From Acidobacteriota bacterium (GTDB lineage Bacteria > Acidobacteriota > Thermoanaerobaculia > Multivoradales > Multivoraceae): a stretch of 64,000 nucleotides of DNA. The stretch lies in the NCBI GenBank assembly GCA_028877275.1, contig JAPPFP010000001.1, forward strand, positions 62,001 to 126,000, written 5' to 3'. Shown here piece by piece: positions 1-64,000 of this stretch. Position numbers and translations under genes: made by a program. Under the pieces are notes generated by a model. That model was given only the letters and a program-made list of their open reading frames with translations. It was not told the DNA's origin and made no database searches. Each line of letters begins with the position of its first letter. Position 1 is the stretch's first letter.

Positions 1-1235
1 GGGCCGATCCGATCCGGCTCGACGCCGGTGCGCCGGCGCAGCGAGTCGGTCAACTGAAGGTACGCCGGATGATCGAGGGGGCTGCCGTGTGCCGCGCCCC
101 GCCGCTCGTGGATGCGAATCTCCACGCCGTCCAGCAGCCGGGCGGGCAGGAGTTCGGCCGCGGCAGCGTCGGCGTCCAGTCCGGGCAGCACGTGGAGGAC
201 GATGCGCAGCCGGTAGCCGCCAGAAGGAGCGGCTTCGACGAAGAACGGATGCGCCTCGTTGCGAAACAGCGCCTTGAGCAGGTCCGGCAGACCGTCGAAG
301 AGTTCCGGCTCCTCGAGCACCCGCTCGGGCTCGGCCAGCGCCGCCCGATACTCCGGGTGCTGGCGCGACGCGCCGTAGGCCGCCGCGAAGGCGGCCACCT
401 CGGGGACCACCGCCACCGGCTTCGCGGTGCCGAGGGCCGCAAGCAGATCGGCGCGCAGCCGCTCCAGGGTCACCGCCGCCGGCGCTGTGGCCGTCACCTC
501 CAGGAACTGCTTCTGGACAAACGAGGTGCCCCAGTACTTCACGTCGTTCGTCCAGGTCGCCTCCAGCACTCCGCCCTCACCCAGCACGGCCCAGAAGCGC
601 TCCTTGAGTTCCGGCCGCTGGGCGAGGATGTGGCGCGTCCCCAGGTCGCTGCCGGTCTCCTCGCTGCTCGTCGCGAGGAAGATCAGCGAACGCGCCGGCA
701 GCCGGCCCGTCTCGTCGATCCGCTCCCTGGCGGCCAGCATCGCGGCGAGCTGAGCCACCGTCACGCTCTTCATGTCGAACACGCCGCGGCCGATGATCCA
801 TGGCGGCTCGATCCGCCCCTCGAAGGGCGGCACCTCCCACTCCTCCGGACGCCGCACCGGCTCGACGTCGAGGTGGTTGTGGAGCACCAGCGCTTCCCGG
901 CTCTCACCTTCGAGGGTCGCCCAGAGGTTCGCCCGCGCGCCCTCGTGCGGCTCGATCTCCACGGCAATGCCCGCATCCTCGAGGATGCCGGCGAGGTAAC
1001 GCGCGGCATCGATCTCGCGACCGGTGTCCGTCGTGTCGATCCGCACCAGGTCCTGAAGGCGCCGGACGTTCTCGTCCGCCTCGAAGTCGACATCCCGCCA
1101 GCTCGTGTCGAAGACCGGAGGCGGCGCCGTCCGCCGGGAGAACACGACGGCGAAGGCAAGGGCCGCGAACAAGGTTCCATAGAGCACGATCCGGGCAGCC
1201 AGGCGTTGCCGCGCCTTCGACTTCGCGCTCGACAT
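1..1235 (-). CDS. M20 family metallopeptidase (carboxypeptidase/dipeptidase type), 3' end outside window
   Basis: The reading frame is open from an ATG to the left edge of the window, so the C-terminus is missing (about 411 codons seen). Residues 13-33 form an N-terminal membrane anchor or signal segment. The metal-binding motif HNHLDVEP (His121, Asp123) and the catalytic/metal TSSEETGSD motif further on are typical of M20 zinc peptidases, which cleave dipeptides or acylated amino acids. The region between them carries the expected RGVFDMKS segment. The protein is probably anchored facing the periplasm. It is divergent from the neighbouring membrane-protein gene, with 60 nt between the starts. 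The exact substrate cannot be told. Confidence 0.85.
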   Translation of the reverse strand, partial: MSSAKSKARQRLAARIVLYGTLFAALAFAVVFSRRTAPPPVFDTSWRDVDFEADENVRRLQDLVRIDTTDTGREIDAARYLAGILEDAGIAVEIEPHEGARANLWATLEGESREALVLHNHLDVEPVRRPEEWEVPPFEGRIEPPWIIGRGVFDMKSVTVAQLAAMLAARERIDETGRLPARSLIFLATSSEETGSDLGTRHILAQRPELKERFWAVLGEGGVLEATWTNDVKYWGTSFVQKQFLEVTATAPAAVTLERLRADLLAALGTAKPVAVVPEVAAFAAAYGASRQHPEYRAALAEPERVLEEPELFDGLPDLLKALFRNEAHPFFVEAAPSGGYRLRIVLHVLPGLDADAAAAELLPARLLDGVEIRIHERRGAAHGSPLDHPAYLQLTDSLRRRTGVEPDRIG

Positions 1236-1295
1236 CTGCGGAATCAGCTTAGCGCCTCCCACCTGACCTGTACGGTCCTGAAGCTGCTACCGTCC

Positions 1296-2342
1296 ATGCC
1301 GCCGCTCGTGCAGCTCTCCAACCACCAGCCGTTCCGCGGCATCGGAAGGGGCCTGCTGATCCTGCTCCTGCTGGGCACGGTCACCTTTGCCGCGCTCGGC
1401 TTTGTCGGCGACTTCGGGCAGATCCGCGATCTGATCCGGGACTTCAGCCTCTCGACGCTGGTCGTCGTGCTGCTGCTGTCCGCGGTCAACTACTGGCTGC
1501 GCTTCCTTCGCTGGCAGATGTACCTGCGGCAGCTCGACATCCGCCTGCACTGGAGCCGCAGTCTCGCCATCTTCCTGACCGGTTTCCTGCTCGCGGTAAC
1601 CCCGGGCAAGGCCGGCGAGCTGGCCAAGGCCTGGCTGGCGCGGGAGTTCGGCGGCGGACGGGCGCGTCCGGTGGTCGCCGTCGTCGTCACCGAACGGCTG
1701 CTCGACGTGTTCGCCGTCCTGCTGCTGCTCCTGTCCTCGGTCTTCGTCTTCACCGGCCAGCGCTCGTTCGTCGCGCCCATCGTCCTCGTCGCGGCGGGCG
1801 CCGTGATCGCCGTGGCGTACGGCCCGCTCACGAGACGACTGCTGCCGCTGCTGGCGAAGACCCGACTCGCCAGAGGGCGCGCCGCCGTACTGATCGACAT
1901 TCACCAGGCCTTCACCAGACTGGTGGAGCCCCGGATGCTGCTTCCCGGACTCGCCCTGTCCACCGCGGCGTGGGCGGCTGAGGGAATCGGCTGCGCGCTC
2001 GTCGTCCGCCACTACGCACCCTCGGTGCCTGTCCTCGCCTCGGTGTTCGACTACGCGGCCTCGAGCGTCGCGGGCGCCGCCTCGATGATCCCCGGCGGCC
2101 TGCTCGCCGCGGAGGGATCGCTCGTCCTGCTGCTGGAACGCCAGGGTGTCGCGCTGGACGCGGCGATGGCCTCGACCGTGATCGTCCGCGCCGCCACCCT
2201 GTGGTTCGCGGTCGCCGTCGGCCTGCTGGCCATGCCCTGGGTGCTGTCGCTATTGCGCAGGCCCCGGCAGGTAGACGATGAGGAAGACGGCCAGGGCGTA
2301 GAGCCCCACGTTCACCAGGAAGGGAACGTCGTACAGGAGTAG
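1296..2342 (+). CDS. Lysylphosphatidylglycerol synthase TM-region/UPF0104 flippase-like membrane protein
   Basis: The product is about 348 residues with at least seven hydrophobic segments and the family hallmarks TPGKAGELAKAW (around residue 105) and a later MIPGGLLAAEGSL segment. These are seen in the flippase-like domain of MprF/AglD relatives. It lacks the cytoplasmic lysyl-transferase domain of MprF, so lipid or glycolipid translocation is more likely than aminoacylation; this is inferred from the family. The ATG used here starts just before the first hydrophobic segment; the frame is open further upstream only as antisense of the M20 gene. The last 93 nt overlap tail-to-tail with the convergent prenyltransferase gene, and the final 27 or so residues are hydrophilic and look unlike the family. 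Confidence 0.8.
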   Translation: MPPLVQLSNHQPFRGIGRGLLILLLLGTVTFAALGFVGDFGQIRDLIRDFSLSTLVVVLLLSAVNYWLRFLRWQMYLRQLDIRLHWSRSLAIFLTGFLLAVTPGKAGELAKAWLAREFGGGRARPVVAVVVTERLLDVFAVLLLLLSSVFVFTGQRSFVAPIVLVAAGAVIAVAYGPLTRRLLPLLAKTRLARGRAAVLIDIHQAFTRLVEPRMLLPGLALSTAAWAAEGIGCALVVRHYAPSVPVLASVFDYAASSVAGAASMIPGGLLAAEGSLVLLLERQGVALDAAMASTVIVRAATLWFAVAVGLLAMPWVLSLLRRPRQVDDEEDGQGVEPHVHQEGNVVQE

Positions 2343-3134
2343 CTCGGTCGGATTCCGCTGCTTCGGATTGTCGGCCTTGTGGATCAGGTACAGGTAGCGA
2401 AAGATGCCGAACAGCACGAACGGGACGGTCCAGACCAGACCGTAGTCGCCGAAGCGCATGACGGTTTCGTCGGCGGTCGTGTACAGGGCGTAGGACAGCA
2501 GCGTCGAGGCCGTCACGACGTTCATCATCTGGTCCAGGAACGTCGGACTGTAGTGATCGAGAACCGCCCGCTGCTCGCCGGCGTCGTCCGGAAGCAGCAC
2601 GAGTTCGTGACGGCGCTTGGAGAAACCCAGGAACAGCGACAGGAAGACCGTGCAGAGCAGCAGCCAGGCGGAGACCGTGACCCCTACGGCAGTCGCGCCG
2701 ACCAGGACCCGGATGACGTAGCCGCTCGCCAGCACCATCACGTCGACGATCACGATCTCCTTCAACCACAGGCTGTAGAGGAGGTTCGCCAACAGGTAGA
2801 GACCGACCAGGATCGCCGTCTCCCGGTTGAGGGTCAAGGCCGCAGTCAGCGCGGCGACCGCGAGCACGACGCCCGTCGCCGCGGCCGGCACCGTGCCCAC
2901 GGCGCCGGACGCCACCGGCCGCAATCGCTTGCGGGGATGGCGGCGATCCTGCTCGCGGTCGCGGAGGTCGTTGAACAGGTAGACGGCACTGGCCGCGGCG
3001 CAGAAGGCCACGAAGGCGATCGCCGAGGCCTCAACGGTGCCGCGATCCAGGAGGCTGCCGGCGAACGTCGCCGGCGCCAGCACGAATACGTTCTTGCTCC
3101 ACTGCGCCGGCCGGAGCGACCTGAAGAGCGGCAC
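2250..3134 (-). CDS. UbiA-family prenyltransferase, decaprenyl-phosphate phosphoribosyltransferase type
   Basis: This is a 294-residue polytopic membrane protein. The first Asp-rich motif NDLRDREQDRRHPRKRLRP (residues 55-73) matches the polyprenyl-phosphate phosphoribosyltransferase branch of the UbiA superfamily, which joins phosphoribosyl pyrophosphate to a polyprenyl phosphate. In mycobacteria this is the first step to decaprenyl-phospho-arabinose. A second motif, IVIVDVMVLASGYVIR, supplies the other metal-binding Asp. The start follows the stop of the MFS permease gene by 7 nt, so it is probably the last gene of a four-gene operon. Which polyprenyl acceptor is used, and for what glycan, cannot be seen here. 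Confidence 0.8.
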   Translation of the reverse strand: MPLFRSLRPAQWSKNVFVLAPATFAGSLLDRGTVEASAIAFVAFCAAASAVYLFNDLRDREQDRRHPRKRLRPVASGAVGTVPAAATGVVLAVAALTAALTLNRETAILVGLYLLANLLYSLWLKEIVIVDVMVLASGYVIRVLVGATAVGVTVSAWLLLCTVFLSLFLGFSKRRHELVLLPDDAGEQRAVLDHYSPTFLDQMMNVVTASTLLSYALYTTADETVMRFGDYGLVWTVPFVLFGIFRYLYLIHKADNPKQRNPTELLLYDVPFLVNVGLYALAVFLIVYLPGPAQ

Positions 3135-3141
3135 GGGGCCT

Positions 3142-4455
3142 TCAGCCCCGGCCGGAGACGGGTATCCCGAACTCGCGGAGGGTTCCCTCCAGCGTCGGTC
3201 GTCCGAGGCGCATCCGGTCGTCGGTCAGCAGGTAGGAGAAGAGGAAGCCGCCGCCCAGCATGAGGATCCCGACCAGGAAGCAGTACATGACCGCGCGGTC
3301 CGGGTACACGTCCTTGAGGTAGCCCAGGTAGACGGGACCGACGATCCCCGCGGCCGCCCAGGCGGTAAGCACGGCGCCGTAGATCGAGGACATCTTCCGC
3401 GAACCGAACACGTCCAGGACGAAGGGCGGCATCGTGGCGAATCCGCCGCCGAAGCAGAGCAGGACGTAGCAGACGAGGGTCGAGAAGATCCAGGGATTCG
3501 TCTCGGTCATCAACACGCCGAACACGACCATCTGGCTGGCGAGCAGGATCCGGAACACTCTCACCCGGCCGATACGGTCCGAAAGGAGACCCCAGAACAG
3601 CCTCCCCACGCCGTTGCACAGCGAACTGATCGCGATCAGCGTGGCCCCGTACTCCGCCAGGGTCGCCGGCTCGAGCGACGGGTCGGAGAGACCCCAGACC
3701 TCCTGGAGCAGCTCCGACTGGAAGCTGATCACCGTGATGCCTGCCGCGATGTTGAAGAAGAAGACGATCCACATGAAGACGAACTGCTGGGAGCCGAGGT
3801 AGGTCTTGACCGCCGTGTCGTCCTCCGCGGACGCCGTCTCCGCGGCAGGCCCGGCGACAGCCTTCACGAGATCCGAGGGGACGGGCGGATCGCTCAGCAG
3901 CAGGCTGCAGGGGATCAGGAGACAGGCGAAGATGATGCCGAGCCAGAGGAACACCTGGGACAGGTCCTCGCCCGTGCGCACCACGAGCAGGGGCGCCAGC
4001 CCCTTGCTGAGCAGGAAGGCGCCGACGCCGAAGCCCATGACGACGATCCCGGTGACCAGCCCCTTGTGGTCGGGGAACCATTTGGCCACCGTCGCGACCG
4101 GCGTCACGTAGCCCAGGCCGATGCCGGCGCCGCCGACCACGCCATAGCCGACGTAGAACAGCGGCAGCATGTCCAGGCGGAGTGCGACCGCGGCGATCAG
4201 GTAGCCGGCCGAGAAGAGGATGCTGCCGATCAGGGCGAGCTTCCTGGGTCCCAACCGCGGCAGGACCTGGCCGGCCCAGGCCGCCGACACGCCGAGCGTG
4301 AAGATCGTGATGCTGAACGCCCAGGCCGTCTGCGAGAAGGTCCACCCCACCTGCCGGACCAGCATCGTCTGGAAGAAGCTCCAGGCGTACACCGTGCCGA
4401 AGCACAACTGGAGCGTCGTGCAGAGCAGCGCGATGACGGCTCTGGGAACTCGCAC
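3142..4455 (-). CDS. MFS transporter, oxalate/formate antiporter (OFA) family
   Basis: The product is about 437 residues with 12 predicted membrane segments. The N-terminal segment LQLCFGTVYAWSFFQ and the GGAGIGLGYVTPVATVAKWF motif are typical of OFA-family permeases, which carry small carboxylates. I chose the GTG at 4455 because it begins the conserved N-terminus (VRVPRAVIALL). An ATG at 4506 would add 17 unconserved residues and overlap the preceding gene. A hydrophilic loop of about 30 residues lies between the two six-helix halves. It lies between the HAMP sensor gene (7 nt upstream) and the prenyltransferase gene. The substrate is unknown. Confidence 0.85.
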   Translation of the reverse strand: MRVPRAVIALLCTTLQLCFGTVYAWSFFQTMLVRQVGWTFSQTAWAFSITIFTLGVSAAWAGQVLPRLGPRKLALIGSILFSAGYLIAAVALRLDMLPLFYVGYGVVGGAGIGLGYVTPVATVAKWFPDHKGLVTGIVVMGFGVGAFLLSKGLAPLLVVRTGEDLSQVFLWLGIIFACLLIPCSLLLSDPPVPSDLVKAVAGPAAETASAEDDTAVKTYLGSQQFVFMWIVFFFNIAAGITVISFQSELLQEVWGLSDPSLEPATLAEYGATLIAISSLCNGVGRLFWGLLSDRIGRVRVFRILLASQMVVFGVLMTETNPWIFSTLVCYVLLCFGGGFATMPPFVLDVFGSRKMSSIYGAVLTAWAAAGIVGPVYLGYLKDVYPDRAVMYCFLVGILMLGGGFLFSYLLTDDRMRLGRPTLEGTLREFGIPVSGRG

Positions 4456-4462
4456 GCCGGAG

Positions 4463-5203
4463 CTACTCCGTGCCGGAAACGCTCGCCGGCAGGCCCCGGC
4501 CGCCACCCTGGCGGGACACGTGAAGGAACAGGCGCGCCAGGTGGCCCACCTCGTCGTCGCGCGTCAGGATGTCGCGCTCGTCCAGCTCGTCGTTCTCTCC
4601 GTCCTTCGCCAGTTCCACCGCGTAGGCGAGGAGTTCGCCCAGCGGCTTGGCGGCCAGGTTGACGAACCAGATCGACGCCAGTACGCCGAGGACCAGCATG
4701 ACGCTGATCAGGTAGACCTGCTGGCCGATCGCCCGCTGGATCTTGAGCGCGACGACGTCGAGGTCCATGCCGACGTGGACGGTCCCGGCGACTCCGGCCA
4801 GGATCGGGCTGCCGACCTCGATGAAGTCGCCCATCCCGGGCAGGCTCCGTTCAACCGGCGCCGTGTTGCTGTGTTCGCTCTCGAGAATCTCCTCCGGGAT
4901 GCCGGGAACGAAGGTGTGCGCCAGGAACTCGCCGGTCTCGCTGGTGATGTAGATGTATCGGATGCCCTGAACCTCGAGGAACTGGTCGACCAGCGACTGC
5001 AACGTCGCGAGATTCTGGTTCAGCAGAATGCCGGCGCTCGAGTCCGCGATCGTCTTGGCGATGTTCTGGGTGTTGACCTCGTACTCCGCCGACAACTCGG
5101 TGTCGACGGTGTAGATGCAGAGAATCGAGGTCGACAGGACGATCAGGCCGAAGACGGCGAAGATGCCGAACCGCGTCCACTTGAACAGCCTGCGGATTCT
5201 CAT
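4463..5203 (-). CDS. Membrane sensor with periplasmic Cache-like domain and HAMP domain, no output domain
   Basis: The product is 246 residues. There is one membrane segment at about residues 13-32, an extracytoplasmic domain of about 120 residues containing IRYIYITSETGEFLAHTF (Cache/CHASE-like), a second membrane segment near 165-185, and a HAMP-like stretch (AAKPLGELLAYAVEL ... DDEVGHLARLF). It stops about 15 residues after the HAMP region, so no kinase, cyclase or methyl-accepting domain is present. The ATG lies 1 nt after the stop of the substrate-binding-protein gene, which indicates translational coupling. It could pass a signal to another protein or be a remnant of a longer receptor. 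Confidence 0.7.
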   Translation of the reverse strand: MRIRRLFKWTRFGIFAVFGLIVLSTSILCIYTVDTELSAEYEVNTQNIAKTIADSSAGILLNQNLATLQSLVDQFLEVQGIRYIYITSETGEFLAHTFVPGIPEEILESEHSNTAPVERSLPGMGDFIEVGSPILAGVAGTVHVGMDLDVVALKIQRAIGQQVYLISVMLVLGVLASIWFVNLAAKPLGELLAYAVELAKDGENDELDERDILTRDDEVGHLARLFLHVSRQGGGRGLPASVSGTE

Positions 5204-5204
5204 C

Positions 5205-6566
5205 TCAGCCGAACCTGGCGCCCCAGTCGTCGAGCGGAACGAACCGGCCATCCTCGACGACGGTGTGGTAGACGCTCTGGAGTCCCTGACGCCGGTCGGG
5301 ACCGAAGGACACGCGTTCGCTGATCCCGAGATCGAAGTCCTCGATCGAGAAGACCGCCTCCTCCAGCCCCGCGCGGTCCGGGTTCGGCCCGAGCCGCCGC
5401 AGAATCTCCCCCAGCAGCTTGGCGTTCAGGAAGCCCTCGAGGCTGCCGAAGCTGTGCGCGAACGGCGCGTACTCCTCCTGCACCAGGTCGGCCGGAACCT
5501 GGGGGTCGTAGCGCGCCATCAGGTCCCGGTACTCCTGGACCGCCGGGATCGACGTGTCCTCGTAGCTGGGAACCACCTGGGAGTTGATCAACTGCCGGGT
5601 GTATCTCTCGGCGTCCTCCTGCCCTTCGGTCAGGAGCTTCAGCAGGTTCTCGCTGCCGACGAAGGACAGGTTGGCGATCGGCACGTCGAGTCCGAGGTCG
5701 ACGGCGTCGCGCGCGAACGCGGCGCAGGCGGCGTACGCGCCGATGCAGATGACCGCGTCGGGCGAAACGCCCTGCAGAATCTCGACCTGCTTCCTCATGC
5801 TGCCGGTGAACTTCTCGCCCCGGCTGTACGTCGCCTCGCCCGCGAGCCGCTCGCCGTGCTTCTCCAGCGCCGCCCTGACGCCGGCCCAGCCGCTCCGGCC
5901 GTAGGCGTCGATCTGGTAGAAGACGGCGATTCGCCTCCTGCCGATCCGCACCAGGTTATCGACCAGCCCCGCCGTCTCCTGGTTGTAGGAAGCACGCAGG
6001 TTGAACGCGAACTCGCCGTAGGGCGGCTCCCGTTGCGGCTGGGCGCCGGTGAACGGGAAGAACAGGAAGATGCTCTCGTCCTGGAACTTCTTCAGGATCG
6101 GAAGGACCCGGGTCACGGTCGGCGTCCCGACGTAGCCGAACAGGAGGAACACCTTGTCCTCCAGCATCAGCCTCATCGTGTTCTGGACGCAGGGATCGGG
6201 CTGATAGCCGTCGTCATACAACTTCAGGCTGACCCTTCGGCCCTCGATGCCGCCGTTCTCGTTCACGTCGTTGAAGTACGCCATGGCGCCGCGGTAGAGC
6301 TCCGTGCCGAGCCCCCTGGACGGACCCGAGAAGGCGGCGGACACACCCAGGACGATCTCTTCGTCCGTGGCGCCCCGGCCTTCGGCCCGGTCCGACGACT
6401 CGGCCTCCGAGCCCGCGGATTCCTGGCCACGCCCCGCGGCCAGCGCCGACGCCGTGAAGGGAGCGACGAGCAGCGCGGCCAAGCCGGACCGCATCACGGA
6501 CTTCCTTGTGACCAGGGGACCGCAATTGCCCCTGGTCGAAGCTCCCGGTCCGAGACTGGATTGCAT
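5205..6566 (-). CDS. Periplasmic substrate-binding protein of branched-chain amino acid (LivJ/type 1) family
   Basis: The product is 453 residues with an N-terminal export signal (hydrophobic core LAALLVAPFTASALAAG) and a mature part that opens with EEIVLGVSAAFSGPSRGLG, the family signature. The segments NENGGIEGRRVSLKLYDDGY and FLLFGYVGTPT follow the same fold. A strong AGGAGG sits 7 nt before the chosen ATG; a nearer ATG two codons upstream is too close to it. No LivHMGF permease or ATPase genes are adjacent. Instead a HAMP sensor and an OFA permease follow, so the protein may work as a ligand-binding partner of the sensor rather than of an ABC importer (inference). Confidence 0.8.
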   Translation of the reverse strand: MQSSLGPGASTRGNCGPLVTRKSVMRSGLAALLVAPFTASALAAGRGQESAGSEAESSDRAEGRGATDEEIVLGVSAAFSGPSRGLGTELYRGAMAYFNDVNENGGIEGRRVSLKLYDDGYQPDPCVQNTMRLMLEDKVFLLFGYVGTPTVTRVLPILKKFQDESIFLFFPFTGAQPQREPPYGEFAFNLRASYNQETAGLVDNLVRIGRRRIAVFYQIDAYGRSGWAGVRAALEKHGERLAGEATYSRGEKFTGSMRKQVEILQGVSPDAVICIGAYAACAAFARDAVDLGLDVPIANLSFVGSENLLKLLTEGQEDAERYTRQLINSQVVPSYEDTSIPAVQEYRDLMARYDPQVPADLVQEEYAPFAHSFGSLEGFLNAKLLGEILRRLGPNPDRAGLEEAVFSIEDFDLGISERVSFGPDRRQGLQSVYHTVVEDGRFVPLDDWGARFG

Positions 6567-6647
6567 TGCCATACCTCCTGTTCCGTTGGGCCGGTCAGAC
6601 ACTATCGCCCTTCGCCGGACCGCCGACGCTAGGATGCGCGTTCTGGC

Positions 6648-8192
6648 ATGAAGAACGGCCTGAAGAAGGTGCTCGTCGCGAACCGCGGCGAAATCGCGGT
6701 GCGCGTGATCCGGGCGCTCCGCGAGCGCGGCATCGTCTCGGTCGCCGTCTACTCGGAGGCGGACCGCGCCGGTCTCGCCACGCAGATGGCGGACGAGGCC
6801 CACTGCATCGGCCCCGCGCCCTCGATCGAGAGCTACCTTCAGGCCGGGAGAATCGTCGACCTCGCCGCGTCCATCGGCGCCGACGCGATCCACCCCGGCT
6901 ACGGCTTTCTGTCCGAGAACGCCGGATTCGCGCGCCTCTGCGAGGAACGCGGCATTGCCTTCATCGGGCCGCCCTCCGCGGCGATCGCCGCGATGGGCTC
7001 GAAGATCGAGAGCCGGCGCCTGATGACCGCGGCCGGCGTGCCCATCGTGCCGGGAGGTACCGATCCCCTGGCCTCCCCCGAAGCGGCCCGCGAAGCGGCA
7101 GGTGAGATCGGCTATCCGGTGATGCTCAAGGCCTCCGCCGGCGGCGGCGGCAAGGGGATGCGGCTGGTACGCGAGGAGAGCGAGCTCGAAGCGGCGTTCC
7201 GGGGCGCGACCTCGGAGGCCGGCGCCAGCTTCAACGACCCCTCGGTCTACATCGAGCGCTACGTCGAGCAACCGCGCCACGTCGAGATCCAGGTCCTCGG
7301 CGACCGGCACGGCCGGATCGTCTCCCTCGGCGAACGGGAGTGCTCGCTGCAACGACGGCACCAGAAAGTGGTCGAAGAGGCGCCGTCGCCCGTCGTCGAC
7401 GGGGATCTCCGCCGGCGCATGGGCGAAGCGGCGGTCCGCGCCGCGGCCGCCGTGAACTACGTCGGCGCGGGCACGGTGGAGTTCCTGCTCGATCCCCGGG
7501 GAGAGTTCTACTTCCTGGAGATGAACACGAGGATCCAGGTCGAGCATCCGGTGACCGAGCTGGTCACCGGCATCGACATCGTCGGAGCCCAGCTCGACAT
7601 CGCCGCCGGCGAACCGTTGCCGGAGGCGCTCGCGAACGGCGTGGAACCCCGCGGGCACGCGGTCGAGGTCCGCCTGTACGCGGAGGATCCATTCCGCAAC
7701 TTCGCTCCTTCGCCCGGCCGAATCGAACTGCTCCAACTGCCGGAGGGCCCCGGCGTCCGCAACGACTGCGGCGTCTACGAGGGCGCCGAGGTAACGATTC
7801 ACTACGACCCGATGCTGGCCAAGCTGATCGTCTGGGGGAACGACCGGAGCGACGCTCTGGCCCGTCTGAGACGGGCGCTCGCCGAGACCCGGGTAGAGGG
7901 CATCCGCACCAACCTGCCCCTCTTCGAGCAACTGCTCGAGGACGAGGACTTCGTGAGCGGCAACATGGACATCTCGATGCTGGATCGCAAGCTCGAGAGC
8001 GGCGAGTTGCGGCCCGCCGCGCCGAACGACGACGCGCTGGAGGCGGACCTGCCCGTTCTCGCCGTCGTTCTCGCCCACCTGAAACGGGCCGGGGCGAACG
8101 GAACCGCGACCGCTGCCGGCGAGGGTGAGCCGCGGTCGAACTGGCTGCTCGCGGCCCGCCGCGACGCCCGGAGGGCGACGACCTGGAACTGA
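6648..8192 (+). CDS. accC: Biotin carboxylase subunit of an acyl-CoA (acetyl/propionyl-CoA) carboxylase
   Basis: The product is 514 residues. The N-terminal biotin carboxylase domain starts KKVLVANRGEIAVRVIRAL. The ATP-grasp loop ASAGGGGKGM is near residue 160-170, and the active-site signature FLEMNTRIQVEHPVTE is near residue 290. The enzyme carboxylates biotin with ATP and bicarbonate. After the roughly 450-residue catalytic part there is a 50-residue tail that ends abruptly at a TGA. The biotin carrier part lies just downstream in another frame, so this may be the first half of a single alpha subunit broken by a frameshift. It is divergent from the substrate-binding-protein gene. Confidence 0.9.
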   Translation: MKNGLKKVLVANRGEIAVRVIRALRERGIVSVAVYSEADRAGLATQMADEAHCIGPAPSIESYLQAGRIVDLAASIGADAIHPGYGFLSENAGFARLCEERGIAFIGPPSAAIAAMGSKIESRRLMTAAGVPIVPGGTDPLASPEAAREAAGEIGYPVMLKASAGGGGKGMRLVREESELEAAFRGATSEAGASFNDPSVYIERYVEQPRHVEIQVLGDRHGRIVSLGERECSLQRRHQKVVEEAPSPVVDGDLRRRMGEAAVRAAAAVNYVGAGTVEFLLDPRGEFYFLEMNTRIQVEHPVTELVTGIDIVGAQLDIAAGEPLPEALANGVEPRGHAVEVRLYAEDPFRNFAPSPGRIELLQLPEGPGVRNDCGVYEGAEVTIHYDPMLAKLIVWGNDRSDALARLRRALAETRVEGIRTNLPLFEQLLEDEDFVSGNMDISMLDRKLESGELRPAAPNDDALEADLPVLAVVLAHLKRAGANGTATAAGEGEPRSNWLLAARRDARRATTWN

Positions 8193-8284
8193 TCGTCGCC
8201 CGCTCCGCGGAGGAGGTCCGCGTCGAGGTCCGCGCCGAAGCGAACGGCCACTGGACCGTCGCCGTCGACGACCGCGAGTACCGG

Positions 8285-8692
8285 GTGGACGCCGCAACCC
8301 TCGGACGGCCGGACGTCCTGAGCGTGATCGTCAACGGGCGTCAGGCGACGCAGAGCGTCCGCTCACTCGGCAACGGCGTCTACGACGTCGACGGCGCCGA
8401 GCTGAAGGTGATCGACCCCCGCTCGCGGGCCCTCGGGGAGGCGACCCGGCAGGGAGCCGCCGACAGGTTCGAGGCCACCGCCTACATGCCCGGGCGCGTC
8501 ACCGCCGTGCTCGCCGCCGAGGGTGACGAGGTGACCTCGGGGCAGGGCGTCGTCGTGCTCGAGGCGATGAAGATGGAAAACGAGATCCAGTCGGAGATCG
8601 ACGGGCGGCTCGAGCAGCTCCTCGTCGAAGTCGGCCAGACGGTCGACGGCGGCCAGCCGCTCTTCGTCGTCGCCGCCGGCAACGACGCCTAG
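8285..8692 (+). CDS. Biotin carboxyl carrier domain protein (possibly 3' part of a frameshifted carboxylase alpha subunit)
   Basis: The biotin attachment motif VVLEAMKMENEIQSE and the preceding YMPGRVTAVLAAEGDEV place this in the biotin/lipoyl carrier family; the lysine of EAMKM is the biotinylation site. The first available start is a GTG at 8285, but the same frame is open back to 8129 and encodes plausible linker (a stretch reading DDLELIVARSAEEVRVEVRA) before it. The carrier frame and the upstream carboxylase frame therefore overlap between 8129 and 8192. It is either a separate carrier subunit with a weak start or the rest of one alpha subunit after a one-base shift. Its stop overlaps the stop of the convergent regulator gene in the tetranucleotide CTAG. 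Confidence 0.75.
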   Translation: MDAATLGRPDVLSVIVNGRQATQSVRSLGNGVYDVDGAELKVIDPRSRALGEATRQGAADRFEATAYMPGRVTAVLAAEGDEVTSGQGVVVLEAMKMENEIQSEIDGRLEQLLVEVGQTVDGGQPLFVVAAGNDA

Positions 8693-9363
8693 CTCGCCTC
8701 GCGCACCAGCACCTTCGACGCCGCCGGAAAGCCCAGGCTGAATTCGCGCGCGCCCGAGACCACGGCAACGCTCCCGGCCGTCTCGTCCCGCGCCGCCACC
8801 TCGACCTGGCTGCCCGGCACCAGCCCCTCGCGCTCCGCGAAGCGCAGGAACTCGGCGTTCTGATCGGTCACCCGAACCACCTCGACGACCTGGTTCAAGG
8901 CGCACTTCAGGAGGCTCGGATGATCGACGAGTTCGATGTGACCGTCGGCGCTTGGAATCGGGTCGCCGTGGGGATCCACCGATGGATGGCCGAGCATCTC
9001 GTCCATCCGCTCGATCATCCGCCCCGAAACGGAGTGCTCCAGCAACTCGGCCTCGGAGTGGACCTCACTCCAGTCGAAGCCCATCACGTTGACCAGGAAG
9101 AGCTCGATCAGCCGATGCCGCCTGAGCACGTGCGTCGCCAGCTTGCGACCAGCCGGCAGGAGTCGGACGCCGCTATACGGTTCGTACGCGACCAGTCCGG
9201 ACTCGGCCAGGGTCTTCATCATCGCCGTGACCGAGGCCGGAGCCACCTTGAGGCGCGCCGCGATCCTCCCCATCGGCACGAGCTGCGCACCCTCCATCCG
9301 GGCTTCATGCTCCGCCAGGAAGATGGACTTCAGGTAGTCCTCGACGGTGCTACTGGCGCGCAT
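8689..9363 (-). CDS. DtxR/MntR-family metal-dependent transcriptional repressor
   Basis: The product is 224 residues: an N-terminal winged helix (STVEDYLKSIFLAE, then MGRIAARLKVAPASVTAMM as the recognition helix region), a dimerisation/metal-binding part with VHSEAELLEHSVS and HPSVDPHGDPIP, and a C-terminal FeoA/SH3-like domain from about residue 150. Proteins of this family bind DNA when loaded with iron or manganese. The ATG lies inside the end of the isopentenyl phosphate kinase gene (14-nt overlap), so it is the last gene of the mevalonate operon. Why a metal regulator is coupled to isoprenoid genes is not clear from the sequence. Confidence 0.85.
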   Translation of the reverse strand: MRASSTVEDYLKSIFLAEHEARMEGAQLVPMGRIAARLKVAPASVTAMMKTLAESGLVAYEPYSGVRLLPAGRKLATHVLRRHRLIELFLVNVMGFDWSEVHSEAELLEHSVSGRMIERMDEMLGHPSVDPHGDPIPSADGHIELVDHPSLLKCALNQVVEVVRVTDQNAEFLRFAEREGLVPGSQVEVAARDETAGSVAVVSGAREFSLGFPAASKVLVREAS

Positions 9364-10189
9364 CTTCCACCTCGCCCGGACCAACGAGTGTACCGGCGCT
9401 CTTCGCCTCCCCTTCCGGATGCCGCAGGACCGACTCCAGAAGGCCGGGCCGGCGCCCGTCGATGATGAGAGATTCGACGCCGCGCCGCGCCAACGCCCAG
9501 GCGGTCGCAAGACGGTGCTCCATTCCGCCGGTGACATCGACCGCCGGCGAGCCGCCGGCGGCCTCCGACGCCGCTCCGATGTTCGCCGCGTCGATGCGGC
9601 GTACGAGCCGTCCGGCGTCGTCCAGCACGCCGGCCGTCGCACCCAGCCACACCGCCCGTCGCACCCGGACACCGAGCGGAACGAGGGCGCGGGCAAGGAA
9701 CTCGAACACCGTCTCCGTCGACGCAATCGAGGCCCCGCGCGTCCGGTCCACGACGACGTCACCCATCGTGACCGGCACCAGGCCCTCCCGCAACGCCGCG
9801 GCCAGCGGTGCGGGCGGCGGCCCGTCGGCCTCTCCGTCGTCAGCGACCAGAAAACCGGACGGCAGTTGCGAGTAGGCCGGCACGCCGGCCCCGACCAGAC
9901 TCTCGACGACCAGCCGGTGGAGCTCGACGGCCGCGGACTGCGTGCGCGCGATGCCCATCGGGTCCGCGTCAGGGCCTCGACGGGCGCCGCCCCGGCCGCC
10001 GGCGAGGCCGGCGGCGCGGGCCTCCGGGTGCCCGAAGGAGCCGCTGCCGTGACCAATCACGAGAGCGCCCCCCGACCACCCGGCCGCGATCTCGGCCGCC
10101 AGCCGCGGCAGGTGTTCCGTCGCTACCGTGCGCGGTTTTGTCTTGTCCGTGATCAGGCTGCCGCCGAGCTTGACCAGAGTGACATCCAA
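9350..10189 (-). CDS. Isopentenyl phosphate kinase (amino acid kinase family)
   Basis: The product is about 279 residues. The N-terminus TLVKLGGSLITDK, the segment LVIGHGSGSFGH with the catalytic histidine typical of this enzyme, and DVTGGMEHRLATAW near the C-terminus identify isopentenyl phosphate kinase. It phosphorylates isopentenyl phosphate to isopentenyl diphosphate and is the last step of the alternative mevalonate route. The start is uncertain: the TTG at 10189 begins the conserved N-terminus, while a TTG at 10231 would overlap the preceding stop (TTGA) and add 14 residues. Its presence beside a mevalonate-phosphate decarboxylase, with no phosphomevalonate kinase gene in the operon, explains its role. 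Confidence 0.85.
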   Translation of the reverse strand: MDVTLVKLGGSLITDKTKPRTVATEHLPRLAAEIAAGWSGGALVIGHGSGSFGHPEARAAGLAGGRGGARRGPDADPMGIARTQSAAVELHRLVVESLVGAGVPAYSQLPSGFLVADDGEADGPPPAPLAAALREGLVPVTMGDVVVDRTRGASIASTETVFEFLARALVPLGVRVRRAVWLGATAGVLDDAGRLVRRIDAANIGAASEAAGGSPAVDVTGGMEHRLATAWALARRGVESLIIDGRRPGLLESVLRHPEGEAKSAGTLVGPGEVEDARQ

Positions 10190-10227
10190 CCGCCCGGCCG
10201 CGGCTTGATGTCCGGCGGCGGCCGCGC

Positions 10228-11280
10228 TCAAGGCCCGGCTCCGCGCCGCCACACCGGCGGGCCGCCGGTGCGGTCGCGCAACACGCGCTCGACGCCGCCG
10301 AGGGCCATGAGCCGTTCCGCCACCCGCGACTCGTCGGCCGGCTGGCAGATCACGTGGACGTTCGCGCCGGCATCCATCGTGGCGTAGGCGGCGACACCGT
10401 CCACGCGCAGGTCGCGGACCGCGGCCAGCACCTCGATCGTGCCCGGTGTCCAGTAGTACACCGGAGGCCTGGACGACATCGCGATCAGGTGGAGATCGAT
10501 TCCCTCCTCCTCGATCGCCGGCCCCAGGGCCTCGAAGTCGCGCTGCCTGAGCGCGTCCCGCACCCGTTCCAGGCGCTCCTCGAGCGCCGCCAGACGCGGC
10601 GCGAAGTACGGACTGCTCGTCGCAAGCTGGTGCCCGTCCCGCGAGGACACCTTCTTGGCGCCGGTCTCGACGACGGCAACCACGTCGCACAGCCGCCACG
10701 CGTCCTCGTCCAGGATCTGAACCGCGCTGTTGTCGTCACCGTCGGGCCACTCCACATAACCGCCGTAGGCCGAGCGGGCGGCCGAACCCGACCCGCTGCT
10801 CCGTGACAGCGCGGACAGGGTCCGCGGCGGCAGGTCGAAGCCCATGGCGGCCGTCACGGCCAGAGTCAGGGCGGTGAAGCCCGAAGCCGAAGAGGCGATC
10901 CCGGCCGCCGCCGGGAACGTGTTGCCCGTCGCGATCCGGAACCCGCCCGTGTAGGGCGCCGCCGTCTGCCGCGACCACTCGCGCAGCCGGTCCAGGTGGC
11001 GCCGCGTGCGTTCGACGAAGGCCGGCGGCGCGTTCGTGGCGCCGTCTGAACGGCCCGGGCCCGGCTCTTCCAGCCAGACGATCTCGTCGTCCCGTCCGTC
11101 GGCCAGGGGAGACGCCGAGCAGATCGACCGGCAGGCGTCCAGGGTCATCGACAGCGAGCGGTTGAAGGGAACCGGCCCCTCGAGATCGCGGGCGCCCCAG
11201 TACTTGATGAAGGCGATGTTCGAAGGCGCCTCGGCCGTCACGGGCCCAGGCTCATGGGCCGGTTCCAACGCGGAGTTCAT
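10228..11280 (-). CDS. Phosphomevalonate or diphosphomevalonate decarboxylase (GHMP family)
   Basis: The product is 350 residues. Family marks are SNIAFIKYWGARD near residue 21, the GHMP phosphate-binding loop FPAAAGIASSASGF in the middle, and TMDAGANVHVICQ near the C-terminus, which carries the catalytic Asp of the decarboxylase. The family decarboxylates mevalonate 5-diphosphate, or mevalonate 5-phosphate in haloarchaea and Roseiflexus. Because the operon has isopentenyl phosphate kinase and no phosphomevalonate kinase, I infer the monophosphate as substrate; the sequence alone does not settle this. It follows mevalonate kinase by 12 nt. Confidence 0.85.
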   Translation of the reverse strand: MNSALEPAHEPGPVTAEAPSNIAFIKYWGARDLEGPVPFNRSLSMTLDACRSICSASPLADGRDDEIVWLEEPGPGRSDGATNAPPAFVERTRRHLDRLREWSRQTAAPYTGGFRIATGNTFPAAAGIASSASGFTALTLAVTAAMGFDLPPRTLSALSRSSGSGSAARSAYGGYVEWPDGDDNSAVQILDEDAWRLCDVVAVVETGAKKVSSRDGHQLATSSPYFAPRLAALEERLERVRDALRQRDFEALGPAIEEEGIDLHLIAMSSRPPVYYWTPGTIEVLAAVRDLRVDGVAAYATMDAGANVHVICQPADESRVAERLMALGGVERVLRDRTGGPPVWRRGAGP

Positions 11281-11292
11281 CTCTCCCGGAGC

Positions 11293-12408
11293 CTACAGTC
11301 GATCGACGGTGGGACTCTCGAATCTCAGGCCATCGGCGCCGATCGCCGCGTTCACAGGCTCGAGGTCCGAGATGCCCTCGATCGTCCCAGCCGACCGGCC
11401 ACCGAGCATGCAGATCAACGCACCGGCCGGCTCGCCTTCAAGAGCCCCGGCCCCGGAGATTTTCGCCGCGCCCCCGGCAGCTTCCACCGACGCGATCCGG
11501 CGTGCGACCGCCGGCGGCACAACGCCGAGCTCGACCAGGGCGCGATGACCGTCGGCGACGGCGGAGGCCGCATCCCGCGGCCCGCCGTCCTCAAGCGCCG
11601 CGCGAAAGGACTCCACCGCCGCCGCGATGCGGTCGAACACGGCGGTCGTCCGCTCAGGCCCTTCCTCGTAGCGCCGTCGCACCGCCGTGACCACCGCACC
11701 CGTGGTCTGGCTTGGAGTCCCGCTGTCGAGGATCTCGACCGCGCCGGGAAGCCACTCCGGCCGCGGCAAGTCGTCGAATCGCAACTCGTCACCCACACGG
11801 CTGACGAGCAGGACGCCACCACGGAGAACCGTTCCACTGTCGATTCCAGACGGGAAACCGTGCTGACGCCGCTCGACCTCCAGCGCCGCCGCCTCGATCG
11901 CCGCCAGTTCGTCGGGCGAGCGACCCCGCCTCCCTGCCAGTGCGCGCACGGCAGCAACCACTCCAACGCCAGCCGCGGCAGAACTGCCGAGGCCGGCACC
12001 AACCGGAAGCTGGGACCGCAACCGCAACTCAAGTCCCCGTCGTCGCAGCCGTTTCGAAACCGCCGGTGGCAAAGATGCCGCCGCTTCACCGACCGCGATC
12101 CGGACCAGGGCACTCCGGTCGTCCGCCGGCCTGAACGGGCCGTCGCCCGCTTGGAACCTGTCCCATCGACTGCGGGCGCGGTTCGTGAAGTCTTCAATCG
12201 CCGGCCAGGTGTGCTCTTCCTGAAGACCCAGGTCAGGCAAGTCCAGGCGAACCCGGCCGACGCCCGTCGGATCGCGACGGGCTTCAACGGCAAGGCGCAG
12301 GTCCACCGCCGCCACCACCGCCGGCCGGCCGTACACCGCCGCGTGCTCCCCCATCAGGATCACCTTGCCCGGCACGCTCAACCGCACCACAGAGGCCTCC
12401 ACCGTCAT
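11293..12408 (-). CDS. mvk: Mevalonate kinase (GHMP family)
   Basis: The product is 371 residues. The N-terminal substrate/ATP segment PGKVILMGEHAAVYGRPAVV (residues 13-32), the phosphate-binding loop PVGAGLGSSAAAGVG and the catalytic region GFPSGIDSGTVLRGG match mevalonate kinase. The third GHMP motif reads KISGAGALEG rather than the usual GAGGGG, a mild departure. It converts mevalonate to mevalonate 5-phosphate. It lies between the GNAT gene (22 nt upstream) and the decarboxylase gene in the same operon. Confidence 0.9.
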   Translation of the reverse strand: MTVEASVVRLSVPGKVILMGEHAAVYGRPAVVAAVDLRLAVEARRDPTGVGRVRLDLPDLGLQEEHTWPAIEDFTNRARSRWDRFQAGDGPFRPADDRSALVRIAVGEAAASLPPAVSKRLRRRGLELRLRSQLPVGAGLGSSAAAGVGVVAAVRALAGRRGRSPDELAAIEAAALEVERRQHGFPSGIDSGTVLRGGVLLVSRVGDELRFDDLPRPEWLPGAVEILDSGTPSQTTGAVVTAVRRRYEEGPERTTAVFDRIAAAVESFRAALEDGGPRDAASAVADGHRALVELGVVPPAVARRIASVEAAGGAAKISGAGALEGEPAGALICMLGGRSAGTIEGISDLEPVNAAIGADGLRFESPTVDRL

Positions 12409-12430
12409 GAAGCGACCCGGCGCTTCAGGC

Positions 12431-12448
12431 TCAACCCGCGCGTGCGGC
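12431..12448 (+). repeat. 18-bp direct repeat, copy 1 (end of GNAT gene)
   Basis: TCAACCCGCGCGTGCGGC occurs here and again exactly 600 bp further on at the end of the HMG-CoA reductase gene. Both copies supply the last five codons and the stop of their gene. The flanking bases are only loosely similar. Confidence 0.8.
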
Positions 12449-13024
12449 GTCGGAGCGGTCCAGCTTGATCGTTCGCGTCACCACCCACTTGTCCTTCCCG
12501 ATCTGCCGCGATCGCTTGAAGCCGCTCCGTTCGAACATGGACAGCGAACCGTTGAAGAGGAATGCCGGCGAGGCTTTTCTGCCTTCTGTGTTTTCCGGGT
12601 ACGCCTCAACGCGCCCGCCGCCCAGCGTCCTGATTTGCTCGATGGCGCCTTTCAATGCAACTGAAGCGACGCCGTTGCCGCGATGTCCATTACCGGAAAA
12701 GAAGCAGGTGATCCGCCAGTCGGGCAAGACCGGATCGGTCTTCCGATAGGCACGCTGATTGTGGATCCGCGGAAGCTCCTCCGGCGATCCAAACTGGCAC
12801 CAGCCCACGCAGTCCTCGCCCTCGAAGACAAGCGAGGCGTGCGCCCGGCCTTCACGAACGAGGCGTTCCTTCGCCTTGCGCTTTTGAGCGGGGGTCTTAT
12901 CCCCGCTGACTTCCTTCCCGTGGTACCACATGCACCAGCACCCGCCCCAGACACCGTTGTTCGCCTCGACGAGGCGCGCGAATTCCGGCCAGGTCGTCTC
13001 GTCGAGCGCCCTGGTTTCATACAT
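12431..13024 (-). CDS. GNAT-family N-acetyltransferase inserted in the mevalonate operon
   Basis: The product is 197 residues. The C-terminal half has the acetyl-CoA-binding region (GHRGNGVASVALKGAIEQIR) and a late SMFERSGFKRSRQ strand, as in GNAT acetyltransferases. The N-terminus has an unusual cysteine/tryptophan-rich segment, NNGVWGGCWCMWYHG, that marks a distinct subfamily found in assorted soil bacteria. There is no known link to isoprenoid synthesis. Its last 18 nt, which encode AARAG and the stop, are identical to the last 18 nt of the HMG-CoA reductase gene, and this suggests it was inserted there. The substrate is unknown. Confidence 0.75.
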   Translation of the reverse strand: MYETRALDETTWPEFARLVEANNGVWGGCWCMWYHGKEVSGDKTPAQKRKAKERLVREGRAHASLVFEGEDCVGWCQFGSPEELPRIHNQRAYRKTDPVLPDWRITCFFSGNGHRGNGVASVALKGAIEQIRTLGGGRVEAYPENTEGRKASPAFLFNGSLSMFERSGFKRSRQIGKDKWVVTRTIKLDRSDAARAG

Positions 13025-13030
13025 GGTGGT

Positions 13031-13048
13031 TCAACCCGCGCGTGCGGC
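13031..13048 (+). repeat. 18-bp direct repeat, copy 2 (end of HMG-CoA reductase gene)
   Basis: Second copy of TCAACCCGCGCGTGCGGC. Together with the first copy it brackets the GNAT gene, as expected if that gene entered the operon by an event that duplicated the end of the reductase gene. Confidence 0.8.
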
Positions 13049-14308
13049 ACTCGAACGGCCCAGCCGTTCGTGGGCCCGCGCCAGGTCGCGCGACGTGAAC
13101 GCCGCGGTCAGGGAGAGCTCGCCCGCCAGGACGACGGCGCCGACGATCTCGGCCAGCCGGCGCACCGCCGCGCCCGGTCGCTCCGCGTTGGGCCGCACGC
13201 CCATCACCTCGAGCGCCTCGCGCTGGGTGTCTAGACCGGTGCCGCCGCCGATCGCGGCCAGCGGGCAATCCGGCATGTAGACGGACGCGTAGACGGAACC
13301 GTCCTCCCGCGCCTCGAACGAGGCGACACCCATCGCGCCTTCCACCACGTGGGCGAGATCCTGGCCGCAGGCGACGAAGACCGCCGCCAGCACGTTCGCG
13401 AACTGGGCGTTGAAGGCGAGCGCGCCGGCCGCCACGGAACCGAGCAGGTTCTTGCGGTAGGCCACGTCCTGAAGTGCCTTCGCCTCCGACTTGAGGACCT
13501 TGCGCACGGTGGTCTCGTCAAGCACGACCTCGGCGTGAATCCGCTTGCCGCGACCGAGCTGGTAGTTGACCGCCGAGGGCTTCTTGTCGACACAGTAGTT
13601 CCCCGACAGCGCCACGCACTGGGCGCCCGTCTCCGGCTCGATCAGCTCCGACACCAGGCGGTCGCAGGCGATCGTCACCATGTTCATGCCCATCGCGTCG
13701 CCTGTAGCGAAGCGGAAGCGCAGGAAGACGGTGCTGCCGACGACCGACGGCCGAATCTCCAGGAGCTTCAGATAGCGGCTCGTCTCCTGCGCCTTGGCGC
13801 GGATCCTCTCCTCGTTGGCTTCCAGCCACTCGATCAGTCGCCGGGTGTCCTCGATCCCCGTGGTGCGGAAGACGGGCGCCCGGGTCATGCCCACGTCCTC
13901 GACGAAGACGGTCGCGCCGCCCGCGGCCGTGATCGCGCGACAGCCGCGGTTGACGCTGGCGAGCAGCGCCCCCTCGGTGGTCGCCATCGGCACGCAGACC
14001 GTGCCGTCGATCTCGCTCCCGCGTACGTGAACCGGCCCGGCAACACCCATCGGCACCTGGGCGGCGCCGATGAAGTTCTCGCAGTTCTGCGTGGACGCGC
14101 GTTCGCCGTCCAGGGCGTAGCTGCCGATCGCCGTGAGCGGACCGCTGCCGGTCGCCAGGTCCAGAGCCCGCCGCCGCACCGCCGCCTGCCCCGCCGCGTC
14201 GAGGCCGGGAGGCGGCCTGTGGAAGCCGCGCTCGGAACCGGCGATCTCGGCCGCCGCGGCCTCGAGTTCGGGAGCCAGTTCAGAGCCCGAAACCGGCCGA
14301 TCAGCCAT
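13031..14308 (-). CDS. hmgA: Hydroxymethylglutaryl-CoA reductase, class I
   Basis: The product is 425 residues, matching the catalytic part of class I (NADPH) reductases as in archaea. Visible are ENFIGAAQVPMGVAGP (residues 77-92), the catalytic glutamate in TTEGALLAS (Glu112), the cofactor loop DAMGMNM (204-210), the lysine of DKKPSAVNY, the aspartate of CGQDLAHVVE and the C-terminal histidine of RAHERLGRS. It reduces HMG-CoA to mevalonate. The ATG overlaps the end of the isomerase gene by 8 nt, so the two are translationally coupled. Confidence 0.93.
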   Translation of the reverse strand: MADRPVSGSELAPELEAAAAEIAGSERGFHRPPPGLDAAGQAAVRRRALDLATGSGPLTAIGSYALDGERASTQNCENFIGAAQVPMGVAGPVHVRGSEIDGTVCVPMATTEGALLASVNRGCRAITAAGGATVFVEDVGMTRAPVFRTTGIEDTRRLIEWLEANEERIRAKAQETSRYLKLLEIRPSVVGSTVFLRFRFATGDAMGMNMVTIACDRLVSELIEPETGAQCVALSGNYCVDKKPSAVNYQLGRGKRIHAEVVLDETTVRKVLKSEAKALQDVAYRKNLLGSVAAGALAFNAQFANVLAAVFVACGQDLAHVVEGAMGVASFEAREDGSVYASVYMPDCPLAAIGGGTGLDTQREALEVMGVRPNAERPGAAVRRLAEIVGAVVLAGELSLTAAFTSRDLARAHERLGRSSAARAG

Positions 14309-15344
14309 CGCCCGTCTCCTTCAGGAGTGGCACGCGGCGCAACGCCGCGAGGTCGGCAGCGCCGGTGCAGAACATGCACGTGCGCAGCTCGAAGGCGGTG
14401 CGGGAGATCCGGTCGACGACCGCCTCGGTCGATCTGTTGGCCGCTTCGAGGAAGGGGAACGCCATGCCGGCGACGTCGGCGCCAAGGGCCAGCGCCTTCG
14501 CCGCGTCGATTCCGGAGCGGATGCCGCCGCTGCCGATGACCTGGACGCCGGGCACGGCGGCCAACTGGCGGATCGACTCCGGCGTCGGCACTCCCCAGTC
14601 GGCGAAGCGCTCACCCAGCGCCACTTCGTCGGCCCGGGCCGCCTCGATCCGCGCCCAGCTCGTGCCTCCCACTCCGGCCGTGTCCAGGATGCGGACACCG
14701 ACGTTGGCGAGCTCGCGGCCCACCGCGGCCGAGATGCCGCAACCGATCTCCTTGACCACCACCGGCACGTCGAGCGCCTCGACCACGCGGGCGATCTTCG
14801 GCAGCAGTCCGCGGAAGTTCAGTTGGCCTTCCGGCTGCAGCGCCTCCTGCAGCGCGTTCAGGTGCAGCACCAGGGCGTCCGCCTCGATCATGTCGACGGC
14901 CCGCCGGCACTCGTCGATGCCGTAGCCGTAGTTCAGTTGCACCGCGCCCAGATTGGCCAGGATCGGGACGCTGGGAGCGAACTCCCGCACCCGGAACGTC
15001 GCCGCGGTCTCCGGATCGTCAATCGCCTTGCGCTGCGAGCCGACACCGAGAGCGACGCGCTTTGCCTCGGCCGCCTCGGCCAGACGGCGATTGATCTCCT
15101 CCGCGGCGCCGGTGCCGCCGGTCATGCACGAGATGAGCAGCGGCGCCTCCAGCTCCCGTCCCAGGAAGCCGCAGCCGATCCGGACGTCGTCGAAGTCGAT
15201 CTCCGGCAGCGCCCGGTGCTCGAACCGGTAGTCGTCGAAGTAGCTGCGCTCGACCTGCATCCGCCGATCCAGCGCCAGCCGGATGTGCTCAGCCTTGCGA
15301 TCCCGCTCGCCCTCCGCCGCCGCCAGCAGCGGACGGGTACTCAA
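14301..15344 (-). CDS. fni: Type 2 isopentenyl-diphosphate delta-isomerase (FMN-dependent)
   Basis: The product is 347 residues. The N-terminus has RKAEHIRLAL and the family's ISCMTGGTG segment, followed by VALGVGSQRKAI and, near the C-terminus, VIGSGGIRSGIDAAKALALG for FMN phosphate binding. The enzyme interconverts IPP and DMAPP. It is the first gene of the mevalonate operon. The start appears to be a TTG at 15344; no ATG is available before the conserved region. The promoter should lie in 15345-15420, but I cannot assign hexamers with confidence. Confidence 0.9.
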   Translation of the reverse strand: MSTRPLLAAAEGERDRKAEHIRLALDRRMQVERSYFDDYRFEHRALPEIDFDDVRIGCGFLGRELEAPLLISCMTGGTGAAEEINRRLAEAAEAKRVALGVGSQRKAIDDPETAATFRVREFAPSVPILANLGAVQLNYGYGIDECRRAVDMIEADALVLHLNALQEALQPEGQLNFRGLLPKIARVVEALDVPVVVKEIGCGISAAVGRELANVGVRILDTAGVGGTSWARIEAARADEVALGERFADWGVPTPESIRQLAAVPGVQVIGSGGIRSGIDAAKALALGADVAGMAFPFLEAANRSTEAVVDRISRTAFELRTCMFCTGAADLAALRRVPLLKETGDG

Positions 15345-15475
15345 GAAACCGCCCCGATCCTGCGGCTACACATGCGCGGCACTGTACCGGAATTCGCGTA
15401 AGTGAAGCGTTCACGGTCGGATGCGGCTGCGGCTGCGGCGTGACGGCGTCGGTTGCACCCGCCTGCCTGGTCGGC

Positions 15476-15629
15476 GCTCAGAGGGGAGGGACCCAGGTGC
15501 CGTTCGCGCTCGGAGAAGCGCGGAAGGGGGTGCGCTCACTGCACTCCGCTCGCTTCGGTCAGTCAGTGGCGATTGAAGCGGCGTGGGAAGTCGCTCGCTG
15601 CGAGCCACCTGGGTCCCTCCCCTCTGAGC
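15476..15629 (+). repeat. Long-arm hairpin element, copy A
   Basis: A 24-bp perfect inverted repeat (left arm 15476-15499, GCTCAGAGGGGAGGGACCCA...; right arm 15606-15629) encloses a 106-nt loop. The loop contains GGGAAGTCGCTCG (15584-15597) and an inner short inverted repeat around CACTG/CAGTG. The same layout, with different but still fully complementary arms, recurs in copies B and C. It could be a structured RNA, a miniature mobile element or a strong terminator; the sequence alone does not decide. Confidence 0.8.
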
Positions 15630-15672
15630 CCCTGGGCAGGCTCGACATCGCCGGGCAGCGAACCGGCCGCAA

Positions 15673-15742
15673 ACTGGGTGCGCCGGCGTCCCCGCCGGCT
15701 GCCGCCGAAGGCGGCCACCAAACGCGCCGGCCGTCAGGCCGG
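15673..15742 (+). repeat. Three-hairpin repeat unit, copy R1
   Basis: It starts ACTGGGTGCGCCGGCG and contains three successive short hairpins: GCCGGCG/CGCCGGC with a four-base loop, GCCGCC-GAA-GGCGGC, and GCCGGCC/GGCCGGC. It lies 43 nt after hairpin element A in the same orientation. Related copies are at 24581 (part), 39551, 51986 (part), 58849, 15967 (part) and 32409 (fragment). Confidence 0.8.
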
Positions 15743-15966
15743 CTCCACTTTGGCGGCCGGTCCCACACAAAGTGGGTGGCACCTGCCGCGTGTCGAAGGC
15801 GGAAGGTACTCAGGCGAGCAGGCGATCCAGCGCGGTAACCAAGGTCGTGACTGCGCCAGCGACCAACACCATGCGCCACGTGAGACGAGCCTCCATGGGC
15901 CCAGTTCGCCACGTGTAGCGGCAGGAAAGAGGAGCGAGGCTGGCGCCTTGCGCGATCTTCCAGGGG

Positions 15967-15994
15967 CCGGCGAGGACGCCGGCGCACCCAGTGT
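15967..15994 (-). repeat. Three-hairpin repeat unit, partial copy R2 (first hairpin only)
   Basis: Reverse-strand copy of the ACTGGGTGCGCCGGCG start and the first hairpin (loop TCCT). The second and third hairpins are absent. It lies beside hairpin element C with the same relative order and orientation as R1 has to element A. Confidence 0.75.
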
Positions 15995-16030
15995 GGGACG
16001 CCGTGAGCACAGTGGGCGTCCAGCCCGCGG

Positions 16031-16194
16031 CGGGGCCGGGGGGAGGGGTGCCCAGGGGGTCGGAGGCAAGCGACTTCCTCCGCCGACCCAGTCACCGACG
16101 CCGCAGCGGAGCGCAGCCGACAACAGCGAGCCCACCCCTTCCCATCCTTTCCCCGGAGGGCGAGCGTCCCCTGGCACCCCTCCCACCGGTCCCG
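16031..16194 (-). repeat. Long-arm hairpin element, copy C
   Basis: The arms 16031-16059 and 16167-16194 are nearly complementary (core GGGAGGGGTGCC paired with GGCACCCCTCCC, with one bulge and two mismatches) around a loop of about 107 nt. Read on the minus strand, the loop contains GGAAGTCGCTTG at the same place as GGGAAGTCGCTCG in copy A. It is therefore the same element in opposite orientation. Confidence 0.7.
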
Positions 16195-16236
16195 TCGCGG
16201 GCGGGTAGTACCAACGTCGCTACGCCGACGCGCGGC

Positions 16237-17286
16237 TCAGCCGCCGATGCGGAACATCTCGACGCGCTGGGGCGCAGGCTGCAGGCCGGCGCGGAGGCGT
16301 TCGGCGCGGACCTCGGAGTAGCGGTCCTCCCGCTGGCGCCAGTGGGCGGCGAGGAAGGCGAGCAGATCGTCGTCAGTGGCGCCGGCGCGGAGACGGTCAC
16401 GGAGCGAGGGGCCGGTGTCGGCGAAGAGGCAGGTGTAGAGGCGGCCGTCGGAAGACAGGCGGGCCCGGGCGCAGTCGCCGCAGAAGGGGCGGCTGATCGA
16501 GGGGATGACGCCGAATTCCACGCCGTCCTCGAGGTAGCGGAAGCGTTCGGCGACGTCGCTGGCTTGAGCGCGGTCGACCGGTTCGAAGGGCCACCGTTCG
16601 GCGATGCGGTCGGCGATCCCGGAGGCGGTGACGACCTGGTCGAGGCTCCAGTCGTTCACGGTGCCGACATCCATGAACTCGATGAAGCGGACGATGTGGC
16701 CGCGTTCCTTGAAGTAGCCGGCGATGTCAGCGACTTCGTTCTCGTTCGTGCCCTTCATGACGACCGTGTTGATCTTGACCGGGCCGAGGCCGGCATCGGC
16801 GGCGGCGTCGATGCCCTCGAGCACCTGGCCGACGCCGTGGCCCAGTCCCGTGACGCGACCGAAGACGTCGTCGTGCAGGGACTCGACGCTGACGGTGACC
16901 CGGTCGAGGCCGGCGTCCGCGAGCGCCTTCGCCTTCTTCGCCAGCAGGGCGCCGTTCGTCGTCAGCGCCAGGTCCTCGACTCCAGGGACCGCGGCCAGCA
17001 GCCGGACCAGATCCTCGATGTCCCGCCGCAGCAGCGGTTCGCCGCCGGTCAGCCGCAGCTTGCGGACGCCGAGCCGCACAAACAGCCGCACCAGGCGCTC
17101 GATCTCCTCGAAGGTCATCAACTGCTGCCTGGGCAGGAACCTGTACTCCCGGTCCGCCGGCATGCAGAAAGTGCAGCGGAAGTTGCAGCGGTCGATGACC
17201 GAGATGCGCAGGTCGCGCACCGGCCGGCCGAGGCGGTCGGTGACCACGGCCGAAGACGTGCCGCCATTCGAGGAGTCGAGGGTCAT
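16237..17286 (-). CDS. moaA: GTP 3',8-cyclase MoaA (molybdopterin biosynthesis)
   Basis: This is a 349-residue radical-SAM enzyme that converts GTP to the cyclic intermediate in the first step of molybdenum cofactor synthesis. The SAM cluster motif is CNFRCTFC (Cys34, 38, 41), LRLTGGEPLLRRD follows, and the C-terminal cluster cysteines are in FCGDCARARLSSDGRLYTC. The C-terminus ends with the Gly-Gly pair (RIGG) needed for activity in the family. It lies 24 nt after nudC. No other moa or moe gene is in the window. Confidence 0.95.
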   Translation of the reverse strand: MTLDSSNGGTSSAVVTDRLGRPVRDLRISVIDRCNFRCTFCMPADREYRFLPRQQLMTFEEIERLVRLFVRLGVRKLRLTGGEPLLRRDIEDLVRLLAAVPGVEDLALTTNGALLAKKAKALADAGLDRVTVSVESLHDDVFGRVTGLGHGVGQVLEGIDAAADAGLGPVKINTVVMKGTNENEVADIAGYFKERGHIVRFIEFMDVGTVNDWSLDQVVTASGIADRIAERWPFEPVDRAQASDVAERFRYLEDGVEFGVIPSISRPFCGDCARARLSSDGRLYTCLFADTGPSLRDRLRAGATDDDLLAFLAAHWRQREDRYSEVRAERLRAGLQPAPQRVEMFRIGG

Positions 17287-17310
17287 GGACCGACAATGCT
17301 ACGCGAGCGC

Positions 17311-18261
17311 TCAGCGCTCGGCGCGCAACCAGTCGTCGATCAACCGGCGAGCAATGGAGAACGGTGGCGGCAGCCGCACCTCCCGAGCCCGGAGCGCGTA
17401 CTCCAGCTCGGAACGGGTCGCCCACACGGCCTGTTCCAGTTCCTCCGTGTCGACCTGCACATCGCCGCCGGGCGAGGTGGCGTAGAAGCCGAGCATGATC
17501 GAGGTCGGGAACGGCCAGGGCTGTGACGAGTGGTAGCGGACGGTGTCGACCGGGATCCCGGTTTCCTCACGGACCTCGCGCGCGACCGCGCTCTCCAGGC
17601 TCTCGCCGGGCTCGACGAAGCCCGCGAGCGCCGAGAACATGCCCGGCGGCCAAGAGGCCTGCCGGCCGAGCAGGCAGGATCCGCCGTCGCCGGCCTCCGT
17701 GTGGACCAGCATGATGACGGCCGGATCCGTGCGCGGAAAGTGCTCGATGCCGCACGCCGTGCAGACGCGCAGGTGGCCGGCGTTCCGACTCTCGGTCGCC
17801 GCGCCGCACTGGCCGCAGAAGCGGTGCCGGCGATGCCAGGTGGCCATGGCGCGCGCATAGGCGAGCAGGTTGGCGCCGCGTCCGCTCATCGCGGCGCCGA
17901 CCTGGCGCAGCTCGACGAAGCGGCCCGCGCCTCTGAGCGGGCCGGCGAGCGGATCCTCCCGGTCGGACAGGTCGACCGAGAAGTAGGCGACGCCCTCCGC
18001 TTCGCCCAGGAACACGACGTCCTGCGCCCCGTCGACCAGCCCGGTCGCCTCGACCGTCGCCACCGTGCCGGGCACCGGCCCGCGGTCTCCGGTGTGAGCG
18101 TCGAAGACCAGGCTGCGCTCGCGCCAGACTGCGGTCAACTGGCTGCTCGGATCCGCCAGCCTCCGCGCCAGCCAGTCGGCGTCGCCGCGGCGTTCCGAAC
18201 GCCGGTCGACCGCCGGTTCGGCCAGTGCGTTGTGGGCGCTCCGGGAATCGGGCGATCTCAT
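17311..18261 (-). CDS. nudC: NAD(H)/NAD-RNA pyrophosphatase NudC, Nudix family
   Basis: The product is 316 residues. The N-terminal domain precedes a four-cysteine zinc ribbon (CGQCGAATESRNAGHLRVC-TAC). Then comes the Nudix box GFVEPGESLESAVAREVREE and the SQPWPFPTS motif specific to NADH pyrophosphatases. It hydrolyses NADH to NMNH and AMP and, in E. coli, also removes NAD caps from RNA. It is in line with the dehydrogenase gene upstream and moaA downstream, with gaps of 22 and 24 nt, so the three are probably co-transcribed. Confidence 0.93.
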   Translation of the reverse strand: MRSPDSRSAHNALAEPAVDRRSERRGDADWLARRLADPSSQLTAVWRERSLVFDAHTGDRGPVPGTVATVEATGLVDGAQDVVFLGEAEGVAYFSVDLSDREDPLAGPLRGAGRFVELRQVGAAMSGRGANLLAYARAMATWHRRHRFCGQCGAATESRNAGHLRVCTACGIEHFPRTDPAVIMLVHTEAGDGGSCLLGRQASWPPGMFSALAGFVEPGESLESAVAREVREETGIPVDTVRYHSSQPWPFPTSIMLGFYATSPGGDVQVDTEELEQAVWATRSELEYALRAREVRLPPPFSIARRLIDDWLRAER

Positions 18262-18283
18262 GCGCCCGAGGCTACAGCGTGGT

Positions 18284-19396
18284 TCAGTCGGCTCGGCGGA
18301 AAGCCATCGCTTCCGAGACCCGGCGCTGGGCGATGCTCATCGCCGCCTCGCGCAGGAGGCATCCCTCGGCCCGTGCCAGTTCCAGGATTTCCCGCGTGTT
18401 CTGGCGTATCGTGTCCTCGATCCTCTCGAATGCCTGCCGCTCGGAGCCGCCTGCGTACTCGACGGCGCCGCAGATGATGCCGCCGGCGTTGGCCACGAAG
18501 TCGGGAATCGAGACGATGCCGCGGTCGTGAAGAGTCCGCTCGCCCGCCGGCGTCACCGGGATGTTCGCGCCCTGGAGCACCACCTTGCAGCCGACGCGGC
18601 CGGCGTTGGCGCTGTCGATCACGTCCGGGCGCGCGGCCGGCACGAAGAAGTCGACTTCCAGATCCAGGAAGGCGTCGCCTTCGATACGGCTGCCGCGCGG
18701 GTACGCGGTGACGCCGCCGGTTGCGTCCATCGTCGCCACGAGTTCGTCGATGTCGATGCCGTCCGGGTCGTGGATCGTGCCGTCGAGATCGGTGACCGAC
18801 ACGAGGCGCGCGCCCCTTTCGGCCAGGAACCGGGCCGCGGGCCGCCCGACGTTGCCGAAGCCCTGGATGGAGACGGTGGCGCCTTCGAGCGCGACGACGC
18901 CCGCCTCCTCGGCCACCTCGGCGGCGATGGCGAGGCCGAAACCGGTCGACCCCGACTCGTCGAGCGGGATCCCGCCCAAAGATCTGGACAGGCCGACGGA
19001 GCGGCCCCCCTCGTCGCGGATCCAGGCCATCGCAGTCTCGTTCGTGCCCATGTCGGGGGCCGGGATGTAGTCCGTCAACTGCCGGATCGCGCGGCCGAAC
19101 TGCCGGATCAGGGCCTCGCGGTTCGCGGTCCGCGGATTCGCCCGGATGCCCGCCTTGCCGCCGCCGTGACGCAGGCGCGCCATGGCGTTCTTCCAGGTCA
19201 TGGCCCGCGCCAGCCGGCACACCTCCTCCACGCTGACATCCGGCGCCATGCGGATGCCGCCCATCGTGGGACCGGCGGCGCTGTTGTCGATGACGACGAT
19301 CCCCTCGAGGCCGCAGCGGGGCTCGTAGACGGTGACGACCTTCTCGGGACCGTAGTCGTCCGTGAAGTCGAAGTGGTCGAAAGCAAGTTCTGACAT
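18284..19396 (-). CDS. Glu/Leu/Phe/Val dehydrogenase family protein
   Basis: The product is about 370 residues. The substrate domain has GPTMGGIRMAP and the catalytic lysine segment RLRHGGGKAGIRANP; the Rossmann domain has VSIQGFGNVGRPAARFLAERGA. These NAD(P)-dependent enzymes deaminate amino acids oxidatively. Length and the short N-terminus fit the leucine dehydrogenase-like branch, but the exact amino acid cannot be read from the sequence. The ATG at 19396 has a GGGAGGAA ribosome site 5-6 nt before it; an upstream start would lie across that site. Confidence 0.88.
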   Translation of the reverse strand: MSELAFDHFDFTDDYGPEKVVTVYEPRCGLEGIVVIDNSAAGPTMGGIRMAPDVSVEEVCRLARAMTWKNAMARLRHGGGKAGIRANPRTANREALIRQFGRAIRQLTDYIPAPDMGTNETAMAWIRDEGGRSVGLSRSLGGIPLDESGSTGFGLAIAAEVAEEAGVVALEGATVSIQGFGNVGRPAARFLAERGARLVSVTDLDGTIHDPDGIDIDELVATMDATGGVTAYPRGSRIEGDAFLDLEVDFFVPAARPDVIDSANAGRVGCKVVLQGANIPVTPAGERTLHDRGIVSIPDFVANAGGIICGAVEYAGGSERQAFERIEDTIRQNTREILELARAEGCLLREAAMSIAQRRVSEAMAFRRAD

Positions 19397-19484
19397 CGGT
19401 GTTCCTCCCGCTACCGCCAAACACCGATCGGATGCGACTACTTCCCGATTCCCGCCGCGCGTCTACCGCGCCTGGCTTGCGCGA

Positions 19485-20036
19485 TCAGTCGCTCTCCCCG
19501 AGCAACAGGAGCACCGCCTCCTCAAACTCCGAGTACAGCATCCGTCCGAGATGGATGTTGGTCAGTTCGCCGTCGCGGTCGAAGAACATCGTCGTCGGCA
19601 GCGCACCGGGCCACTCCGGATCGAACGCCATGACGAAATCGACGGAGTTGTCCCCGGCCGACGCCAGGTAGGAGACGAGACCGGGCGCACGCTTGGCGAA
19701 GAAGGGACGCACCCGATTCTCGAGCTTCTCCGGATCGTCCATCGAGACGGCGAGGACCACGAGGCCACGGTCGCCGTAGCGTTCCTGGAGGAGATCGAGC
19801 TCAGGCAGCTCCTGGAGGCAGGGGATGCACCAGGTGGCCCAGTAGTTGACGACGACGACCTTGCCGCGATGGTGCTCCAGCACGGCCCTGAACTGGTCCG
19901 CCGTCGCGGGATGAATCGTGTCGGGTTCGAGCAGATGATCCACCGACGCCGTCTCGGCGGCGAGCACCGGCAACGCGGCGACCAGAATCAAGGCCGCGCC
20001 AAGAGTTGCGGCCAGCGTCTTGACGGACAAATCCAA
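19485..20036 (-). CDS. TlpA-like exported thioredoxin-family protein
   Basis: The product is 183 residues with a signal peptide (residues 1-26, ending LPVLAAE). The thioredoxin fold has the active site WATWCIPC (Cys70, Cys73), followed by a TlpA/ResA-type insertion and a cis-proline segment (GALPTTMFFDRDGEL). It likely acts in the periplasm as a thiol-disulfide reductant, for example in cytochrome c maturation. It lies 27 nt after the metallo-hydrolase gene. Confidence 0.88.
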   Translation of the reverse strand: MDLSVKTLAATLGAALILVAALPVLAAETASVDHLLEPDTIHPATADQFRAVLEHHRGKVVVVNYWATWCIPCLQELPELDLLQERYGDRGLVVLAVSMDDPEKLENRVRPFFAKRAPGLVSYLASAGDNSVDFVMAFDPEWPGALPTTMFFDRDGELTNIHLGRMLYSEFEEAVLLLLGESD

Positions 20037-20063
20037 CCCTCCTGTTCAGCAGTATAGACGCCG

Positions 20064-20963
20064 CTAACGCCGGCGGAACCCGGATCCTTCCCGCTCGACC
20101 CGGCCGGCGCGCTGGAGACGGTCGAGGTGAAGCCGCGCACTGTGCCGCTCCGCCTTCGCAATGCCGGCCCCCTGGTCGTGCGGGCGGTAGACGAAGCGGT
20201 GCGCGACGATGTCGTCCATCGTCCGCGGCTCCGCCAGGTACTCGAGCAGGCGCCGTTCGCGGTCGGCAATGCGGGCCACGTAGCGGTCGAGCCGGCCGAG
20301 GAAGGCCTCGCGGTCTTCGAGCAGACCGATGTGGTGACCCGTGACGTAGTGCGTCGCCTCGATCTCGCGCACCAGTTCGAGCGAACGTTCGAACGCTTCC
20401 AGGTCGGACCACGCGTCGCCGTAGTACGGGCCGAACCCGGTCAGGTCGATGTCGCCCAGGAACAGGACGCCGTCGGGCTCGATCACAAGGACGCAGTGGC
20501 CGCGGGTATGGCCGGGGGTGTGAATGACCCGCACCGAGACGCCGCCGCCGAGGTCGAACAGGTCGCCGTCCCGGAACGGCACGGCGTCCGGCCGCGGCTC
20601 GTAGAAGAACGTCGTCTTCAGGAAGTGGCCGTACTCCTCGCGGCGCTCCGGCTCGACGCCGAAGATGCCCAGGAAGCCGTCGAAGTCGAGCAGCCCCGGC
20701 AGGTCCTCCTCGTGGACGTACACCGGGGCGTCCCGAAACAGGGGCAGCGCCGCCGTGTGGTCCTCGTGGCAGTGGCTGAGCAGCAGGAGGTCGACCGGCG
20801 GGAGAGCGCTCCGGCCACGGACCCTGACGCCGAGCGACGGGTCGACGAGCATCGTCGACTCGGCGCCCTCGATCAGCAGGGCGTTGTTGTCGGGGTACTT
20901 GCCGCCACCGGCGCCGAACAGGATGGTCGCGGCGCCGAGCCTTCGGTCTTCGAGTTCGGTCAC
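20064..20963 (-). CDS. Metallo-beta-lactamase-fold hydrolase
   Basis: The product is 299 residues. The zinc motif is LSHCHEDH (His64, His66, Asp68, His69), followed by HTPGHTRGH and a later VTGHHIG segment. The C-terminal 80 or so residues resemble the winged-helix part found in LACTB2-like and hydroxyacylglutathione-hydrolase-like members. There is no signal peptide, so it is probably cytoplasmic. It starts 1 nt after the upstream oxidoreductase gene stops. The substrate is unknown. Confidence 0.85.
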   Translation of the reverse strand: MTELEDRRLGAATILFGAGGGKYPDNNALLIEGAESTMLVDPSLGVRVRGRSALPPVDLLLLSHCHEDHTAALPLFRDAPVYVHEEDLPGLLDFDGFLGIFGVEPERREEYGHFLKTTFFYEPRPDAVPFRDGDLFDLGGGVSVRVIHTPGHTRGHCVLVIEPDGVLFLGDIDLTGFGPYYGDAWSDLEAFERSLELVREIEATHYVTGHHIGLLEDREAFLGRLDRYVARIADRERRLLEYLAEPRTMDDIVAHRFVYRPHDQGAGIAKAERHSARLHLDRLQRAGRVEREGSGFRRR

Positions 20964-20964
20964 C

Positions 20965-22335
20965 TCAGCCGGCCGACGCCTCGGCGCCCGTCACCTGGGG
21001 AAGCCGCCAGCCGTTGTGGTACTCGGCCCGGAGCAGCGCGTTCGCCTCCTCGTCACCCGCGAAGCGTTCCGCCTCGTGATCCCAGTAGACCCGCCGGCCG
21101 GTGCGGAACGCGATGTTGCCCAGGTGCGCGTTCACGGCGACCAGAGCGCCGACGTCCGCGTTGCAGCGCGGCTGCTCCCGGGTCTTCATGCATTCGATGA
21201 AGTCCTCGGTGTGCTGGGCCAGCCCCCGCTGGCTCCGGGAGGCTTCCCGATCGGGGATGGCGGGCGTCTTGTAGAACCTCTTGCCGTCCTCGCGGCCGAT
21301 CTCGGGCAGCACCTCCCAGCCACCGCGGTCGATCACCAGGGTGCCCTTGTTGCCGACGAAGGACACGCCGTGTCCGCGCTGGTGGGGACCCAGGCCGATC
21401 CCGAGGCCGTGCTCCCAGACCATCGTGAAGTCGTCGTACTCGTAAATCGCCTGCTGCGTGTCCGGCGTCTCCATCGCGCTGTCCGGATAGCCGAACGGCC
21501 CGCCCAGAGACATGACGGACTTCGGCGCGGTCGCCTTCATGCCCATCAGCACCATGTCGATCAGGTGGACGCCCCAGTCCGTCATCAGGCCGCCCGCGTA
21601 GTCCCAGTACCAGCGGAAGTCCCAGTGGAACCGGCGCTCGTTGAAGGGACGCTTGGGCGCGGGGCCCAGCCACATGTCGTAGTCGACGCCCTTGGGCGGC
21701 TTCGAATCCGGCACCGGCATCGGCGCATCCCAACTCATGTAGGCCCAGGCCCTGGCGGTGCGGATCTGGCCCAGCTCGCCGGACCAGAGGTACTCCATCG
21801 CGTCCTGCCAGTGCTTGCCCGAGCGCTGCCACTGGCCGACCTGTACCACCCGGCCGTAGGCCCTGGCCGCCTGCTGCATGATGCGGACCTCCTCGATCGA
21901 GTTCGCCATCGGCTTCTCGACGTAGACGTCCTTCCCCGCCTCGCAGGCGTCCACCATGATCTTGCAGTGCCAGTGGTCCGGAGTGGCGATGATCACCGCG
22001 TCGATCTCGTCGTCCTCGAGCAGCTTGCGGTAGTCGGTGTACCCGTCCGGCCTGCTGTCCGTCAGCTTCTCGAAGTCCTCGATCCGTTCATCGAGGACGT
22101 TCCGGTCGACGTCGCAGAGAGCCGCGCACTCGACGCCGTCGATGTCGAGCATCGAACGCATGTTGCTCGAGCCCATGCCCCTCACGCCGATCGCGCCGAC
22201 CCGGATGCGGTCGCTCGCGGGCACGGCCCTGCCGCGCACCGGGCCCGCGAACGCGGCGCCCGCCGCGCCGAGCCCGGTAGCGGCGGCTCCGAGACCGCTC
22301 ATGCCGTGAAGAAAGGAACGCCTGGTCGTCGTCAT
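20965..22335 (-). CDS. Gfo/Idh/MocA-family oxidoreductase with Tat signal
   Basis: The product is 456 residues. It opens with a twin-arginine signal, TTTRRSFLHGMSGLGAAATG, then the nucleotide-binding segment RIRVGAIGVRGMGSSNM and the family EKPMANSIEE motif. The DHWHCKIMVDACEAGKD segment is typical of exported NAD(P)-dependent sugar oxidoreductases of this group, which presumably carry tightly bound cofactor to the periplasm. It is divergent from the adenosine deaminase gene (39 nt apart) and heads a three-gene set with the metallo-hydrolase and redoxin genes. Confidence 0.9.
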   Translation of the reverse strand: MTTTRRSFLHGMSGLGAAATGLGAAGAAFAGPVRGRAVPASDRIRVGAIGVRGMGSSNMRSMLDIDGVECAALCDVDRNVLDERIEDFEKLTDSRPDGYTDYRKLLEDDEIDAVIIATPDHWHCKIMVDACEAGKDVYVEKPMANSIEEVRIMQQAARAYGRVVQVGQWQRSGKHWQDAMEYLWSGELGQIRTARAWAYMSWDAPMPVPDSKPPKGVDYDMWLGPAPKRPFNERRFHWDFRWYWDYAGGLMTDWGVHLIDMVLMGMKATAPKSVMSLGGPFGYPDSAMETPDTQQAIYEYDDFTMVWEHGLGIGLGPHQRGHGVSFVGNKGTLVIDRGGWEVLPEIGREDGKRFYKTPAIPDREASRSQRGLAQHTEDFIECMKTREQPRCNADVGALVAVNAHLGNIAFRTGRRVYWDHEAERFAGDEEANALLRAEYHNGWRLPQVTGAEASAG

Positions 22336-22374
22336 CGTCTCGCTCCCCACCCGAAGTCCGCTGTACACTGCGCC

Positions 22375-23631
22375 ATGCAGACCGCGCATGTTACCGACTT
22401 GAACGCACCGCCATCTCGCGCCGATCTCATCGGCAAGCTGCCGAAGACCGACCTTCACGTTCATCTCGACGGTTCGCTCCGGCTCGACACGCTGATCGAG
22501 CTTGCGCGCGACGCCGGCCTGGAGCTCCCCTCCTGGACGCCGGAAGGTCTCCTCGACCTCGTCTTCAAGGAGCGCTACGACGACCTCGAGGACTATCTGC
22601 GCGCCTTTTCCTACACCTCGCCCGCGCTGTGCACCGCTGAAGCGCTGGAACGGGCCGCCTACGAACTCGGCGCCGACAACCTGGCCGAGAACGTCTGCTA
22701 CGTGGAGGTGCGGCTGGCGCCGCAGCTTCACACCGGGCCCGATCTAGACATCGCCGGCGTGCTGGCCGCGGTCGACCGCGGGCTCGCCCGCGTCCAGCGC
22801 GAGCACGAAGCGACCGACAACGTGCGGAACGGGACCGAGCCGCCTTTCCGCTACGGGATCATCGCCTGTGCGCTGCGCATGTTCGGCGCCGGCCACAGCC
22901 CCTACTACCGGGGGCTCTTCACTGCGCTCCACGGCTGGACCAGGCCGGAGATCTACGCCGCCGCCTCGCTGTCGCTGGCCCGTTCCGTCGTCGAGGCCCG
23001 CGACCGGCTCGGGCTCCCCGTCGTCGCCTTCGACCTCGCCGGCGCCGAGGCGGGCAACCCCGCCGCGGTGCATCGCGACGCCTTCCTGTACGCGCAGCAG
23101 CACTTCCTGATGAAGACGATCCACGCCGGCGAGGCCTACGGGCCGGAGAGCATCTTCCAGGCGATCACGCTGCTTCAGGCCGACCGCATCGGCCACGGCA
23201 CCCACCTCTACGCCGCCGACCGGCTTCGCCACGACAACCCGGACTCGGCGGCTGCCCGGGACCCCGAGCGCTACATCAGCAGCCTCGCCCAGTACATCAG
23301 CGACCGGCGGATCACTCTCGAGGTCTGCATCACCTCGAACCTGCAGAGCATCCAGCGCCTCGAGAGGTTCTCGGACCACCCCTTCGGCCGGATGATGAAG
23401 GACCGCCTCTCCGTCACCCTGTGCACCGACAACCGCCTCATGTCCCGCACCACCGTGACCAGGGAGATCGCCTCGGCCTGCGAGGCGTTCGACCTGTCGC
23501 TCGAGGACCTGCGCAACGTGATCATCTACGGCTTCAAGCGCAGCTTCTACCCGGGCAGCTACCTCGAGAAGCGGGCCTACGTCCGGCGGGTCATCGACTA
23601 CTACGACGAGGTCGTCGCGGCGGAGGGCTAG
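22375..23631 (+). CDS. add: Adenosine deaminase-family hydrolase
   Basis: The product is 418 residues. The metal motif KTDLHVHLDGSLRLD comes right at the start. The HAGEAYGPESI segment supplies the catalytic glutamate, followed by RIGHGTHLYA and TLCTDNRLMSRTT. The last replaces the usual TDDP of canonical adenosine deaminases, so the substrate could be a modified adenosine or aminofutalosine rather than adenosine. It is longer than E. coli Add (333 residues) because of an insertion in the middle of the barrel. It is a single-gene transcript on the plus strand. Confidence 0.85.
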   Translation: MQTAHVTDLNAPPSRADLIGKLPKTDLHVHLDGSLRLDTLIELARDAGLELPSWTPEGLLDLVFKERYDDLEDYLRAFSYTSPALCTAEALERAAYELGADNLAENVCYVEVRLAPQLHTGPDLDIAGVLAAVDRGLARVQREHEATDNVRNGTEPPFRYGIIACALRMFGAGHSPYYRGLFTALHGWTRPEIYAAASLSLARSVVEARDRLGLPVVAFDLAGAEAGNPAAVHRDAFLYAQQHFLMKTIHAGEAYGPESIFQAITLLQADRIGHGTHLYAADRLRHDNPDSAAARDPERYISSLAQYISDRRITLEVCITSNLQSIQRLERFSDHPFGRMMKDRLSVTLCTDNRLMSRTTVTREIASACEAFDLSLEDLRNVIIYGFKRSFYPGSYLEKRAYVRRVIDYYDEVVAAEG

Positions 23632-23906
23632 CCCGCCATCCGCGCCTGACGCCGCCGCCAGCGCTCACGCGCCTTCTCCGCTTCCACCTCCCGGTTGCGA
23701 GGCGGCGCCGTCGTGGTGAGTTCCTGGAGCAGCCGTGCAGTCACGTCGGCGACGGCGTCGACGGCGCGTTCGAAGACGGCCTCGTTGGCGCGAGACGGCT
23801 TCGTCGAACCGCTGACCTTGCGCACGTACTGGAGCGCCGCGGCGCGCACTTCCTCTTCGTTGGCCGGCGGTTCGAAGTTGTAGAGGACGCGGATGTTCCT
23901 GCACAT
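23628..23906 (-). CDS. DUF2277 family protein
   Basis: This is a small, 92-residue, basic protein. The whole sequence follows the DUF2277 pattern: MCRNIRVLYNFEPPANEEEV at the start, YVRKVSGSTKPSRANE in the middle and TTAPPRNREVEAEKARER near the end. The function is unknown. It starts 11 nt after the stop of the methyltransferase gene and its end overlaps the convergent adenosine deaminase stop by 4 nt. Confidence 0.88.
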   Translation of the reverse strand: MCRNIRVLYNFEPPANEEEVRAAALQYVRKVSGSTKPSRANEAVFERAVDAVADVTARLLQELTTTAPPRNREVEAEKARERWRRRQARMAG

Positions 23907-23917
23907 GGTCGTCTCCT

Positions 23918-24553
23918 TCAGCGGGCGGCGCGGCTCGCGTTCCTGTAGGTGGGCCAGTCCGGCTCGTACTCCGCGCTCTGATCGCCCCATGCGGTCCAGC
24001 GTTCCGAGTGGCGGCCACGGGCGAACAGCTCGAGGTACGGGCCCGGGCTGCAGGCTTCGATGATGTCGTAGAGCTCGTCGGGCTTGCGGGAATGCTCCCG
24101 CTTGCGCGAGCGGATGATGTTGACCTGCCGCCTCCCGGGGGGCAGGGTGCGGAGCTTGCCGCGGACACCGAACAGGACGAGTTCCGTCGTGTTGCGGAAG
24201 TAGAAGCCGACGCCGCGCCCGTCGGGGCCGCCGTCCTTGCGCACCTTGTGCCAGACCAGGTTCGTCTTGTAGGTGAAGCCCCAGCGCTTCATCACGTCGA
24301 GGCCTTCCCGGAGCAGGGCGTTCGGCACCCAGAGGTAGAGGTGGGCGGCTTCCGCGCAGGCCGCGGCCACCGGGATCGCTTCGATCTCTGGCCGCGTCAA
24401 CGTCGGATAGCGGCTGAGGCGTCGGTGCTCGGGCGCCACCTTGCCGGTGCGATTCGTGAACTGCCAGGGCGGATCGGCGAGGACGGTGCCGAAGGCCCTA
24501 CCGGCGTGGGCCTTCTCGAAGTCGGTCGCTGGGCTGACAGCCGTGGCGGTCAT
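23918..24553 (-). CDS. MT-A70-family adenine methyltransferase
   Basis: The product is 211 residues. The catalytic motif is LADPPW (DPPW at residues 27-30). The segments HLYLWVPNALLREGLDVM and GFYFRNTTELVLFGVRG fit the MT-A70 fold, which transfers a methyl group from SAM to adenine N6 in DNA or RNA. The chosen ATG gives a short N-terminus; an ATG 18 codons upstream lies inside a repeat. There is no adjacent restriction endonuclease or phage gene, so it looks like an orphan modification enzyme. Its target is unknown. Confidence 0.85.
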   Translation of the reverse strand: MTATAVSPATDFEKAHAGRAFGTVLADPPWQFTNRTGKVAPEHRRLSRYPTLTRPEIEAIPVAAACAEAAHLYLWVPNALLREGLDVMKRWGFTYKTNLVWHKVRKDGGPDGRGVGFYFRNTTELVLFGVRGKLRTLPPGRRQVNIIRSRKREHSRKPDELYDIIEACSPGPYLELFARGRHSERWTAWGDQSAEYEPDWPTYRNASRAAR

Positions 24554-24580
24554 GGCGACTCGATGGTAGCGGCCAAGCGG

Positions 24581-24633
24581 AGCCGGCCTTCGGCCGGCGC
24601 AGTTCAAAGCCGCCTTCGGCGGCAGCCGGCGGG
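24581..24633 (-). repeat. Three-hairpin repeat unit, partial copy R7 (second and third hairpins)
   Basis: On the minus strand it matches the end of R1: CCCGCCGGCTGCCGCCGAAG, GGCGGC, an 8-nt spacer, and a final hairpin GCCGGCC-GAA-GGCCGGC. The ACTGGGTGCGCC start is missing. It lies between the stop of the M1 peptidase gene and the start of the methyltransferase gene. Confidence 0.65.
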
Positions 24634-24636
24634 CTG

Positions 24637-26208
24637 CTACTCCTCCTCCACCGCGTACCGCATCAGCAGCCAGCGGTCCGGATCGATCCGCAGCTCCTCA
24701 GCCCGCGCCGGCACGGGCAGCGACGCAGCGGTTCGTTCGCCCGCAACGTCCACCCGGCCGCGAACAACGCGGCCGTCACCGAGTACTGCTTCGACGTCGA
24801 GCGGCAACCGGTAGATCGTCCGTCCCGTTTGCCGCACCGTCAGATTGACCGCCGACGTCGCCTCATCGAACCGCCACGCGACCTCGAACTCCGGCACGCC
24901 GGGCTGTCGCAGCCACTGATCGAAGAACCAGTCGAGCCTCCTCCCCGAGACTTCCTCCATGACCGCGGCGAAGTCGGCGGTCGAGGCGTTCCGGTCCCGG
25001 AAGCGTTCGTAGTACGTCCGCATTCCCTTCCAGAACGTGCCGTCGCCGACCGCGCCGCGCAGCATGTGCAGCACCCAGGCCGCCTTCTGGTACACGTTCG
25101 GGCTGAGCAGGCGCCGCGGATCGGGCACCGACGCCGGCACGATCACCGAGTACGGCGCCTCCTCCGCGTAGCTCAGGACCCTCGTCCGCGCCCGGTCCAT
25201 CTGCTCGAGGAAGCGTTCGCGGCCGTAGGTCCACTCCAGGTAGCAGGCGGTCAGGTAGGTCGCGAAGCCCTCGCTGAGCCAGACGTGCGGCCAGTCGCTC
25301 TCGGTCACCGCGTCGCCGAACCACTGGTGGGCGATCTCGTGCGCGATCAGGGTCTCGATGCCGCCCTCCCGGTCGACCGCATCCTCGTCGTAGAAGACGT
25401 TGCCGGCGTTCTCCAGGCCGCCCCAGCGAGTCGTCGTCTGCACGTTGGCGAGCTTGGCGTACGGGTAGTCCCCGAACCGCCGCTCGAAGGCACCCAGCAC
25501 CCGCGGCCCCGGGGCGAACGCCCGCAGGCCGACTTCCCGATCCTGCGGGTAGACCCAGGTCTCGACCGGCACGCCGTCGATCAGCGCCTGGCGCTGCCGG
25601 ACGAAGCGCGCGACGCCGACCGCCATCACCTTGGTGGCAACCGGTGCCCGGCTGCGCCACTCGGTGCGCCGCATGCCGCCTCCCAGATCGACCGCCTCGA
25701 CGAAAGCGCCGGTGGCGACGACCTGGTAGTGCGCCGGGGCCACGACCACGAAGGCCACGGTCGCCTTGTCCGACGGGTGATCGACGACCGGCAGCCAGTG
25801 ATGGGCCCGGTTCGGCCAGTTGTCGGCAAAGAAGGTGCGCTCACCGTGCCGGTTTCGGCCGATCGTGAAACCGTCCGCCGGGACGCCGCTGTAGCAAACC
25901 TCGATGCGGCGTCGTTCACCGACCGCGGCCTCGCGGTCCAGGCTCACGAGGAGCCGGTCGTCCTGCTGCCGGAAGCGGAGGGCCTGGCCGGCGAGCGTCA
26001 CCGAGGAGACGACCATGCCTCCCCCCACCGGGTCGTCAAGATCGAACTCGACCTCGGCGACCGGCCGCAGGACGCGAAAGGCGATGGCCGCCCGTCCCTC
26101 GATCTCGTCGCTCTGGTCCGAGAGTTCGAGTTCGAAGCGGTAGTCGAGGACGTCGATCGCCGCCCCGGGTTGCTGCGCCTGCGCGGGCGCGGCGAGAGCC
26201 GCGCACAC
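24637..26208 (-). CDS. M1-family zinc aminopeptidase, exported
   Basis: The product is about 523 residues from the GTG at 26208. The zinc-binding motif HEIAHQWFG lies near residues 290-298, followed by the third ligand in WLSEGFATYL; the exopeptidase motif reads GGLENAG. These are the signatures of M1 aminopeptidases. The start is unclear: the GTG gives a very short leader (CAALAAPAQAQQP), while a CTG five codons upstream would give a proper signal peptide. No ATG in frame follows the aquaporin stop. It lies 49 nt downstream of the aquaporin gene on the same strand. Confidence 0.88.
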   Translation of the reverse strand: MCAALAAPAQAQQPGAAIDVLDYRFELELSDQSDEIEGRAAIAFRVLRPVAEVEFDLDDPVGGGMVVSSVTLAGQALRFRQQDDRLLVSLDREAAVGERRRIEVCYSGVPADGFTIGRNRHGERTFFADNWPNRAHHWLPVVDHPSDKATVAFVVVAPAHYQVVATGAFVEAVDLGGGMRRTEWRSRAPVATKVMAVGVARFVRQRQALIDGVPVETWVYPQDREVGLRAFAPGPRVLGAFERRFGDYPYAKLANVQTTTRWGGLENAGNVFYDEDAVDREGGIETLIAHEIAHQWFGDAVTESDWPHVWLSEGFATYLTACYLEWTYGRERFLEQMDRARTRVLSYAEEAPYSVIVPASVPDPRRLLSPNVYQKAAWVLHMLRGAVGDGTFWKGMRTYYERFRDRNASTADFAAVMEEVSGRRLDWFFDQWLRQPGVPEFEVAWRFDEATSAVNLTVRQTGRTIYRLPLDVEAVLGDGRVVRGRVDVAGERTAASLPVPARAEELRIDPDRWLLMRYAVEEE

Positions 26209-26257
26209 GCAGGCGACGTGCAGGATGGGACGCCGGCATGCGCCGGCGTCAGGAGCT

Positions 26258-26869
26258 TCAGTCGTTGAGGAACTTGTAGACGACCGCCGCAACCGCGCCG
26301 CCGACCAGCGGACCCACGCCGTAGAGCGCCAGGGTGTTGACGTCGAAGCCGCCGCCCGTGATCGCCTCCATGACCTGAGGACCGATACCAACTGCCGGAT
26401 TGAACGCACCACCGGAAACACCCGCGCCCGTGTACAGGGCAGCCGAGAGTGTAAAGCCGATGGCCAGACCGCCAACCGGGTTGCCGGCCGACCGGGAGGA
26501 CATCATGTTCAGGACGACGGTGACGAGCGCGAACGCGAGCAGCGCCTCGGCCACCACGCCGTGCATGACCGGATGCTCGGTCGGCATCGGCGCCGTGCTG
26601 CCGCCCACCAGGTAGCTGTGGACGAGCCAACCAAGGCAGGCACCGACGAGCTGGGCCACCATGTACTGAACCATGTCGGCGACACCAAGCTTGCCGCGCA
26701 TCCACGCGGCCAGGCTCACTGCCGGATTGAAGTGGGCGCCGGACAAGTGTCCGCCGCTGTAGACCATCACCGCCAACATCAGACCGACGGCGATGGGGTT
26801 GTTCCCGCTGTGGGCAACCGCCATCATCAGGAACAACGTGCCGATGCACTCCATGAGCAGCTTGCGCAT
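26258..26869 (-). CDS. Aquaporin/MIP-family channel
   Basis: The product is 203 residues with six membrane helices. Both pore motifs are present: HFNPAV (Asn48) and AFNPAVG (Asn157). The segment SGGHLSGAHFNPAVSLAAW and the second repeat GVSGGAFNPAVG show the internal duplication of the family. The residue after the second NPA is Val rather than the usual Arg region of classical aquaporins, so solute choice (water, glycerol or another small molecule) is open. Confidence 0.88.
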   Translation of the reverse strand: MRKLLMECIGTLFLMMAVAHSGNNPIAVGLMLAVMVYSGGHLSGAHFNPAVSLAAWMRGKLGVADMVQYMVAQLVGACLGWLVHSYLVGGSTAPMPTEHPVMHGVVAEALLAFALVTVVLNMMSSRSAGNPVGGLAIGFTLSAALYTGAGVSGGAFNPAVGIGPQVMEAITGGGFDVNTLALYGVGPLVGGAVAAVVYKFLND

Positions 26870-26999
26870 GTGCCTTTCCTCCCTTGGTTCTACTTCTGTC
26901 TCTTCCTCCTTGTTTACGCCCGTCCGGAGACCAGCCGGCGGCGTTTCCCTAACGATGTTAGCCTCCGGTTATCGTCGCAGGACCATTGAATTTTCTTGA

Positions 27000-28136
<1,137 letters not shown>

Positions 28137-28148
28137 AGCCGCACGCAG

Positions 28149-28170
28149 CGCGGCGGCCCCCGGCGCCGCG
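28149..28170. terminator. Possible bidirectional terminator between frmA and infC
   Basis: A 7-bp GC stem (CGCGGCG at 28149-28155 with CGCCGCG at 28164-28170) sits between two convergent stops only 34 nt apart. There is no T-run, so intrinsic termination is only suggested. Confidence 0.35.
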
Positions 28171-28698
28171 TCAGTCTCCCTGAGCGATCGGGTTCAGGAC
28201 CATCGTCATCTGACGGCCCTCGAGGCCGGACCGGGTCTCCACCTCGCCCACGCCCTCGATCGCGTCGCTCACCTTGTCAAGGATGGCGATGCCGAGTTCG
28301 GGCCTGCGGAGCTGCCGGTAGCGGAAGAAGATCGTGACCTTGACCTTCTTGCCCTCGCGGAGAAAGCGCAGGGCGCGGTCTGTCTTGATCTGGTAGTCGT
28401 GCGGGTCGATCGTCGGCCGGTACTTGACTTCCTTCAGGTCGATCGTCGCCGCCTTCTTCCGTGACTCCCGTTTCTTCTTCTCGCGCTCGAACTTGACCTT
28501 GCCCCAGTCCATGACCCGGACCACGGGCGGGTCCGCGTTGGGACCCACCTCGACGAGATCGAGTCGGGCGTCCTGGGCGCGCGTCTTCGCGTCCTCCAGG
28601 GGAACGACACCGACCTGGGTGCCGTCCTGATCGATGAGCCGTACCGGACTCTTCCGGATCCGGTGGTTGATGCGCGGCTCGTTTGATGGGGGTGCGAT
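28171..28698 (-). CDS. infC: Translation initiation factor IF-3, with ATC start codon
   Basis: The product is 175 residues. The N-terminal domain (APPSNEPRINHRIRKSP, then VRLIDQDGTQVGVVPL), the basic linker (KVKFEREKKKRESRKKAA) and the C-terminal domain (DYQIKTDRALRFLREGKKVK) are complete. IF-3 binds the 30S subunit and checks the initiator tRNA and start codon. No ATG or GTG begins the conserved N-terminus; an ATC does, 7 nt after a perfect AGGAGG. Many bacteria start infC with a rare codon so that IF-3 represses its own translation. An internal start at residue 51 would remove the whole N-terminal domain. thrS, rpmI and rplT are not adjacent. Confidence 0.93.
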   Translation of the reverse strand: MAPPSNEPRINHRIRKSPVRLIDQDGTQVGVVPLEDAKTRAQDARLDLVEVGPNADPPVVRVMDWGKVKFEREKKKRESRKKAATIDLKEVKYRPTIDPHDYQIKTDRALRFLREGKKVKVTIFFRYRQLRRPELGIAILDKVSDAIEGVGEVETRSGLEGRQMTMVLNPIAQGD

Positions 28699-28711
28699 CT
28701 CGAGGCCTCCT
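28696..28711 (-). promoter_or_regulatory. infC ribosome-binding site with rare ATC start
   Basis: The AGGAGG (28711-28706) is followed by a 7-nt spacer and ATC (28698-28696). The ideal site and spacing decide the start and point to the autoregulation known for infC in other bacteria. Confidence 0.8.
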
Positions 28712-28804
28712 GTGCTGCCGACTACCGGCCCGTGCCGGAACGGACGGCTACCTTAGCCGCTTCCCGCCCGCGAGTGTGCGTAGATCCAGTCTGTTGAACG
28801 GACG

Positions 28805-28827
28805 GGGCCGCGGCCGCAACGCGGCCC
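28805..28827 (-). terminator. Possible hairpin after the ku gene
   Basis: A 7-bp stem GGGCCGC/GCGGCCC with a 9-nt loop lies about 33 nt beyond the ku stop. There is no T-rich tail. Confidence 0.3.
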
Positions 28828-28859
28828 TCGCGACCCGCCCTCACGAACGGTAACTCACG

Positions 28860-29762
28860 TCAACCGGCCACAGCCCGCTTTGCCGGGGTGCTGGCAGCCC
28901 GTCGGACCCGCTTCTTCTTCGTCGCCTTGCGCTGAGCCGCCGCCTTCTTCGGCGGCTTCGAATCGGCGGCGGTCGCTTCCTCCTCGCCGTTCTTCGAAAG
29001 GCTCGCCTTCAGCGCCTCCATCAGGTCGATGATCTGCGCCTGGGGCGCCTCGGTCTCGTCGTCCGCGAGTTCGCGGCCGTCGATCTTGCTCTGGATGGCG
29101 TCCCAGAGGCGCTTGCGCACATCGTCCGTGTACTGGTCCGGCTTGAACTCGTCCGAAGCGATCTGCTCGATCAACTGCATCGCGAGTTCCAGCTCGCCCG
29201 GCTTGAGCTCCGTCTCCTCACCGAGGGGAACCTCGTCGAACGACTTCAGCTCGTCCTCGTACTTCAACTGCTGCATCAGCAGTCCCGAAGCGAAGGGGCG
29301 CAGCATGACCAGATACTGCTTGCCCCGCGCCGCATGTTTGGCCAGCGCCGAGCGCCCCGTCTTGCGCATCGCCTCGCTGAGGAGCCGGTACGCGCGTTCG
29401 CCGCCCTTCTCGGGGCCGAGGTAGTACGACTTCTCGAAGTAGATCGGTTCGACCTCCGCGAGCGGCACGAACTCGGTGATCTCGATCGCCGGCGACGCCT
29501 TCTCCTGGAGTTCCTTGATCTCCTCGTCGCTGAACGTGACGTACTGGCCCTTGCCGAACTCGTAGCCCTTGATCGTCTCCTTCCGCTCGACGACGACGCC
29601 GGTGCGGGGGTTGACCAACTGCTGCTTGACCCGGGTGTTGTCGCTCGGATCGAGCATGTTGAAGCGGACCCCGCCGGAGGTTTCCGAAGTGGAGTAGAGC
29701 CGGACCGGGATGGAAACCAGGCCGAAGGAAACCGTGCCGGTGCCAACGGAACGAGCGGGCAT
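28860..29762 (-). CDS. ku: Ku protein (non-homologous end joining)
   Basis: The product is 300 residues. The Ku core begins SVGTGTVSFGLVSIPVRLYS; ERKETIKGYEFGKGQYVTF and the LALY-like later segment ALAKHAARGKQYLVMLRPF are standard bacterial Ku. The protein forms a dimeric ring on DNA ends and recruits LigD. A C-terminal extension of about 40 residues is lysine/arginine/alanine-rich (KKKRVRRAA), as in other bacterial Ku proteins that bind DNA through this tail. It is divergent from ligD, with 63 nt between the starts, so both may share a regulatory region. Confidence 0.95.
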   Translation of the reverse strand: MPARSVGTGTVSFGLVSIPVRLYSTSETSGGVRFNMLDPSDNTRVKQQLVNPRTGVVVERKETIKGYEFGKGQYVTFSDEEIKELQEKASPAIEITEFVPLAEVEPIYFEKSYYLGPEKGGERAYRLLSEAMRKTGRSALAKHAARGKQYLVMLRPFASGLLMQQLKYEDELKSFDEVPLGEETELKPGELELAMQLIEQIASDEFKPDQYTDDVRKRLWDAIQSKIDGRELADDETEAPQAQIIDLMEALKASLSKNGEEEATAADSKPPKKAAAQRKATKKKRVRRAASTPAKRAVAG

Positions 29763-29825
29763 AGACGGCGGATTCTAGCACCGGAAGCGGTTCCGCGGGG
29801 CCGCTTCTGGGAGAATGCACACCTG

Positions 29826-32399
29826 ATGCCGCACGGCAATCTGGACGCCTACCGCCGCAAGCGTTCGAGCGAGGCGACGCCCGAACCGATGGGTTCCCGA
29901 ACCACGGCCGGCGGCGGGCGCTTCGTGGTCCAGAAGCACGCCGCCCGGCGGGTCCACTTCGACCTGCGCCTGGAACTCGAGGGCACCCTCAAGTCCTGGG
30001 CGGTGCCGCGCGGGCCCAGCCTCGATCCCGAGGTCAAGCGGCTCGCGGTCGCCACCGAGGACCACCCGCTGGAGTACGCCGACTTCGAAGGGTCCATCCC
30101 GGCCGGCAACTACGGCGCCGGCGCGATGATCGTGTGGGACAGCGGGCGCTGGGTCCCGCTCGAGGACCCGGTGGCCGGGATGGAGAGCGGCAAGCTCCTG
30201 TTCGAGCTCCGCGGCTACAAGCTGCACGGCGTCTGGACCCTGTTCCGCACGGGCGGCCGGCGCCAGACCGACGACGGCAGCCAGTGGCTGCTGATGAAGA
30301 AGCCGGACGCGGCGGCGCGCCCGAGCGACGAAAGCGGCGAGGACGAGCTGCCGCCGGAGTCCGTGCTGTCGGGCCTGACCGTCGAAGAGCTCCGGGACGG
30401 CTGCGAGCGCATCGAAGACGTACGGGCCGGGATCGAGGCGTCGGACGCGCCGCGCCGGCAGGTGGACCCGCGCTCGCTGCCTCTGATGCTGGCGACCGCC
30501 TCCGACCGGCCGTTCTCGCGCGCCGGCTGGATCTACGAACTGAAGTACGACGGCTACCGCCTCGTCGCCGCCAAGGAAGGCGGCAGTGTCTTCCTCCGCT
30601 ACCGGCGCGGCGGCGACGTCACCGCGCTCTACCCGGAGCTGGCCCGCGCCCTGCGGCGGCTGCCCGTCGACTCGCTCGTGCTCGACGGCGAGGTCACCGT
30701 CCTCGACGACGGCGGCCGGCCCAGCTTCGCCAGGCTGCAGACGCGCGCTCTGCTCAGTCGTCCGGTCGACATCGAACAGGCCTCGGTGCGCCGGCCGGCG
30801 ACGCTGTTCGCCTTCGACCTCGTCTCGTTCGAAGGCCGCGACCTGCGGCCGCTGCCCCTGCTGGAGCGCAAGGGCTGGCTGGCCCGGGTTCTGCCGCCCA
30901 CCGGACCGCTCCGCTACTCGGACCACATCGAGGAACGGGGCGAGGAGTTCTTCGAGCAGGCGGTCGCGATGGGACTCGAGGGAACCATGGCGAAGGACGG
31001 CGCGTCGCGGTACACCGGCCGCCGGTCGTCGTCCTGGGTCAAGCTGCGCGCCGAGCGGACGGGGGACTTCGCCATCGTCGGCATGTCGTCGCCCAAGGGC
31101 AGCCGGGTCGGACTCGGCTCGCTCCACCTCGCGGTCTGGGAAGCGGCAGTCGGCGGGCTGGTCTACGCCGGGCGCGTCGGGACGGGATTCGACGACGCCA
31201 CCCTGGCGGAGCTGGCTGAACGCCTGTCGGCGAGCCGGCGCGAGGATCCTCCATGCTGGGCGCCCAGCGCCGATGGCCCGGCCGTCGAGGCGGCGCTCAC
31301 CGACGCCCACCTCCTCGACGGCCGCGTCGCCGACCAGACCTGGGTCGAGCCGGACGACGCGCTGGTCTGCGAGGTCCGCTTCAAGGAGTGGACTCCCCAC
31401 GGCTTGCTCCGGCATCCCGTCTTCTTGCGCCTGCGGGACGACAAGCCGTTGGAGGACTGCGTCCGCCGCGACGAACCCCGCGGCCACGAAGCCACCCTCC
31501 CGGCGCCGCCGGAGCGGCGGGTCGAGGTCACGAACCAGTCCAAGGTGTTCTGGCCTGACGAGGGCTACACCAAGGGCGATCTGATCGACTTCTACGCGGC
31601 CGTTTCGGAAGCGATGCAGCCCTACCTCACAGACCGCCCGCTGGTGATGACCCGCTACCCGGACGGGGTCGACGGCAAGTCCTTCTTCCAGAAGAACGCG
31701 CCCGACTTCGCGCCCGACTGGCTGCACACGGTCAGGCTGACCAGCCCGCGAACCGGCAAGGACGTCGAGTACTTCGTCTGCCAGAACAGGGAGAGCCTGG
31801 TCTACGTGGCCAACCTGGCCGCGATCGTCCTCCACGTCTGGTCCAGCCGGCTACACCAGCTCGGCCAGCCGGACTGGTGCATCCTCGACCTCGACCCGAA
31901 GGACGCGCCCTTCGAGGACGTGATCGAGATCGCCCTCGCCATCCGGCGTCTGTGCCTACAGATCAAGCTGCCCAGTTTCGTCAAGACCAGCGGCTCGAGC
32001 GGCCTGCACGTGCTTCTGCCGCTGGCCGGCGCCTGCACGTACGAACAGTCGCGCAGCCTGGGACAACTGATCGCGCAAATCATCTGCCGGCAACTGCCCG
32101 AGATCGCCACCGTCACCCGCAACCCCGAACGCCGCGGCGGCAAGGTCTACATCGACTTCGTCCAGAACGGCCGCGGCCGGCTGCTCGTCGCCCCCTTCAG
32201 CGTGCGGCCGCTGCCCGCGGCGCCCGTGTCGACGCCTCTCCGCTGGTCCGAAGTCAAGCCCGGCCTCGACCTCCGCGATCACAACATCCGCACCGTGCCG
32301 GAGCGGTTGAAGAAGCTCAAGACCGACCCGCTCCGCGGCGTGCTGACGGAGCAGCCGGACCTGCTGGCGGCGCTGCGTCGGCTGAGTGAGTTGGTCTAG
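29826..32399 (+). CDS. ligD: Multifunctional ATP-dependent DNA ligase LigD (phosphoesterase-ligase-polymerase)
   Basis: The product is 857 residues with the full three-domain set in Pseudomonas order. The 3'-phosphoesterase is at about residues 30-160 (RRVHFDLRLELEG). The ligase is at about 215-510, with the adenylated lysine in YELKYDGYRL (Lys240) and motif IV around MGLEGTMAKDG. The primase/polymerase is at about 570-850, with LDLDPKDAPF holding the metal aspartates. LigD trims, fills and seals ends held by Ku. The ATG is the first after the divergent ku start and begins the typical YRRKR region. Confidence 0.96.
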   Translation: MPHGNLDAYRRKRSSEATPEPMGSRTTAGGGRFVVQKHAARRVHFDLRLELEGTLKSWAVPRGPSLDPEVKRLAVATEDHPLEYADFEGSIPAGNYGAGAMIVWDSGRWVPLEDPVAGMESGKLLFELRGYKLHGVWTLFRTGGRRQTDDGSQWLLMKKPDAAARPSDESGEDELPPESVLSGLTVEELRDGCERIEDVRAGIEASDAPRRQVDPRSLPLMLATASDRPFSRAGWIYELKYDGYRLVAAKEGGSVFLRYRRGGDVTALYPELARALRRLPVDSLVLDGEVTVLDDGGRPSFARLQTRALLSRPVDIEQASVRRPATLFAFDLVSFEGRDLRPLPLLERKGWLARVLPPTGPLRYSDHIEERGEEFFEQAVAMGLEGTMAKDGASRYTGRRSSSWVKLRAERTGDFAIVGMSSPKGSRVGLGSLHLAVWEAAVGGLVYAGRVGTGFDDATLAELAERLSASRREDPPCWAPSADGPAVEAALTDAHLLDGRVADQTWVEPDDALVCEVRFKEWTPHGLLRHPVFLRLRDDKPLEDCVRRDEPRGHEATLPAPPERRVEVTNQSKVFWPDEGYTKGDLIDFYAAVSEAMQPYLTDRPLVMTRYPDGVDGKSFFQKNAPDFAPDWLHTVRLTSPRTGKDVEYFVCQNRESLVYVANLAAIVLHVWSSRLHQLGQPDWCILDLDPKDAPFEDVIEIALAIRRLCLQIKLPSFVKTSGSSGLHVLLPLAGACTYEQSRSLGQLIAQIICRQLPEIATVTRNPERRGGKVYIDFVQNGRGRLLVAPFSVRPLPAAPVSTPLRWSEVKPGLDLRDHNIRTVPERLKKLKTDPLRGVLTEQPDLLAALRRLSELV

Positions 32400-32408
32400 A
32401 CGGCTCCA

Positions 32409-32422
32409 CACTGGGTGCGCCG
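32409..32422 (+). repeat. Fragment of the three-hairpin repeat (R3)
   Basis: Only the first bases, ACTGGGTGCGCCG with the preceding CAC, are present, between the ligD stop and the stop of the convergent fusion gene. Without the hairpins this could be a remnant or chance. Confidence 0.4.
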
Positions 32423-35400
32423 TCAGAACTGGAGCCGAAGACCCGCCCGTACGCGGCGGCTGGCCTGAAAGGCGGCGGGAAGCGATTCGCGCAGGTCCGG
32501 CCTTGCGCCCTGCGCCGCCGCGGCGGCGAGCAGGTCGGTCCGGCCCGGGGCGGCGAGCACCGGGTCGAGCCAGGGGAGCGGCCAGAGCTGGTTCGCGGCG
32601 TCCTGGTCGAAGACGTTGAGGGCCTCGGCGAAGAAGGACAGCCGCCGGTGGTCCGAGCGCAGCGGCACGCGGTAGGTCAGAGAAAGGTCCGCGCGCTTGA
32701 GATCGGCGCTCTTGAGCGGCGCGTCACGGCCGCGCGGCAGCGGGGTCAGGCCCGTGCTGAGGATGCGGCCTGCTTCGTCGACCCGGACCGTCAGGGCCCG
32801 CGGCACGTAGGCGGCGCCCGTCCGGAAGCGGTAGACCAGAGCCATCAGCCAGCGTTCGCCCGGCGACAGGACGAGCCAGCCGGAGAGTTGGTGCTCGCGA
32901 TCGAGGCTCAGCCGGCGGCTGTCGTCCGTCACGTCGAACACATCGCAGGGCACGGGCGACGAGCAGAGATCGAGCGCGGCCAGGACCGGATGGGCGCCGG
33001 GGAAGGCGCCCGCCTCGAGCCCCAGGCCCCCGGCCTCGTGGTTGCCGGACAGCCGGCTCATGAGGTACGAGAAGTGGATCCTCCAGGAAGGGCTGAAGCC
33101 GACGTTCGCGTTGAACTCGGCGCCCCACCAGTCCTGCTCGAGCTGGGGGAGCTCACCGCCGGCGCCCCGGCCGGGGGTCAGCAGGGTCGGGGCGATCTGG
33201 CCGTCGGCCACCAGCGGCATGAGACGGATGCCGTCCCGCAGCCGGCGCCGGGAGACGCGCGCCGAAACCACGACGTCGGGCAGGAACTGATAGCCCGTCC
33301 CCAACTGGATCTCGCGCACCCGCGCCGGACGGAGGTCCGGATCCGCCGCCGCCCGCGCGAAGTCGAGGCGTGTGCCGCTGAAGCCGCCGGCGCCCTCCAG
33401 TGCCGCGACCGCGTCGAGGTCGGAGCGCCCTGCCCGCGGCCGCAAGACGTCGACGTGCCACCACGCGGCGCCGCCGTAGACCTTCCATCTGCCGCGGCCG
33501 GCGACGTCCCAGACGAACGCGAGCCGCGGCTCCGTGCGGTCCTCGAACTCGAGGTCGAGGGGACCCGCCTCTTCCTCTTCGGCGCGCAGTCCAGCGTGCA
33601 GGGTCAGGTGCCTCTTGAAGGCTCCACCCACGCGCCAGGCGTCCTGCACGTAGAGGGCGCGCTTCTCCTGGCGGAGGCCGGCTGCGCCGAGCGGTCCACC
33701 GCTCCAGGCGTCGACCGCTCCGCCCGGAAACCGCAGCACCCGTCCGGAACCCTCCGCGCGGCGAAGCTCGAGGCTGCTCCTGGAATCCTGAATGCCGATT
33801 TCCAGCGTGTGGTCGAAGAGGAAGAACGACGGTTCGATCGCCCAGTTCCGGCGTTCCGCGGCGCGGCGGACCCGGCCCGCCGGCGCGGCCTCGTACCAAC
33901 CCGCCGGCCGCCCGTGGGCGGGCGCCGCGAAGTACAGGCCAGCGTCCTGCCAGGCGTCGCCGTCCTCGATGAGATCGGATCGTCCGCCGAACACGCGCAA
34001 CCACAGGCGGTCGGTGACTCCCCACTCGACGTTGAGGCTGGTCGTCTGCCTTCGCGACCGGTCGTTCTCCCTTCCGTCCAGCGACGGAAGGACCTCCAGC
34101 GCCGGCCGCCGGCCGTCGAGGTCGCCGGACCCGGCATGGTGCTTCAGGGTCAGGTTGCTGGCCGAACCGGCCCACCAGTCGAGCTTGCCGACCGACTGCT
34201 CGATCGTCTCGTCCCAGGTCATCGGCGCGGCCGCGCCGAACAGGCTCTCCGTACCGCGGGTACGGCTTCTCGAGTAGCCGCCGAACGCACGCGCCCGCTT
34301 GTCCCGCAGCGGGCCGCCGGCAAAGACGGTGGCCTCGTCGCCCTCGACGCGCCTCCTGTCCCTGCCGCCGGCCGGCGACTCTCCGGCAGCGAACAGTCGC
34401 AGGGCAAGCCTCTCGCCGTTGTCCAGCGGTTCGACCGTCGACCAGCCGCCGTTCACCCGCCAGTCGGTCCCTCCCGAGCGTGTGACCAGGTCGATGTGGG
34501 GCCCGGCCATCGTCGCCGCCAGTTCCATCGTCCAGACGCGCACCTGATCCACCCAGCGGGGATCGATGGCGGTCGACCCCGGTTCGCGTAGCGCGCTCTC
34601 CTGACCGTCGATGCGGTAGTTGGCGAAGCCCGGCGGCCAGCCGTTGACCGCGATGTCCGGGGCCAGGGCGTCGAGGCCGGACGCCAGGTCCAGGTTGAGG
34701 GCAGCGACGGCGCCCGGCAACTGCCGCAGGTCGTCACCGGCGAGGACGTTCCCATCGCTGCCCGTGACCACGTCGAGCAATGGCGAGGAAACGAGGTCGA
34801 GCGCCGACTCGCTACCGGCCCTCATGTGGAAGTCGACCCGCAGCACGCCCCCCGCGACCAGGATCAGGTTCTCGACGACGGAGGTCGCGTAGCCGTCCAG
34901 GGTCGCCTCGACGTAGTAGTCGCCGGGGGGCAGGCCCGGCGCCCGAAAACTGCCGCCGCGACCGGCGCGAACGGTCTGGGTGCTGTGCAACTGGTCGCCG
35001 GTGATCCTGATCTCGGCGCCCGGCAGCGGAACGTCGGTAGCCGCGTCGCGTACCTGACCGTTGATCTCGCCGTTCAGGCCCGCCATGGCGGGGCTCGGCG
35101 AAACCAGGCTCAGGCCGACGACGGCCGCGACCAGCACCGCCGTGACCGCCGGCGCGGCCGCCAGGCGGGTCGGCTCCTGCTTCGGCAGGAGCAGTGAAGC
35201 GAAGGCGGACACCAGGCCCACGACGGCGCCGGCCTGCAACACGGCCGCGAGTTCGAAGCGATCCGCAAGCCCTCCGATACCCCACGTCGCGATCCCGCCC
35301 GTCGCGAACAGGAATCCGAGCGCCGTCCCCGAAGCCAGACCCCGACGCCACGGCAGCAACTCCTGAGCCATGACGATCAGGATGGAGTGCGATGCTCCCA

Positions 35401-36349
35401 GCAGCGCTCCGCAGGGCAACACGACCGCAAAGATCCAGCCCCCGGATCCGGGCAGCACGGCCAGCAGCAGGGAACCGAGCAGCGTGGTCAGGAAGACAAT
35501 CGGGCGTCGACCCCAGCGATCAGCCCAGGCGCCCGCGAAGACCGCCGTCAGAGCGCCTCCGAGCAGGAACAGCGCGCTGGCGGAACCCTGAGCCAGGGAG
35601 CTGTATCCCCGCTGGCTCAGCAGGAGGGGCAGAAACCCCATCGTTCCGAACATGGCCCAGGAGCGGCTGGCGAACACCAGACCGAGGAGAGCGATGACGC
35701 CGCCGCGGACAGGTCGCCGGCGGCCGGCCGGCACATCGGCGGCGCCGGTCTGATCCTCAGTCGGCTGCGAGGTTGCCGGCGCCGGGTGAAACCTGCGCGG
35801 CCCCATCGCGAAGACCATGAACAGCGGCACCGGCGCTGCGAGGAGCAGGAGCCAGTAGATCCCGTTCAGCCCCGCCCGATCGAGGGCCAGTCCGGCCAGG
35901 ACCGGCCCGGTCGTCAGCCCGAGTTGACCGCAGAAGAAGAAGATCGCGGTGAAGGTGGCCGAGCGGGCCAGGTTCACCGTGCTGGAGTGCATCACTCCCA
36001 ACGGATGAAAGGCGCCCGAAGCAACCGCAGCCAGCGCGAAGGGAATGAGAAACAGGACGAATCTCTGCGTCGCGGCGGCGGCCGCGACCGCCAGGCCCAT
36101 GCAGGCGAAGTTGAAGGCGACGCTGAACGGGCCCAGGAAGCGACTGCCGATCCGGTCGACCAGCCAGCCGAAGGCCGGCTGCGTGGTGCCGGCCAGGACC
36201 TGGAACAGACCCACCGCGAGCCCGATCTGGGCGGCGCTGAGACCGAGCGGCGCCTGCAGGAAAGCCAGCAGGACCGGTCCCATGCTGTTGAAGATGTCGA
36301 TGCCGAGGTGACCTACTGTCACCGCCGCGAAGATCCGCCGGCCGTTCAT
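32423..36349 (-). CDS. In-frame fusion: MFS permease followed by TonB-dependent-receptor-like protein
   Basis: This is one 1308-codon frame with two unrelated parts. Residues 1-390 form a 12-helix MFS permease, resembling the fosmidomycin-resistance group (AAVTVGHLGIDIFNSMGPVL at the start). Residues 396-423 look exactly like a signal peptide (AVLVAAVVGLSLVSPSPAMA, cleavage after 423). From 424 there is a carboxypeptidase-regulatory domain (INGQVRDAATDVPLPGAEI), a plug-like region (YRIDGQESALREP) and a long barrel ending in aromatic QF, as in outer-membrane receptors. Such parts belong in different membranes. A GTG at 35137 could start the receptor separately, but no clear ribosome site precedes it. 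The fusion may be processed, may be two genes with a lost stop, or may be an assembly error. Confidence 0.75.
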   Translation of the reverse strand: MNGRRIFAAVTVGHLGIDIFNSMGPVLLAFLQAPLGLSAAQIGLAVGLFQVLAGTTQPAFGWLVDRIGSRFLGPFSVAFNFACMGLAVAAAAATQRFVLFLIPFALAAVASGAFHPLGVMHSSTVNLARSATFTAIFFFCGQLGLTTGPVLAGLALDRAGLNGIYWLLLLAAPVPLFMVFAMGPRRFHPAPATSQPTEDQTGAADVPAGRRRPVRGGVIALLGLVFASRSWAMFGTMGFLPLLLSQRGYSSLAQGSASALFLLGGALTAVFAGAWADRWGRRPIVFLTTLLGSLLLAVLPGSGGWIFAVVLPCGALLGASHSILIVMAQELLPWRRGLASGTALGFLFATGGIATWGIGGLADRFELAAVLQAGAVVGLVSAFASLLLPKQEPTRLAAAPAVTAVLVAAVVGLSLVSPSPAMAGLNGEINGQVRDAATDVPLPGAEIRITGDQLHSTQTVRAGRGGSFRAPGLPPGDYYVEATLDGYATSVVENLILVAGGVLRVDFHMRAGSESALDLVSSPLLDVVTGSDGNVLAGDDLRQLPGAVAALNLDLASGLDALAPDIAVNGWPPGFANYRIDGQESALREPGSTAIDPRWVDQVRVWTMELAATMAGPHIDLVTRSGGTDWRVNGGWSTVEPLDNGERLALRLFAAGESPAGGRDRRRVEGDEATVFAGGPLRDKRARAFGGYSRSRTRGTESLFGAAAPMTWDETIEQSVGKLDWWAGSASNLTLKHHAGSGDLDGRRPALEVLPSLDGRENDRSRRQTTSLNVEWGVTDRLWLRVFGGRSDLIEDGDAWQDAGLYFAAPAHGRPAGWYEAAPAGRVRRAAERRNWAIEPSFFLFDHTLEIGIQDSRSSLELRRAEGSGRVLRFPGGAVDAWSGGPLGAAGLRQEKRALYVQDAWRVGGAFKRHLTLHAGLRAEEEEAGPLDLEFEDRTEPRLAFVWDVAGRGRWKVYGGAAWWHVDVLRPRAGRSDLDAVAALEGAGGFSGTRLDFARAAADPDLRPARVREIQLGTGYQFLPDVVVSARVSRRRLRDGIRLMPLVADGQIAPTLLTPGRGAGGELPQLEQDWWGAEFNANVGFSPSWRIHFSYLMSRLSGNHEAGGLGLEAGAFPGAHPVLAALDLCSSPVPCDVFDVTDDSRRLSLDREHQLSGWLVLSPGERWLMALVYRFRTGAAYVPRALTVRVDEAGRILSTGLTPLPRGRDAPLKSADLKRADLSLTYRVPLRSDHRRLSFFAEALNVFDQDAANQLWPLPWLDPVLAAPGRTDLLAAAAAQGARPDLRESLPAAFQASRRVRAGLRLQF

Positions 36350-36374
36350 CCGCCGGCTACCGCCGACCTGCTCC

Positions 36375-38159
36375 TCAGTGAGCGTCGCCGGGCGAGTCCG
36401 GCGCGCTGGCGCCGCCCCCTCGCCGCGGGTCCGCCACTCCGAGCAGGCCCGACTCCTCCACGAGAATCGCAGCGACGTCGCCGCTGAGTCCCCGGCCGAC
36501 CATCCGATGACCGCGCCGTTCGAGTTCCTCGACCACGTCGCCGGCGAGCCCCGCTTCTTCGTAGAAGATCTGATCCGGCCACGCCTGATGATGCACCCTC
36601 GGGCTTTCGACGGCCCGGTCGAGCGTCATGCCGTGGTCGATCACGTTCGAGATCGCGTGGTAGACCGAAGTGATGATCGTCGGACCGCCGGGCGTGCCGA
36701 CGACCATCATCAGCCGGCCCTCCGGATCGAGCACGATACTCGGGGTCATCGACGAGAGCATCCGCTTGCCGGGGGCGATCGCGTTGTTCTCGCCCTCGAC
36801 GAGACCGAACTGGTTCGGCCGGCCCGGTGACGCGGCGAAGTCGTCCATCTCGTTGTTCAGCAGGAAGCCCGCGCCCGTGACCGTGACGGCGTTGCCGTAG
36901 CCGCTGTTGATCGTCGTCGTTACGGACGCGGCGTTGCCCCAGCGATCGACGACGGAGTAGTGCGTCGTCTCGGTGCTCTCGGCCGGCGGCGCCACCTCGA
37001 CCGGCGGCAGCGGCGTCGCCCGTTCCTGATCGATCCGCGCGCGCAACCCGTCGGCGTAGTCCTGCGACTCGAACTGCTCGCGCGGAACGTCGACGAAGTC
37101 CGGATCGCCGACCAGGGTGTTCCGGTCCCGGAAGGCGAGACGCATCGTCTCCGCCTCCAGATGCACCAGGTCCGCGCTGCCGAACGGCGGCAGCGGATCC
37201 CAACCCTCGAGGACGTTCAGGATCAGGCCCAGGGTCAGACCGCCGGACGAAACCGGAGGCATCGAGTAGATCCTGTGCCCGCGATACTCGACCTCGACCG
37301 GCCCACGCCAGACCGGTGCGTAGCTCTCCAGGTCCTGGTGCGTGATCAGGCCGCCGCCGCGCTCCATTTCGGCGACGATCAGATCGGCGACGGCGCCGCC
37401 GTAAAAGCCGTCCGGCCCCTGCTCCGAGATCGCGGTCAGGGTCACGGCCAGGTCGGGCTGGGCGAGGAGGGAGCCGGGAGCCGGCGCCTCGCCGTCGACC
37501 AGGAACTGCGCGGCGCTGGCAGGGAACCGGCTGAGCCGGGGCGCCGCGCCGGCCAGGCTCCTGGAGCGGACTTCGTCGACCTCGTGGCCATGCGCCAGTT
37601 CGATCGCCGGCGCCACCAGGTCGGCCCAGGGCAGAGTGCCGTACTCGCCGTGCATCGCCCACAAACCGGCGACAGACCCAGGCACGCCGGCGGCAAGGTG
37701 CCCGATGACCACCGCCTCCGTGACCTTGCCCTCTCCGTCGAGGAACATGTCGCGGGTGGCGGCTGCCGGCGCCTTCTCGCGGAAGTCCAGGGCCCGCACT
37801 TCGCCCTCGCTCGGCCGGTAGACCAGGAACCCGCCACCGCCGATGTTGCCGGCGGCCGGCAGGACGACCGCCAGCGCGAAGCCCACCGCGACCGCGGCAT
37901 CGACCGCGTTGCCGCCACGCGCCAGGATCGCGGCGCCGACGTCGGAAGCGAGGCCGTGGCCGCTGACCACCATCCCGTCTTCGCCCCGGGCCGTCTGAGC
38001 GGCACCGTACAGCGACCAGGCGCCCGCCTCCTCCGGCGCCGCTTCCGGCGACGACATCGGCCCGCCGCAGGCCGATCCTAGCAGCAGGAGAGGGACGAGC
38101 AGCCAGCTCACCGTGCGGGGGGCCCGCGGGCGCCAGGCGGTGGTCGCGGGCCGACTCAT
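36375..38159 (-). CDS. ggt: Gamma-glutamyltransferase, lipoprotein
   Basis: The product is 594 residues. A lipoprotein signal ends at LLLLGSAC (Cys31). The N-terminal part has GNAVDAAVAVGFALAVVLP and GGGGFLVY. The autoprocessing and nucleophile motif TTHYSVVD has the catalytic Thr399, and GTPGGPTIITSV lies near the end. The enzyme cleaves gamma-glutamyl bonds such as that of glutathione and transfers or hydrolyses the glutamyl group in the periplasm. The start ATG directly precedes the basic signal-peptide region. It is divergent from the GCS2-type ligase gene (72 nt), so a gene that may make and one that may degrade gamma-glutamyl compounds are side by side. Confidence 0.95.
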   Translation of the reverse strand: MSRPATTAWRPRAPRTVSWLLVPLLLLGSACGGPMSSPEAAPEEAGAWSLYGAAQTARGEDGMVVSGHGLASDVGAAILARGGNAVDAAVAVGFALAVVLPAAGNIGGGGFLVYRPSEGEVRALDFREKAPAAATRDMFLDGEGKVTEAVVIGHLAAGVPGSVAGLWAMHGEYGTLPWADLVAPAIELAHGHEVDEVRSRSLAGAAPRLSRFPASAAQFLVDGEAPAPGSLLAQPDLAVTLTAISEQGPDGFYGGAVADLIVAEMERGGGLITHQDLESYAPVWRGPVEVEYRGHRIYSMPPVSSGGLTLGLILNVLEGWDPLPPFGSADLVHLEAETMRLAFRDRNTLVGDPDFVDVPREQFESQDYADGLRARIDQERATPLPPVEVAPPAESTETTHYSVVDRWGNAASVTTTINSGYGNAVTVTGAGFLLNNEMDDFAASPGRPNQFGLVEGENNAIAPGKRMLSSMTPSIVLDPEGRLMMVVGTPGGPTIITSVYHAISNVIDHGMTLDRAVESPRVHHQAWPDQIFYEEAGLAGDVVEELERRGHRMVGRGLSGDVAAILVEESGLLGVADPRRGGGASAPDSPGDAH

Positions 38160-38231
38160 GGCGGCGTTCACGGTATCAGAGCACCCCGGCGGGGATACGC
38201 TTGTGGCGTTCCCCACTCCAGGAGCGACCCA

Positions 38232-39341
38232 ATGAAGACGAGACTCCCCGAGCTGACGATCGGCATTGAGGAGGAGTACCAGATCATCGACCCCGAAACC
38301 CGGGAGTTGAAGCCCTTCATCCAGGAGTTCCTGGAGCAGGGACAGATCGTGCTCCAGGAGCAGATCAAGGCCGAACAATTGCAGTGCCAGGTCGAGGTCG
38401 GCAGCGAGGTCTGCCGCTCGATTGACGAGGCCCGCCAGGAACTCATCCGGCTGCGGCGCTCCATCGCGCACCTGGCGTCGCGGAACGGCCTCCGCATCGC
38501 GGCCGCCAGCACCCATCCCTTCTCCTCCTGGCAGGAACAGGACGTCACGGAGGCGGAGCGCTACGTCACGATGCAGGAGACGTTCGGCGACGTAGCGCGG
38601 CGTCTGCTGATCTTCGGCATGCACGTCCACGTCGGCATTCCCGACCGTAACCTGCGAATGGACATCATGGACCAGTCGCTCTACTTCCTTCCCCACCTGC
38701 TGGCGCTGTCGACCAGTTCGCCACTCTGGCAGGGGCGGGACACCGGGCTCAAGTCCTATCGGTCCGTGATCTTCGAGAGCCTGCCGCGCTCCGGCCTGCC
38801 GCCTTCGCTCCGGTCCTACGCCGAGTACGAGCGGCTGGTCGACGTCCTGGTGCAGACGAAATGCATCGAGGAGCCGACCCAAATCTGGTGGGACGTCCGG
38901 CCCCATCCCAAGTTCCCGACGATCGAGTTTCGCGTCTGCGATGTGTGCACGAAGATCGACGAGGCGCTGTGCCTCACCGCGCTTCTGATGGCGATCGTCG
39001 GCAAGCTGATCCGCCTCCGCCGCAACAACCAGGCCTGGCGGCGCTATCCACGGCACCTCATCTACGAGAACAAGTGGCGCGCCATGCGCTACGGCATCGA
39101 CGGCAAGCTGATCGACTTCGGCAAGGGCGAGGAAGTCCCCCTCCGCTTCCTCACGCTCGAGCTCCTCGACTTCGTCGACGATGTGCTGGACGATCTGAAC
39201 ATCCGCAAGGAAGCCGAGTACGTCCACACGATCCTCGCCGAAGGCACCAGCGCCGACCGCCAGATCGCCCGCGCCGAAGAGGGCGACCTCCACGCCGTCG
39301 TCGACGGCCTCATCGAAGAGACCCGCGAAGGCTGCGACTGA
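38232..39341 (+). CDS. Carboxylate-amine ligase of the glutamate-cysteine ligase 2 family (YbdK-like)
   Basis: The product is 369 residues. The N-terminus ELTIGIEEEYQIID, the HPFSSWQEQD segment and FGMHVHVGI are standard for the GCS2/YbdK family, which forms gamma-glutamyl bonds with ATP. E. coli YbdK has only weak glutamate-cysteine ligase activity, so a glutathione-pathway role is plausible but not proven. IEFRVCDVCTKIDEAL carries further active-site residues. The start ATG follows a GGAGCGACCCA stretch as ribosome site. The neighbouring divergent gene encodes gamma-glutamyltransferase. Confidence 0.9.
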   Translation: MKTRLPELTIGIEEEYQIIDPETRELKPFIQEFLEQGQIVLQEQIKAEQLQCQVEVGSEVCRSIDEARQELIRLRRSIAHLASRNGLRIAAASTHPFSSWQEQDVTEAERYVTMQETFGDVARRLLIFGMHVHVGIPDRNLRMDIMDQSLYFLPHLLALSTSSPLWQGRDTGLKSYRSVIFESLPRSGLPPSLRSYAEYERLVDVLVQTKCIEEPTQIWWDVRPHPKFPTIEFRVCDVCTKIDEALCLTALLMAIVGKLIRLRRNNQAWRRYPRHLIYENKWRAMRYGIDGKLIDFGKGEEVPLRFLTLELLDFVDDVLDDLNIRKEAEYVHTILAEGTSADRQIARAEEGDLHAVVDGLIEETREGCD

Positions 39342-39358
39342 TCGTTGGTGACCCGTCT

Positions 39359-39531
39359 GCGGCTCGGTCCGGAGGGGAGGGTCCCGGACGGACGCTCACC
39401 CCCTCTTGGTGAGTGGAGGGATGGGGGTTCGCTTCGGTCGACTTCGCTCCGACTCGATGTCGGTTGATGCAGCAACGTGGGCAGTCGCTCGTCTCTAGCC
39501 CGCCGGGACCCTCCCCTCCGGACCGAGCCGC
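39359..39531 (+). repeat. Long-arm hairpin element, copy B
   Basis: A 29-bp perfect inverted repeat: left arm 39359-39387 (GCGGCTCGGTCCGGAGGGGA...), right arm 39503-39531. The loop is 115 nt and contains GGGCAGTCGCTCG (39479-39491), the same motif as in copy A, and a GGGGGTTCGCTTCGGTCG stretch. The arms differ from copy A at many positions, yet every difference is matched on the other arm. Confidence 0.85.
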
Positions 39532-39550
39532 GAACTAGACGTCGTTGCAC

Positions 39551-39619
39551 ACTGGGTGCGCCGGCGCCCCCGCCGGCTGCCGCCACAGGCGGCCAGAAAG
39601 ACGCGCCGCGAAGCGGCGA
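39551..39619 (+). repeat. Three-hairpin repeat unit, copy R4
   Basis: It starts ACTGGGTGCGCCGGCG. Its hairpins are GCCGGCG-CCCC-CGCCGGC, GCCGCC-ACA-GGCGGC and GCCGC-GAA-GCGGC. It lies 19 nt after hairpin element B in the same orientation, repeating the A-R1 arrangement. Confidence 0.8.
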
Positions 39620-39634
39620 CCGCATTGGCGGACC

Positions 39635-40765
39635 CTAGAGAGAGTCCTGGGGTGTGCCGCGCGACGGCCGAGCCATGAACAGCGGAACCACTGCGAGGAG
39701 GGAGAAGAAGAGGAGAGCAGGCGCGAGAAAGCCAGGCCAGATCCAGATCCTGTTGCCGCCCGCAGCACTCTCGTACGTCGGGACGGGAACCGCGCCCTCC
39801 TGCTGCAGCCGCCGGACCCGGTCCGGCGGAAAGGCGTGGCGCAGGTTGCCGTCGGGATTCCGGACTTCCTCCAGCACGGCCGGGTAGTAGCGGTTCAGGA
39901 TTGCCTGTTCGGCCGCGGCGGTCGGCCAGTCCTCCGCGTCGAAGGCCTCGTTGCGGGCCTGGACGTGCCACGCGGCCTCGGACAGGAAGTGGTCCTCGAT
40001 GTGCCAGGGCTGGAAGGGTGGCGTCGGCGGCTGCTTCGCGGGCCAGCGCGCCCGGCGGTCCTGGTTCAGGCTCTCGAGCCGCTCGGCGCTGTAGTAGCTG
40101 CGGAAGCTCCCGAGTTCCGGGTCGCTGATCCGGTGGCCGAGGTTCGTCAGGTCGACGAGCCCCATCGACATGACGACCAAGCCGACCCAAAGCGCGGCGA
40201 TCGTCCGCCGCTCCGCGGGGGCGGGCGCCCGAGTATCGAATCCGAACAGTCCCGCCCCAAACACGACCCCGCAGCCGGCGGCCGAGGCGTTCAGCAGGCA
40301 GTCGTAGAAGTCGCCGGCCCGAACCCAGACCAGCCACTGGATGAACTCGTCGGCGAGCCCGACGAGCGAAGTCAGTACCGCCGCCGAGAGGGCGGCCGCG
40401 ATCGCCGAACGGCCGCTACGGAGGAGGGCCCGGTAGAGCAGCAGAGCGACGACTCCGTAGAGCACAAGGTGCATCCGCTCCAGGGCGGATTCCTCCGGAC
40501 GTCCGCGAGCGAGTGCCGTCGCCTGCACGATGGCCCAGAGCGCCCCGACACCGAGTGCGGCGTAGTTGCTCCACCGGAGTCGCCGCGCCGAGCGGACGAT
40601 CCACACAACGAACGCCGCCGCAACGCCCCAGAACAGGATCGTCGGCACGATCACCAGAAGCGAACGGTCGACATCCTCCTGAATCCACCGGGTCAGGCGA
40701 CCCAGGAAGGGCGCCGAACCGACGATCCAGAGGGCGATCAGGGAAGGTGCCGCGAAACGGCGCAT
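39635..40765 (-). CDS. VanZ-like membrane protein with C-terminal hydrophilic domain
   Basis: The product is 376 residues. About six membrane helices fill the first 220 residues. MHLVLYGVVALLLYRAL followed by GLADEFIQWLVWVRAGDFYDCLLNASAA matches the VanZ-like pattern (DExxQ ... gDxxDxxxN). From about residue 220 to 340 there is a soluble domain of unknown kind (HIEDHFLSEAAWHVQARNEA), then a last helix. VanZ relatives are linked to glycopeptide resistance or cell-envelope functions, but most have no proven role. It is divergent from the sterol methyltransferase gene. Confidence 0.75.
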   Translation of the reverse strand: MRRFAAPSLIALWIVGSAPFLGRLTRWIQEDVDRSLLVIVPTILFWGVAAAFVVWIVRSARRLRWSNYAALGVGALWAIVQATALARGRPEESALERMHLVLYGVVALLLYRALLRSGRSAIAAALSAAVLTSLVGLADEFIQWLVWVRAGDFYDCLLNASAAGCGVVFGAGLFGFDTRAPAPAERRTIAALWVGLVVMSMGLVDLTNLGHRISDPELGSFRSYYSAERLESLNQDRRARWPAKQPPTPPFQPWHIEDHFLSEAAWHVQARNEAFDAEDWPTAAAEQAILNRYYPAVLEEVRNPDGNLRHAFPPDRVRRLQQEGAVPVPTYESAAGGNRIWIWPGFLAPALLFFSLLAVVPLFMARPSRGTPQDSL

Positions 40766-40850
40766 TGGGGGGACGGACGCTAGCAGCCTGGTGTCGACAG
40801 GCGTGTAGGCTCATGGCAGGAGGCAGGAAGAGGTAATCGGGAGGGAGCAC

Positions 40851-41924
40851 ATGGCAGAGCCAGCGCGAATCGACGTCCACCGCACGGAAGGAGCCCCGCA
40901 TCGTCGTCCCGTCTCGGCGAACAGCGGCGGCGACCTGAGAGAGGCGCTCGACGATTTCCTCGAACTGAAGGAGATGGTCGCGGCCCGGGAGGGTGATCGA
41001 GCCCTTCACGACCAGCCGCAGATGGTGAGTCGCTTCTACGATGTCGTCACCAAGTTCTACGAGTACGGCTGGGGCCAGTCGTTCCACTTCTCCCCCCGCC
41101 GTTCCGGGGAGGGCCTGCTGGCGGCGCAACGCCGACATGAGACCGGCGTCGGCGAACTCCTGGCCCTCGGGCCTGGGTCGAGAGTCGCCGACATTGGCTG
41201 CGGTGTCGCCGGGCCGCTGGTCACGATAGCGAAGGCCACCGGCGCAAGCATCACCGGGATCAACCTCAACGCGTACCAGATCGCTAGAGGCCAGCGATCG
41301 CTACGCCGCGCCGGCCTTCACGAAACGTGCGGTTTCCTGCTCGCCAGCTACATGGACGTGCCGCTCGACGACGGCTACTTCGATGCCGCGTACTCGTTCG
41401 AATCGACCTGCCACGCGCCCGACAAGGCTCTCTGCTTCGAAGAGCTCTATCGGCTGCTCAGGCCGGGGGGCGAGCTTGCCCTGATCGACTGGTGCCTGAC
41501 CGAGGACTTCGACGAGCACGACCCGGTCCATCGCGACATCCGGGACCGACTCGAGTTCGGAAACGCGACACCCAACCTGCTCACGACGTCCAGCCAACTC
41601 GACCTCGTTCGGGCCGTCGGTTTCGAGATTCTCTCGAGCTGTGACCAGGCGCTCGAATGCGACCCGGACACTCCCTGGTACCGGTCGCTCCAGGGCCGCG
41701 ACCTCTCGCTCGCGTCACTCGGGCGGATTCCCGCCGGCCGGTGGTTCACCGCCAGGGCGACCAGTCTGCTGGAGCTGCTGCGCATCGCGCCCGCCGGCAC
41801 CGGCGAGGCCGCCCGCATCCTCAACGTCGCGGCCGACTCCCTCGTCGAGGCAGGCGTCGCCGGGATCTTCACGCCGTCCTTCCTGATCCACGCGCGCAAA
41901 CCGGGCGGCTCGGTCTCTTCATAG
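40851..41924 (+). CDS. Sterol C24-methyltransferase (SMT/Erg6-like)
   Basis: This is a 357-residue SAM-dependent methyltransferase. The sterol-methyltransferase region FYEYGWGQSFHFSPR (residues 69-83) corresponds to the FYLYGWGxSFHF motif of Erg6. SAM motif I is VADIGCGVAGP (112-122), and YSFESTCHAPDKALCFEE (181-198) mirrors the YxIEATCHAP motif of sterol methyltransferases. A C-terminal domain of about 100 residues follows, as in that family. The eukaryotic enzyme methylates C24 of a sterol side chain. The ribosome site GGGAGG precedes the ATG. The Rieske oxygenase gene follows 16 nt later, so the pair is an operon acting on sterols or similar triterpenoids (inference). Confidence 0.85.
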   Translation: MAEPARIDVHRTEGAPHRRPVSANSGGDLREALDDFLELKEMVAAREGDRALHDQPQMVSRFYDVVTKFYEYGWGQSFHFSPRRSGEGLLAAQRRHETGVGELLALGPGSRVADIGCGVAGPLVTIAKATGASITGINLNAYQIARGQRSLRRAGLHETCGFLLASYMDVPLDDGYFDAAYSFESTCHAPDKALCFEELYRLLRPGGELALIDWCLTEDFDEHDPVHRDIRDRLEFGNATPNLLTTSSQLDLVRAVGFEILSSCDQALECDPDTPWYRSLQGRDLSLASLGRIPAGRWFTARATSLLELLRIAPAGTGEAARILNVAADSLVEAGVAGIFTPSFLIHARKPGGSVSS

Positions 41925-41940
41925 CGGCTGGAGGTCCACC

Positions 41941-43095
41941 ATGGGCTCCAGGACTCGCCGTTCGCGGCATCGGGAACCGCCGACATCGGACGACCTGCGT
42001 CTCGCCAGCTATCCCCATCCCTATCCGGACGGCTGGTATCGGCTGATGACCTCGAAGTCACTCCGGCGCGGGCAGCTCCGCTACCTGGAGTGCCTCGGCC
42101 GCGCCCTGGTCGTGTGGCGGAGCGAAGACGCCGACGACGTGCACGCCATGCAGGCGTCCTGCCCCCACCTGGGCGCCAACCTCCGGCACGGCCGCGTCCA
42201 AGAGAACCGCATCGAGTGTCCGTTCCACAACTGGCAGTTCACCGGCGACGGCCGGGCGGCCCGCGTGCCCTACAGCGACAGCGTGCCGTCCCGCGTCGCG
42301 GCCGAGAGCTTTCCGGTACAGGACGTGCATGGGCAGATCTTCATGTATCACCGAAGCGGCGGCGCCAAACAGCAGGCGGGCGACGAGGTGCCGTATCCCG
42401 TCCCGCGGCTCCCGGAAGTCGACGACGGGAGGTTCGTTTTCCGCGGGCACTACGACGCCGGCCGCGTCCACATGCACATCATCGAGTTCGTCGAGAACGC
42501 AGCCGACTTTGCCCACTTCAGCTACATCCACGAGCGGATGAACGTTCCGTGGACGCAGATCCCGGTCCCCGGCGTAGCGATCGAGCACATCCCCGGCGTG
42601 GAGTTCCCCGAGGACCGGCCGTGGACGATGCACTTCCTCGACGAGGCCGTGCTCAAGTTCCGCGGCCGTCCTCTCGAACGGACACGGACGAGGGCTCGGG
42701 CAACGTTCACCGGCGCCGCCAGCGTCGTGAACTTCAGGTTCTTCATTCCCGACACCGGCGAGATCGACCTCTGTCAGACCCACCTTCCGATCTCGCCTCT
42801 CGAGCAGCAGGTCGACTTTCGCTGGTTCGCCGACCGAAAGGTCCCGCGGCTGCTGGCCTGGTACGTCGTCGGCAACTGGATCTCCCAGTGGCGCCACGAC
42901 ATCCGGATCTGGGAGAACAAGACCTATCTCGACCACCCGACCCTCTGCCGCGACGACGGGCCCGTGGTCCGCATGCGGCGCTGGTATCGGCAGTTCTTCC
43001 CGGACCCACAACCGGCGGGGAAGCCGCCCGGGATGCCGCAGCGGACGCCGAGCGAGCGTGCTGAAGGCCGGCTGGTCGGTGCAGTCTCCAACTGA
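41941..43095 (+). CDS. Rieske oxygenase resembling cholesterol 7-desaturase (DAF-36/Neverland type)
   Basis: The product is 384 residues. It begins with YPHPYPDGWYRL, then the Rieske cluster CPH (Cys74, His76) and CPFH (Cys93, His96). The mononuclear iron site is ENAADFAHFSYIH (Asp189, His192, His197). The order and spacing, and phrases such as CPHLGANL and IECPFHNWQFTGDGR, fit the DAF-36/Neverland/Des7 group that introduces the C7-C8 double bond in cholesterol. The bacterial 3-ketosteroid 9-alpha-hydroxylase KshA is a more distant relative. Unlike animal enzymes it has no obvious membrane helix at the N-terminus. A ribosome site GGAGG precedes the ATG. The electron-donor reductase is not in the window. 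Confidence 0.82.
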   Translation: MGSRTRRSRHREPPTSDDLRLASYPHPYPDGWYRLMTSKSLRRGQLRYLECLGRALVVWRSEDADDVHAMQASCPHLGANLRHGRVQENRIECPFHNWQFTGDGRAARVPYSDSVPSRVAAESFPVQDVHGQIFMYHRSGGAKQQAGDEVPYPVPRLPEVDDGRFVFRGHYDAGRVHMHIIEFVENAADFAHFSYIHERMNVPWTQIPVPGVAIEHIPGVEFPEDRPWTMHFLDEAVLKFRGRPLERTRTRARATFTGAASVVNFRFFIPDTGEIDLCQTHLPISPLEQQVDFRWFADRKVPRLLAWYVVGNWISQWRHDIRIWENKTYLDHPTLCRDDGPVVRMRRWYRQFFPDPQPAGKPPGMPQRTPSERAEGRLVGAVSN

Positions 43096-43096
43096 C

Positions 43097-44221
43097 GTGC
43101 TGCGCTTTCTGACAGCCGCCTTGTGCGTCCCGTTGACCGGCATGACCGCACCGGCGCCGGCCACCGATCCGGAGTCGAACCCGGTGGTGCGCATCGAGCG
43201 CTGGATCGAAGGCGGCGCCCGAGTCGACTGGTCCCGTCAGGGCGACTGGCTGGCCTACGACAAGGCCGGAGAGGACGGCCGCTACGACGTCTACATCACC
43301 TCCACTGACCTCCTGGCCGAGCGCTGCCTGACCTGCGACATGTACGCGCTGCGCAAGGACAACGCGATGAACCCGGTATGGCACCCCTCGGGCGAGCGAC
43401 TCGTCGTGCAGGTCCAGAGCCACCCGAAGCGGCTCAGGTTCGTGGCCGATCCGCTGCGGCTCCTGAATCCGGACCGCGGCGTTCACAGCGAGTTCTACGA
43501 CATCGACCGCAGGGGCAAGCACTTCACCCTGCTCACCCGGTTCGCGGCCAGCGGCTCGGCGGTACTCGACCCCCACTTCGCCTTCGACAGCGACCGGCTG
43601 CTGTGGAGCGAGCGGATCAAGGCGCGCAAGGGGCGTTACGGAGCCTGGCAACTGCGCAGCGCCCAGTTCCAGGTCAACCGCAGCGGCATCCCCAAGCTGC
43701 GCAGGATCAAGACCTACCCCGCGCCGGCCGACGCGCTGATCGTCCCCCAGGGTTACACCCCCGACGACCGCGGCGCCCTGGTCGCCGCGAACCTCGAGCC
43801 CGGGCAGTCGCCCGACTCACTCGACCTCTACCGGCTGCGGTTCGACGGCGGCGAGCCCGAGCGCCTGACCCACTCCCGGAGCGGCGCCGACGAGTATGCC
43901 CGCCTGTCGCCCACCGGCAGGCACCTCGCCTTCACGTCGAACGCCGGGATCCGCGGCACCGAGCCCGATCAGATGGTGCCTGCCTCTGCCCGTCGCGAGT
44001 TGTGGCTGATGGACGCGGACGGCTCGAACAAGCGCCGGCTCACGTTCTTCAACGACCCGACGTCCGAGCACAGCCTCGGTCACACCTACGTCGGCGATCT
44101 GGCCTGGAGTCCGGGCGGCGACCAGATCGCCGTCCACGTCCTCTGGGGCGGCAACCGAAACGGCGACCGCCCGCGAGAGGCGTTGTACCGTATCCACCTG
44201 GACCCGTCGTTCCGGCGCTGA
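43097..44221 (+). CDS. Exported TolB/PD40-type beta-propeller protein
   Basis: The product is about 374 residues. A signal peptide follows the GTG (LRFLTAALCVPLTG). The mature protein has several WD40-like PD40 blades: DWSRQGDWLAYDK, PVWHPSGERLVVQ, ARLSPTGRHLAFTSN and LAWSPGGDQIAVH. The repeats would form a periplasmic propeller of unknown ligand. The chosen GTG overlaps the Rieske gene's stop region by one base, so it may be translationally coupled to that gene. It is followed by the amidohydrolase pair. Confidence 0.75.
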   Translation: MLRFLTAALCVPLTGMTAPAPATDPESNPVVRIERWIEGGARVDWSRQGDWLAYDKAGEDGRYDVYITSTDLLAERCLTCDMYALRKDNAMNPVWHPSGERLVVQVQSHPKRLRFVADPLRLLNPDRGVHSEFYDIDRRGKHFTLLTRFAASGSAVLDPHFAFDSDRLLWSERIKARKGRYGAWQLRSAQFQVNRSGIPKLRRIKTYPAPADALIVPQGYTPDDRGALVAANLEPGQSPDSLDLYRLRFDGGEPERLTHSRSGADEYARLSPTGRHLAFTSNAGIRGTEPDQMVPASARRELWLMDADGSNKRRLTFFNDPTSEHSLGHTYVGDLAWSPGGDQIAVHVLWGGNRNGDRPREALYRIHLDPSFRR

Positions 44222-44260
44222 CGCCGCCGCAACCGGTACTCACCCAACCGAGGAACCTGC

Positions 44261-45610
44261 ATGAGAACACGACCCCGTCTGTCCACTGTCGCTCTGTCGC
44301 TGGCCCTGGCTTTGCCGGCCCTGCCAGCCGCGGCCCAGGACGACACCCACGTCTTCCGCGGCGCCCGGCTGCTGCCGATCACAGGGGAGCCGATCGACGA
44401 CGGCGTCCTGGTCGTCCAGGGCGGCAGGATCACCGAGGTCGGCGGACCCGACACGCGCACTCCACGCGGCGCCGTCGAGCACGACGTCAGCGGCAAGGTG
44501 CTGATGCCCGGGCTCGTCGACACCCACTCCCACATCGGCTCGGTCTCCGGTGGCGACCGCTCGGCGCCGCTGCACCCGGACGTGCGGAACCTCGACTCGA
44601 TCGACGTCGCCTCCGACAGCATCTGGCGCGCCCGATCCGGCGGCATCACGACCCTCAACATCATGTCGGGCTCCGGGCATCTCATGTCCGGGCAGACCGC
44701 CTACGTCAAGCTGCGTGACGGCGCCCGCACGATCGAGGACTGGCTCTACTGCGACGATCCCCTGACCGGCATCTGCGGCGGCATGAAGATGGCGAACGGC
44801 ACGAACTCGATCGGCTCGCCGCCCTTCCCCGGTACGCGCGCCAAGTCCGCGGCCCTGGTCCGCAACCTCTACCACCAGGCGGTGCAGTACCGGGACAAGA
44901 TGGCCGCGGCCGAGTCGGAAGAGGACGATGAAGGCGGCGGCGAGCCGGCGAAGCGCGACCTGCGGATGGAGGCCCTGGTCGAGGTGCTCGACGGCAGGAG
45001 GATCGTCCAGCACCACACCCACCGCCACAACGACATCGCCACCGTCCTGCGGCTCAAGGAGGAGTTCGGGTTCCGGGTCGTCGTCCAGCACGGCACGGAG
45101 TCCTGGAAGGTCGCCGAGGAACTCGCCGCCGCCGGCGTGCCGGTGTCGATCACCTGGATCGACGCGCCGGGTGGCAAGGAGGAGACGATCGACTGGAACA
45201 TGGAGATGGGCGCGATCCTGGAGCGCGCCGGGGTCGACGTCAGCTTCAACACGGACGACTTCGTCACCGACTCGCGCCTCCTCTTCCGGGCGGCCGCGAT
45301 CGCGGTCCGCTACGGCATGTCCCGCGAGAAGGCGATCGAGGGGCTCACCCTGGCGCCGGCGCGGGCGCTCGGGCTCGAGGATCGGATCGGTTCGCTCGAA
45401 GCCGGCAAGGACGCCGACTTCCTCATCCTTTCCGGCGATCCACTGAGCACCTACACGAAGGTCGAGCAGACCTGGGTCGAGGGAACAATGATCTACGACC
45501 GGGCCAATCCGGACCACCGCAAGTACGCCGTGGGCGGCTACAAGGTCTACAACACGACCGCCCACGAAGACCACATGATCCGGCAGTTGCTCGAGGGAGA
45601 GACACGATGA
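44261..45610 (+). CDS. Exported amidohydrolase (imidazolonepropionase-like)
   Basis: The product is 449 residues with a signal peptide ending LPALPAAAQ. The metal ligands are VDTHSH (His89, His91), HHTHRHND, VVQHGTES and FNTDD, in the order expected for a binuclear amidohydrolase. An acidic stretch of about 15 residues (SEEDDEGGGE) sits between the two halves of the barrel. The substrate is unknown; relatives act on cyclic amides, hydantoins or dipeptides. The stop overlaps the next ATG (ATGA). Confidence 0.85.
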   Translation: MRTRPRLSTVALSLALALPALPAAAQDDTHVFRGARLLPITGEPIDDGVLVVQGGRITEVGGPDTRTPRGAVEHDVSGKVLMPGLVDTHSHIGSVSGGDRSAPLHPDVRNLDSIDVASDSIWRARSGGITTLNIMSGSGHLMSGQTAYVKLRDGARTIEDWLYCDDPLTGICGGMKMANGTNSIGSPPFPGTRAKSAALVRNLYHQAVQYRDKMAAAESEEDDEGGGEPAKRDLRMEALVEVLDGRRIVQHHTHRHNDIATVLRLKEEFGFRVVVQHGTESWKVAEELAAAGVPVSITWIDAPGGKEETIDWNMEMGAILERAGVDVSFNTDDFVTDSRLLFRAAAIAVRYGMSREKAIEGLTLAPARALGLEDRIGSLEAGKDADFLILSGDPLSTYTKVEQTWVEGTMIYDRANPDHRKYAVGGYKVYNTTAHEDHMIRQLLEGETR

Positions 45611-46893
45611 AGCGACTGGGCACCACTTCCTTCTGCGCGGCTCTGGCCGCCCTCGCGGCCATCCCGGCCGCGGCCCAGGTGGCGGTCCGGGCCGGCACCC
45701 TCCACACCGTGTCCGGCGCGCCGATCGAGAACGCGGTCGTCATCGCCGGCGCCGACGGCAGGATCGAGTGGGTCGGCCCCGCGGCGGAGGCGAACATTCC
45801 GGACGGCGTGGACGTCCTCGAAGCCGCCATCGTCACGCCCGGACTCGTCGACGCCCGTTCGGTCGTCGGCCTCTCCGGCGCCCTGAACAGCAACGTCGGC
45901 CCGGTGCGCGACCAGGATCAGCTCGAACGCTCCTCGCCGCTCCAGCCCGACCTGCGGGCGCTCGACGCCTACGACGCGAACGAGACCCTGGTCGAGTGGG
46001 TCCGTTCCTACGGCGTGACGACGCTGCATACGGGCCACGGGCCGGGGGCGCTCGTCAGCGGCCAGACGATGATCGCCAAGACCAGGGGCCGCAACGTCGA
46101 GCAGGCCACCCTGATGCCGGTGCGGATGCTGGCAGCAACGCTCGGCAACGCGGTGTCCTCGAACTTCCAGTCGCCCGGGACGTCCGCCAAGGGGATGGCG
46201 ATGCTGCGGAGCGCCCTCCACGGCGCCCAGGCTTACCTCGACCAGGTGCGCAAGGCGGAGGAGTCCAGCGGCGATGAGAACGGAGGAGAAAACGGTGACA
46301 GCGAGGAGGATGGCGACGCGAAGCCGTCACCCCAACCGCCGCCCAGGGACCTCTCCAAGGAAGCACTCGGCCAGGTGCTGGACGGCGAACTCTCCCTGCT
46401 GGTGACCGCGAACACCGTGGCCGAGATGGCCTCGGCCCTCCGCCTGCAGCAGGAGTTCGGGTTCGACCTCGTGCTCGACAGCGCCGCCGAGGCCTACCTG
46501 CTGCTCGACGAGATCCGCGAGGCCGGCGTGCCGGTCCTGCTCCACCCGACGATGAGCCGGGTCCGGAACGGCTCGTACGAGACCGCCGCCCAGCTCGCCG
46601 ACGCCGGCATCCCGTTCGCCATCCAGACCGGATTCGAAGGCTACGTGCCGAAGACCCGCGTCCTGATCTGGGAAGCGGCCATCGCCGCCGCCAACGGCCT
46701 CGGCATGGAACGCGCGCTCGAGGCGATCACCCTGAGCCCGGCGCGCATCCTCGGCATCGACGACCGCGTCGGCTCGATCGAGGTCGGCAAGGACGCCGAC
46801 CTCGCACTCTTCGACGGCGATCCGTTCGAGTACACGAGCCACATCTGTGGCGTGATCATCGAGTCGGAGGTGATGTCGGCGGAGTGCCGGTAG
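45607..46893 (+). CDS. Amidohydrolase-fold protein lacking metal ligands (probable non-catalytic paralogue)
   Basis: The product is 428 residues with a signal peptide (ALAAIPAAAQ). It aligns along its length with the preceding gene's product, including the acidic insertion (GDENGGENGDSEEDGD) and the C-terminal GKDADLALFDGDPFEYTS. The catalytic positions have been lost. VDTHSH is replaced by VDARSV (residues 81-86), HHTHRHND by VTANTVAE, and the NTDD aspartate region by IQTGFEG. It probably pairs with or regulates the active enzyme. The overlapping ATGA start supports production in a fixed ratio. Confidence 0.8.
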   Translation: MKRLGTTSFCAALAALAAIPAAAQVAVRAGTLHTVSGAPIENAVVIAGADGRIEWVGPAAEANIPDGVDVLEAAIVTPGLVDARSVVGLSGALNSNVGPVRDQDQLERSSPLQPDLRALDAYDANETLVEWVRSYGVTTLHTGHGPGALVSGQTMIAKTRGRNVEQATLMPVRMLAATLGNAVSSNFQSPGTSAKGMAMLRSALHGAQAYLDQVRKAEESSGDENGGENGDSEEDGDAKPSPQPPPRDLSKEALGQVLDGELSLLVTANTVAEMASALRLQQEFGFDLVLDSAAEAYLLLDEIREAGVPVLLHPTMSRVRNGSYETAAQLADAGIPFAIQTGFEGYVPKTRVLIWEAAIAAANGLGMERALEAITLSPARILGIDDRVGSIEVGKDADLALFDGDPFEYTSHICGVIIESEVMSAECR

Positions 46894-46935
46894 CCGGAGG
46901 TCGCAAGCAGCCGGTGAACCCCGCCGGTCCGACCC

Positions 46936-47571
46936 ATGTGGAGTCCTGAGCAACTGCTGCAGGTCGTTGTGGGCCTGCTGTCCTTGACCGTCCTGGCCAG
47001 CATCGTGGTCCGGGCTCAGCGGGCGCGCGCCCGGAGAGCCGACGCACGGCGCCGACAGGCTCCTTCCCACGGCGAGAGCGACGACGGTGATCTCATCGGA
47101 ATCACCTACGAATGGATCGACGAGCCCCTCAGGGCCAGCGAGATCCTCGTTCTGGAACCGGTAGGAAGGTACCCGCCGCTGGCGGGGGTCCCCCCCTTTC
47201 TCGCCGTGTTCACGGCGAACCGACGCTCCCACTCGACGCGATTCAACGACCTGGTCGAGTTCGATCAGGCATTCCGTGAGATCGGAGATGGCCGGATCGC
47301 TTCGGTCCTCCTGATGCTCGAGCGCGACCGGCAGCAGGTGGAGCGGTTCCTGCTTGCGCACGAACTCGAGCTGCCCGCACTGATCGGGGCTTCTCCAGGA
47401 TTGGAGAGCCTTCTCGCGAAACACCAGGACCGAAGTGTCCCCGAGCAGATGGTCATCCTGAACTCCACGACGGGACGAACGGTCGTATGCGTGCTCCTGG
47501 AGAGCTTCCGGACGGGCTTCATTCCCCTCGCTTCGAAGAAGGCCCTGATCGAGATGGTCCTCCGGCGATGA
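46936..47571 (+). CDS. Membrane-anchored protein, possible thioredoxin-fold without cysteines
   Basis: The product is 211 residues. One N-terminal helix (LLQVVVGLLSLTVLASIVV) is followed by a basic segment (RARARRADARRR). The rest, from PPFLAVFTANRRSH to the end, has the strand-helix pattern of a redoxin, with VPEQMVILNSTTGRTV in the place of the cis-proline strand, but there is no CxxC. I do not recognise the family with certainty. It overlaps the next gene by 4 nt (ATGA), so the two act together. The function is unknown. Confidence 0.6.
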   Translation: MWSPEQLLQVVVGLLSLTVLASIVVRAQRARARRADARRRQAPSHGESDDGDLIGITYEWIDEPLRASEILVLEPVGRYPPLAGVPPFLAVFTANRRSHSTRFNDLVEFDQAFREIGDGRIASVLLMLERDRQQVERFLLAHELELPALIGASPGLESLLAKHQDRSVPEQMVILNSTTGRTVVCVLLESFRTGFIPLASKKALIEMVLRR

Positions 47572-48668
47572 CCGCAGGAGACGTAGTCGGAGGCGATTTC
47601 CTCCTCGAAAGGGCGCGGGTCGGCAGCGACTCCGAGCCCGGCTTCGTGCTCGGAAAGCCAGCCGCGATCGCCGTCGATCGGAAGCGACGCGTCTACGTCG
47701 CCGACATGGCCAGCATGACGGTCAAGGTGTTCGACGAAGCCGGCGGCCCGCTACGCCGCTTTGGCGGTCGCGGCCGCGATCCCGGCAAGTTCCTCACCAT
47801 CGGGCCGATGTCCCTGGTCGGTCCTGGCGAACTGGCGATCGTGGACGACGCGCGCGGCGCTCTCTCCACCTGGTCGACGGACGGAGAGTTCCTCGGCGAG
47901 TCGACCCTGCCGGAGGACGCGCACGACATCGGCCAGGTCGAGCCGTGGGGTCCCGAATCCCTACTTCTGCTCTACGACAGCAGCGAACGGGGACGCATGC
48001 GCGCCGAGGACAAGCGAGGTCTGTTGTTCCACCAGGCCAGCCGCACCTCACTGACTACCGAGTTCCAGTTCGGATCGGCCGAACTGAGGTTCAACCACGA
48101 TCCAACCCCGGAGCTTCATTTCGAGTCCTTCAGACCGCCCGGCTCCTTCGCCAGGATCGGGCCCGGCGAGATCGCTTACTCGCCCGCCTTCTACGAGGGC
48201 AACCTCTATCTGTTCGGCCAGGAAGACGCCAACAGTCCGTGGCGCTTTCGCGGCGTTCTGGCCGGCTTCCAACCCTCCGGAAGAGCCGTCGAGCAGCTAC
48301 AGCCAGCGGGCGGAGTCCTCAAGGACCTCGCCGCGACGGTCTACTCGGACCGCGGTGTGCAGCACTTCCGGGCCGTCCACACCAGCCTGGGCCTGTTCTC
48401 GACCCGCGCCGGCTCGCTCGTCCACTTCCTTCGCGTCCGGCTCGAACAGGGCCGAGACGCGATCCTGATGCAGACGTTCTCGTCGACCGGCGAGTTGCTC
48501 TTCTGCCAGCAGAGCAACCTCCTGACGAAGGAGCTGCTCGAAGGAGGACTCGAGCACGAAGTCCTGGCCATGGACGACCGGCGGCAGGTCTATGTGGTCA
48601 GCCGGACGCGGGACTGGCGGGTTCCAACGATCCGCGTGTTCGAGGTGCGGCTGGGGAACGACAGCTAG
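47568..48668 (+). CDS. 6-bladed beta-propeller (NHL-like) protein
   Basis: The product is 366 residues. Blades read KPAAIAVDRKRRVYVADM, VKVFDEAGGPLRRFGGRG and VLAMDDRRQVYVVSRTR. Proteins of this group are often encoded beside redoxin-like membrane proteins in Acidobacteriota and related phyla, as here. No signal peptide is seen, since the start is set by the ATGA overlap. An in-frame start 27 codons upstream would overlap the previous gene more. The role is unknown. Confidence 0.65.
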   Translation: MTAGDVVGGDFLLERARVGSDSEPGFVLGKPAAIAVDRKRRVYVADMASMTVKVFDEAGGPLRRFGGRGRDPGKFLTIGPMSLVGPGELAIVDDARGALSTWSTDGEFLGESTLPEDAHDIGQVEPWGPESLLLLYDSSERGRMRAEDKRGLLFHQASRTSLTTEFQFGSAELRFNHDPTPELHFESFRPPGSFARIGPGEIAYSPAFYEGNLYLFGQEDANSPWRFRGVLAGFQPSGRAVEQLQPAGGVLKDLAATVYSDRGVQHFRAVHTSLGLFSTRAGSLVHFLRVRLEQGRDAILMQTFSSTGELLFCQQSNLLTKELLEGGLEHEVLAMDDRRQVYVVSRTRDWRVPTIRVFEVRLGNDS

Positions 48669-48702
48669 CCAAGGCCGACTCCTGTGCCTCTCCGCACTCC
48701 GC

Positions 48703-49785
48703 TCAACGCGATCGAGTCGTACGAATAGCCTCGCGGAGCGCGTCGCGAAAGCCCTCGGGATCGTCTATCCACGCGTGGTGGTTGCTCCGCGGCAGCACAG
48801 TGACGGTCACTGGCGCACCTTCTCGAGACAGTTCCTTCCATTCGGGAGCACCGGGTCCAATGTAGTCGCGGTCGCCCTGGATCACAGCGACCGGGACGTT
48901 ATGGGACCTGATCAAGTCCACGAAATCAAAGGACGCCGGCAAGCTGCTGCCCACGGCACCGGCCGCGCCCAGGTTGTAGTAGACGCCGCCCCCGGCCCCG
49001 GTTGCCTCTCGCCAGCGGGCAAGGTCGACGATCATGATCGGAGCCTGACCTTCGATACGCCAACGCAAGGATGACTGCTTCGGCGTGTCGTCCGCCGGGT
49101 TCTCGGGTAGGCCAGCTTCCCTTAGGGTCTGCGCGATTTCGTCCTTGCGGCCGATGAGCTCTGCCTGCCGAGTCCGCAGGCCTTCCATCCACTTCGCCAC
49201 GCCCCCTTCCGTTACAGGTGGGAATGACGCGGCAAGGATGAGTCCAGCGACGTTCTCAGGGTGCTTGTCGAAGTACAGCAGCGCCAACAGGCTGCCCCAT
49301 GAGTGCCCGAAGAGGACCATCTGCTCCTCACCAAGAGCCTCGCGCAGATGCTCCAGGTCATCGACCAGCATCTCGGCGGTCAAGTCCGCGACGCGGGCGT
49401 CCGGCACGGGCGACATCAGGCTTCCCCGCTGATCGAACAGGATGAACCTCGCCTCGTCCGTGTGCGGCCGTAGTGCGTCGACGATGTAGTGGAAGTCGTT
49501 CCCCGGTCCCCCGTGAAGAAAGACGATCGGCGGACCCTCACCGAGTTCCGTCACGTAGAGGCGCGCCGTGCCATCCTTCGTCGGCAGATACCAGGCGTTC
49601 TGTTGGAGTTGACTGAAGACGTCCGGAGAAACCGTCTCGTCGGCCGGCACGAGCGCATTGAGGGCCAGGGCCATGCCCATCTCGCGGCCGTAAACCACGT
49701 CGGCATGGCCCTCGGCACCGGCGCCGACTGACAGCGGCGCTACGAGAAGAGCTGCGGCGATCGCAGTGACAGGTAGGAGCTTCAT
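48703..49785 (-). CDS. Exported alpha/beta hydrolase, proline iminopeptidase-like
   Basis: The product is 360 residues with a signal peptide (AIAAALLVAPLSVGAGA). The oxyanion motif VFLHGGPGNDFHY (residues 88-100), FDQRGS, the nucleophile elbow FGHSWGS (Ser162), the acid in QGDRDYIG and the histidine in RSNHHAW are all present. HGGPG and DQRGS are typical of S33 proline iminopeptidases and related hydrolases. It acts in the periplasm on an unknown peptide or ester. It is convergent with the propeller gene and divergent from the following membrane-protein gene. Confidence 0.85.
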   Translation of the reverse strand: MKLLPVTAIAAALLVAPLSVGAGAEGHADVVYGREMGMALALNALVPADETVSPDVFSQLQQNAWYLPTKDGTARLYVTELGEGPPIVFLHGGPGNDFHYIVDALRPHTDEARFILFDQRGSLMSPVPDARVADLTAEMLVDDLEHLREALGEEQMVLFGHSWGSLLALLYFDKHPENVAGLILAASFPPVTEGGVAKWMEGLRTRQAELIGRKDEIAQTLREAGLPENPADDTPKQSSLRWRIEGQAPIMIVDLARWREATGAGGGVYYNLGAAGAVGSSLPASFDFVDLIRSHNVPVAVIQGDRDYIGPGAPEWKELSREGAPVTVTVLPRSNHHAWIDDPEGFRDALREAIRTTRSR

Positions 49786-49938
49786 ACAAGAGCCCTACGC
49801 CCGCACCATCGGCCGAGTTTCAACGTGACGGACCAGACCCCGCAGGAGTGCGTTCGCTCCCAAGAAGTCACAATGCTCCACACCAGTCACGGGCCGGGGA
49901 CCTCGCAGGCGGTAGGATCTCCACAAAAGAGCAAGCAC

Positions 49939-50643
49939 ATGACGCACTGGACCGAAGCGAGAATCGGCGGCTATTCGCTGCTGTTTGGGACCGTGGCCGT
50001 GGCTATCGGCTACGCGCTCTCACCCGGCCGCGGCATGGTGGACACCGTCCCCAGCACCAGCCTCGGGGACCTGACGCTGGCGATGGCCCGCAACGCCACC
50101 CTGTCCTACACCGTGGCGGTCGTCCTCGTCCTGGGCGCCCTGCTCATGCTGAACGGCATCCTGACGTTGCGGAGGTACACCGCCCCGGTGCCGCGGCTCG
50201 GCCTGCTCGGGATGGCCGCCGGCGCGGCCCTGCAGATGGTGATGCGTGGTTTCGACTACATGCTGATCGGCATGGGCGAGGCGGCGCTGGGGCCCGACCC
50301 GACGGAGTCGGCGCAATGGCTGGAGTCGGCGCTGGGCATGCAGCGCACGGTATGGGGTCTGCACTTCACGGGCAGCGTCGCCGGTTATGCCGGGATGGTG
50401 GTTCTGGCCTTCGGCCTCATCTCCCGACCGGAGCCATTGCGCCTGCCGCCGGTGCTGAACGGCATCGTCGCGGTGCTGGCCCTGGGGTCGCTGGCGCTGT
50501 TCATCGCCGCATGGCATTCGAACACGCTGGAACTGTCACTCGCTCCGGTGTTCGGGTTGATGTCCGCCAGCGGCATCGTCTACATGGGCCTCCTGGGGTG
50601 GCGGTTGGCGGCATCCGGGGCAGGCGACCCGCCCACCGGCTGA
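49939..50643 (+). CDS. Six-helix membrane protein of unknown function
   Basis: The product is 234 residues from the ATG at 49939 (MTHWTEARIGGYSLLFG). Helices are at about 10-30, 50-72, 83-103, 130-160, 170-190 and 200-220. I recognise no motif linking it to a characterised family. The frame is open for 38 codons upstream, but that part is hydrophilic and uncharacteristic, so I start at the internal ATG. It is convergent with the amidohydrolase gene that follows. Confidence 0.65.
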   Translation: MTHWTEARIGGYSLLFGTVAVAIGYALSPGRGMVDTVPSTSLGDLTLAMARNATLSYTVAVVLVLGALLMLNGILTLRRYTAPVPRLGLLGMAAGAALQMVMRGFDYMLIGMGEAALGPDPTESAQWLESALGMQRTVWGLHFTGSVAGYAGMVVLAFGLISRPEPLRLPPVLNGIVAVLALGSLALFIAAWHSNTLELSLAPVFGLMSASGIVYMGLLGWRLAASGAGDPPTG

Positions 50644-50666
50644 GCCGCAGGCTTATTGGCCGTTGC

Positions 50667-52031
50667 TCACGGCTGCGGGAACTCTGGCAGCCCACGTTCG
50701 AGCCACACGCCCGCCTGCATCACGCGATCGATCCGCCGTGTATTGCGGATGTCCGCCAGTGGGTCGGCGGAGAGCAGAACCAGGTCCGCCGCCATTCCCT
50801 CGGCGATCGAGCCGAAGTCCGGGTCGTCGGTGAGTTCAGCGGCCGCGGCGGCGCCGGCGGCCGCCAGGGTCTCGAGCGGCGTCAAACCGGCATCCTCGAC
50901 GAGGGTCTCCAGTTCATGGTGCGTGCCCCAGCCGTAGGCGATGTTGCCCGCGCCGCTGTCGGAGCCGACGGTGATCGTGGCTCCGGCTTCGTTCATGCGG
51001 CGGACGAACTTCGTCACGTAGTCGTACGCGACGCGGCGCCTGGCGGTCGACTCGCTCTCCAGCATGGCGACCCGGTTCGCAGGATCGAGCAGTCTCTCGA
51101 ACGCCGCCGGCTGGATGCCGGCCCGGAACTCCTCGTCGTCGAGCAGTTCCGGGTGCTCGGCAACCCACCAGAAGGTCTTGGCCTGGCCGAGAGCGGGCGC
51201 GAACGAGAGCCCCTTCTCTTGCACCATGGCGACGAACTCGTCGTCGACCTCCTGGTCGCGCACGCCGTGGACGAAGGAACGGACGCCTGCGTCGACCAGT
51301 TGCCAGACGTCGTTCTCGAAGAAGACGTGCGCGGCAACCGGGATGCCGTGCCGCGCGGCTTCGTCCGCGATGGCGGCGCGGATCTCAGGCCCGATCTTCG
51401 GCCGCGTGTCGAGGAAGGTGTCGACCCACATCTTGATCAGGTCGACTTCCTGAGCGGCGAGTTCGCGCACCATCGCGCGGGCTTCCTCTTCGGTGGCCGG
51501 ACCCAGCTTGCCCGGTGGAAAGCCCTCAGGGTGCGTGAAGCCGACCCCGGCGGTGAAGATGCGCGGCGCCGGCACGATGCCGGCGCGCGCCTCGGCGATC
51601 ATCGCCGGCGTCTGGCCGTGGTCCGAGCCGAGGCTGCGGACGGTCAGCACGCCGGCGTGGAGCTGCAAGGCCCAGGACCACTCCTCCAGGCCGTCGCGAT
51701 AGTGGTTGTGGAGGTCGACGAGACCGGGGATCAGGAACTTGCCCGTGACGTCGACGACTTCTCCGCCCTCGGGCACCGGCACGTCGGCGCGTGAGCCGGC
51801 ATGCTCGATCCGGTCGCCGCGGACGATGACGACGGCGTCCTCGATCGGCGAAGCGCCGGTGCCGTCGATCAGGGTGGCGCCGGCGATCGTGATCGTGCCG
51901 GTGCCGTCGATGGCGGGCGGGCTTGGGGCGCAGGCGGCCAGGGCGGCGACTGAGGCGACGGCGAGAAGCCGGAACAGAACCGGATGCCGGCGGGGACGCC
52001 GGCGCACCCAGTGTGTAACCTGATCAGTCAA
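50667..52031 (-). CDS. Amidohydrolase-family lipoprotein
   Basis: The product is 454 residues. The lipobox is SVAALAAC (Cys at about residue 34). Metal ligands are in GLVDLHNHY, the lysine in VDLIKMW, PVAAHVFF, RSFVHGV and VGSDSGAGN. This is the usual set for binuclear amidohydrolases of the imidazolonepropionase/prolidase type. The first codons come from the dispersed repeat R5, which supplies a basic N-terminus (HWVRRRPRR) for the signal peptide. The start could be the TTG at 52031, which overlaps the preceding stop, or the GTG at 52007 inside the repeat. Confidence 0.85.
   Translation of the reverse strand: MTDQVTHWVRRRPRRHPVLFRLLAVASVAALAACAPSPPAIDGTGTITIAGATLIDGTGASPIEDAVVIVRGDRIEHAGSRADVPVPEGGEVVDVTGKFLIPGLVDLHNHYRDGLEEWSWALQLHAGVLTVRSLGSDHGQTPAMIAEARAGIVPAPRIFTAGVGFTHPEGFPPGKLGPATEEEARAMVRELAAQEVDLIKMWVDTFLDTRPKIGPEIRAAIADEAARHGIPVAAHVFFENDVWQLVDAGVRSFVHGVRDQEVDDEFVAMVQEKGLSFAPALGQAKTFWWVAEHPELLDDEEFRAGIQPAAFERLLDPANRVAMLESESTARRRVAYDYVTKFVRRMNEAGATITVGSDSGAGNIAYGWGTHHELETLVEDAGLTPLETLAAAGAAAAAELTDDPDFGSIAEGMAADLVLLSADPLADIRNTRRIDRVMQAGVWLERGLPEFPQP
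51986..52014 (-). repeat. Three-hairpin repeat unit, partial copy R5 at the 5' end of an amidohydrolase gene
   Basis: On the minus strand it reads ACTGGGTGCGCCGGCG followed by TCCC and CGCCGGC: the first hairpin only. It lies inside the translated N-terminus of the amidohydrolase gene. Confidence 0.7.
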
Positions 52032-53103
52032 GGAAGACCTCGGCGATCGCGATGCCGCTCTCGCCGGCGACGGCGTAGAGGAGGAAGACTCGGCCGTCCT
52101 CCTCGTAGATCGCGGGATCGCGCAACTGGTTCACTTTGCCGTAGGCGGTACTGCGGACGGACGGTTCGAGCGGCGCGTCGGCGCCCTCCCAGTCGCGTTC
52201 CGGCCGGAGCACCTCGACCGGTTCGGACTCGGTCCAGTCCATCCAGTCGCCGGACAGGTCGATGCTGCTCAACAGGATCCGTTCCGGCGCCTCGCCGACC
52301 TGGGTCCAGAACACCCACAGGGTGTCGCCTCGAAGCAGCACGGCCGAGTGGCGCATGTCCGGGTTGAACAGCAGCGGGCCCTCTTCGAAGTTCGTGAAGC
52401 CGTCCGCCGAGCGGTAGAACTGGCCGGGCATGGCGAGGGAGTAGGTCAACCCGCCGTAGTGGAAGATGCGCATGTAGGTGCGCCCCAGCGACTGGGGCTG
52501 GGCCTCGAAATCGATGCCGTCGGCCGACGTCGCGACCCGCGAGATCTGCCTGCCCACGTCCTCCAGGCCGTGGAAGTACATGACGATCCGCTGGTTCTCG
52601 TCGTCGACGTGCACGTCGGGCGACGCGATGTGGGTCGCCGTGATCTCCTTCTGGACGTCGTGCGAGAGCTTCAGGCCGCGGCGCTCCTCCCACTCGGCAA
52701 CCATCTCGGGCGTCACCTCCGGCGGCTCGACCAGGAAGTGGGAGTGTTCGATCTGCAGGCTCCCGGGCACGTGGATCGACCACGGCCCGAGCAGGTCGTC
52801 GGCGTAGGCAAGCCGGATGTAGTGACCCTTGTGGTCGGCGAAGTAGAGGTAGTAGCGGCCGAGCGGGTCGGATACCCAGTCGGGCACGCGGATCAGTGAC
52901 GGCCCCTGGATGTTCTCGCCGATGCTCGGGTCGAGTAGCGGGCCGATGATCGGGGCGTCGAGAAGGCGTTCGACGCGGACGGAGGGCCCGGTGTCGGCCG
53001 GCGGATCGGCGTCAGCGGCCGGTTCGGCGTCCGGCGTCGCGCACGCCAGGGTGGCGAGTGAAGCGGTGATGGAGAGGGCCAAGAGGGGGACTCCCGTTCT
53101 CAT
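52024..53103 (-). CDS. Five-bladed propeller lipoprotein, glycoside hydrolase 43-like
   Basis: The product is 359 residues. The lipoprotein signal ends TASLATLAC (Cys about 20). The blades start with SLIRVPDWVSDPLGRYYLYF and include SPDVHVDDENQRIVMYFHG and LRDPAIYEEDGRVFLLYAV, which resemble five-bladed sucrose/arabinan hydrolase folds. The catalytic acids are not certain: Asp in SPDVHV and in LRDPAI are candidates. It may be a sugar-binding or hydrolytic protein at the membrane. It precedes the amidohydrolase gene with an 8-nt overlap and is divergent from the PQQ dehydrogenase gene. Confidence 0.7.
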   Translation of the reverse strand: MRTGVPLLALSITASLATLACATPDAEPAADADPPADTGPSVRVERLLDAPIIGPLLDPSIGENIQGPSLIRVPDWVSDPLGRYYLYFADHKGHYIRLAYADDLLGPWSIHVPGSLQIEHSHFLVEPPEVTPEMVAEWEERRGLKLSHDVQKEITATHIASPDVHVDDENQRIVMYFHGLEDVGRQISRVATSADGIDFEAQPQSLGRTYMRIFHYGGLTYSLAMPGQFYRSADGFTNFEEGPLLFNPDMRHSAVLLRGDTLWVFWTQVGEAPERILLSSIDLSGDWMDWTESEPVEVLRPERDWEGADAPLEPSVRSTAYGKVNQLRDPAIYEEDGRVFLLYAVAGESGIAIAEVFLD

Positions 53104-53140
53104 TGGCTGATCCGGATGTCTGTGGATTTCATTGCCCTTT

Positions 53141-55123
53141 ATGCTAGCCGTCGTGTTCCACCAACTCCGTTGGGGCCTCGGAACACTCCAGGGCCTCCTC
53201 CTCTGCACCGCCGCCGCCGCTCAGTACGGCGCCGCGGACGGGGAGTGGCGGCATCACGGCGGCGACGACGGCTTCACCCGCTACACGGCGCTCGACCAGA
53301 TCGACGGCTCCAACTTCGGCCGGCTCATACCGGCGTGGAAGTGGGCGTCCGCCGACTCGCGCATCGAGGCGAACTCGCCCTACCGGCGGCAAGTTCTGCG
53401 CTCCTCGCCGCTCGTCATCGACGGACGCCTCTACATCCCGACCGAGCTGAGCCAGGTCGCGGCGCTCGACGCCGCGACGGGCGAGGAACTCTGGGTCTAC
53501 GACCCGAAGAGCTACGAGCGCGGCAAACCGGCACAGAACAACTACTACACCCGCGGCCTCGAGTACTGGAGCGACGGCGAGCAGGAGCGCCTGTTCATCG
53601 CCACGATCGGCAAGCAGCTCATCTCGATCGACCCGGCGACCGGGCTGCCCGACCGCGGCTTCGGCGAGGACGGCGTGGTCGAGCTCTCGCAGAACCTCGG
53701 CCGCGACAACATCGTGCTCCGCAACATCAGCCACGGCCAGCCGGTGATCGTCGTCGGCGACACGATCGTCGTCGGCTCGCGCATCTACGACTTCCCGCTC
53801 CAGAACAACAACCCGCCCGGCCACGTGCGCGGCTACGACGTTCGCACGGGCGAGTTCAAGTGGCGCTTCCACACGATCCCCCAGGAGGGCGAAGAGTTCG
53901 TCGAGACCTGGGAGAACGACTCGTGGAAGATCACGGGCAACGCGAACGTCTGGGCGCCGATGACCGCCGACCAGGAACTCGGCTATGTCTACCTGGCCAC
54001 CAGCACGCCGACCAGCGACTACTACGGCGGCCTCCGGCACGGCGACAACGTCTACTCCGAGAGCCTGATCTGCGTCGACGCCGCGACCGGTGAGCGGGTC
54101 TGGCACTTCCAGACGGTCCACCACGGCGTCTGGGACTACGACATCGCTTCGGCGCCGAACCTGATCGACATCGTCGTCGAGGGCCGGCTGATCAAAGCGG
54201 TCGCCCAAGTCTCGAAGACCGCGTTCACGTACGTCTTCGACCGCGCGACCGGCGAGCCGGTGTGGCCGATCGAGGAGCGGCCCGTTCCCTGGGAAAGCAC
54301 GGTCCCGGGCGAGAAGCTGTCGAAGACGCAGCCGTTCCCGACGAAGCCGCCGGCGTTCGACCGCCAGGGAGTCAGCGAGGACGACCTGATCGACTTCACG
54401 CCGGAGCTGCGGGCCGAAGCGCTCGAGATCGCCGAGAAGTTCATCCTCGGGCCGATGTTCATGCCGCTGATCCGCCGAGGCGAGGGCGGCAAGGAAGCGA
54501 TCCTGGCCGTGCCCGGCGCCGGCGGCGGCGCCAACCATCCGGGGGCCGCGGCCGACCCGGAGACCGGGATGCTCTACGTGCAGTCGTCGACCCGACCCTC
54601 CGGGATGGCGTTGGTCGAGCCGGACGGAGCGCGGAGCTTCTGGCCCTACGTGCTCGACCGGGTGTCGACGGCCGGGCCGCGCGGCCTACCGCTGCTCAAG
54701 CCGCCGTACCGGCGCATTACGGCCATCGATCTGAACCGGGGTGACATCGTCTGGCAGGCGCCGCTCGGCGACGGACCGCGCAACCATCCCGCGATTGGCC
54801 ACCTGAACCTGGGGCCGCTGGGCGGACGCTCGTCGAGCGCGGTGACGGAGGGCGGCATCCTGGTCACGAAGACGCTGGTCGTCACACATGCCGCGCGCTT
54901 CGAGGTCTACAACGATCGCTCGACCGTGCTCGGCAGCTCGCTCCAGGCCTACGACAAGTTCACTGGCGAGCTGCTGGCCGAAGTGCTCACAGAGCGCGCG
55001 CTGCATGGCGCTCCGGTCAGCTACATGCAGGACGGGCGGCAGTACATCGCCGTCACCGGCGGCGGCATGACCCAACCCGCGGAACTGATCGCTTTCGCCC
55101 TTCCGGAGACCGCGGAGCGGTAA
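53141..55123 (+). CDS. PQQ-dependent dehydrogenase, glucose-dehydrogenase-like propeller
   Basis: The product is 660 residues. A signal-like N-terminus (GTLQGLLLCTAAAAQYG) is followed by an eight-bladed quinoprotein domain: EWRHHGGDDGFTRYTAL at the start, AALDAATGEELWVYDP blades, VHHGVWDYDIASAP with the metal and catalytic aspartates, and LPLLKPPYRRITAIDLNRGD. Such enzymes oxidise sugars or alcohols in the periplasm using PQQ and pass electrons to quinone or cytochrome. The ATG at 53141 is chosen over a TTG three codons earlier. The next gene starts 13 nt after its stop and probably encodes a partner. Confidence 0.9.
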   Translation: MLAVVFHQLRWGLGTLQGLLLCTAAAAQYGAADGEWRHHGGDDGFTRYTALDQIDGSNFGRLIPAWKWASADSRIEANSPYRRQVLRSSPLVIDGRLYIPTELSQVAALDAATGEELWVYDPKSYERGKPAQNNYYTRGLEYWSDGEQERLFIATIGKQLISIDPATGLPDRGFGEDGVVELSQNLGRDNIVLRNISHGQPVIVVGDTIVVGSRIYDFPLQNNNPPGHVRGYDVRTGEFKWRFHTIPQEGEEFVETWENDSWKITGNANVWAPMTADQELGYVYLATSTPTSDYYGGLRHGDNVYSESLICVDAATGERVWHFQTVHHGVWDYDIASAPNLIDIVVEGRLIKAVAQVSKTAFTYVFDRATGEPVWPIEERPVPWESTVPGEKLSKTQPFPTKPPAFDRQGVSEDDLIDFTPELRAEALEIAEKFILGPMFMPLIRRGEGGKEAILAVPGAGGGANHPGAAADPETGMLYVQSSTRPSGMALVEPDGARSFWPYVLDRVSTAGPRGLPLLKPPYRRITAIDLNRGDIVWQAPLGDGPRNHPAIGHLNLGPLGGRSSSAVTEGGILVTKTLVVTHAARFEVYNDRSTVLGSSLQAYDKFTGELLAEVLTERALHGAPVSYMQDGRQYIAVTGGGMTQPAELIAFALPETAER

Positions 55124-55136
55124 GGAGGAACAGCCG

Positions 55137-56165
55137 ATGCGAACCTATCTCCCCGTCGCCGCCGCCATCTTCGGTCTGTGCGGCGCGGCCGCCGCCCAGG
55201 ACGACATTCCCCGCACCGCGACCGGCCGGCCGGACCTCTCGGGCACCTACGACATCGCCACCCGCACGCCGATGATGCGCGATCCGAAGTACGGCGAGGA
55301 CCCCTACATGAGCGCCGAGGACGCGCACGGGATCGCGGCCGCGACCGAGGCTGCGAGGGTCGAAGGCGACGTTCCCAGCGACCCAGACCGCAAGGCGCCG
55401 CCGGTCGGCGGCGACGGCCACCGCAGCAACATCGGCGGCCACAACCCGTTCTGGTTCGACTTCGGCACGATCCCCTTCCAGATCGACGGGAAGTACCGCA
55501 ACTCGATCATCACCGACCCTCCGGACGGCCGGCTGCCGCCCAAGACCGAACGCGGGCAAGCCCTCACACCGCGCGGCCTCGGCGCCTACAACCGGAACCC
55601 GGGTGGCGCCTGGTGGCTCGAGACCGGCGAGAACCTCTACGACGAGCCGGAAGTCCAGACCCTGGGCACCCGCTGCCTCTACGCCGGCGGCCCCACGGTG
55701 CCGGTCCGGCCGTCCGCCTACAACAACCTGAAGACGATCACCCAGACCGACACCTACGTGGCGATCCACGTCGAGTGGATGCACTGGACGCGGATCGTTC
55801 GGCTCGACTCCGAGCACGCGCCGCCGGAGTACCGCTCGTTCGGAGGCGATTCGATCGGCCGGTGGGAGGACGACACCCTGGTCGTCGAGACGACGAACTT
55901 CCTGCGCGCGCCGCATGTTCCCCACGACGGCCTGCGCGTCGTCGAGCGTTTCAGACGGCTCGACGCCGACAGGCTGTACTACGAGTTCACCGTGGAGGAT
56001 TCCGACTACACGGCGCCGTACACTGGCTCTTTGCCCTGGCCCCGAACCGGCAAACGTCTCTACGAGTACGCCTGCCACGAGGGGAACTACTCGATGGGCA
56101 ACATGCTCCGCGGCGCGCGGCTTCTGGAGAAGGAGGCGGCCGAGAAGCGGCGCGGGAACGGCTGA
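55137..56165 (+). CDS. Exported protein of unknown function next to the PQQ dehydrogenase
   Basis: The product is 342 residues. A signal peptide (PVAAAIFGLCGAAAAQ) is followed by RTATGRPDLSGTYD, then VEWMHWTRIVRLD, RSFGGDSIGRWEDDTLVVET and a C-terminal ACHEGNYSMGNMLRGARL. The same motifs occur in many Acidobacteriota and proteobacterial exported proteins of unknown role, often as several copies per genome. No catalytic motif is visible. The 13-nt spacing, with an AAGGAGGA ribosome site, places it in one operon with the dehydrogenase. Confidence 0.7.
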   Translation: MRTYLPVAAAIFGLCGAAAAQDDIPRTATGRPDLSGTYDIATRTPMMRDPKYGEDPYMSAEDAHGIAAATEAARVEGDVPSDPDRKAPPVGGDGHRSNIGGHNPFWFDFGTIPFQIDGKYRNSIITDPPDGRLPPKTERGQALTPRGLGAYNRNPGGAWWLETGENLYDEPEVQTLGTRCLYAGGPTVPVRPSAYNNLKTITQTDTYVAIHVEWMHWTRIVRLDSEHAPPEYRSFGGDSIGRWEDDTLVVETTNFLRAPHVPHDGLRVVERFRRLDADRLYYEFTVEDSDYTAPYTGSLPWPRTGKRLYEYACHEGNYSMGNMLRGARLLEKEAAEKRRGNG

Positions 56166-56282
56166 TACCCTCCCTCCGGCTCCGCCCACACACCGGCGCT
56201 TCCGAAGCGCCCCTCGACGCTCCGGAAGTCCCTTCTGGCTAATCAAGTACTCGATCCGTACACCGTCCGCCACGGCGAGGCC

Positions 56283-57653
56283 GTGGCCCCGCCGGCGACC
56301 TTCCGGGAGCGGCTGAAGTACCTCGGACCGAGCCTGATCGTCACCGGCGCGGTGATCGGTTCGGGCGAACTCGTGCTGACGACGAGCCTGGGCGCGGTCG
56401 CCGGCTTCACCCTGCTCTGGTGGATGCTCCTCTCCTGCTGGTGCAAGTCGCTGATCCAAGCGGAGATGGCGCGCTACACGATCGAATCGGGCGACACCTA
56501 CCTGCGAGCGATGAACCGGCTGCCTGGGCGGATCTGGAGGATCTCCTGGCCGATCTGGCTGGGGCTGATCGCTTACGTCCCGGGGACGATGGGACTGGGC
56601 GGCATCATCGGCGGCGCCGGCCAGTCGATGTCCTTCCTCGCCTCGCTGGGGAACATCGAGCTCGACGGGGTTCTCTGCACCGGTCTCATCGCCGTTGCCG
56701 GTTCGATCATCCTCGGCACCGGCTCCTACAAGTGGCTCGAACGCGTGATGCTGCCGCTGGTCATCGCATTCACGTTCTGCACGCTGATCTGCCTGATCGC
56801 GATGCAGTTCACCGAGTTCCGGACCACGCCGGGCGAGATCCTCGGCGGCATGAAGCCGGACATGACCCTGTTCGTCGCCGTCGCGGCCCTCGCGCTTTCG
56901 GCCTACGGCTACACCGGCACGACCTCGGGCGACATCTCGTCCTACACCTACTGGTGCGTCGAAAAGGGCTACCCGAGCTTCCTCGGCGCCGACCGCAGCA
57001 ACCCGAACTGGGAGTCCCACGCTCGCGGCTGGATGCGGGTGCTCCACACCGACGTCTGGCTCGCCCTGCTCATCGTCACCTGCGCCACGATCCCCTACTA
57101 CATCCTCGGCGCCGGGGTGCTGAACAAGATGGGGCTGACGCCGGAGGGGAACGACGAGACGATCGGGGCCCTCTCCAACATCTTCACCCAGACCCTCGGC
57201 CTCTGGGCGGTGTGGATCTTCGCGATCGGCGCCTTCTGCATCCTGTTCTCGACCGTGCTCTCCGGAGCCGGCGGCGGCGGCCGCTCGATCCCCGACTACC
57301 TGATGGAGATGGGCCTGATCGAGCGCTCCAACCTGGCGCTGCGCAAGAAGATCATTCGCGGCTACCTGGTCTGCCTGCCCCTGGCCGCCTTCGGGATCTA
57401 CTACTTCGTCACCGACTTCGTCATCCTGATCATGGTCGGCGGCCTGACCTCGGCGATCTTCCTGCCGATTCAGGCCGGCGCCACGCTGTGGCTCCAGCGC
57501 ACGCGGATGGACCCGCGGATCCGGCCGCGCCGGCTGACCTACGTCGGCATCTGGGTCGTGTTCGTGTTCGAGGCCGCGATGGCCCTCCTGGTCATCCGCT
57601 ACGTCGTGCTTGCCGACCAGTTCGACTGGCTGTTCGGCTACCTGTTCGGCTAG
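56283..57653 (+). CDS. Nramp-like divalent metal transporter with altered metal site
   Basis: The product is 456 residues with about 11 membrane helices. GPSLIVTGAVIGSGELVLTT aligns with helix 1 of Nramp, where the metal-binding DPGN normally lies; here the residues are GSGE. The helix-6 region also lacks the usual MPH motif (ALSAYGYTGTTSGDISSY). It therefore belongs to a distant branch whose substrate may not be Mn or Fe. The GTG start at 56283 has only a weak ribosome site (GCGAGG), and the frame is open 16 codons upstream without a clear start. It is followed by the DUF3500 gene after 7 nt. Confidence 0.75.
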   Translation: MAPPATFRERLKYLGPSLIVTGAVIGSGELVLTTSLGAVAGFTLLWWMLLSCWCKSLIQAEMARYTIESGDTYLRAMNRLPGRIWRISWPIWLGLIAYVPGTMGLGGIIGGAGQSMSFLASLGNIELDGVLCTGLIAVAGSIILGTGSYKWLERVMLPLVIAFTFCTLICLIAMQFTEFRTTPGEILGGMKPDMTLFVAVAALALSAYGYTGTTSGDISSYTYWCVEKGYPSFLGADRSNPNWESHARGWMRVLHTDVWLALLIVTCATIPYYILGAGVLNKMGLTPEGNDETIGALSNIFTQTLGLWAVWIFAIGAFCILFSTVLSGAGGGGRSIPDYLMEMGLIERSNLALRKKIIRGYLVCLPLAAFGIYYFVTDFVILIMVGGLTSAIFLPIQAGATLWLQRTRMDPRIRPRRLTYVGIWVVFVFEAAMALLVIRYVVLADQFDWLFGYLFG

Positions 57654-57660
57654 GAGCACC

Positions 57661-58845
57661 ATGCTCCGGAACCTCCTCGCAATCTCCCTCGCCCTGCTGA
57701 CAGCCGGCGCCGCCCTCGCCCAACGCCCCGGCGACCGCGCCGACCGTATGCGTGAGAGGAGCCGCCAGATCGAGGCCCGGCTCGCCGACGACCCCTACGT
57801 CGGCATCCACGCCAGTTCCGGCATCCAGCGCGGCCTCTACAGCATCGGGTCGACCGGCGTGTCGACCGAACCGGTCCGGCTTGCCGCCGAGAAGTTCCTG
57901 GCAGCCCTCTCGGCGGAACAGCGCGCGAGGACCACGTTCGCGGTGGACGACGACGAGTGGCGCAAGTGGATGAACCAGCACTTCTACGTGCGGCAGGGCG
58001 TCGGCTTCGACGAGATGAACGAAGCACAGCGAGACGCCGGCTTCGGCCTGATGCGCGCCTCGCTCAGCGCGGACGGACTCAAGCTGAGCCGCGACATCAT
58101 GAACCTCAACCGCACCCTCGGCGAGCTGAACGGTGACAACTTCGACGAGTACAACGAGTGGTTGTACTGGATCACCGTGATGGGCGAGCCCTCGGCCGAC
58201 CAGCCTTGGGGCTGGCAGGTCGACGGCCACCACCTGATCATCAACTACTTCGTGCTCGGCGATCAGGTCGTCATGACGCCGCTGTTCGTCGGCTCGGAAC
58301 CGGTCATCGCCGAGTCCGGCAAGTTCAAGGGCACGGCGATCATGCAGCGGGAGCAGGACCAGGGGCTGGCACTGATCCGCTCCCTCACGCCGGAGCAGCG
58401 GACCAGGGCCGTCATCGAAACCTCGAAGGACGGCAACGACAACCTCGGCGAGGCGTTCAGCGACAACATCGTCCTCGACTATGCGGGCATACCCGCCGCC
58501 GAGCTGTCAGCCGAGGCCAGGGAGCAACTGCTCGACCTGATCGGTATCTACGTCCACAACATGCGCGAGGGCCACGCCAGGGTGCGGATGGAAGAGGTCG
58601 AGGCGCATCTCGACGAGACCCACTTCGCCTGGATCGGCGCCACCGACGAGGATGCCGTCTTCTACTACCGCATCCACAGCCCGGTCATCCTGATCGAGTT
58701 CGATCACCAGCGGCCTGTTGGCATCCGGCATCTCGTCGAGGGCCGCGCTCCCATCCGGCAGCACATCCACGCCGTCGTGCGGACGCCGAACGGCAACGAC
58801 TACGGCAAGGATTTGCTACGGCAGCACTACGAGCGGGATCACTGA
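57661..58845 (+). CDS. DUF3500 exported protein
   Basis: The product is 394 residues. A signal peptide (AISLALLTAGAALA) precedes the domain. The DUF3500 signature WGWQVDGHHLIINYFVLGDQ lies near residues 180-200, followed by MTPLFVGSEP, and VFYYRIHSPVILIEFDHQRP comes near the end. The function is unknown; the family is frequent in bacteria rich in PQQ dehydrogenases and TonB receptors. It shares the transcript with the Nramp-like gene. The last 161 nt overlap the readthrough end of the convergent DUF3604 gene. Confidence 0.85.
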   Translation: MLRNLLAISLALLTAGAALAQRPGDRADRMRERSRQIEARLADDPYVGIHASSGIQRGLYSIGSTGVSTEPVRLAAEKFLAALSAEQRARTTFAVDDDEWRKWMNQHFYVRQGVGFDEMNEAQRDAGFGLMRASLSADGLKLSRDIMNLNRTLGELNGDNFDEYNEWLYWITVMGEPSADQPWGWQVDGHHLIINYFVLGDQVVMTPLFVGSEPVIAESGKFKGTAIMQREQDQGLALIRSLTPEQRTRAVIETSKDGNDNLGEAFSDNIVLDYAGIPAAELSAEAREQLLDLIGIYVHNMREGHARVRMEEVEAHLDETHFAWIGATDEDAVFYYRIHSPVILIEFDHQRPVGIRHLVEGRAPIRQHIHAVVRTPNGNDYGKDLLRQHYERDH

Positions 58846-61747
58846 AGGTCGCCGCTTCGCGGCGCGTCTTCATGGCCGCCTTCGGCGGCAAGCCGGCGGG
58901 GACGCCGGCGCACCCAGTGGGTTGCTCCACGGTCACCCAGATCGGCGAGGACCAGGCCATGTTGCCGTCGACCTGGATCACCCGCACGTAGTAGAGGTGC
59001 TCGCCGGGTTCGACGTCGGCGTCGGCGAACTCGAGGCTGACGTCGGCTTCGAGGTTCTGGCGGTTGTAGAGGAAGGTCTGGTCGCGGATGATGTCGATCT
59101 GGCGGATGGGCGTCGTGCCGATGACCCGCACGCTCAGGCGGAAGTCGCCGTCCGCGGTCAGGATGTCGCCCTGGAGGTACTCCCTGCCGCCCGTCCGCAG
59201 CCGGTAGTCGAGGATGATGTTGTCCGTCGCGCCGTAGCTGTGGCGCTTCTTCATCGCGTCGAGCATCCCCTCACGGGTGAACTCCTCGGCGATCGTGGCG
59301 GCGTAGGAGATGTGGGTCGAGAGATGGTCCGACGCGGCCTGGACGCCCAGCTTGTAGCCCTTGGCCCAGGCGTTCCAGACGTAGCCCTCCGGCCGGAACC
59401 CACCCGGAGCTGAGCGCCGGTTGCCGGTGCGGGCCGCGCGCGGGGCGCCCTCGTACTCGTTCGAGACCCGATCGCCCTGGTAGAGCTCGACCAGGGGCTC
59501 GACCTCCGGGTCGTTGTCACGCCAGTCGGTGCCCATGCTCGAGGCCGATGTGTGGGAGATCGCGATGCCGTCGTGCTCCTTCAGGTACTCGTAGAGCCTC
59601 GCCGCGCCCTCCTCGTGGGTGCGTTCCGCCTCGGTGACCGGCAGGGTCGGCTTGCCGCGCTCCGCGAACAGGATGTTCCGGTGCCCGTCGGGGAAGGAGA
59701 TGCTCCGCTCGTACCCGTAGAAGGGCTGGAAGCTGCCGGAGACCGAGAAGACGTCGACCGTCTGCTGCAGGAGCCAGTTGATGTAGTCGATGTCCGGACC
59801 GCCCAGGAAGTTGTGCTCGCTGGTCAGGAGGTAATCGAGCGAGGCGACATCCATCGAGTAGCGGTAGGTCTGGATGAGCGAGCCGTCGTTGTTGCCGTCC
59901 ATCGATATCTCGGTGTGGCGGTGGGTGTCGCCGCGGTAGATGCGGTACGTCTTCCCCTCCGACTCGATCTCGTAGCTGCGGATTCGCTCCAGGTCCTCCG
60001 CCTCGTTCTCGTGGATCACGTAGGCCGGCACTTCGTCGACGACGAGGGCCACCAGCTTCGGCGGCACGACCTTCGTTTCGAGGCGCGGCAGCTTGGCGGC
60101 GTAGACGTCGGCGTGCTCGAACAGGAACCCCGAGTAGTCCCGGTTGTCCGTTGGCCAGCTTGCCCAGACGTTGCCCTCACCGTCAGCAGCCAGACCCCAG
60201 CGGGCATCCTGCCGGAAGCGCGTCATCGGGATGTGCTGCGGCCGGAGCCAGCGGTCTTCCTGGAGCGTCGTGCTCCAGACCTCCCAGGAGGCCCGGTGGG
60301 CCGGGGACTCGCTGAGGATATCGGCCTGGCGGGTGGTCCGGTGCCGGAAGTGGAGCCAAACCCTGCCGTCGGCGTCCGGGAAGAGCACCGGGAAGTCGTT
60401 GTAGCCCTGGAGTTCTTCGGGCAGCGCCTCGTTGATGTCCGCGGCCGGCGACCGCCACTCCCAGCCGTCGTGGACCGCGACGTTCATCGTGCGCCACTCG
60501 TAGAGCCGTGTGCCCTCCCGGTTCAACACCCAGCCGGTGTCCTTGCCCCAGTTCACACCGCTCTCGTTCCACGCCGCCCAGACCCGATCCTGGCCGTCGA
60601 CGGCGAGGCTGATGTGCGCCTCGTACTTGGCCGTCGAGGCGACCGCCATCTCCTCGCCCCACTCGCCGCCGGCCCAGCGGCGGACCAGCACGTCGTAGTT
60701 GCCGGCGCCGTAGCTGTCCCAGCCGACGTACACGCCACCCTTCGAGTCGGCGACGATCACCGGCTCCCAGTCGTTCGCCGGCGACGACGAGACCTGCTCC
60801 GCCTCGGACCAGCGTTCGCCGTCGTAGCGGCGGGCGAAAACGTCGGCGGCGCCGTCGCGGAAGCCCTGCCAGACGAGCCAGAGGTTGCCCTCGGCGTCCG
60901 TCGCCAGATTGTGGAACACGTCCGGCTGCGGCGCCTCGGTCAGCCGTTCCGCCGGCGACCAGGAGTCACCGTCGAGGACGCGCGCGTAGAGATCCCAGTT
61001 GCCGTCGATCTGGGCCGAGTACACGACCCAGGGGCGGCCTTCCCCGTCGCGGCCCATCTTCACGAGATAGTGATCGCCGGGCTGCTCCGTCAGGATCTGA
61101 ACGTCTCCCCAGCCCTGTCCGTCGAACCGCCGCGCCAGCACCTCGTTCGCGTTGTCGCGGTAGCCGAGCCAGGCGGCCCAGACCTCGTCGCCGTCACTGC
61201 CGAGGATCGTCGCGAAGTCGTTCTGGTAGTCGTCGGAGGTCAGCCGCTCGACACCGGGAACACGCTCGACCGTCACCTCGCCGCCCAGGAACCGCAGCCG
61301 CCGCCCGACCACGACATCGGCGAGCCGGACCTCGAACTCGCCGTTGGCGGTGGCGAACATCAGACGCGTGCCGCCGTTGCCCCGCACGTCGACGACCAGT
61401 CCGGGCGATCGGACGTACTCGACCGGACCGACCGTCTGCGTATCGTGGATGGCGCTGGGCCTGAAGTTCGGGCCCTGGTAGCTGGCGAGCTTCCAGGCGT
61501 TGCCCTCGACCTCGCTGGCAGGGCGTGGCCGCCAGTCGCGGAGACCCAGCAGTTCGCCGCCCGCCACTTCGAGCGAGCCGTCCCAGTCGCGGGCCGCAGT
61601 GTCGTTCACGCCCAGGCGGACGAGCAGGGAGACGACATCGTTGCCGGTGAGGGCACCGCCTTCCTGGGCCAGGGCGGGCGGACACAGCGCGAACAGGGCG
61701 GCTGCCGCAACGGCAGCCGAAGCGAAGGCGACCTTGTTGTGTGACAT
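58685..61747 (-). CDS. DUF3604 protein with N-terminal beta-propeller
   Basis: The product is 1020 codons. A signal peptide (VAAAALFALCPPALAQ) is followed by a sialidase-like propeller with repeated blades (DEVWAAWLGYRDNANEV, GNLWLVWQGFRDGAADV, DRVWAAWNESG). From about residue 610 a PHP-like DUF3604 domain starts with YRGDTHRHTEISMDGN and contains EHNFLGGPD and HTSASSMGTDW, which could bind metals. DUF3604 normally ends at the MAWSSPIWV segment, near residue 940. The last 75 or so codons run through repeat R6 and antisense to DUF3500, so the natural stop has probably been displaced. The function is unknown; a phosphoesterase-like role is possible. Confidence 0.8.
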   Translation of the reverse strand: MSHNKVAFASAAVAAAALFALCPPALAQEGGALTGNDVVSLLVRLGVNDTAARDWDGSLEVAGGELLGLRDWRPRPASEVEGNAWKLASYQGPNFRPSAIHDTQTVGPVEYVRSPGLVVDVRGNGGTRLMFATANGEFEVRLADVVVGRRLRFLGGEVTVERVPGVERLTSDDYQNDFATILGSDGDEVWAAWLGYRDNANEVLARRFDGQGWGDVQILTEQPGDHYLVKMGRDGEGRPWVVYSAQIDGNWDLYARVLDGDSWSPAERLTEAPQPDVFHNLATDAEGNLWLVWQGFRDGAADVFARRYDGERWSEAEQVSSSPANDWEPVIVADSKGGVYVGWDSYGAGNYDVLVRRWAGGEWGEEMAVASTAKYEAHISLAVDGQDRVWAAWNESGVNWGKDTGWVLNREGTRLYEWRTMNVAVHDGWEWRSPAADINEALPEELQGYNDFPVLFPDADGRVWLHFRHRTTRQADILSESPAHRASWEVWSTTLQEDRWLRPQHIPMTRFRQDARWGLAADGEGNVWASWPTDNRDYSGFLFEHADVYAAKLPRLETKVVPPKLVALVVDEVPAYVIHENEAEDLERIRSYEIESEGKTYRIYRGDTHRHTEISMDGNNDGSLIQTYRYSMDVASLDYLLTSEHNFLGGPDIDYINWLLQQTVDVFSVSGSFQPFYGYERSISFPDGHRNILFAERGKPTLPVTEAERTHEEGAARLYEYLKEHDGIAISHTSASSMGTDWRDNDPEVEPLVELYQGDRVSNEYEGAPRAARTGNRRSAPGGFRPEGYVWNAWAKGYKLGVQAASDHLSTHISYAATIAEEFTREGMLDAMKKRHSYGATDNIILDYRLRTGGREYLQGDILTADGDFRLSVRVIGTTPIRQIDIIRDQTFLYNRQNLEADVSLEFADADVEPGEHLYYVRVIQVDGNMAWSSPIWVTVEQPTGCAGVPAGLPPKAAMKTRREAATFSDPARSAAVANPCRSRCRSASARRRGCAAGWERGPRRDAGCQQAAGDRTRSG
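58849..58919 (-). repeat. Three-hairpin repeat unit, copy R6
   Basis: A full copy on the minus strand: ACTGGGTGCGCCGGCG, TCCC-loop hairpin, GCCGCC-GAA-GGCGGC, an 8-nt spacer and GCCGC-GAA-GCGGC. It begins 3 nt after the DUF3500 stop and lies inside the reading frame of the convergent DUF3604 gene. Confidence 0.8.
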
Positions 61748-61815
61748 TGCCGGCTAGCTTAGCCGCCGCTGGGCAATACTCTACGGCTCCACCCAGACAG
61801 GAAGAGGTGTTCTCG

Positions 61816-63588
61816 ATGCCGAAGCGGTTCCACTACCTGTTCGCCGCCGCGGTCGCAGCCGTGGCCCTCGGCGGCCCGGCCGTTCACGCCCAGTCCGGCG
61901 ACGCGTTCGTCCCGGTCACCGACGAGATGCTCGAGAACCCGGCGCCGGAGGACTGGCTCATGTGGCGGCGCACCGCGAACGGCTGGGGCTACAGCCCGCT
62001 GGGCCAGATCACGCCGGAGAACGTCGGCGATCTACGGATGGTGTGGACCCGATCTCTGAACGACGGCAGCCAGACCGGTACGCCGCTCGCCTACCGCGGC
62101 GTCATGTACATGCCGAACCCGAACGACGTGATCCAGGCCCTCGACGCCGCGACGGGCGACCTGATCTGGGAGCACCGGCGCAAGATCCCCGAGGACGCGA
62201 AGGACTACGTCGGCGGCTTCCTGTCCCAGAACAACCGGAACATCGCGATCTTCGCGAACCTGATCATCGACACGAGCGTCGACGACCACCTCTTCGCCCT
62301 CGACGCCGGGACCGGCAAGATGGTCTGGGAGACGATGGTCCTCGACTACAAGGTCCATCCCGCGCTACAGGGCGCCGGCCCGATCATCGGCAACGGCAAG
62401 GCGTTCTCGGGCCGCAGCTGCTCGCCGCGCGCCGGGCCAGAGGCCTGCGTGATCACGGCCCACGACGCTCTGACCGGCGAGGAGCTGTGGCGGCGCCTCA
62501 CGATTCCCGCCCCCGGCGAACCGGGCGACGAGACCTGGGGCGACGTGCCCTTCGAGAAGCGGGTCCACGTCGGGTCCTGGATGCCTCCGAGCTACGACCC
62601 GGAGCTCAACCTCGTCTTCGCCGGCACCTCGGTCACGGCGCCGGCGCCCAAGTTCATGCTGGGCGGAACGGACAGGACGCACCTGTACCACAACTCGACG
62701 CTCGCCCTCGACGGCGACACCGGCGAGATCGTCTGGCACTACCAGCACATGAACGACCACTGGGATCTCGACCATCCGTTCGAGCGCCTGATCGTCGACA
62801 CCGCGGTGGCGCCGGACCCGGATGACGTGGCCTGGATCAACCCGAACATCGAGCCCGGCGAAGTGCGCAAGGTGATCACCGGGATCCCCGGCAAGACGGC
62901 CCTCGTCTACTCCATCGACCGGGAGACCGGCGAGTTCCTCTGGGCGCGGCCGACCGTCTACCAGAACGTGATCCAGAGCATCGACGGCGAGACCGGCAAG
63001 GCGACCGAGAACCCGGAAGTCATCTTCAACGCGCTGGAGGAGGAGCGGCTCATCTGCCCGAACATGCACGGCGGCAAGGACTGGGAGGCCGGCGCCTACA
63101 GCCCGGAGACCAACACGCTGTACTACCCGCTGCGCAACATGTGCATGCCGACGCTGACGACGACCGATCCGAGCGCGTCCCACCCGTACTACGCCCTGAG
63201 CGTCCGCCACGAACTGGCGCCCGGCACGGAGAACCTCGGCACCGTCTACGCGATCTCCGCCGAGACCGGCAAGACGGTCTGGTTGCACGAACAGCGCGCT
63301 TCGACGACCTCGCTGGTCGCGACCGGTGGAGGATTGCTCTTCGGCGGTGACGTGAACGGCCGCTTCAAGGCCTACAGCCAGGAGACCGGCGAGGTGCTGT
63401 GGGAGGTGAACCTGGGTGCGCCGGTGACCGGCTACCCGATCACCTACGCCGTCGACGGCACGCAGTACGTAGCGGTCAGTACCGGCATCTCGGCGACCAC
63501 GTCGAGCTTCCTGCGACTGACTCCGGAGTTGAAGCCGGGCTTCGCGAACAACCTGTTCGTGTTCGCGCTGGAGTACGCCGGCCCGTAG
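61816..63588 (+). CDS. PQQ-dependent alcohol dehydrogenase (methanol/ethanol family), exported
   Basis: The product is 590 residues. The signal peptide AAAVAAVALGGPAVHAQ is followed by the quinoprotein domain: EDWLMWRRTANGWGYSPL, VIQALDAATGDLIWEHR and GRSCSPRAGPEACVITAHD. The catalytic aspartate lies in NDHWDLDHPFER, where a second Asp two residues on matches the lanthanide-binding signature of XoxF/PedH-type enzymes (inference). It oxidises an alcohol in the periplasm. The ATG has a ribosome site GGAAGAGG. A cytochrome c gene on the opposite strand ends 11 nt away and could be the electron acceptor. Confidence 0.92.
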   Translation: MPKRFHYLFAAAVAAVALGGPAVHAQSGDAFVPVTDEMLENPAPEDWLMWRRTANGWGYSPLGQITPENVGDLRMVWTRSLNDGSQTGTPLAYRGVMYMPNPNDVIQALDAATGDLIWEHRRKIPEDAKDYVGGFLSQNNRNIAIFANLIIDTSVDDHLFALDAGTGKMVWETMVLDYKVHPALQGAGPIIGNGKAFSGRSCSPRAGPEACVITAHDALTGEELWRRLTIPAPGEPGDETWGDVPFEKRVHVGSWMPPSYDPELNLVFAGTSVTAPAPKFMLGGTDRTHLYHNSTLALDGDTGEIVWHYQHMNDHWDLDHPFERLIVDTAVAPDPDDVAWINPNIEPGEVRKVITGIPGKTALVYSIDRETGEFLWARPTVYQNVIQSIDGETGKATENPEVIFNALEEERLICPNMHGGKDWEAGAYSPETNTLYYPLRNMCMPTLTTTDPSASHPYYALSVRHELAPGTENLGTVYAISAETGKTVWLHEQRASTTSLVATGGGLLFGGDVNGRFKAYSQETGEVLWEVNLGAPVTGYPITYAVDGTQYVAVSTGISATTSSFLRLTPELKPGFANNLFVFALEYAGP

Positions 63589-63599
63589 AGCGCCGCACG

Positions 63600-64000
63600 C
63601 TACGGCGGTACGCGCTCGACCGCTACTCCCTGAAGCAGCACCGGGTCCGCGACCAGCTCGCGGTCGCCGGCCGGATACCCGTTCGCGCTCAGCAGGAAGG
63701 CGACGATGTCGATGTAGGCCTGGTCGCCGAGAGTCTCGGGCTCTTCCGGCGGCATGGTCGACTCGATGCTCTCGAAGATGTCGGCCACCTTGAGCCCCCG
63801 CCAGCGGAACCGGAACGCCACGCCGGTCAGGCCCGGTGCCATCTCGCCGCCGCGCAGCTCCTCGCCGTGACACTCCGCGCAGTGCTCACCGTAGGCAGCC
63901 CGGCCGCGTTCCGCCTGTGCTTCGGTGAAGATGCCGTCGAGAACGGAGGTCGGCGGAGCGGCAGCTTCAGGCTCCGCTGCCGCAGGGGGCGGCACCTCGG
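63600..64000 (-). CDS. Cytochrome c family protein, 5' end outside window
   Basis: About 130 codons are visible to the right edge. The heme motif CAECH lies in YGEHCAECHGEELRGG, and the distal methionine is likely in STMPPEEPETLGDQAYID. The N-terminal proline/alanine-rich stretch precedes it, and a signal peptide, if present, lies beyond the window. It resembles the small class I cytochromes that accept electrons from PQQ dehydrogenases. An internal ATG at 63995 is available but would leave no export signal, so I treat the gene as cut by the edge. Confidence 0.8.
   Translation of the reverse strand, partial: EVPPPAAAEPEAAAPPTSVLDGIFTEAQAERGRAAYGEHCAECHGEELRGGEMAPGLTGVAFRFRWRGLKVADIFESIESTMPPEEPETLGDQAYIDIVAFLLSANGYPAGDRELVADPVLLQGVAVERVPP

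Follow-up and report, generated by a model that had tools for sequence, protein, structure and literature searches.

The 64,000-nucleotide stretch of an Acidobacteriota genome that was analysed here (the window) carries a two-gene operon in which a predicted sterol C24-methyltransferase (SMT1) is followed by a Rieske oxygenase (RO1), and this pair probably tailors exogenous sterols. SMT1 would catalyze the S-adenosylmethionine-dependent C24 methylation of a sterol whose side chain carries a double bond, whereas RO1, presumably as the second step, would insert oxygen into the steroid or desaturate it, with electrons supplied by a reductase encoded elsewhere. C7 desaturation is one possible reaction, and the substrate of RO1 could also be a compound that SMT1 does not produce. 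The sterol would stem from a sponge host or from neighboring symbionts that synthesize sterols de novo, among which Chloroflexota and gammaproteobacteria with clusters bearing an oxidosqualene cyclase (OSC) could serve as sources.

Both genes are located on the forward strand, start with ATG and are intact. SMT1 (40851-41924, 357 aa) is preceded by the Shine-Dalgarno-like sequence GGGAGGGAGCAC (40839-40850, forward strand) and ends with a TAG stop codon at 41922-41924. A 16 nt spacer (41925-41940, forward strand) harbors a GGAGG ribosome site for RO1 (41941-43095, 384 aa), with GGAGGTCCACC directly 5' of the RO1 start codon at 41941. An earlier note on this DNA had described an operon of two genes 16 nt apart with good ribosome sites, the Erg6 motifs YEYGWGQSFHF and YSFESTCHAP in the first gene and intact Rieske and mononuclear iron ligands in the second. 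Open reading frames and sequence confirmed the layout, both motifs are present in SMT1, the ligands are invariant among the RO1 homologues, and the operon is real in that the pair is conserved across two phyla.

On the left, a divergent gene for a VanZ-like membrane protein (39635-40765, reverse strand) marks the edge of the cassette, because it adjoins the right flank in G176, a complete single-contig congener with an empty site and neither SMT nor RO between the flanks. On the right, a gene for a PD40/TolB-like beta-propeller protein (43058-44221, forward strand) follows. Translation probably begins at a site 3' of the GTG at 43058, and relatives of the protein align only from residue about 22. 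As this gene is kept in G176, it probably lies outside the SMT1-RO1 unit. Both flanks are conserved and are not obvious partners of the pair; no candidate for a dedicated reductase, a sterol transporter or DHCR24 was identified beside the operon. Elsewhere in the window (32423-36349, reverse strand), a single 1308-aa frame encodes an MFS transporter fused with a carboxypeptidase-regulatory and TonB-dependent-receptor region; three other congeners also have this frame uninterrupted, at identities as low as 70%.

Domain content, phylogeny and motifs support an identity of SMT1 as an Erg6-type sterol methyltransferase. Behind a class I SAM methyltransferase domain, SMT1 contains the Pfam domain Sterol_MT_C (PF08498, 66.7 bits versus a cut-off of 21.7, 2e-18). 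In a control Pfam scan this domain was also obtained for a gammaproteobacterial SMT adjacent to a gene fusing squalene epoxidase and OSC (SQE-OSC), for the Chloroflexota and gammaproteobacterial homologues, and for an Erg6 sequence, which scores as an SMT in Pfam and which we take to be suitable as a yardstick only. The domain was missing from five other methyltransferases in the same scan, and PF08498 had no match in any of 14 control genomes. The regions YEYGWG..FHF, GCGV.GP, ExxCHAP and FTP..L..ARKP are present in SMT1, with most columns invariant in the alignment (A2). In the tree, the deep nodes of which are only moderately supported (94/91), SMT1 groups with the Erg6 yardstick, the OSC-linked SMT and a second SMT type (SMT2), apart from nine of the ten other methyltransferases; a Legionella plasmid protein and an Acidobacteriota protein form two long rows of unsure placement. 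A tocopherol or other small-molecule methyltransferase was rejected by the domain, the control scan and the tree, in agreement with the Erg6-type assignment made in the earlier note. AlphaFold models of SMT1 and RO1 reached a pLDDT of only about 45 owing to shallow alignments.

The sequence of RO1 assigns it to the Rieske oxygenases of the KshA_C class, which is known for activity on steroids; RO1 is not SdmA, cannot clearly be called KshA, and is a candidate sterol oxygenase or desaturase. Pfam analysis revealed KshA_C (PF19298, 83.2 bits, 3.4e-23) and Rieske (77 bits, 1.5e-21) domains. Across 11 homologues, no variation was seen at the Rieske ligands C74-x-H76 and C93-xx-H96 or at the mononuclear-iron ligands D189, H192, H197 and D320; the patterns C-x-H/C-xx-H and D-xx-H-xxxx-H...D are common to the wider Rieske oxygenase family. 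A function as SdmA 4-methylsterol monooxygenase was ruled out, as RO1 scored 55.5 bits with the NCBIfam model NF052579, which has a cut-off of 600 bits. This model gave 400-408 bits for the Rieske proteins of OSC-bearing clusters, and the one that was scanned with Pfam has a VanA_C catalytic domain.

The closest solved structures to RO1 are those of KshA, the oxygenase of 3-ketosteroid 9-alpha-hydroxylase (E 6e-38), which shares its two-domain architecture, and a profile search also retrieved KshA; no Neverland, DAF-36 or DES7 was among the PDB matches. Plasmid searches returned remote relatives only, which served as comparators, and RO1 is about 27% identical to the plasmid KshA-like proteins. 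In the Rieske tree, RO1 and its Chloroflexota homologues form a separate clade (support 99/100, branch length 1.0), far from RO2, the second type of symbiont oxygenase. In this tree, which is without Neverland, DAF-36 and DES7 rows, the nearest comparators are a kstD-linked KshA of Tsukamurella and a Rhodococcus relative, with weak support (87/77).

The earlier note had regarded RO1 as a cholesterol C7-desaturase of the DAF-36/Neverland type. Its placement among Rieske oxygenases of the KshA_C class was supported, while the C7-desaturase part is tentative, given that the nearest solved relatives and the tree comparator are KshA. KshA and Neverland fall in one clan, and published Rieske trees place the KshA_C class together with Neverland (PMC4064121), so that C7 desaturation is possible for RO1. 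The intact iron ligands are consistent with it, as is Capsaspora, which uses an SMT and a Rieske C7-desaturase on outside cholesterol. However, the nearest relatives in comparisons without Neverland, DAF-36 and DES7 are KshA enzymes and RO1 showed no feature diagnostic of C7 chemistry, and we consider it unlikely that RO1 is such a desaturase and that the pair yields C24-methyl 5,7-diene (ergosterol-like) sterols. Both the position on the sterol at which RO1 would react and an ergosterol-like outcome are what we infer rather than observe.

It is even harder to envisage RO1 as a KshA that degrades steroid nuclei, with SMT1 being incidental. KshA is the best-matching solved family, and sponge metagenomes contain divergent KshA clusters (PMC5790920), yet RO1 was not found within KshA and in the catabolic context of KstD and KshB. 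A long branch of its own separates RO1 from the kstD-linked KshA of Tsukamurella, and the partner of RO1 in two phyla is an SMT, not KstD or KshB. No KstD orthologue was present; matches to KstD-like flavoproteins were weak and partial, at most about 36%, and the best one came from G176, a genome lacking both SMT and RO. Moreover, steroid catabolism has no evident place for side-chain methylation, and this explanation is very improbable.

To describe the distribution of the pair, orthologues were compared among 297 sampled Acidobacteriota genomes. SMT1 orthologues with at least 73% identity (73-97%) were found only in the genus of the window, in ten of its 11 genomes, and are at the same place in the nine genomes other than that of the window. 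Outside the genus, full-length SMT1 homologues were seen in two Acidobacteriota genomes; they share about 35% identity and belong to the SMT2 type. RO1 is present at 75% identity or more in nine of the 11 genomes, directly after SMT1 in the same order and on the same strand. The locus thus occurs with both genes (nine genomes), with the SMT only (G108) or with neither (G176). In G108 the first bases of RO1 are still there, which indicates that RO1 was deleted; since SMT1 was kept, coupling of the two steps is not obligatory.

In Dehalococcoidia (Chloroflexota), RO1 homologues with 52-56% identity were detected in ten of 294 genomes. In six of these ten, an intact SMT gene directly precedes the RO1 homologue on the same strand, and one of the six has this arrangement twice; the SMT-RO pair of a seventh genome (G451) is decayed. 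In several Chloroflexota homologues the SMT stop and the RO start overlap (TGATG). Compared with the window, dN/dS is 0.06-0.28 for SMT1 and 0.16-0.38 for RO1, by which measure purifying selection acts on both genes. The domain scores, the orthologues in nine genomes and the low dN/dS place the observation beyond chance, and a chance SMT-Rieske pairing was rejected because the same order is found in the Acidobacteriota genus and in Chloroflexota. By these comparisons, SMT1-RO1 is a conserved operon with its gene order kept in both phyla. Two forms of RO1 exist (loci L004-L013), with most of their differences in the catalytic domain (residues about 211-300), and the RO1 tree is at odds with that of the neighboring SMT1. 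These two observations suggest gene exchange between lineages.

The genome to which the window belongs is 98% complete. Squalene epoxidase (PF08491) had no match in the whole genome, and no OSC was found; the single PF13243 match and sole cyclase is a squalene-hopene cyclase with the motif DCDDTA, adjoining an HpnH-like radical SAM gene. The earlier note had seen no squalene epoxidase or OSC nearby and had asked for the search to be extended to the rest of the genome; its observation holds genome-wide, and a de novo sterol pathway was rejected for this genome. Metagenome-assembled genomes can miss genes; the same absence was seen in congeners of one and three contigs. A congener, G160, has a 1162-aa SQE-OSC fusion, which the remaining congeners searched did not yield; G297 and G299 also carry such a fusion. 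In G160 the gene stands alone beside RND pump genes (L152, G160:C22:205001-223000, 9075-12563, reverse strand). The G160 fusion served as a positive control, showing that SQE and OSC genes are recognized where present, and implies that one of the ten SMT1-bearing genomes of the genus could cyclise oxidosqualene. The other SMT1-bearing genomes have only cyclases of the squalene-hopene type, judged by frame length and score. As the bacterium makes hopanoids and is without SQE and OSC, the sterol is likely to come from outside, which fits the host or environmental sterol that the earlier note had considered. The near-universal lack of sterol-synthesis genes in carriers of the pair likewise suggests remodelling of sponge or neighbor sterols.

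Sterol reductases of the ERG4/ERG24 family (PF01222) were obtained in all ten SMT-bearing genomes of the genus, usually two per genome, and in the genome of the window they are located at G000:C3:201321 and C30:297752. G176, which has no SMT, gave no match for PF01222, PF08498 or PF19298. G297 and G299 have a reductase gene within their OSC-bearing clusters, and ERG24a, one of the PF01222 reductases, shares 65-69% identity with its product.

These inventories also bear on the possibility that SMT1 methylates an endogenous non-sterol isoprenoid such as squalene and that RO1 oxidises the product, the pair thereby serving hopanoid-type or other endogenous lipids. The genome carries squalene-synthase-family and hopene-cyclase genes and no sterol cyclase, and the triterpene (squalene) methyltransferases of Botryococcus are relatives of Erg6. 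This explanation is nevertheless improbable: G176 and G152 have hopene-cyclase-type genes yet lack the pair, the PF01222 sterol reductases co-occur with it, and SMT1 resembles the SMT that adjoins an SQE-OSC gene.

Alternatively, the ancestor might have made sterols, with the genus now losing the pathway and the pair being kept only transiently. The SQE-OSC fusion in G160, the similarity of ERG24a to the OSC-cluster reductase of G297 and G299, the deletion of RO1 in G108 and a stop codon in RO2 of G262 would be in line with such a remnant. On the other hand, both genes are under purifying selection, both frames are intact in nine of 11 genomes of the genus, and the pair is also found in Chloroflexota, outside the de novo cluster, which leaves little probability for this scenario. 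We retain the tailoring of exogenous sterols as the probable function.

A second locus in the genome (G000:C17, about 525-535 kb) encodes RO2, which is a second KshA-type Rieske oxygenase, two GPP34-P450 fusions, an amine-oxidase-type flavoprotein and an RND pump, and includes SMT2 in several congeners. Together with the two ERG4/ERG24-family reductases, RO2 and the GPP34-P450 fusions probably act on the same sterol pool as SMT1 and RO1. The cluster spans 8499-18319 of L088 (G000:C17:517001-536000), and homologous clusters are L089, L090, L091, L092, L096, L097, L157 and L160. Similar clusters were observed in Chloroflexota, gammaproteobacterial and Gemmatimonadota genomes as well as in the distant acidobacterium G206. 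In the fusions a Golgi phosphoprotein 3 domain (GPP34) is joined to a cytochrome P450, and the literature searched held no paper on such fusions. RO2 of G262 is interrupted by an in-frame stop (L158, G262:C14, about 3774-4769), so that the second cluster may be decaying there.

Named relatives of the pair-bearing bacteria appear to come from marine sponges, and a sponge origin is also presumed for the genome of the window. The SB06xx, COS and jk18 isolates are, judging from their names, very probably sponge MAGs. Isolate 277c_1 (L011) shares the sample number 277c with a metagenome of Petrosia ficiformis (PMC8941161).

We tentatively propose, as a possibility rather than an expectation, that sponge associates from at least two bacterial phyla, the majority of them unable to make sterols themselves, share a horizontally spread SMT-Rieske operon and further tailoring genes, and thereby convert host or neighbor sterols into side-chain-alkylated, ring-oxidised (possibly 5,7-diene) sterols. 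If true, some of the sterol signal of sponges, biomarker precursors included, would be due to bacterial tailoring of shared sterols, whereas such unusual sterols are now credited to the sponge, and RO1 would represent a novel type of bacterial Rieske enzyme working with an SMT. The identity of the producers of alkylated demosponge sterols matters for sponge biology and for 24-alkyl steranes, which are used as the oldest biomarkers of animals. Previous studies have addressed which symbionts synthesize sterols de novo, whereas the operon points to apparent non-makers that seem to rework the sterols of others. As a compact and easily expressed gene pair, SMT1-RO1 lends itself to testing such reworking.

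While bacterial SMTs in sponges have already been published, an SMT-Rieske operon without de novo synthesis appears to be new; neither this arrangement nor sterol tailoring by it in sponge symbionts was reported in the open-access literature searched. Brown et al. 2023 (PMC10070321) showed in vitro activity for SMTs of uncultured and sponge-symbiont bacteria, among them a functional SMT of a Chlamydiae MAG that has no further genes for sterol synthesis. SMT1 shares with these the SMT domain architecture, the Erg6 motifs and the origin from uncultured bacteria; however, the clustered SMTs of that study adjoin OSC, SdmA and SdmB, whereas the partner of SMT1 is a KshA_C-type Rieske protein in a genome without OSC and SQE. 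Ircinia symbionts carry ERG24-CYP51-LSS clusters flanked by SMT1 as well as scattered SMT genes (Kelly et al. 2022, PMC9531527). In the msb cluster, an SMT occurs together with a Rieske gene for which an SdmA-like role has been proposed (PMC7074536). Occurrence in sponge symbionts of several phyla, horizontal spread and the presence of SMT and ERG24-family genes are common to these clusters and the genes described here, but SMT1-RO1 stands separately, without cyclase, CYP51 or SdmA, and its Rieske protein belongs to another subclass. KshA, in contrast to RO1, is associated with KstD and KshB, which are not in the RO1 neighborhood. Neverland, DAF-36 and DES7, which were compared through the literature, are Rieske oxygenases of the KshA-containing clan, from which RO1 differs in being bacterial and encoded in an operon with an SMT. 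In Capsaspora, where such an enzyme operates beside an SMT, cholesterol from medium or serum is converted into ergosterol by a Rieske C7-desaturase, an SMT and a C22-desaturase (PMC4967820), and this is the nearest worked example of the tailoring of an outside sterol.
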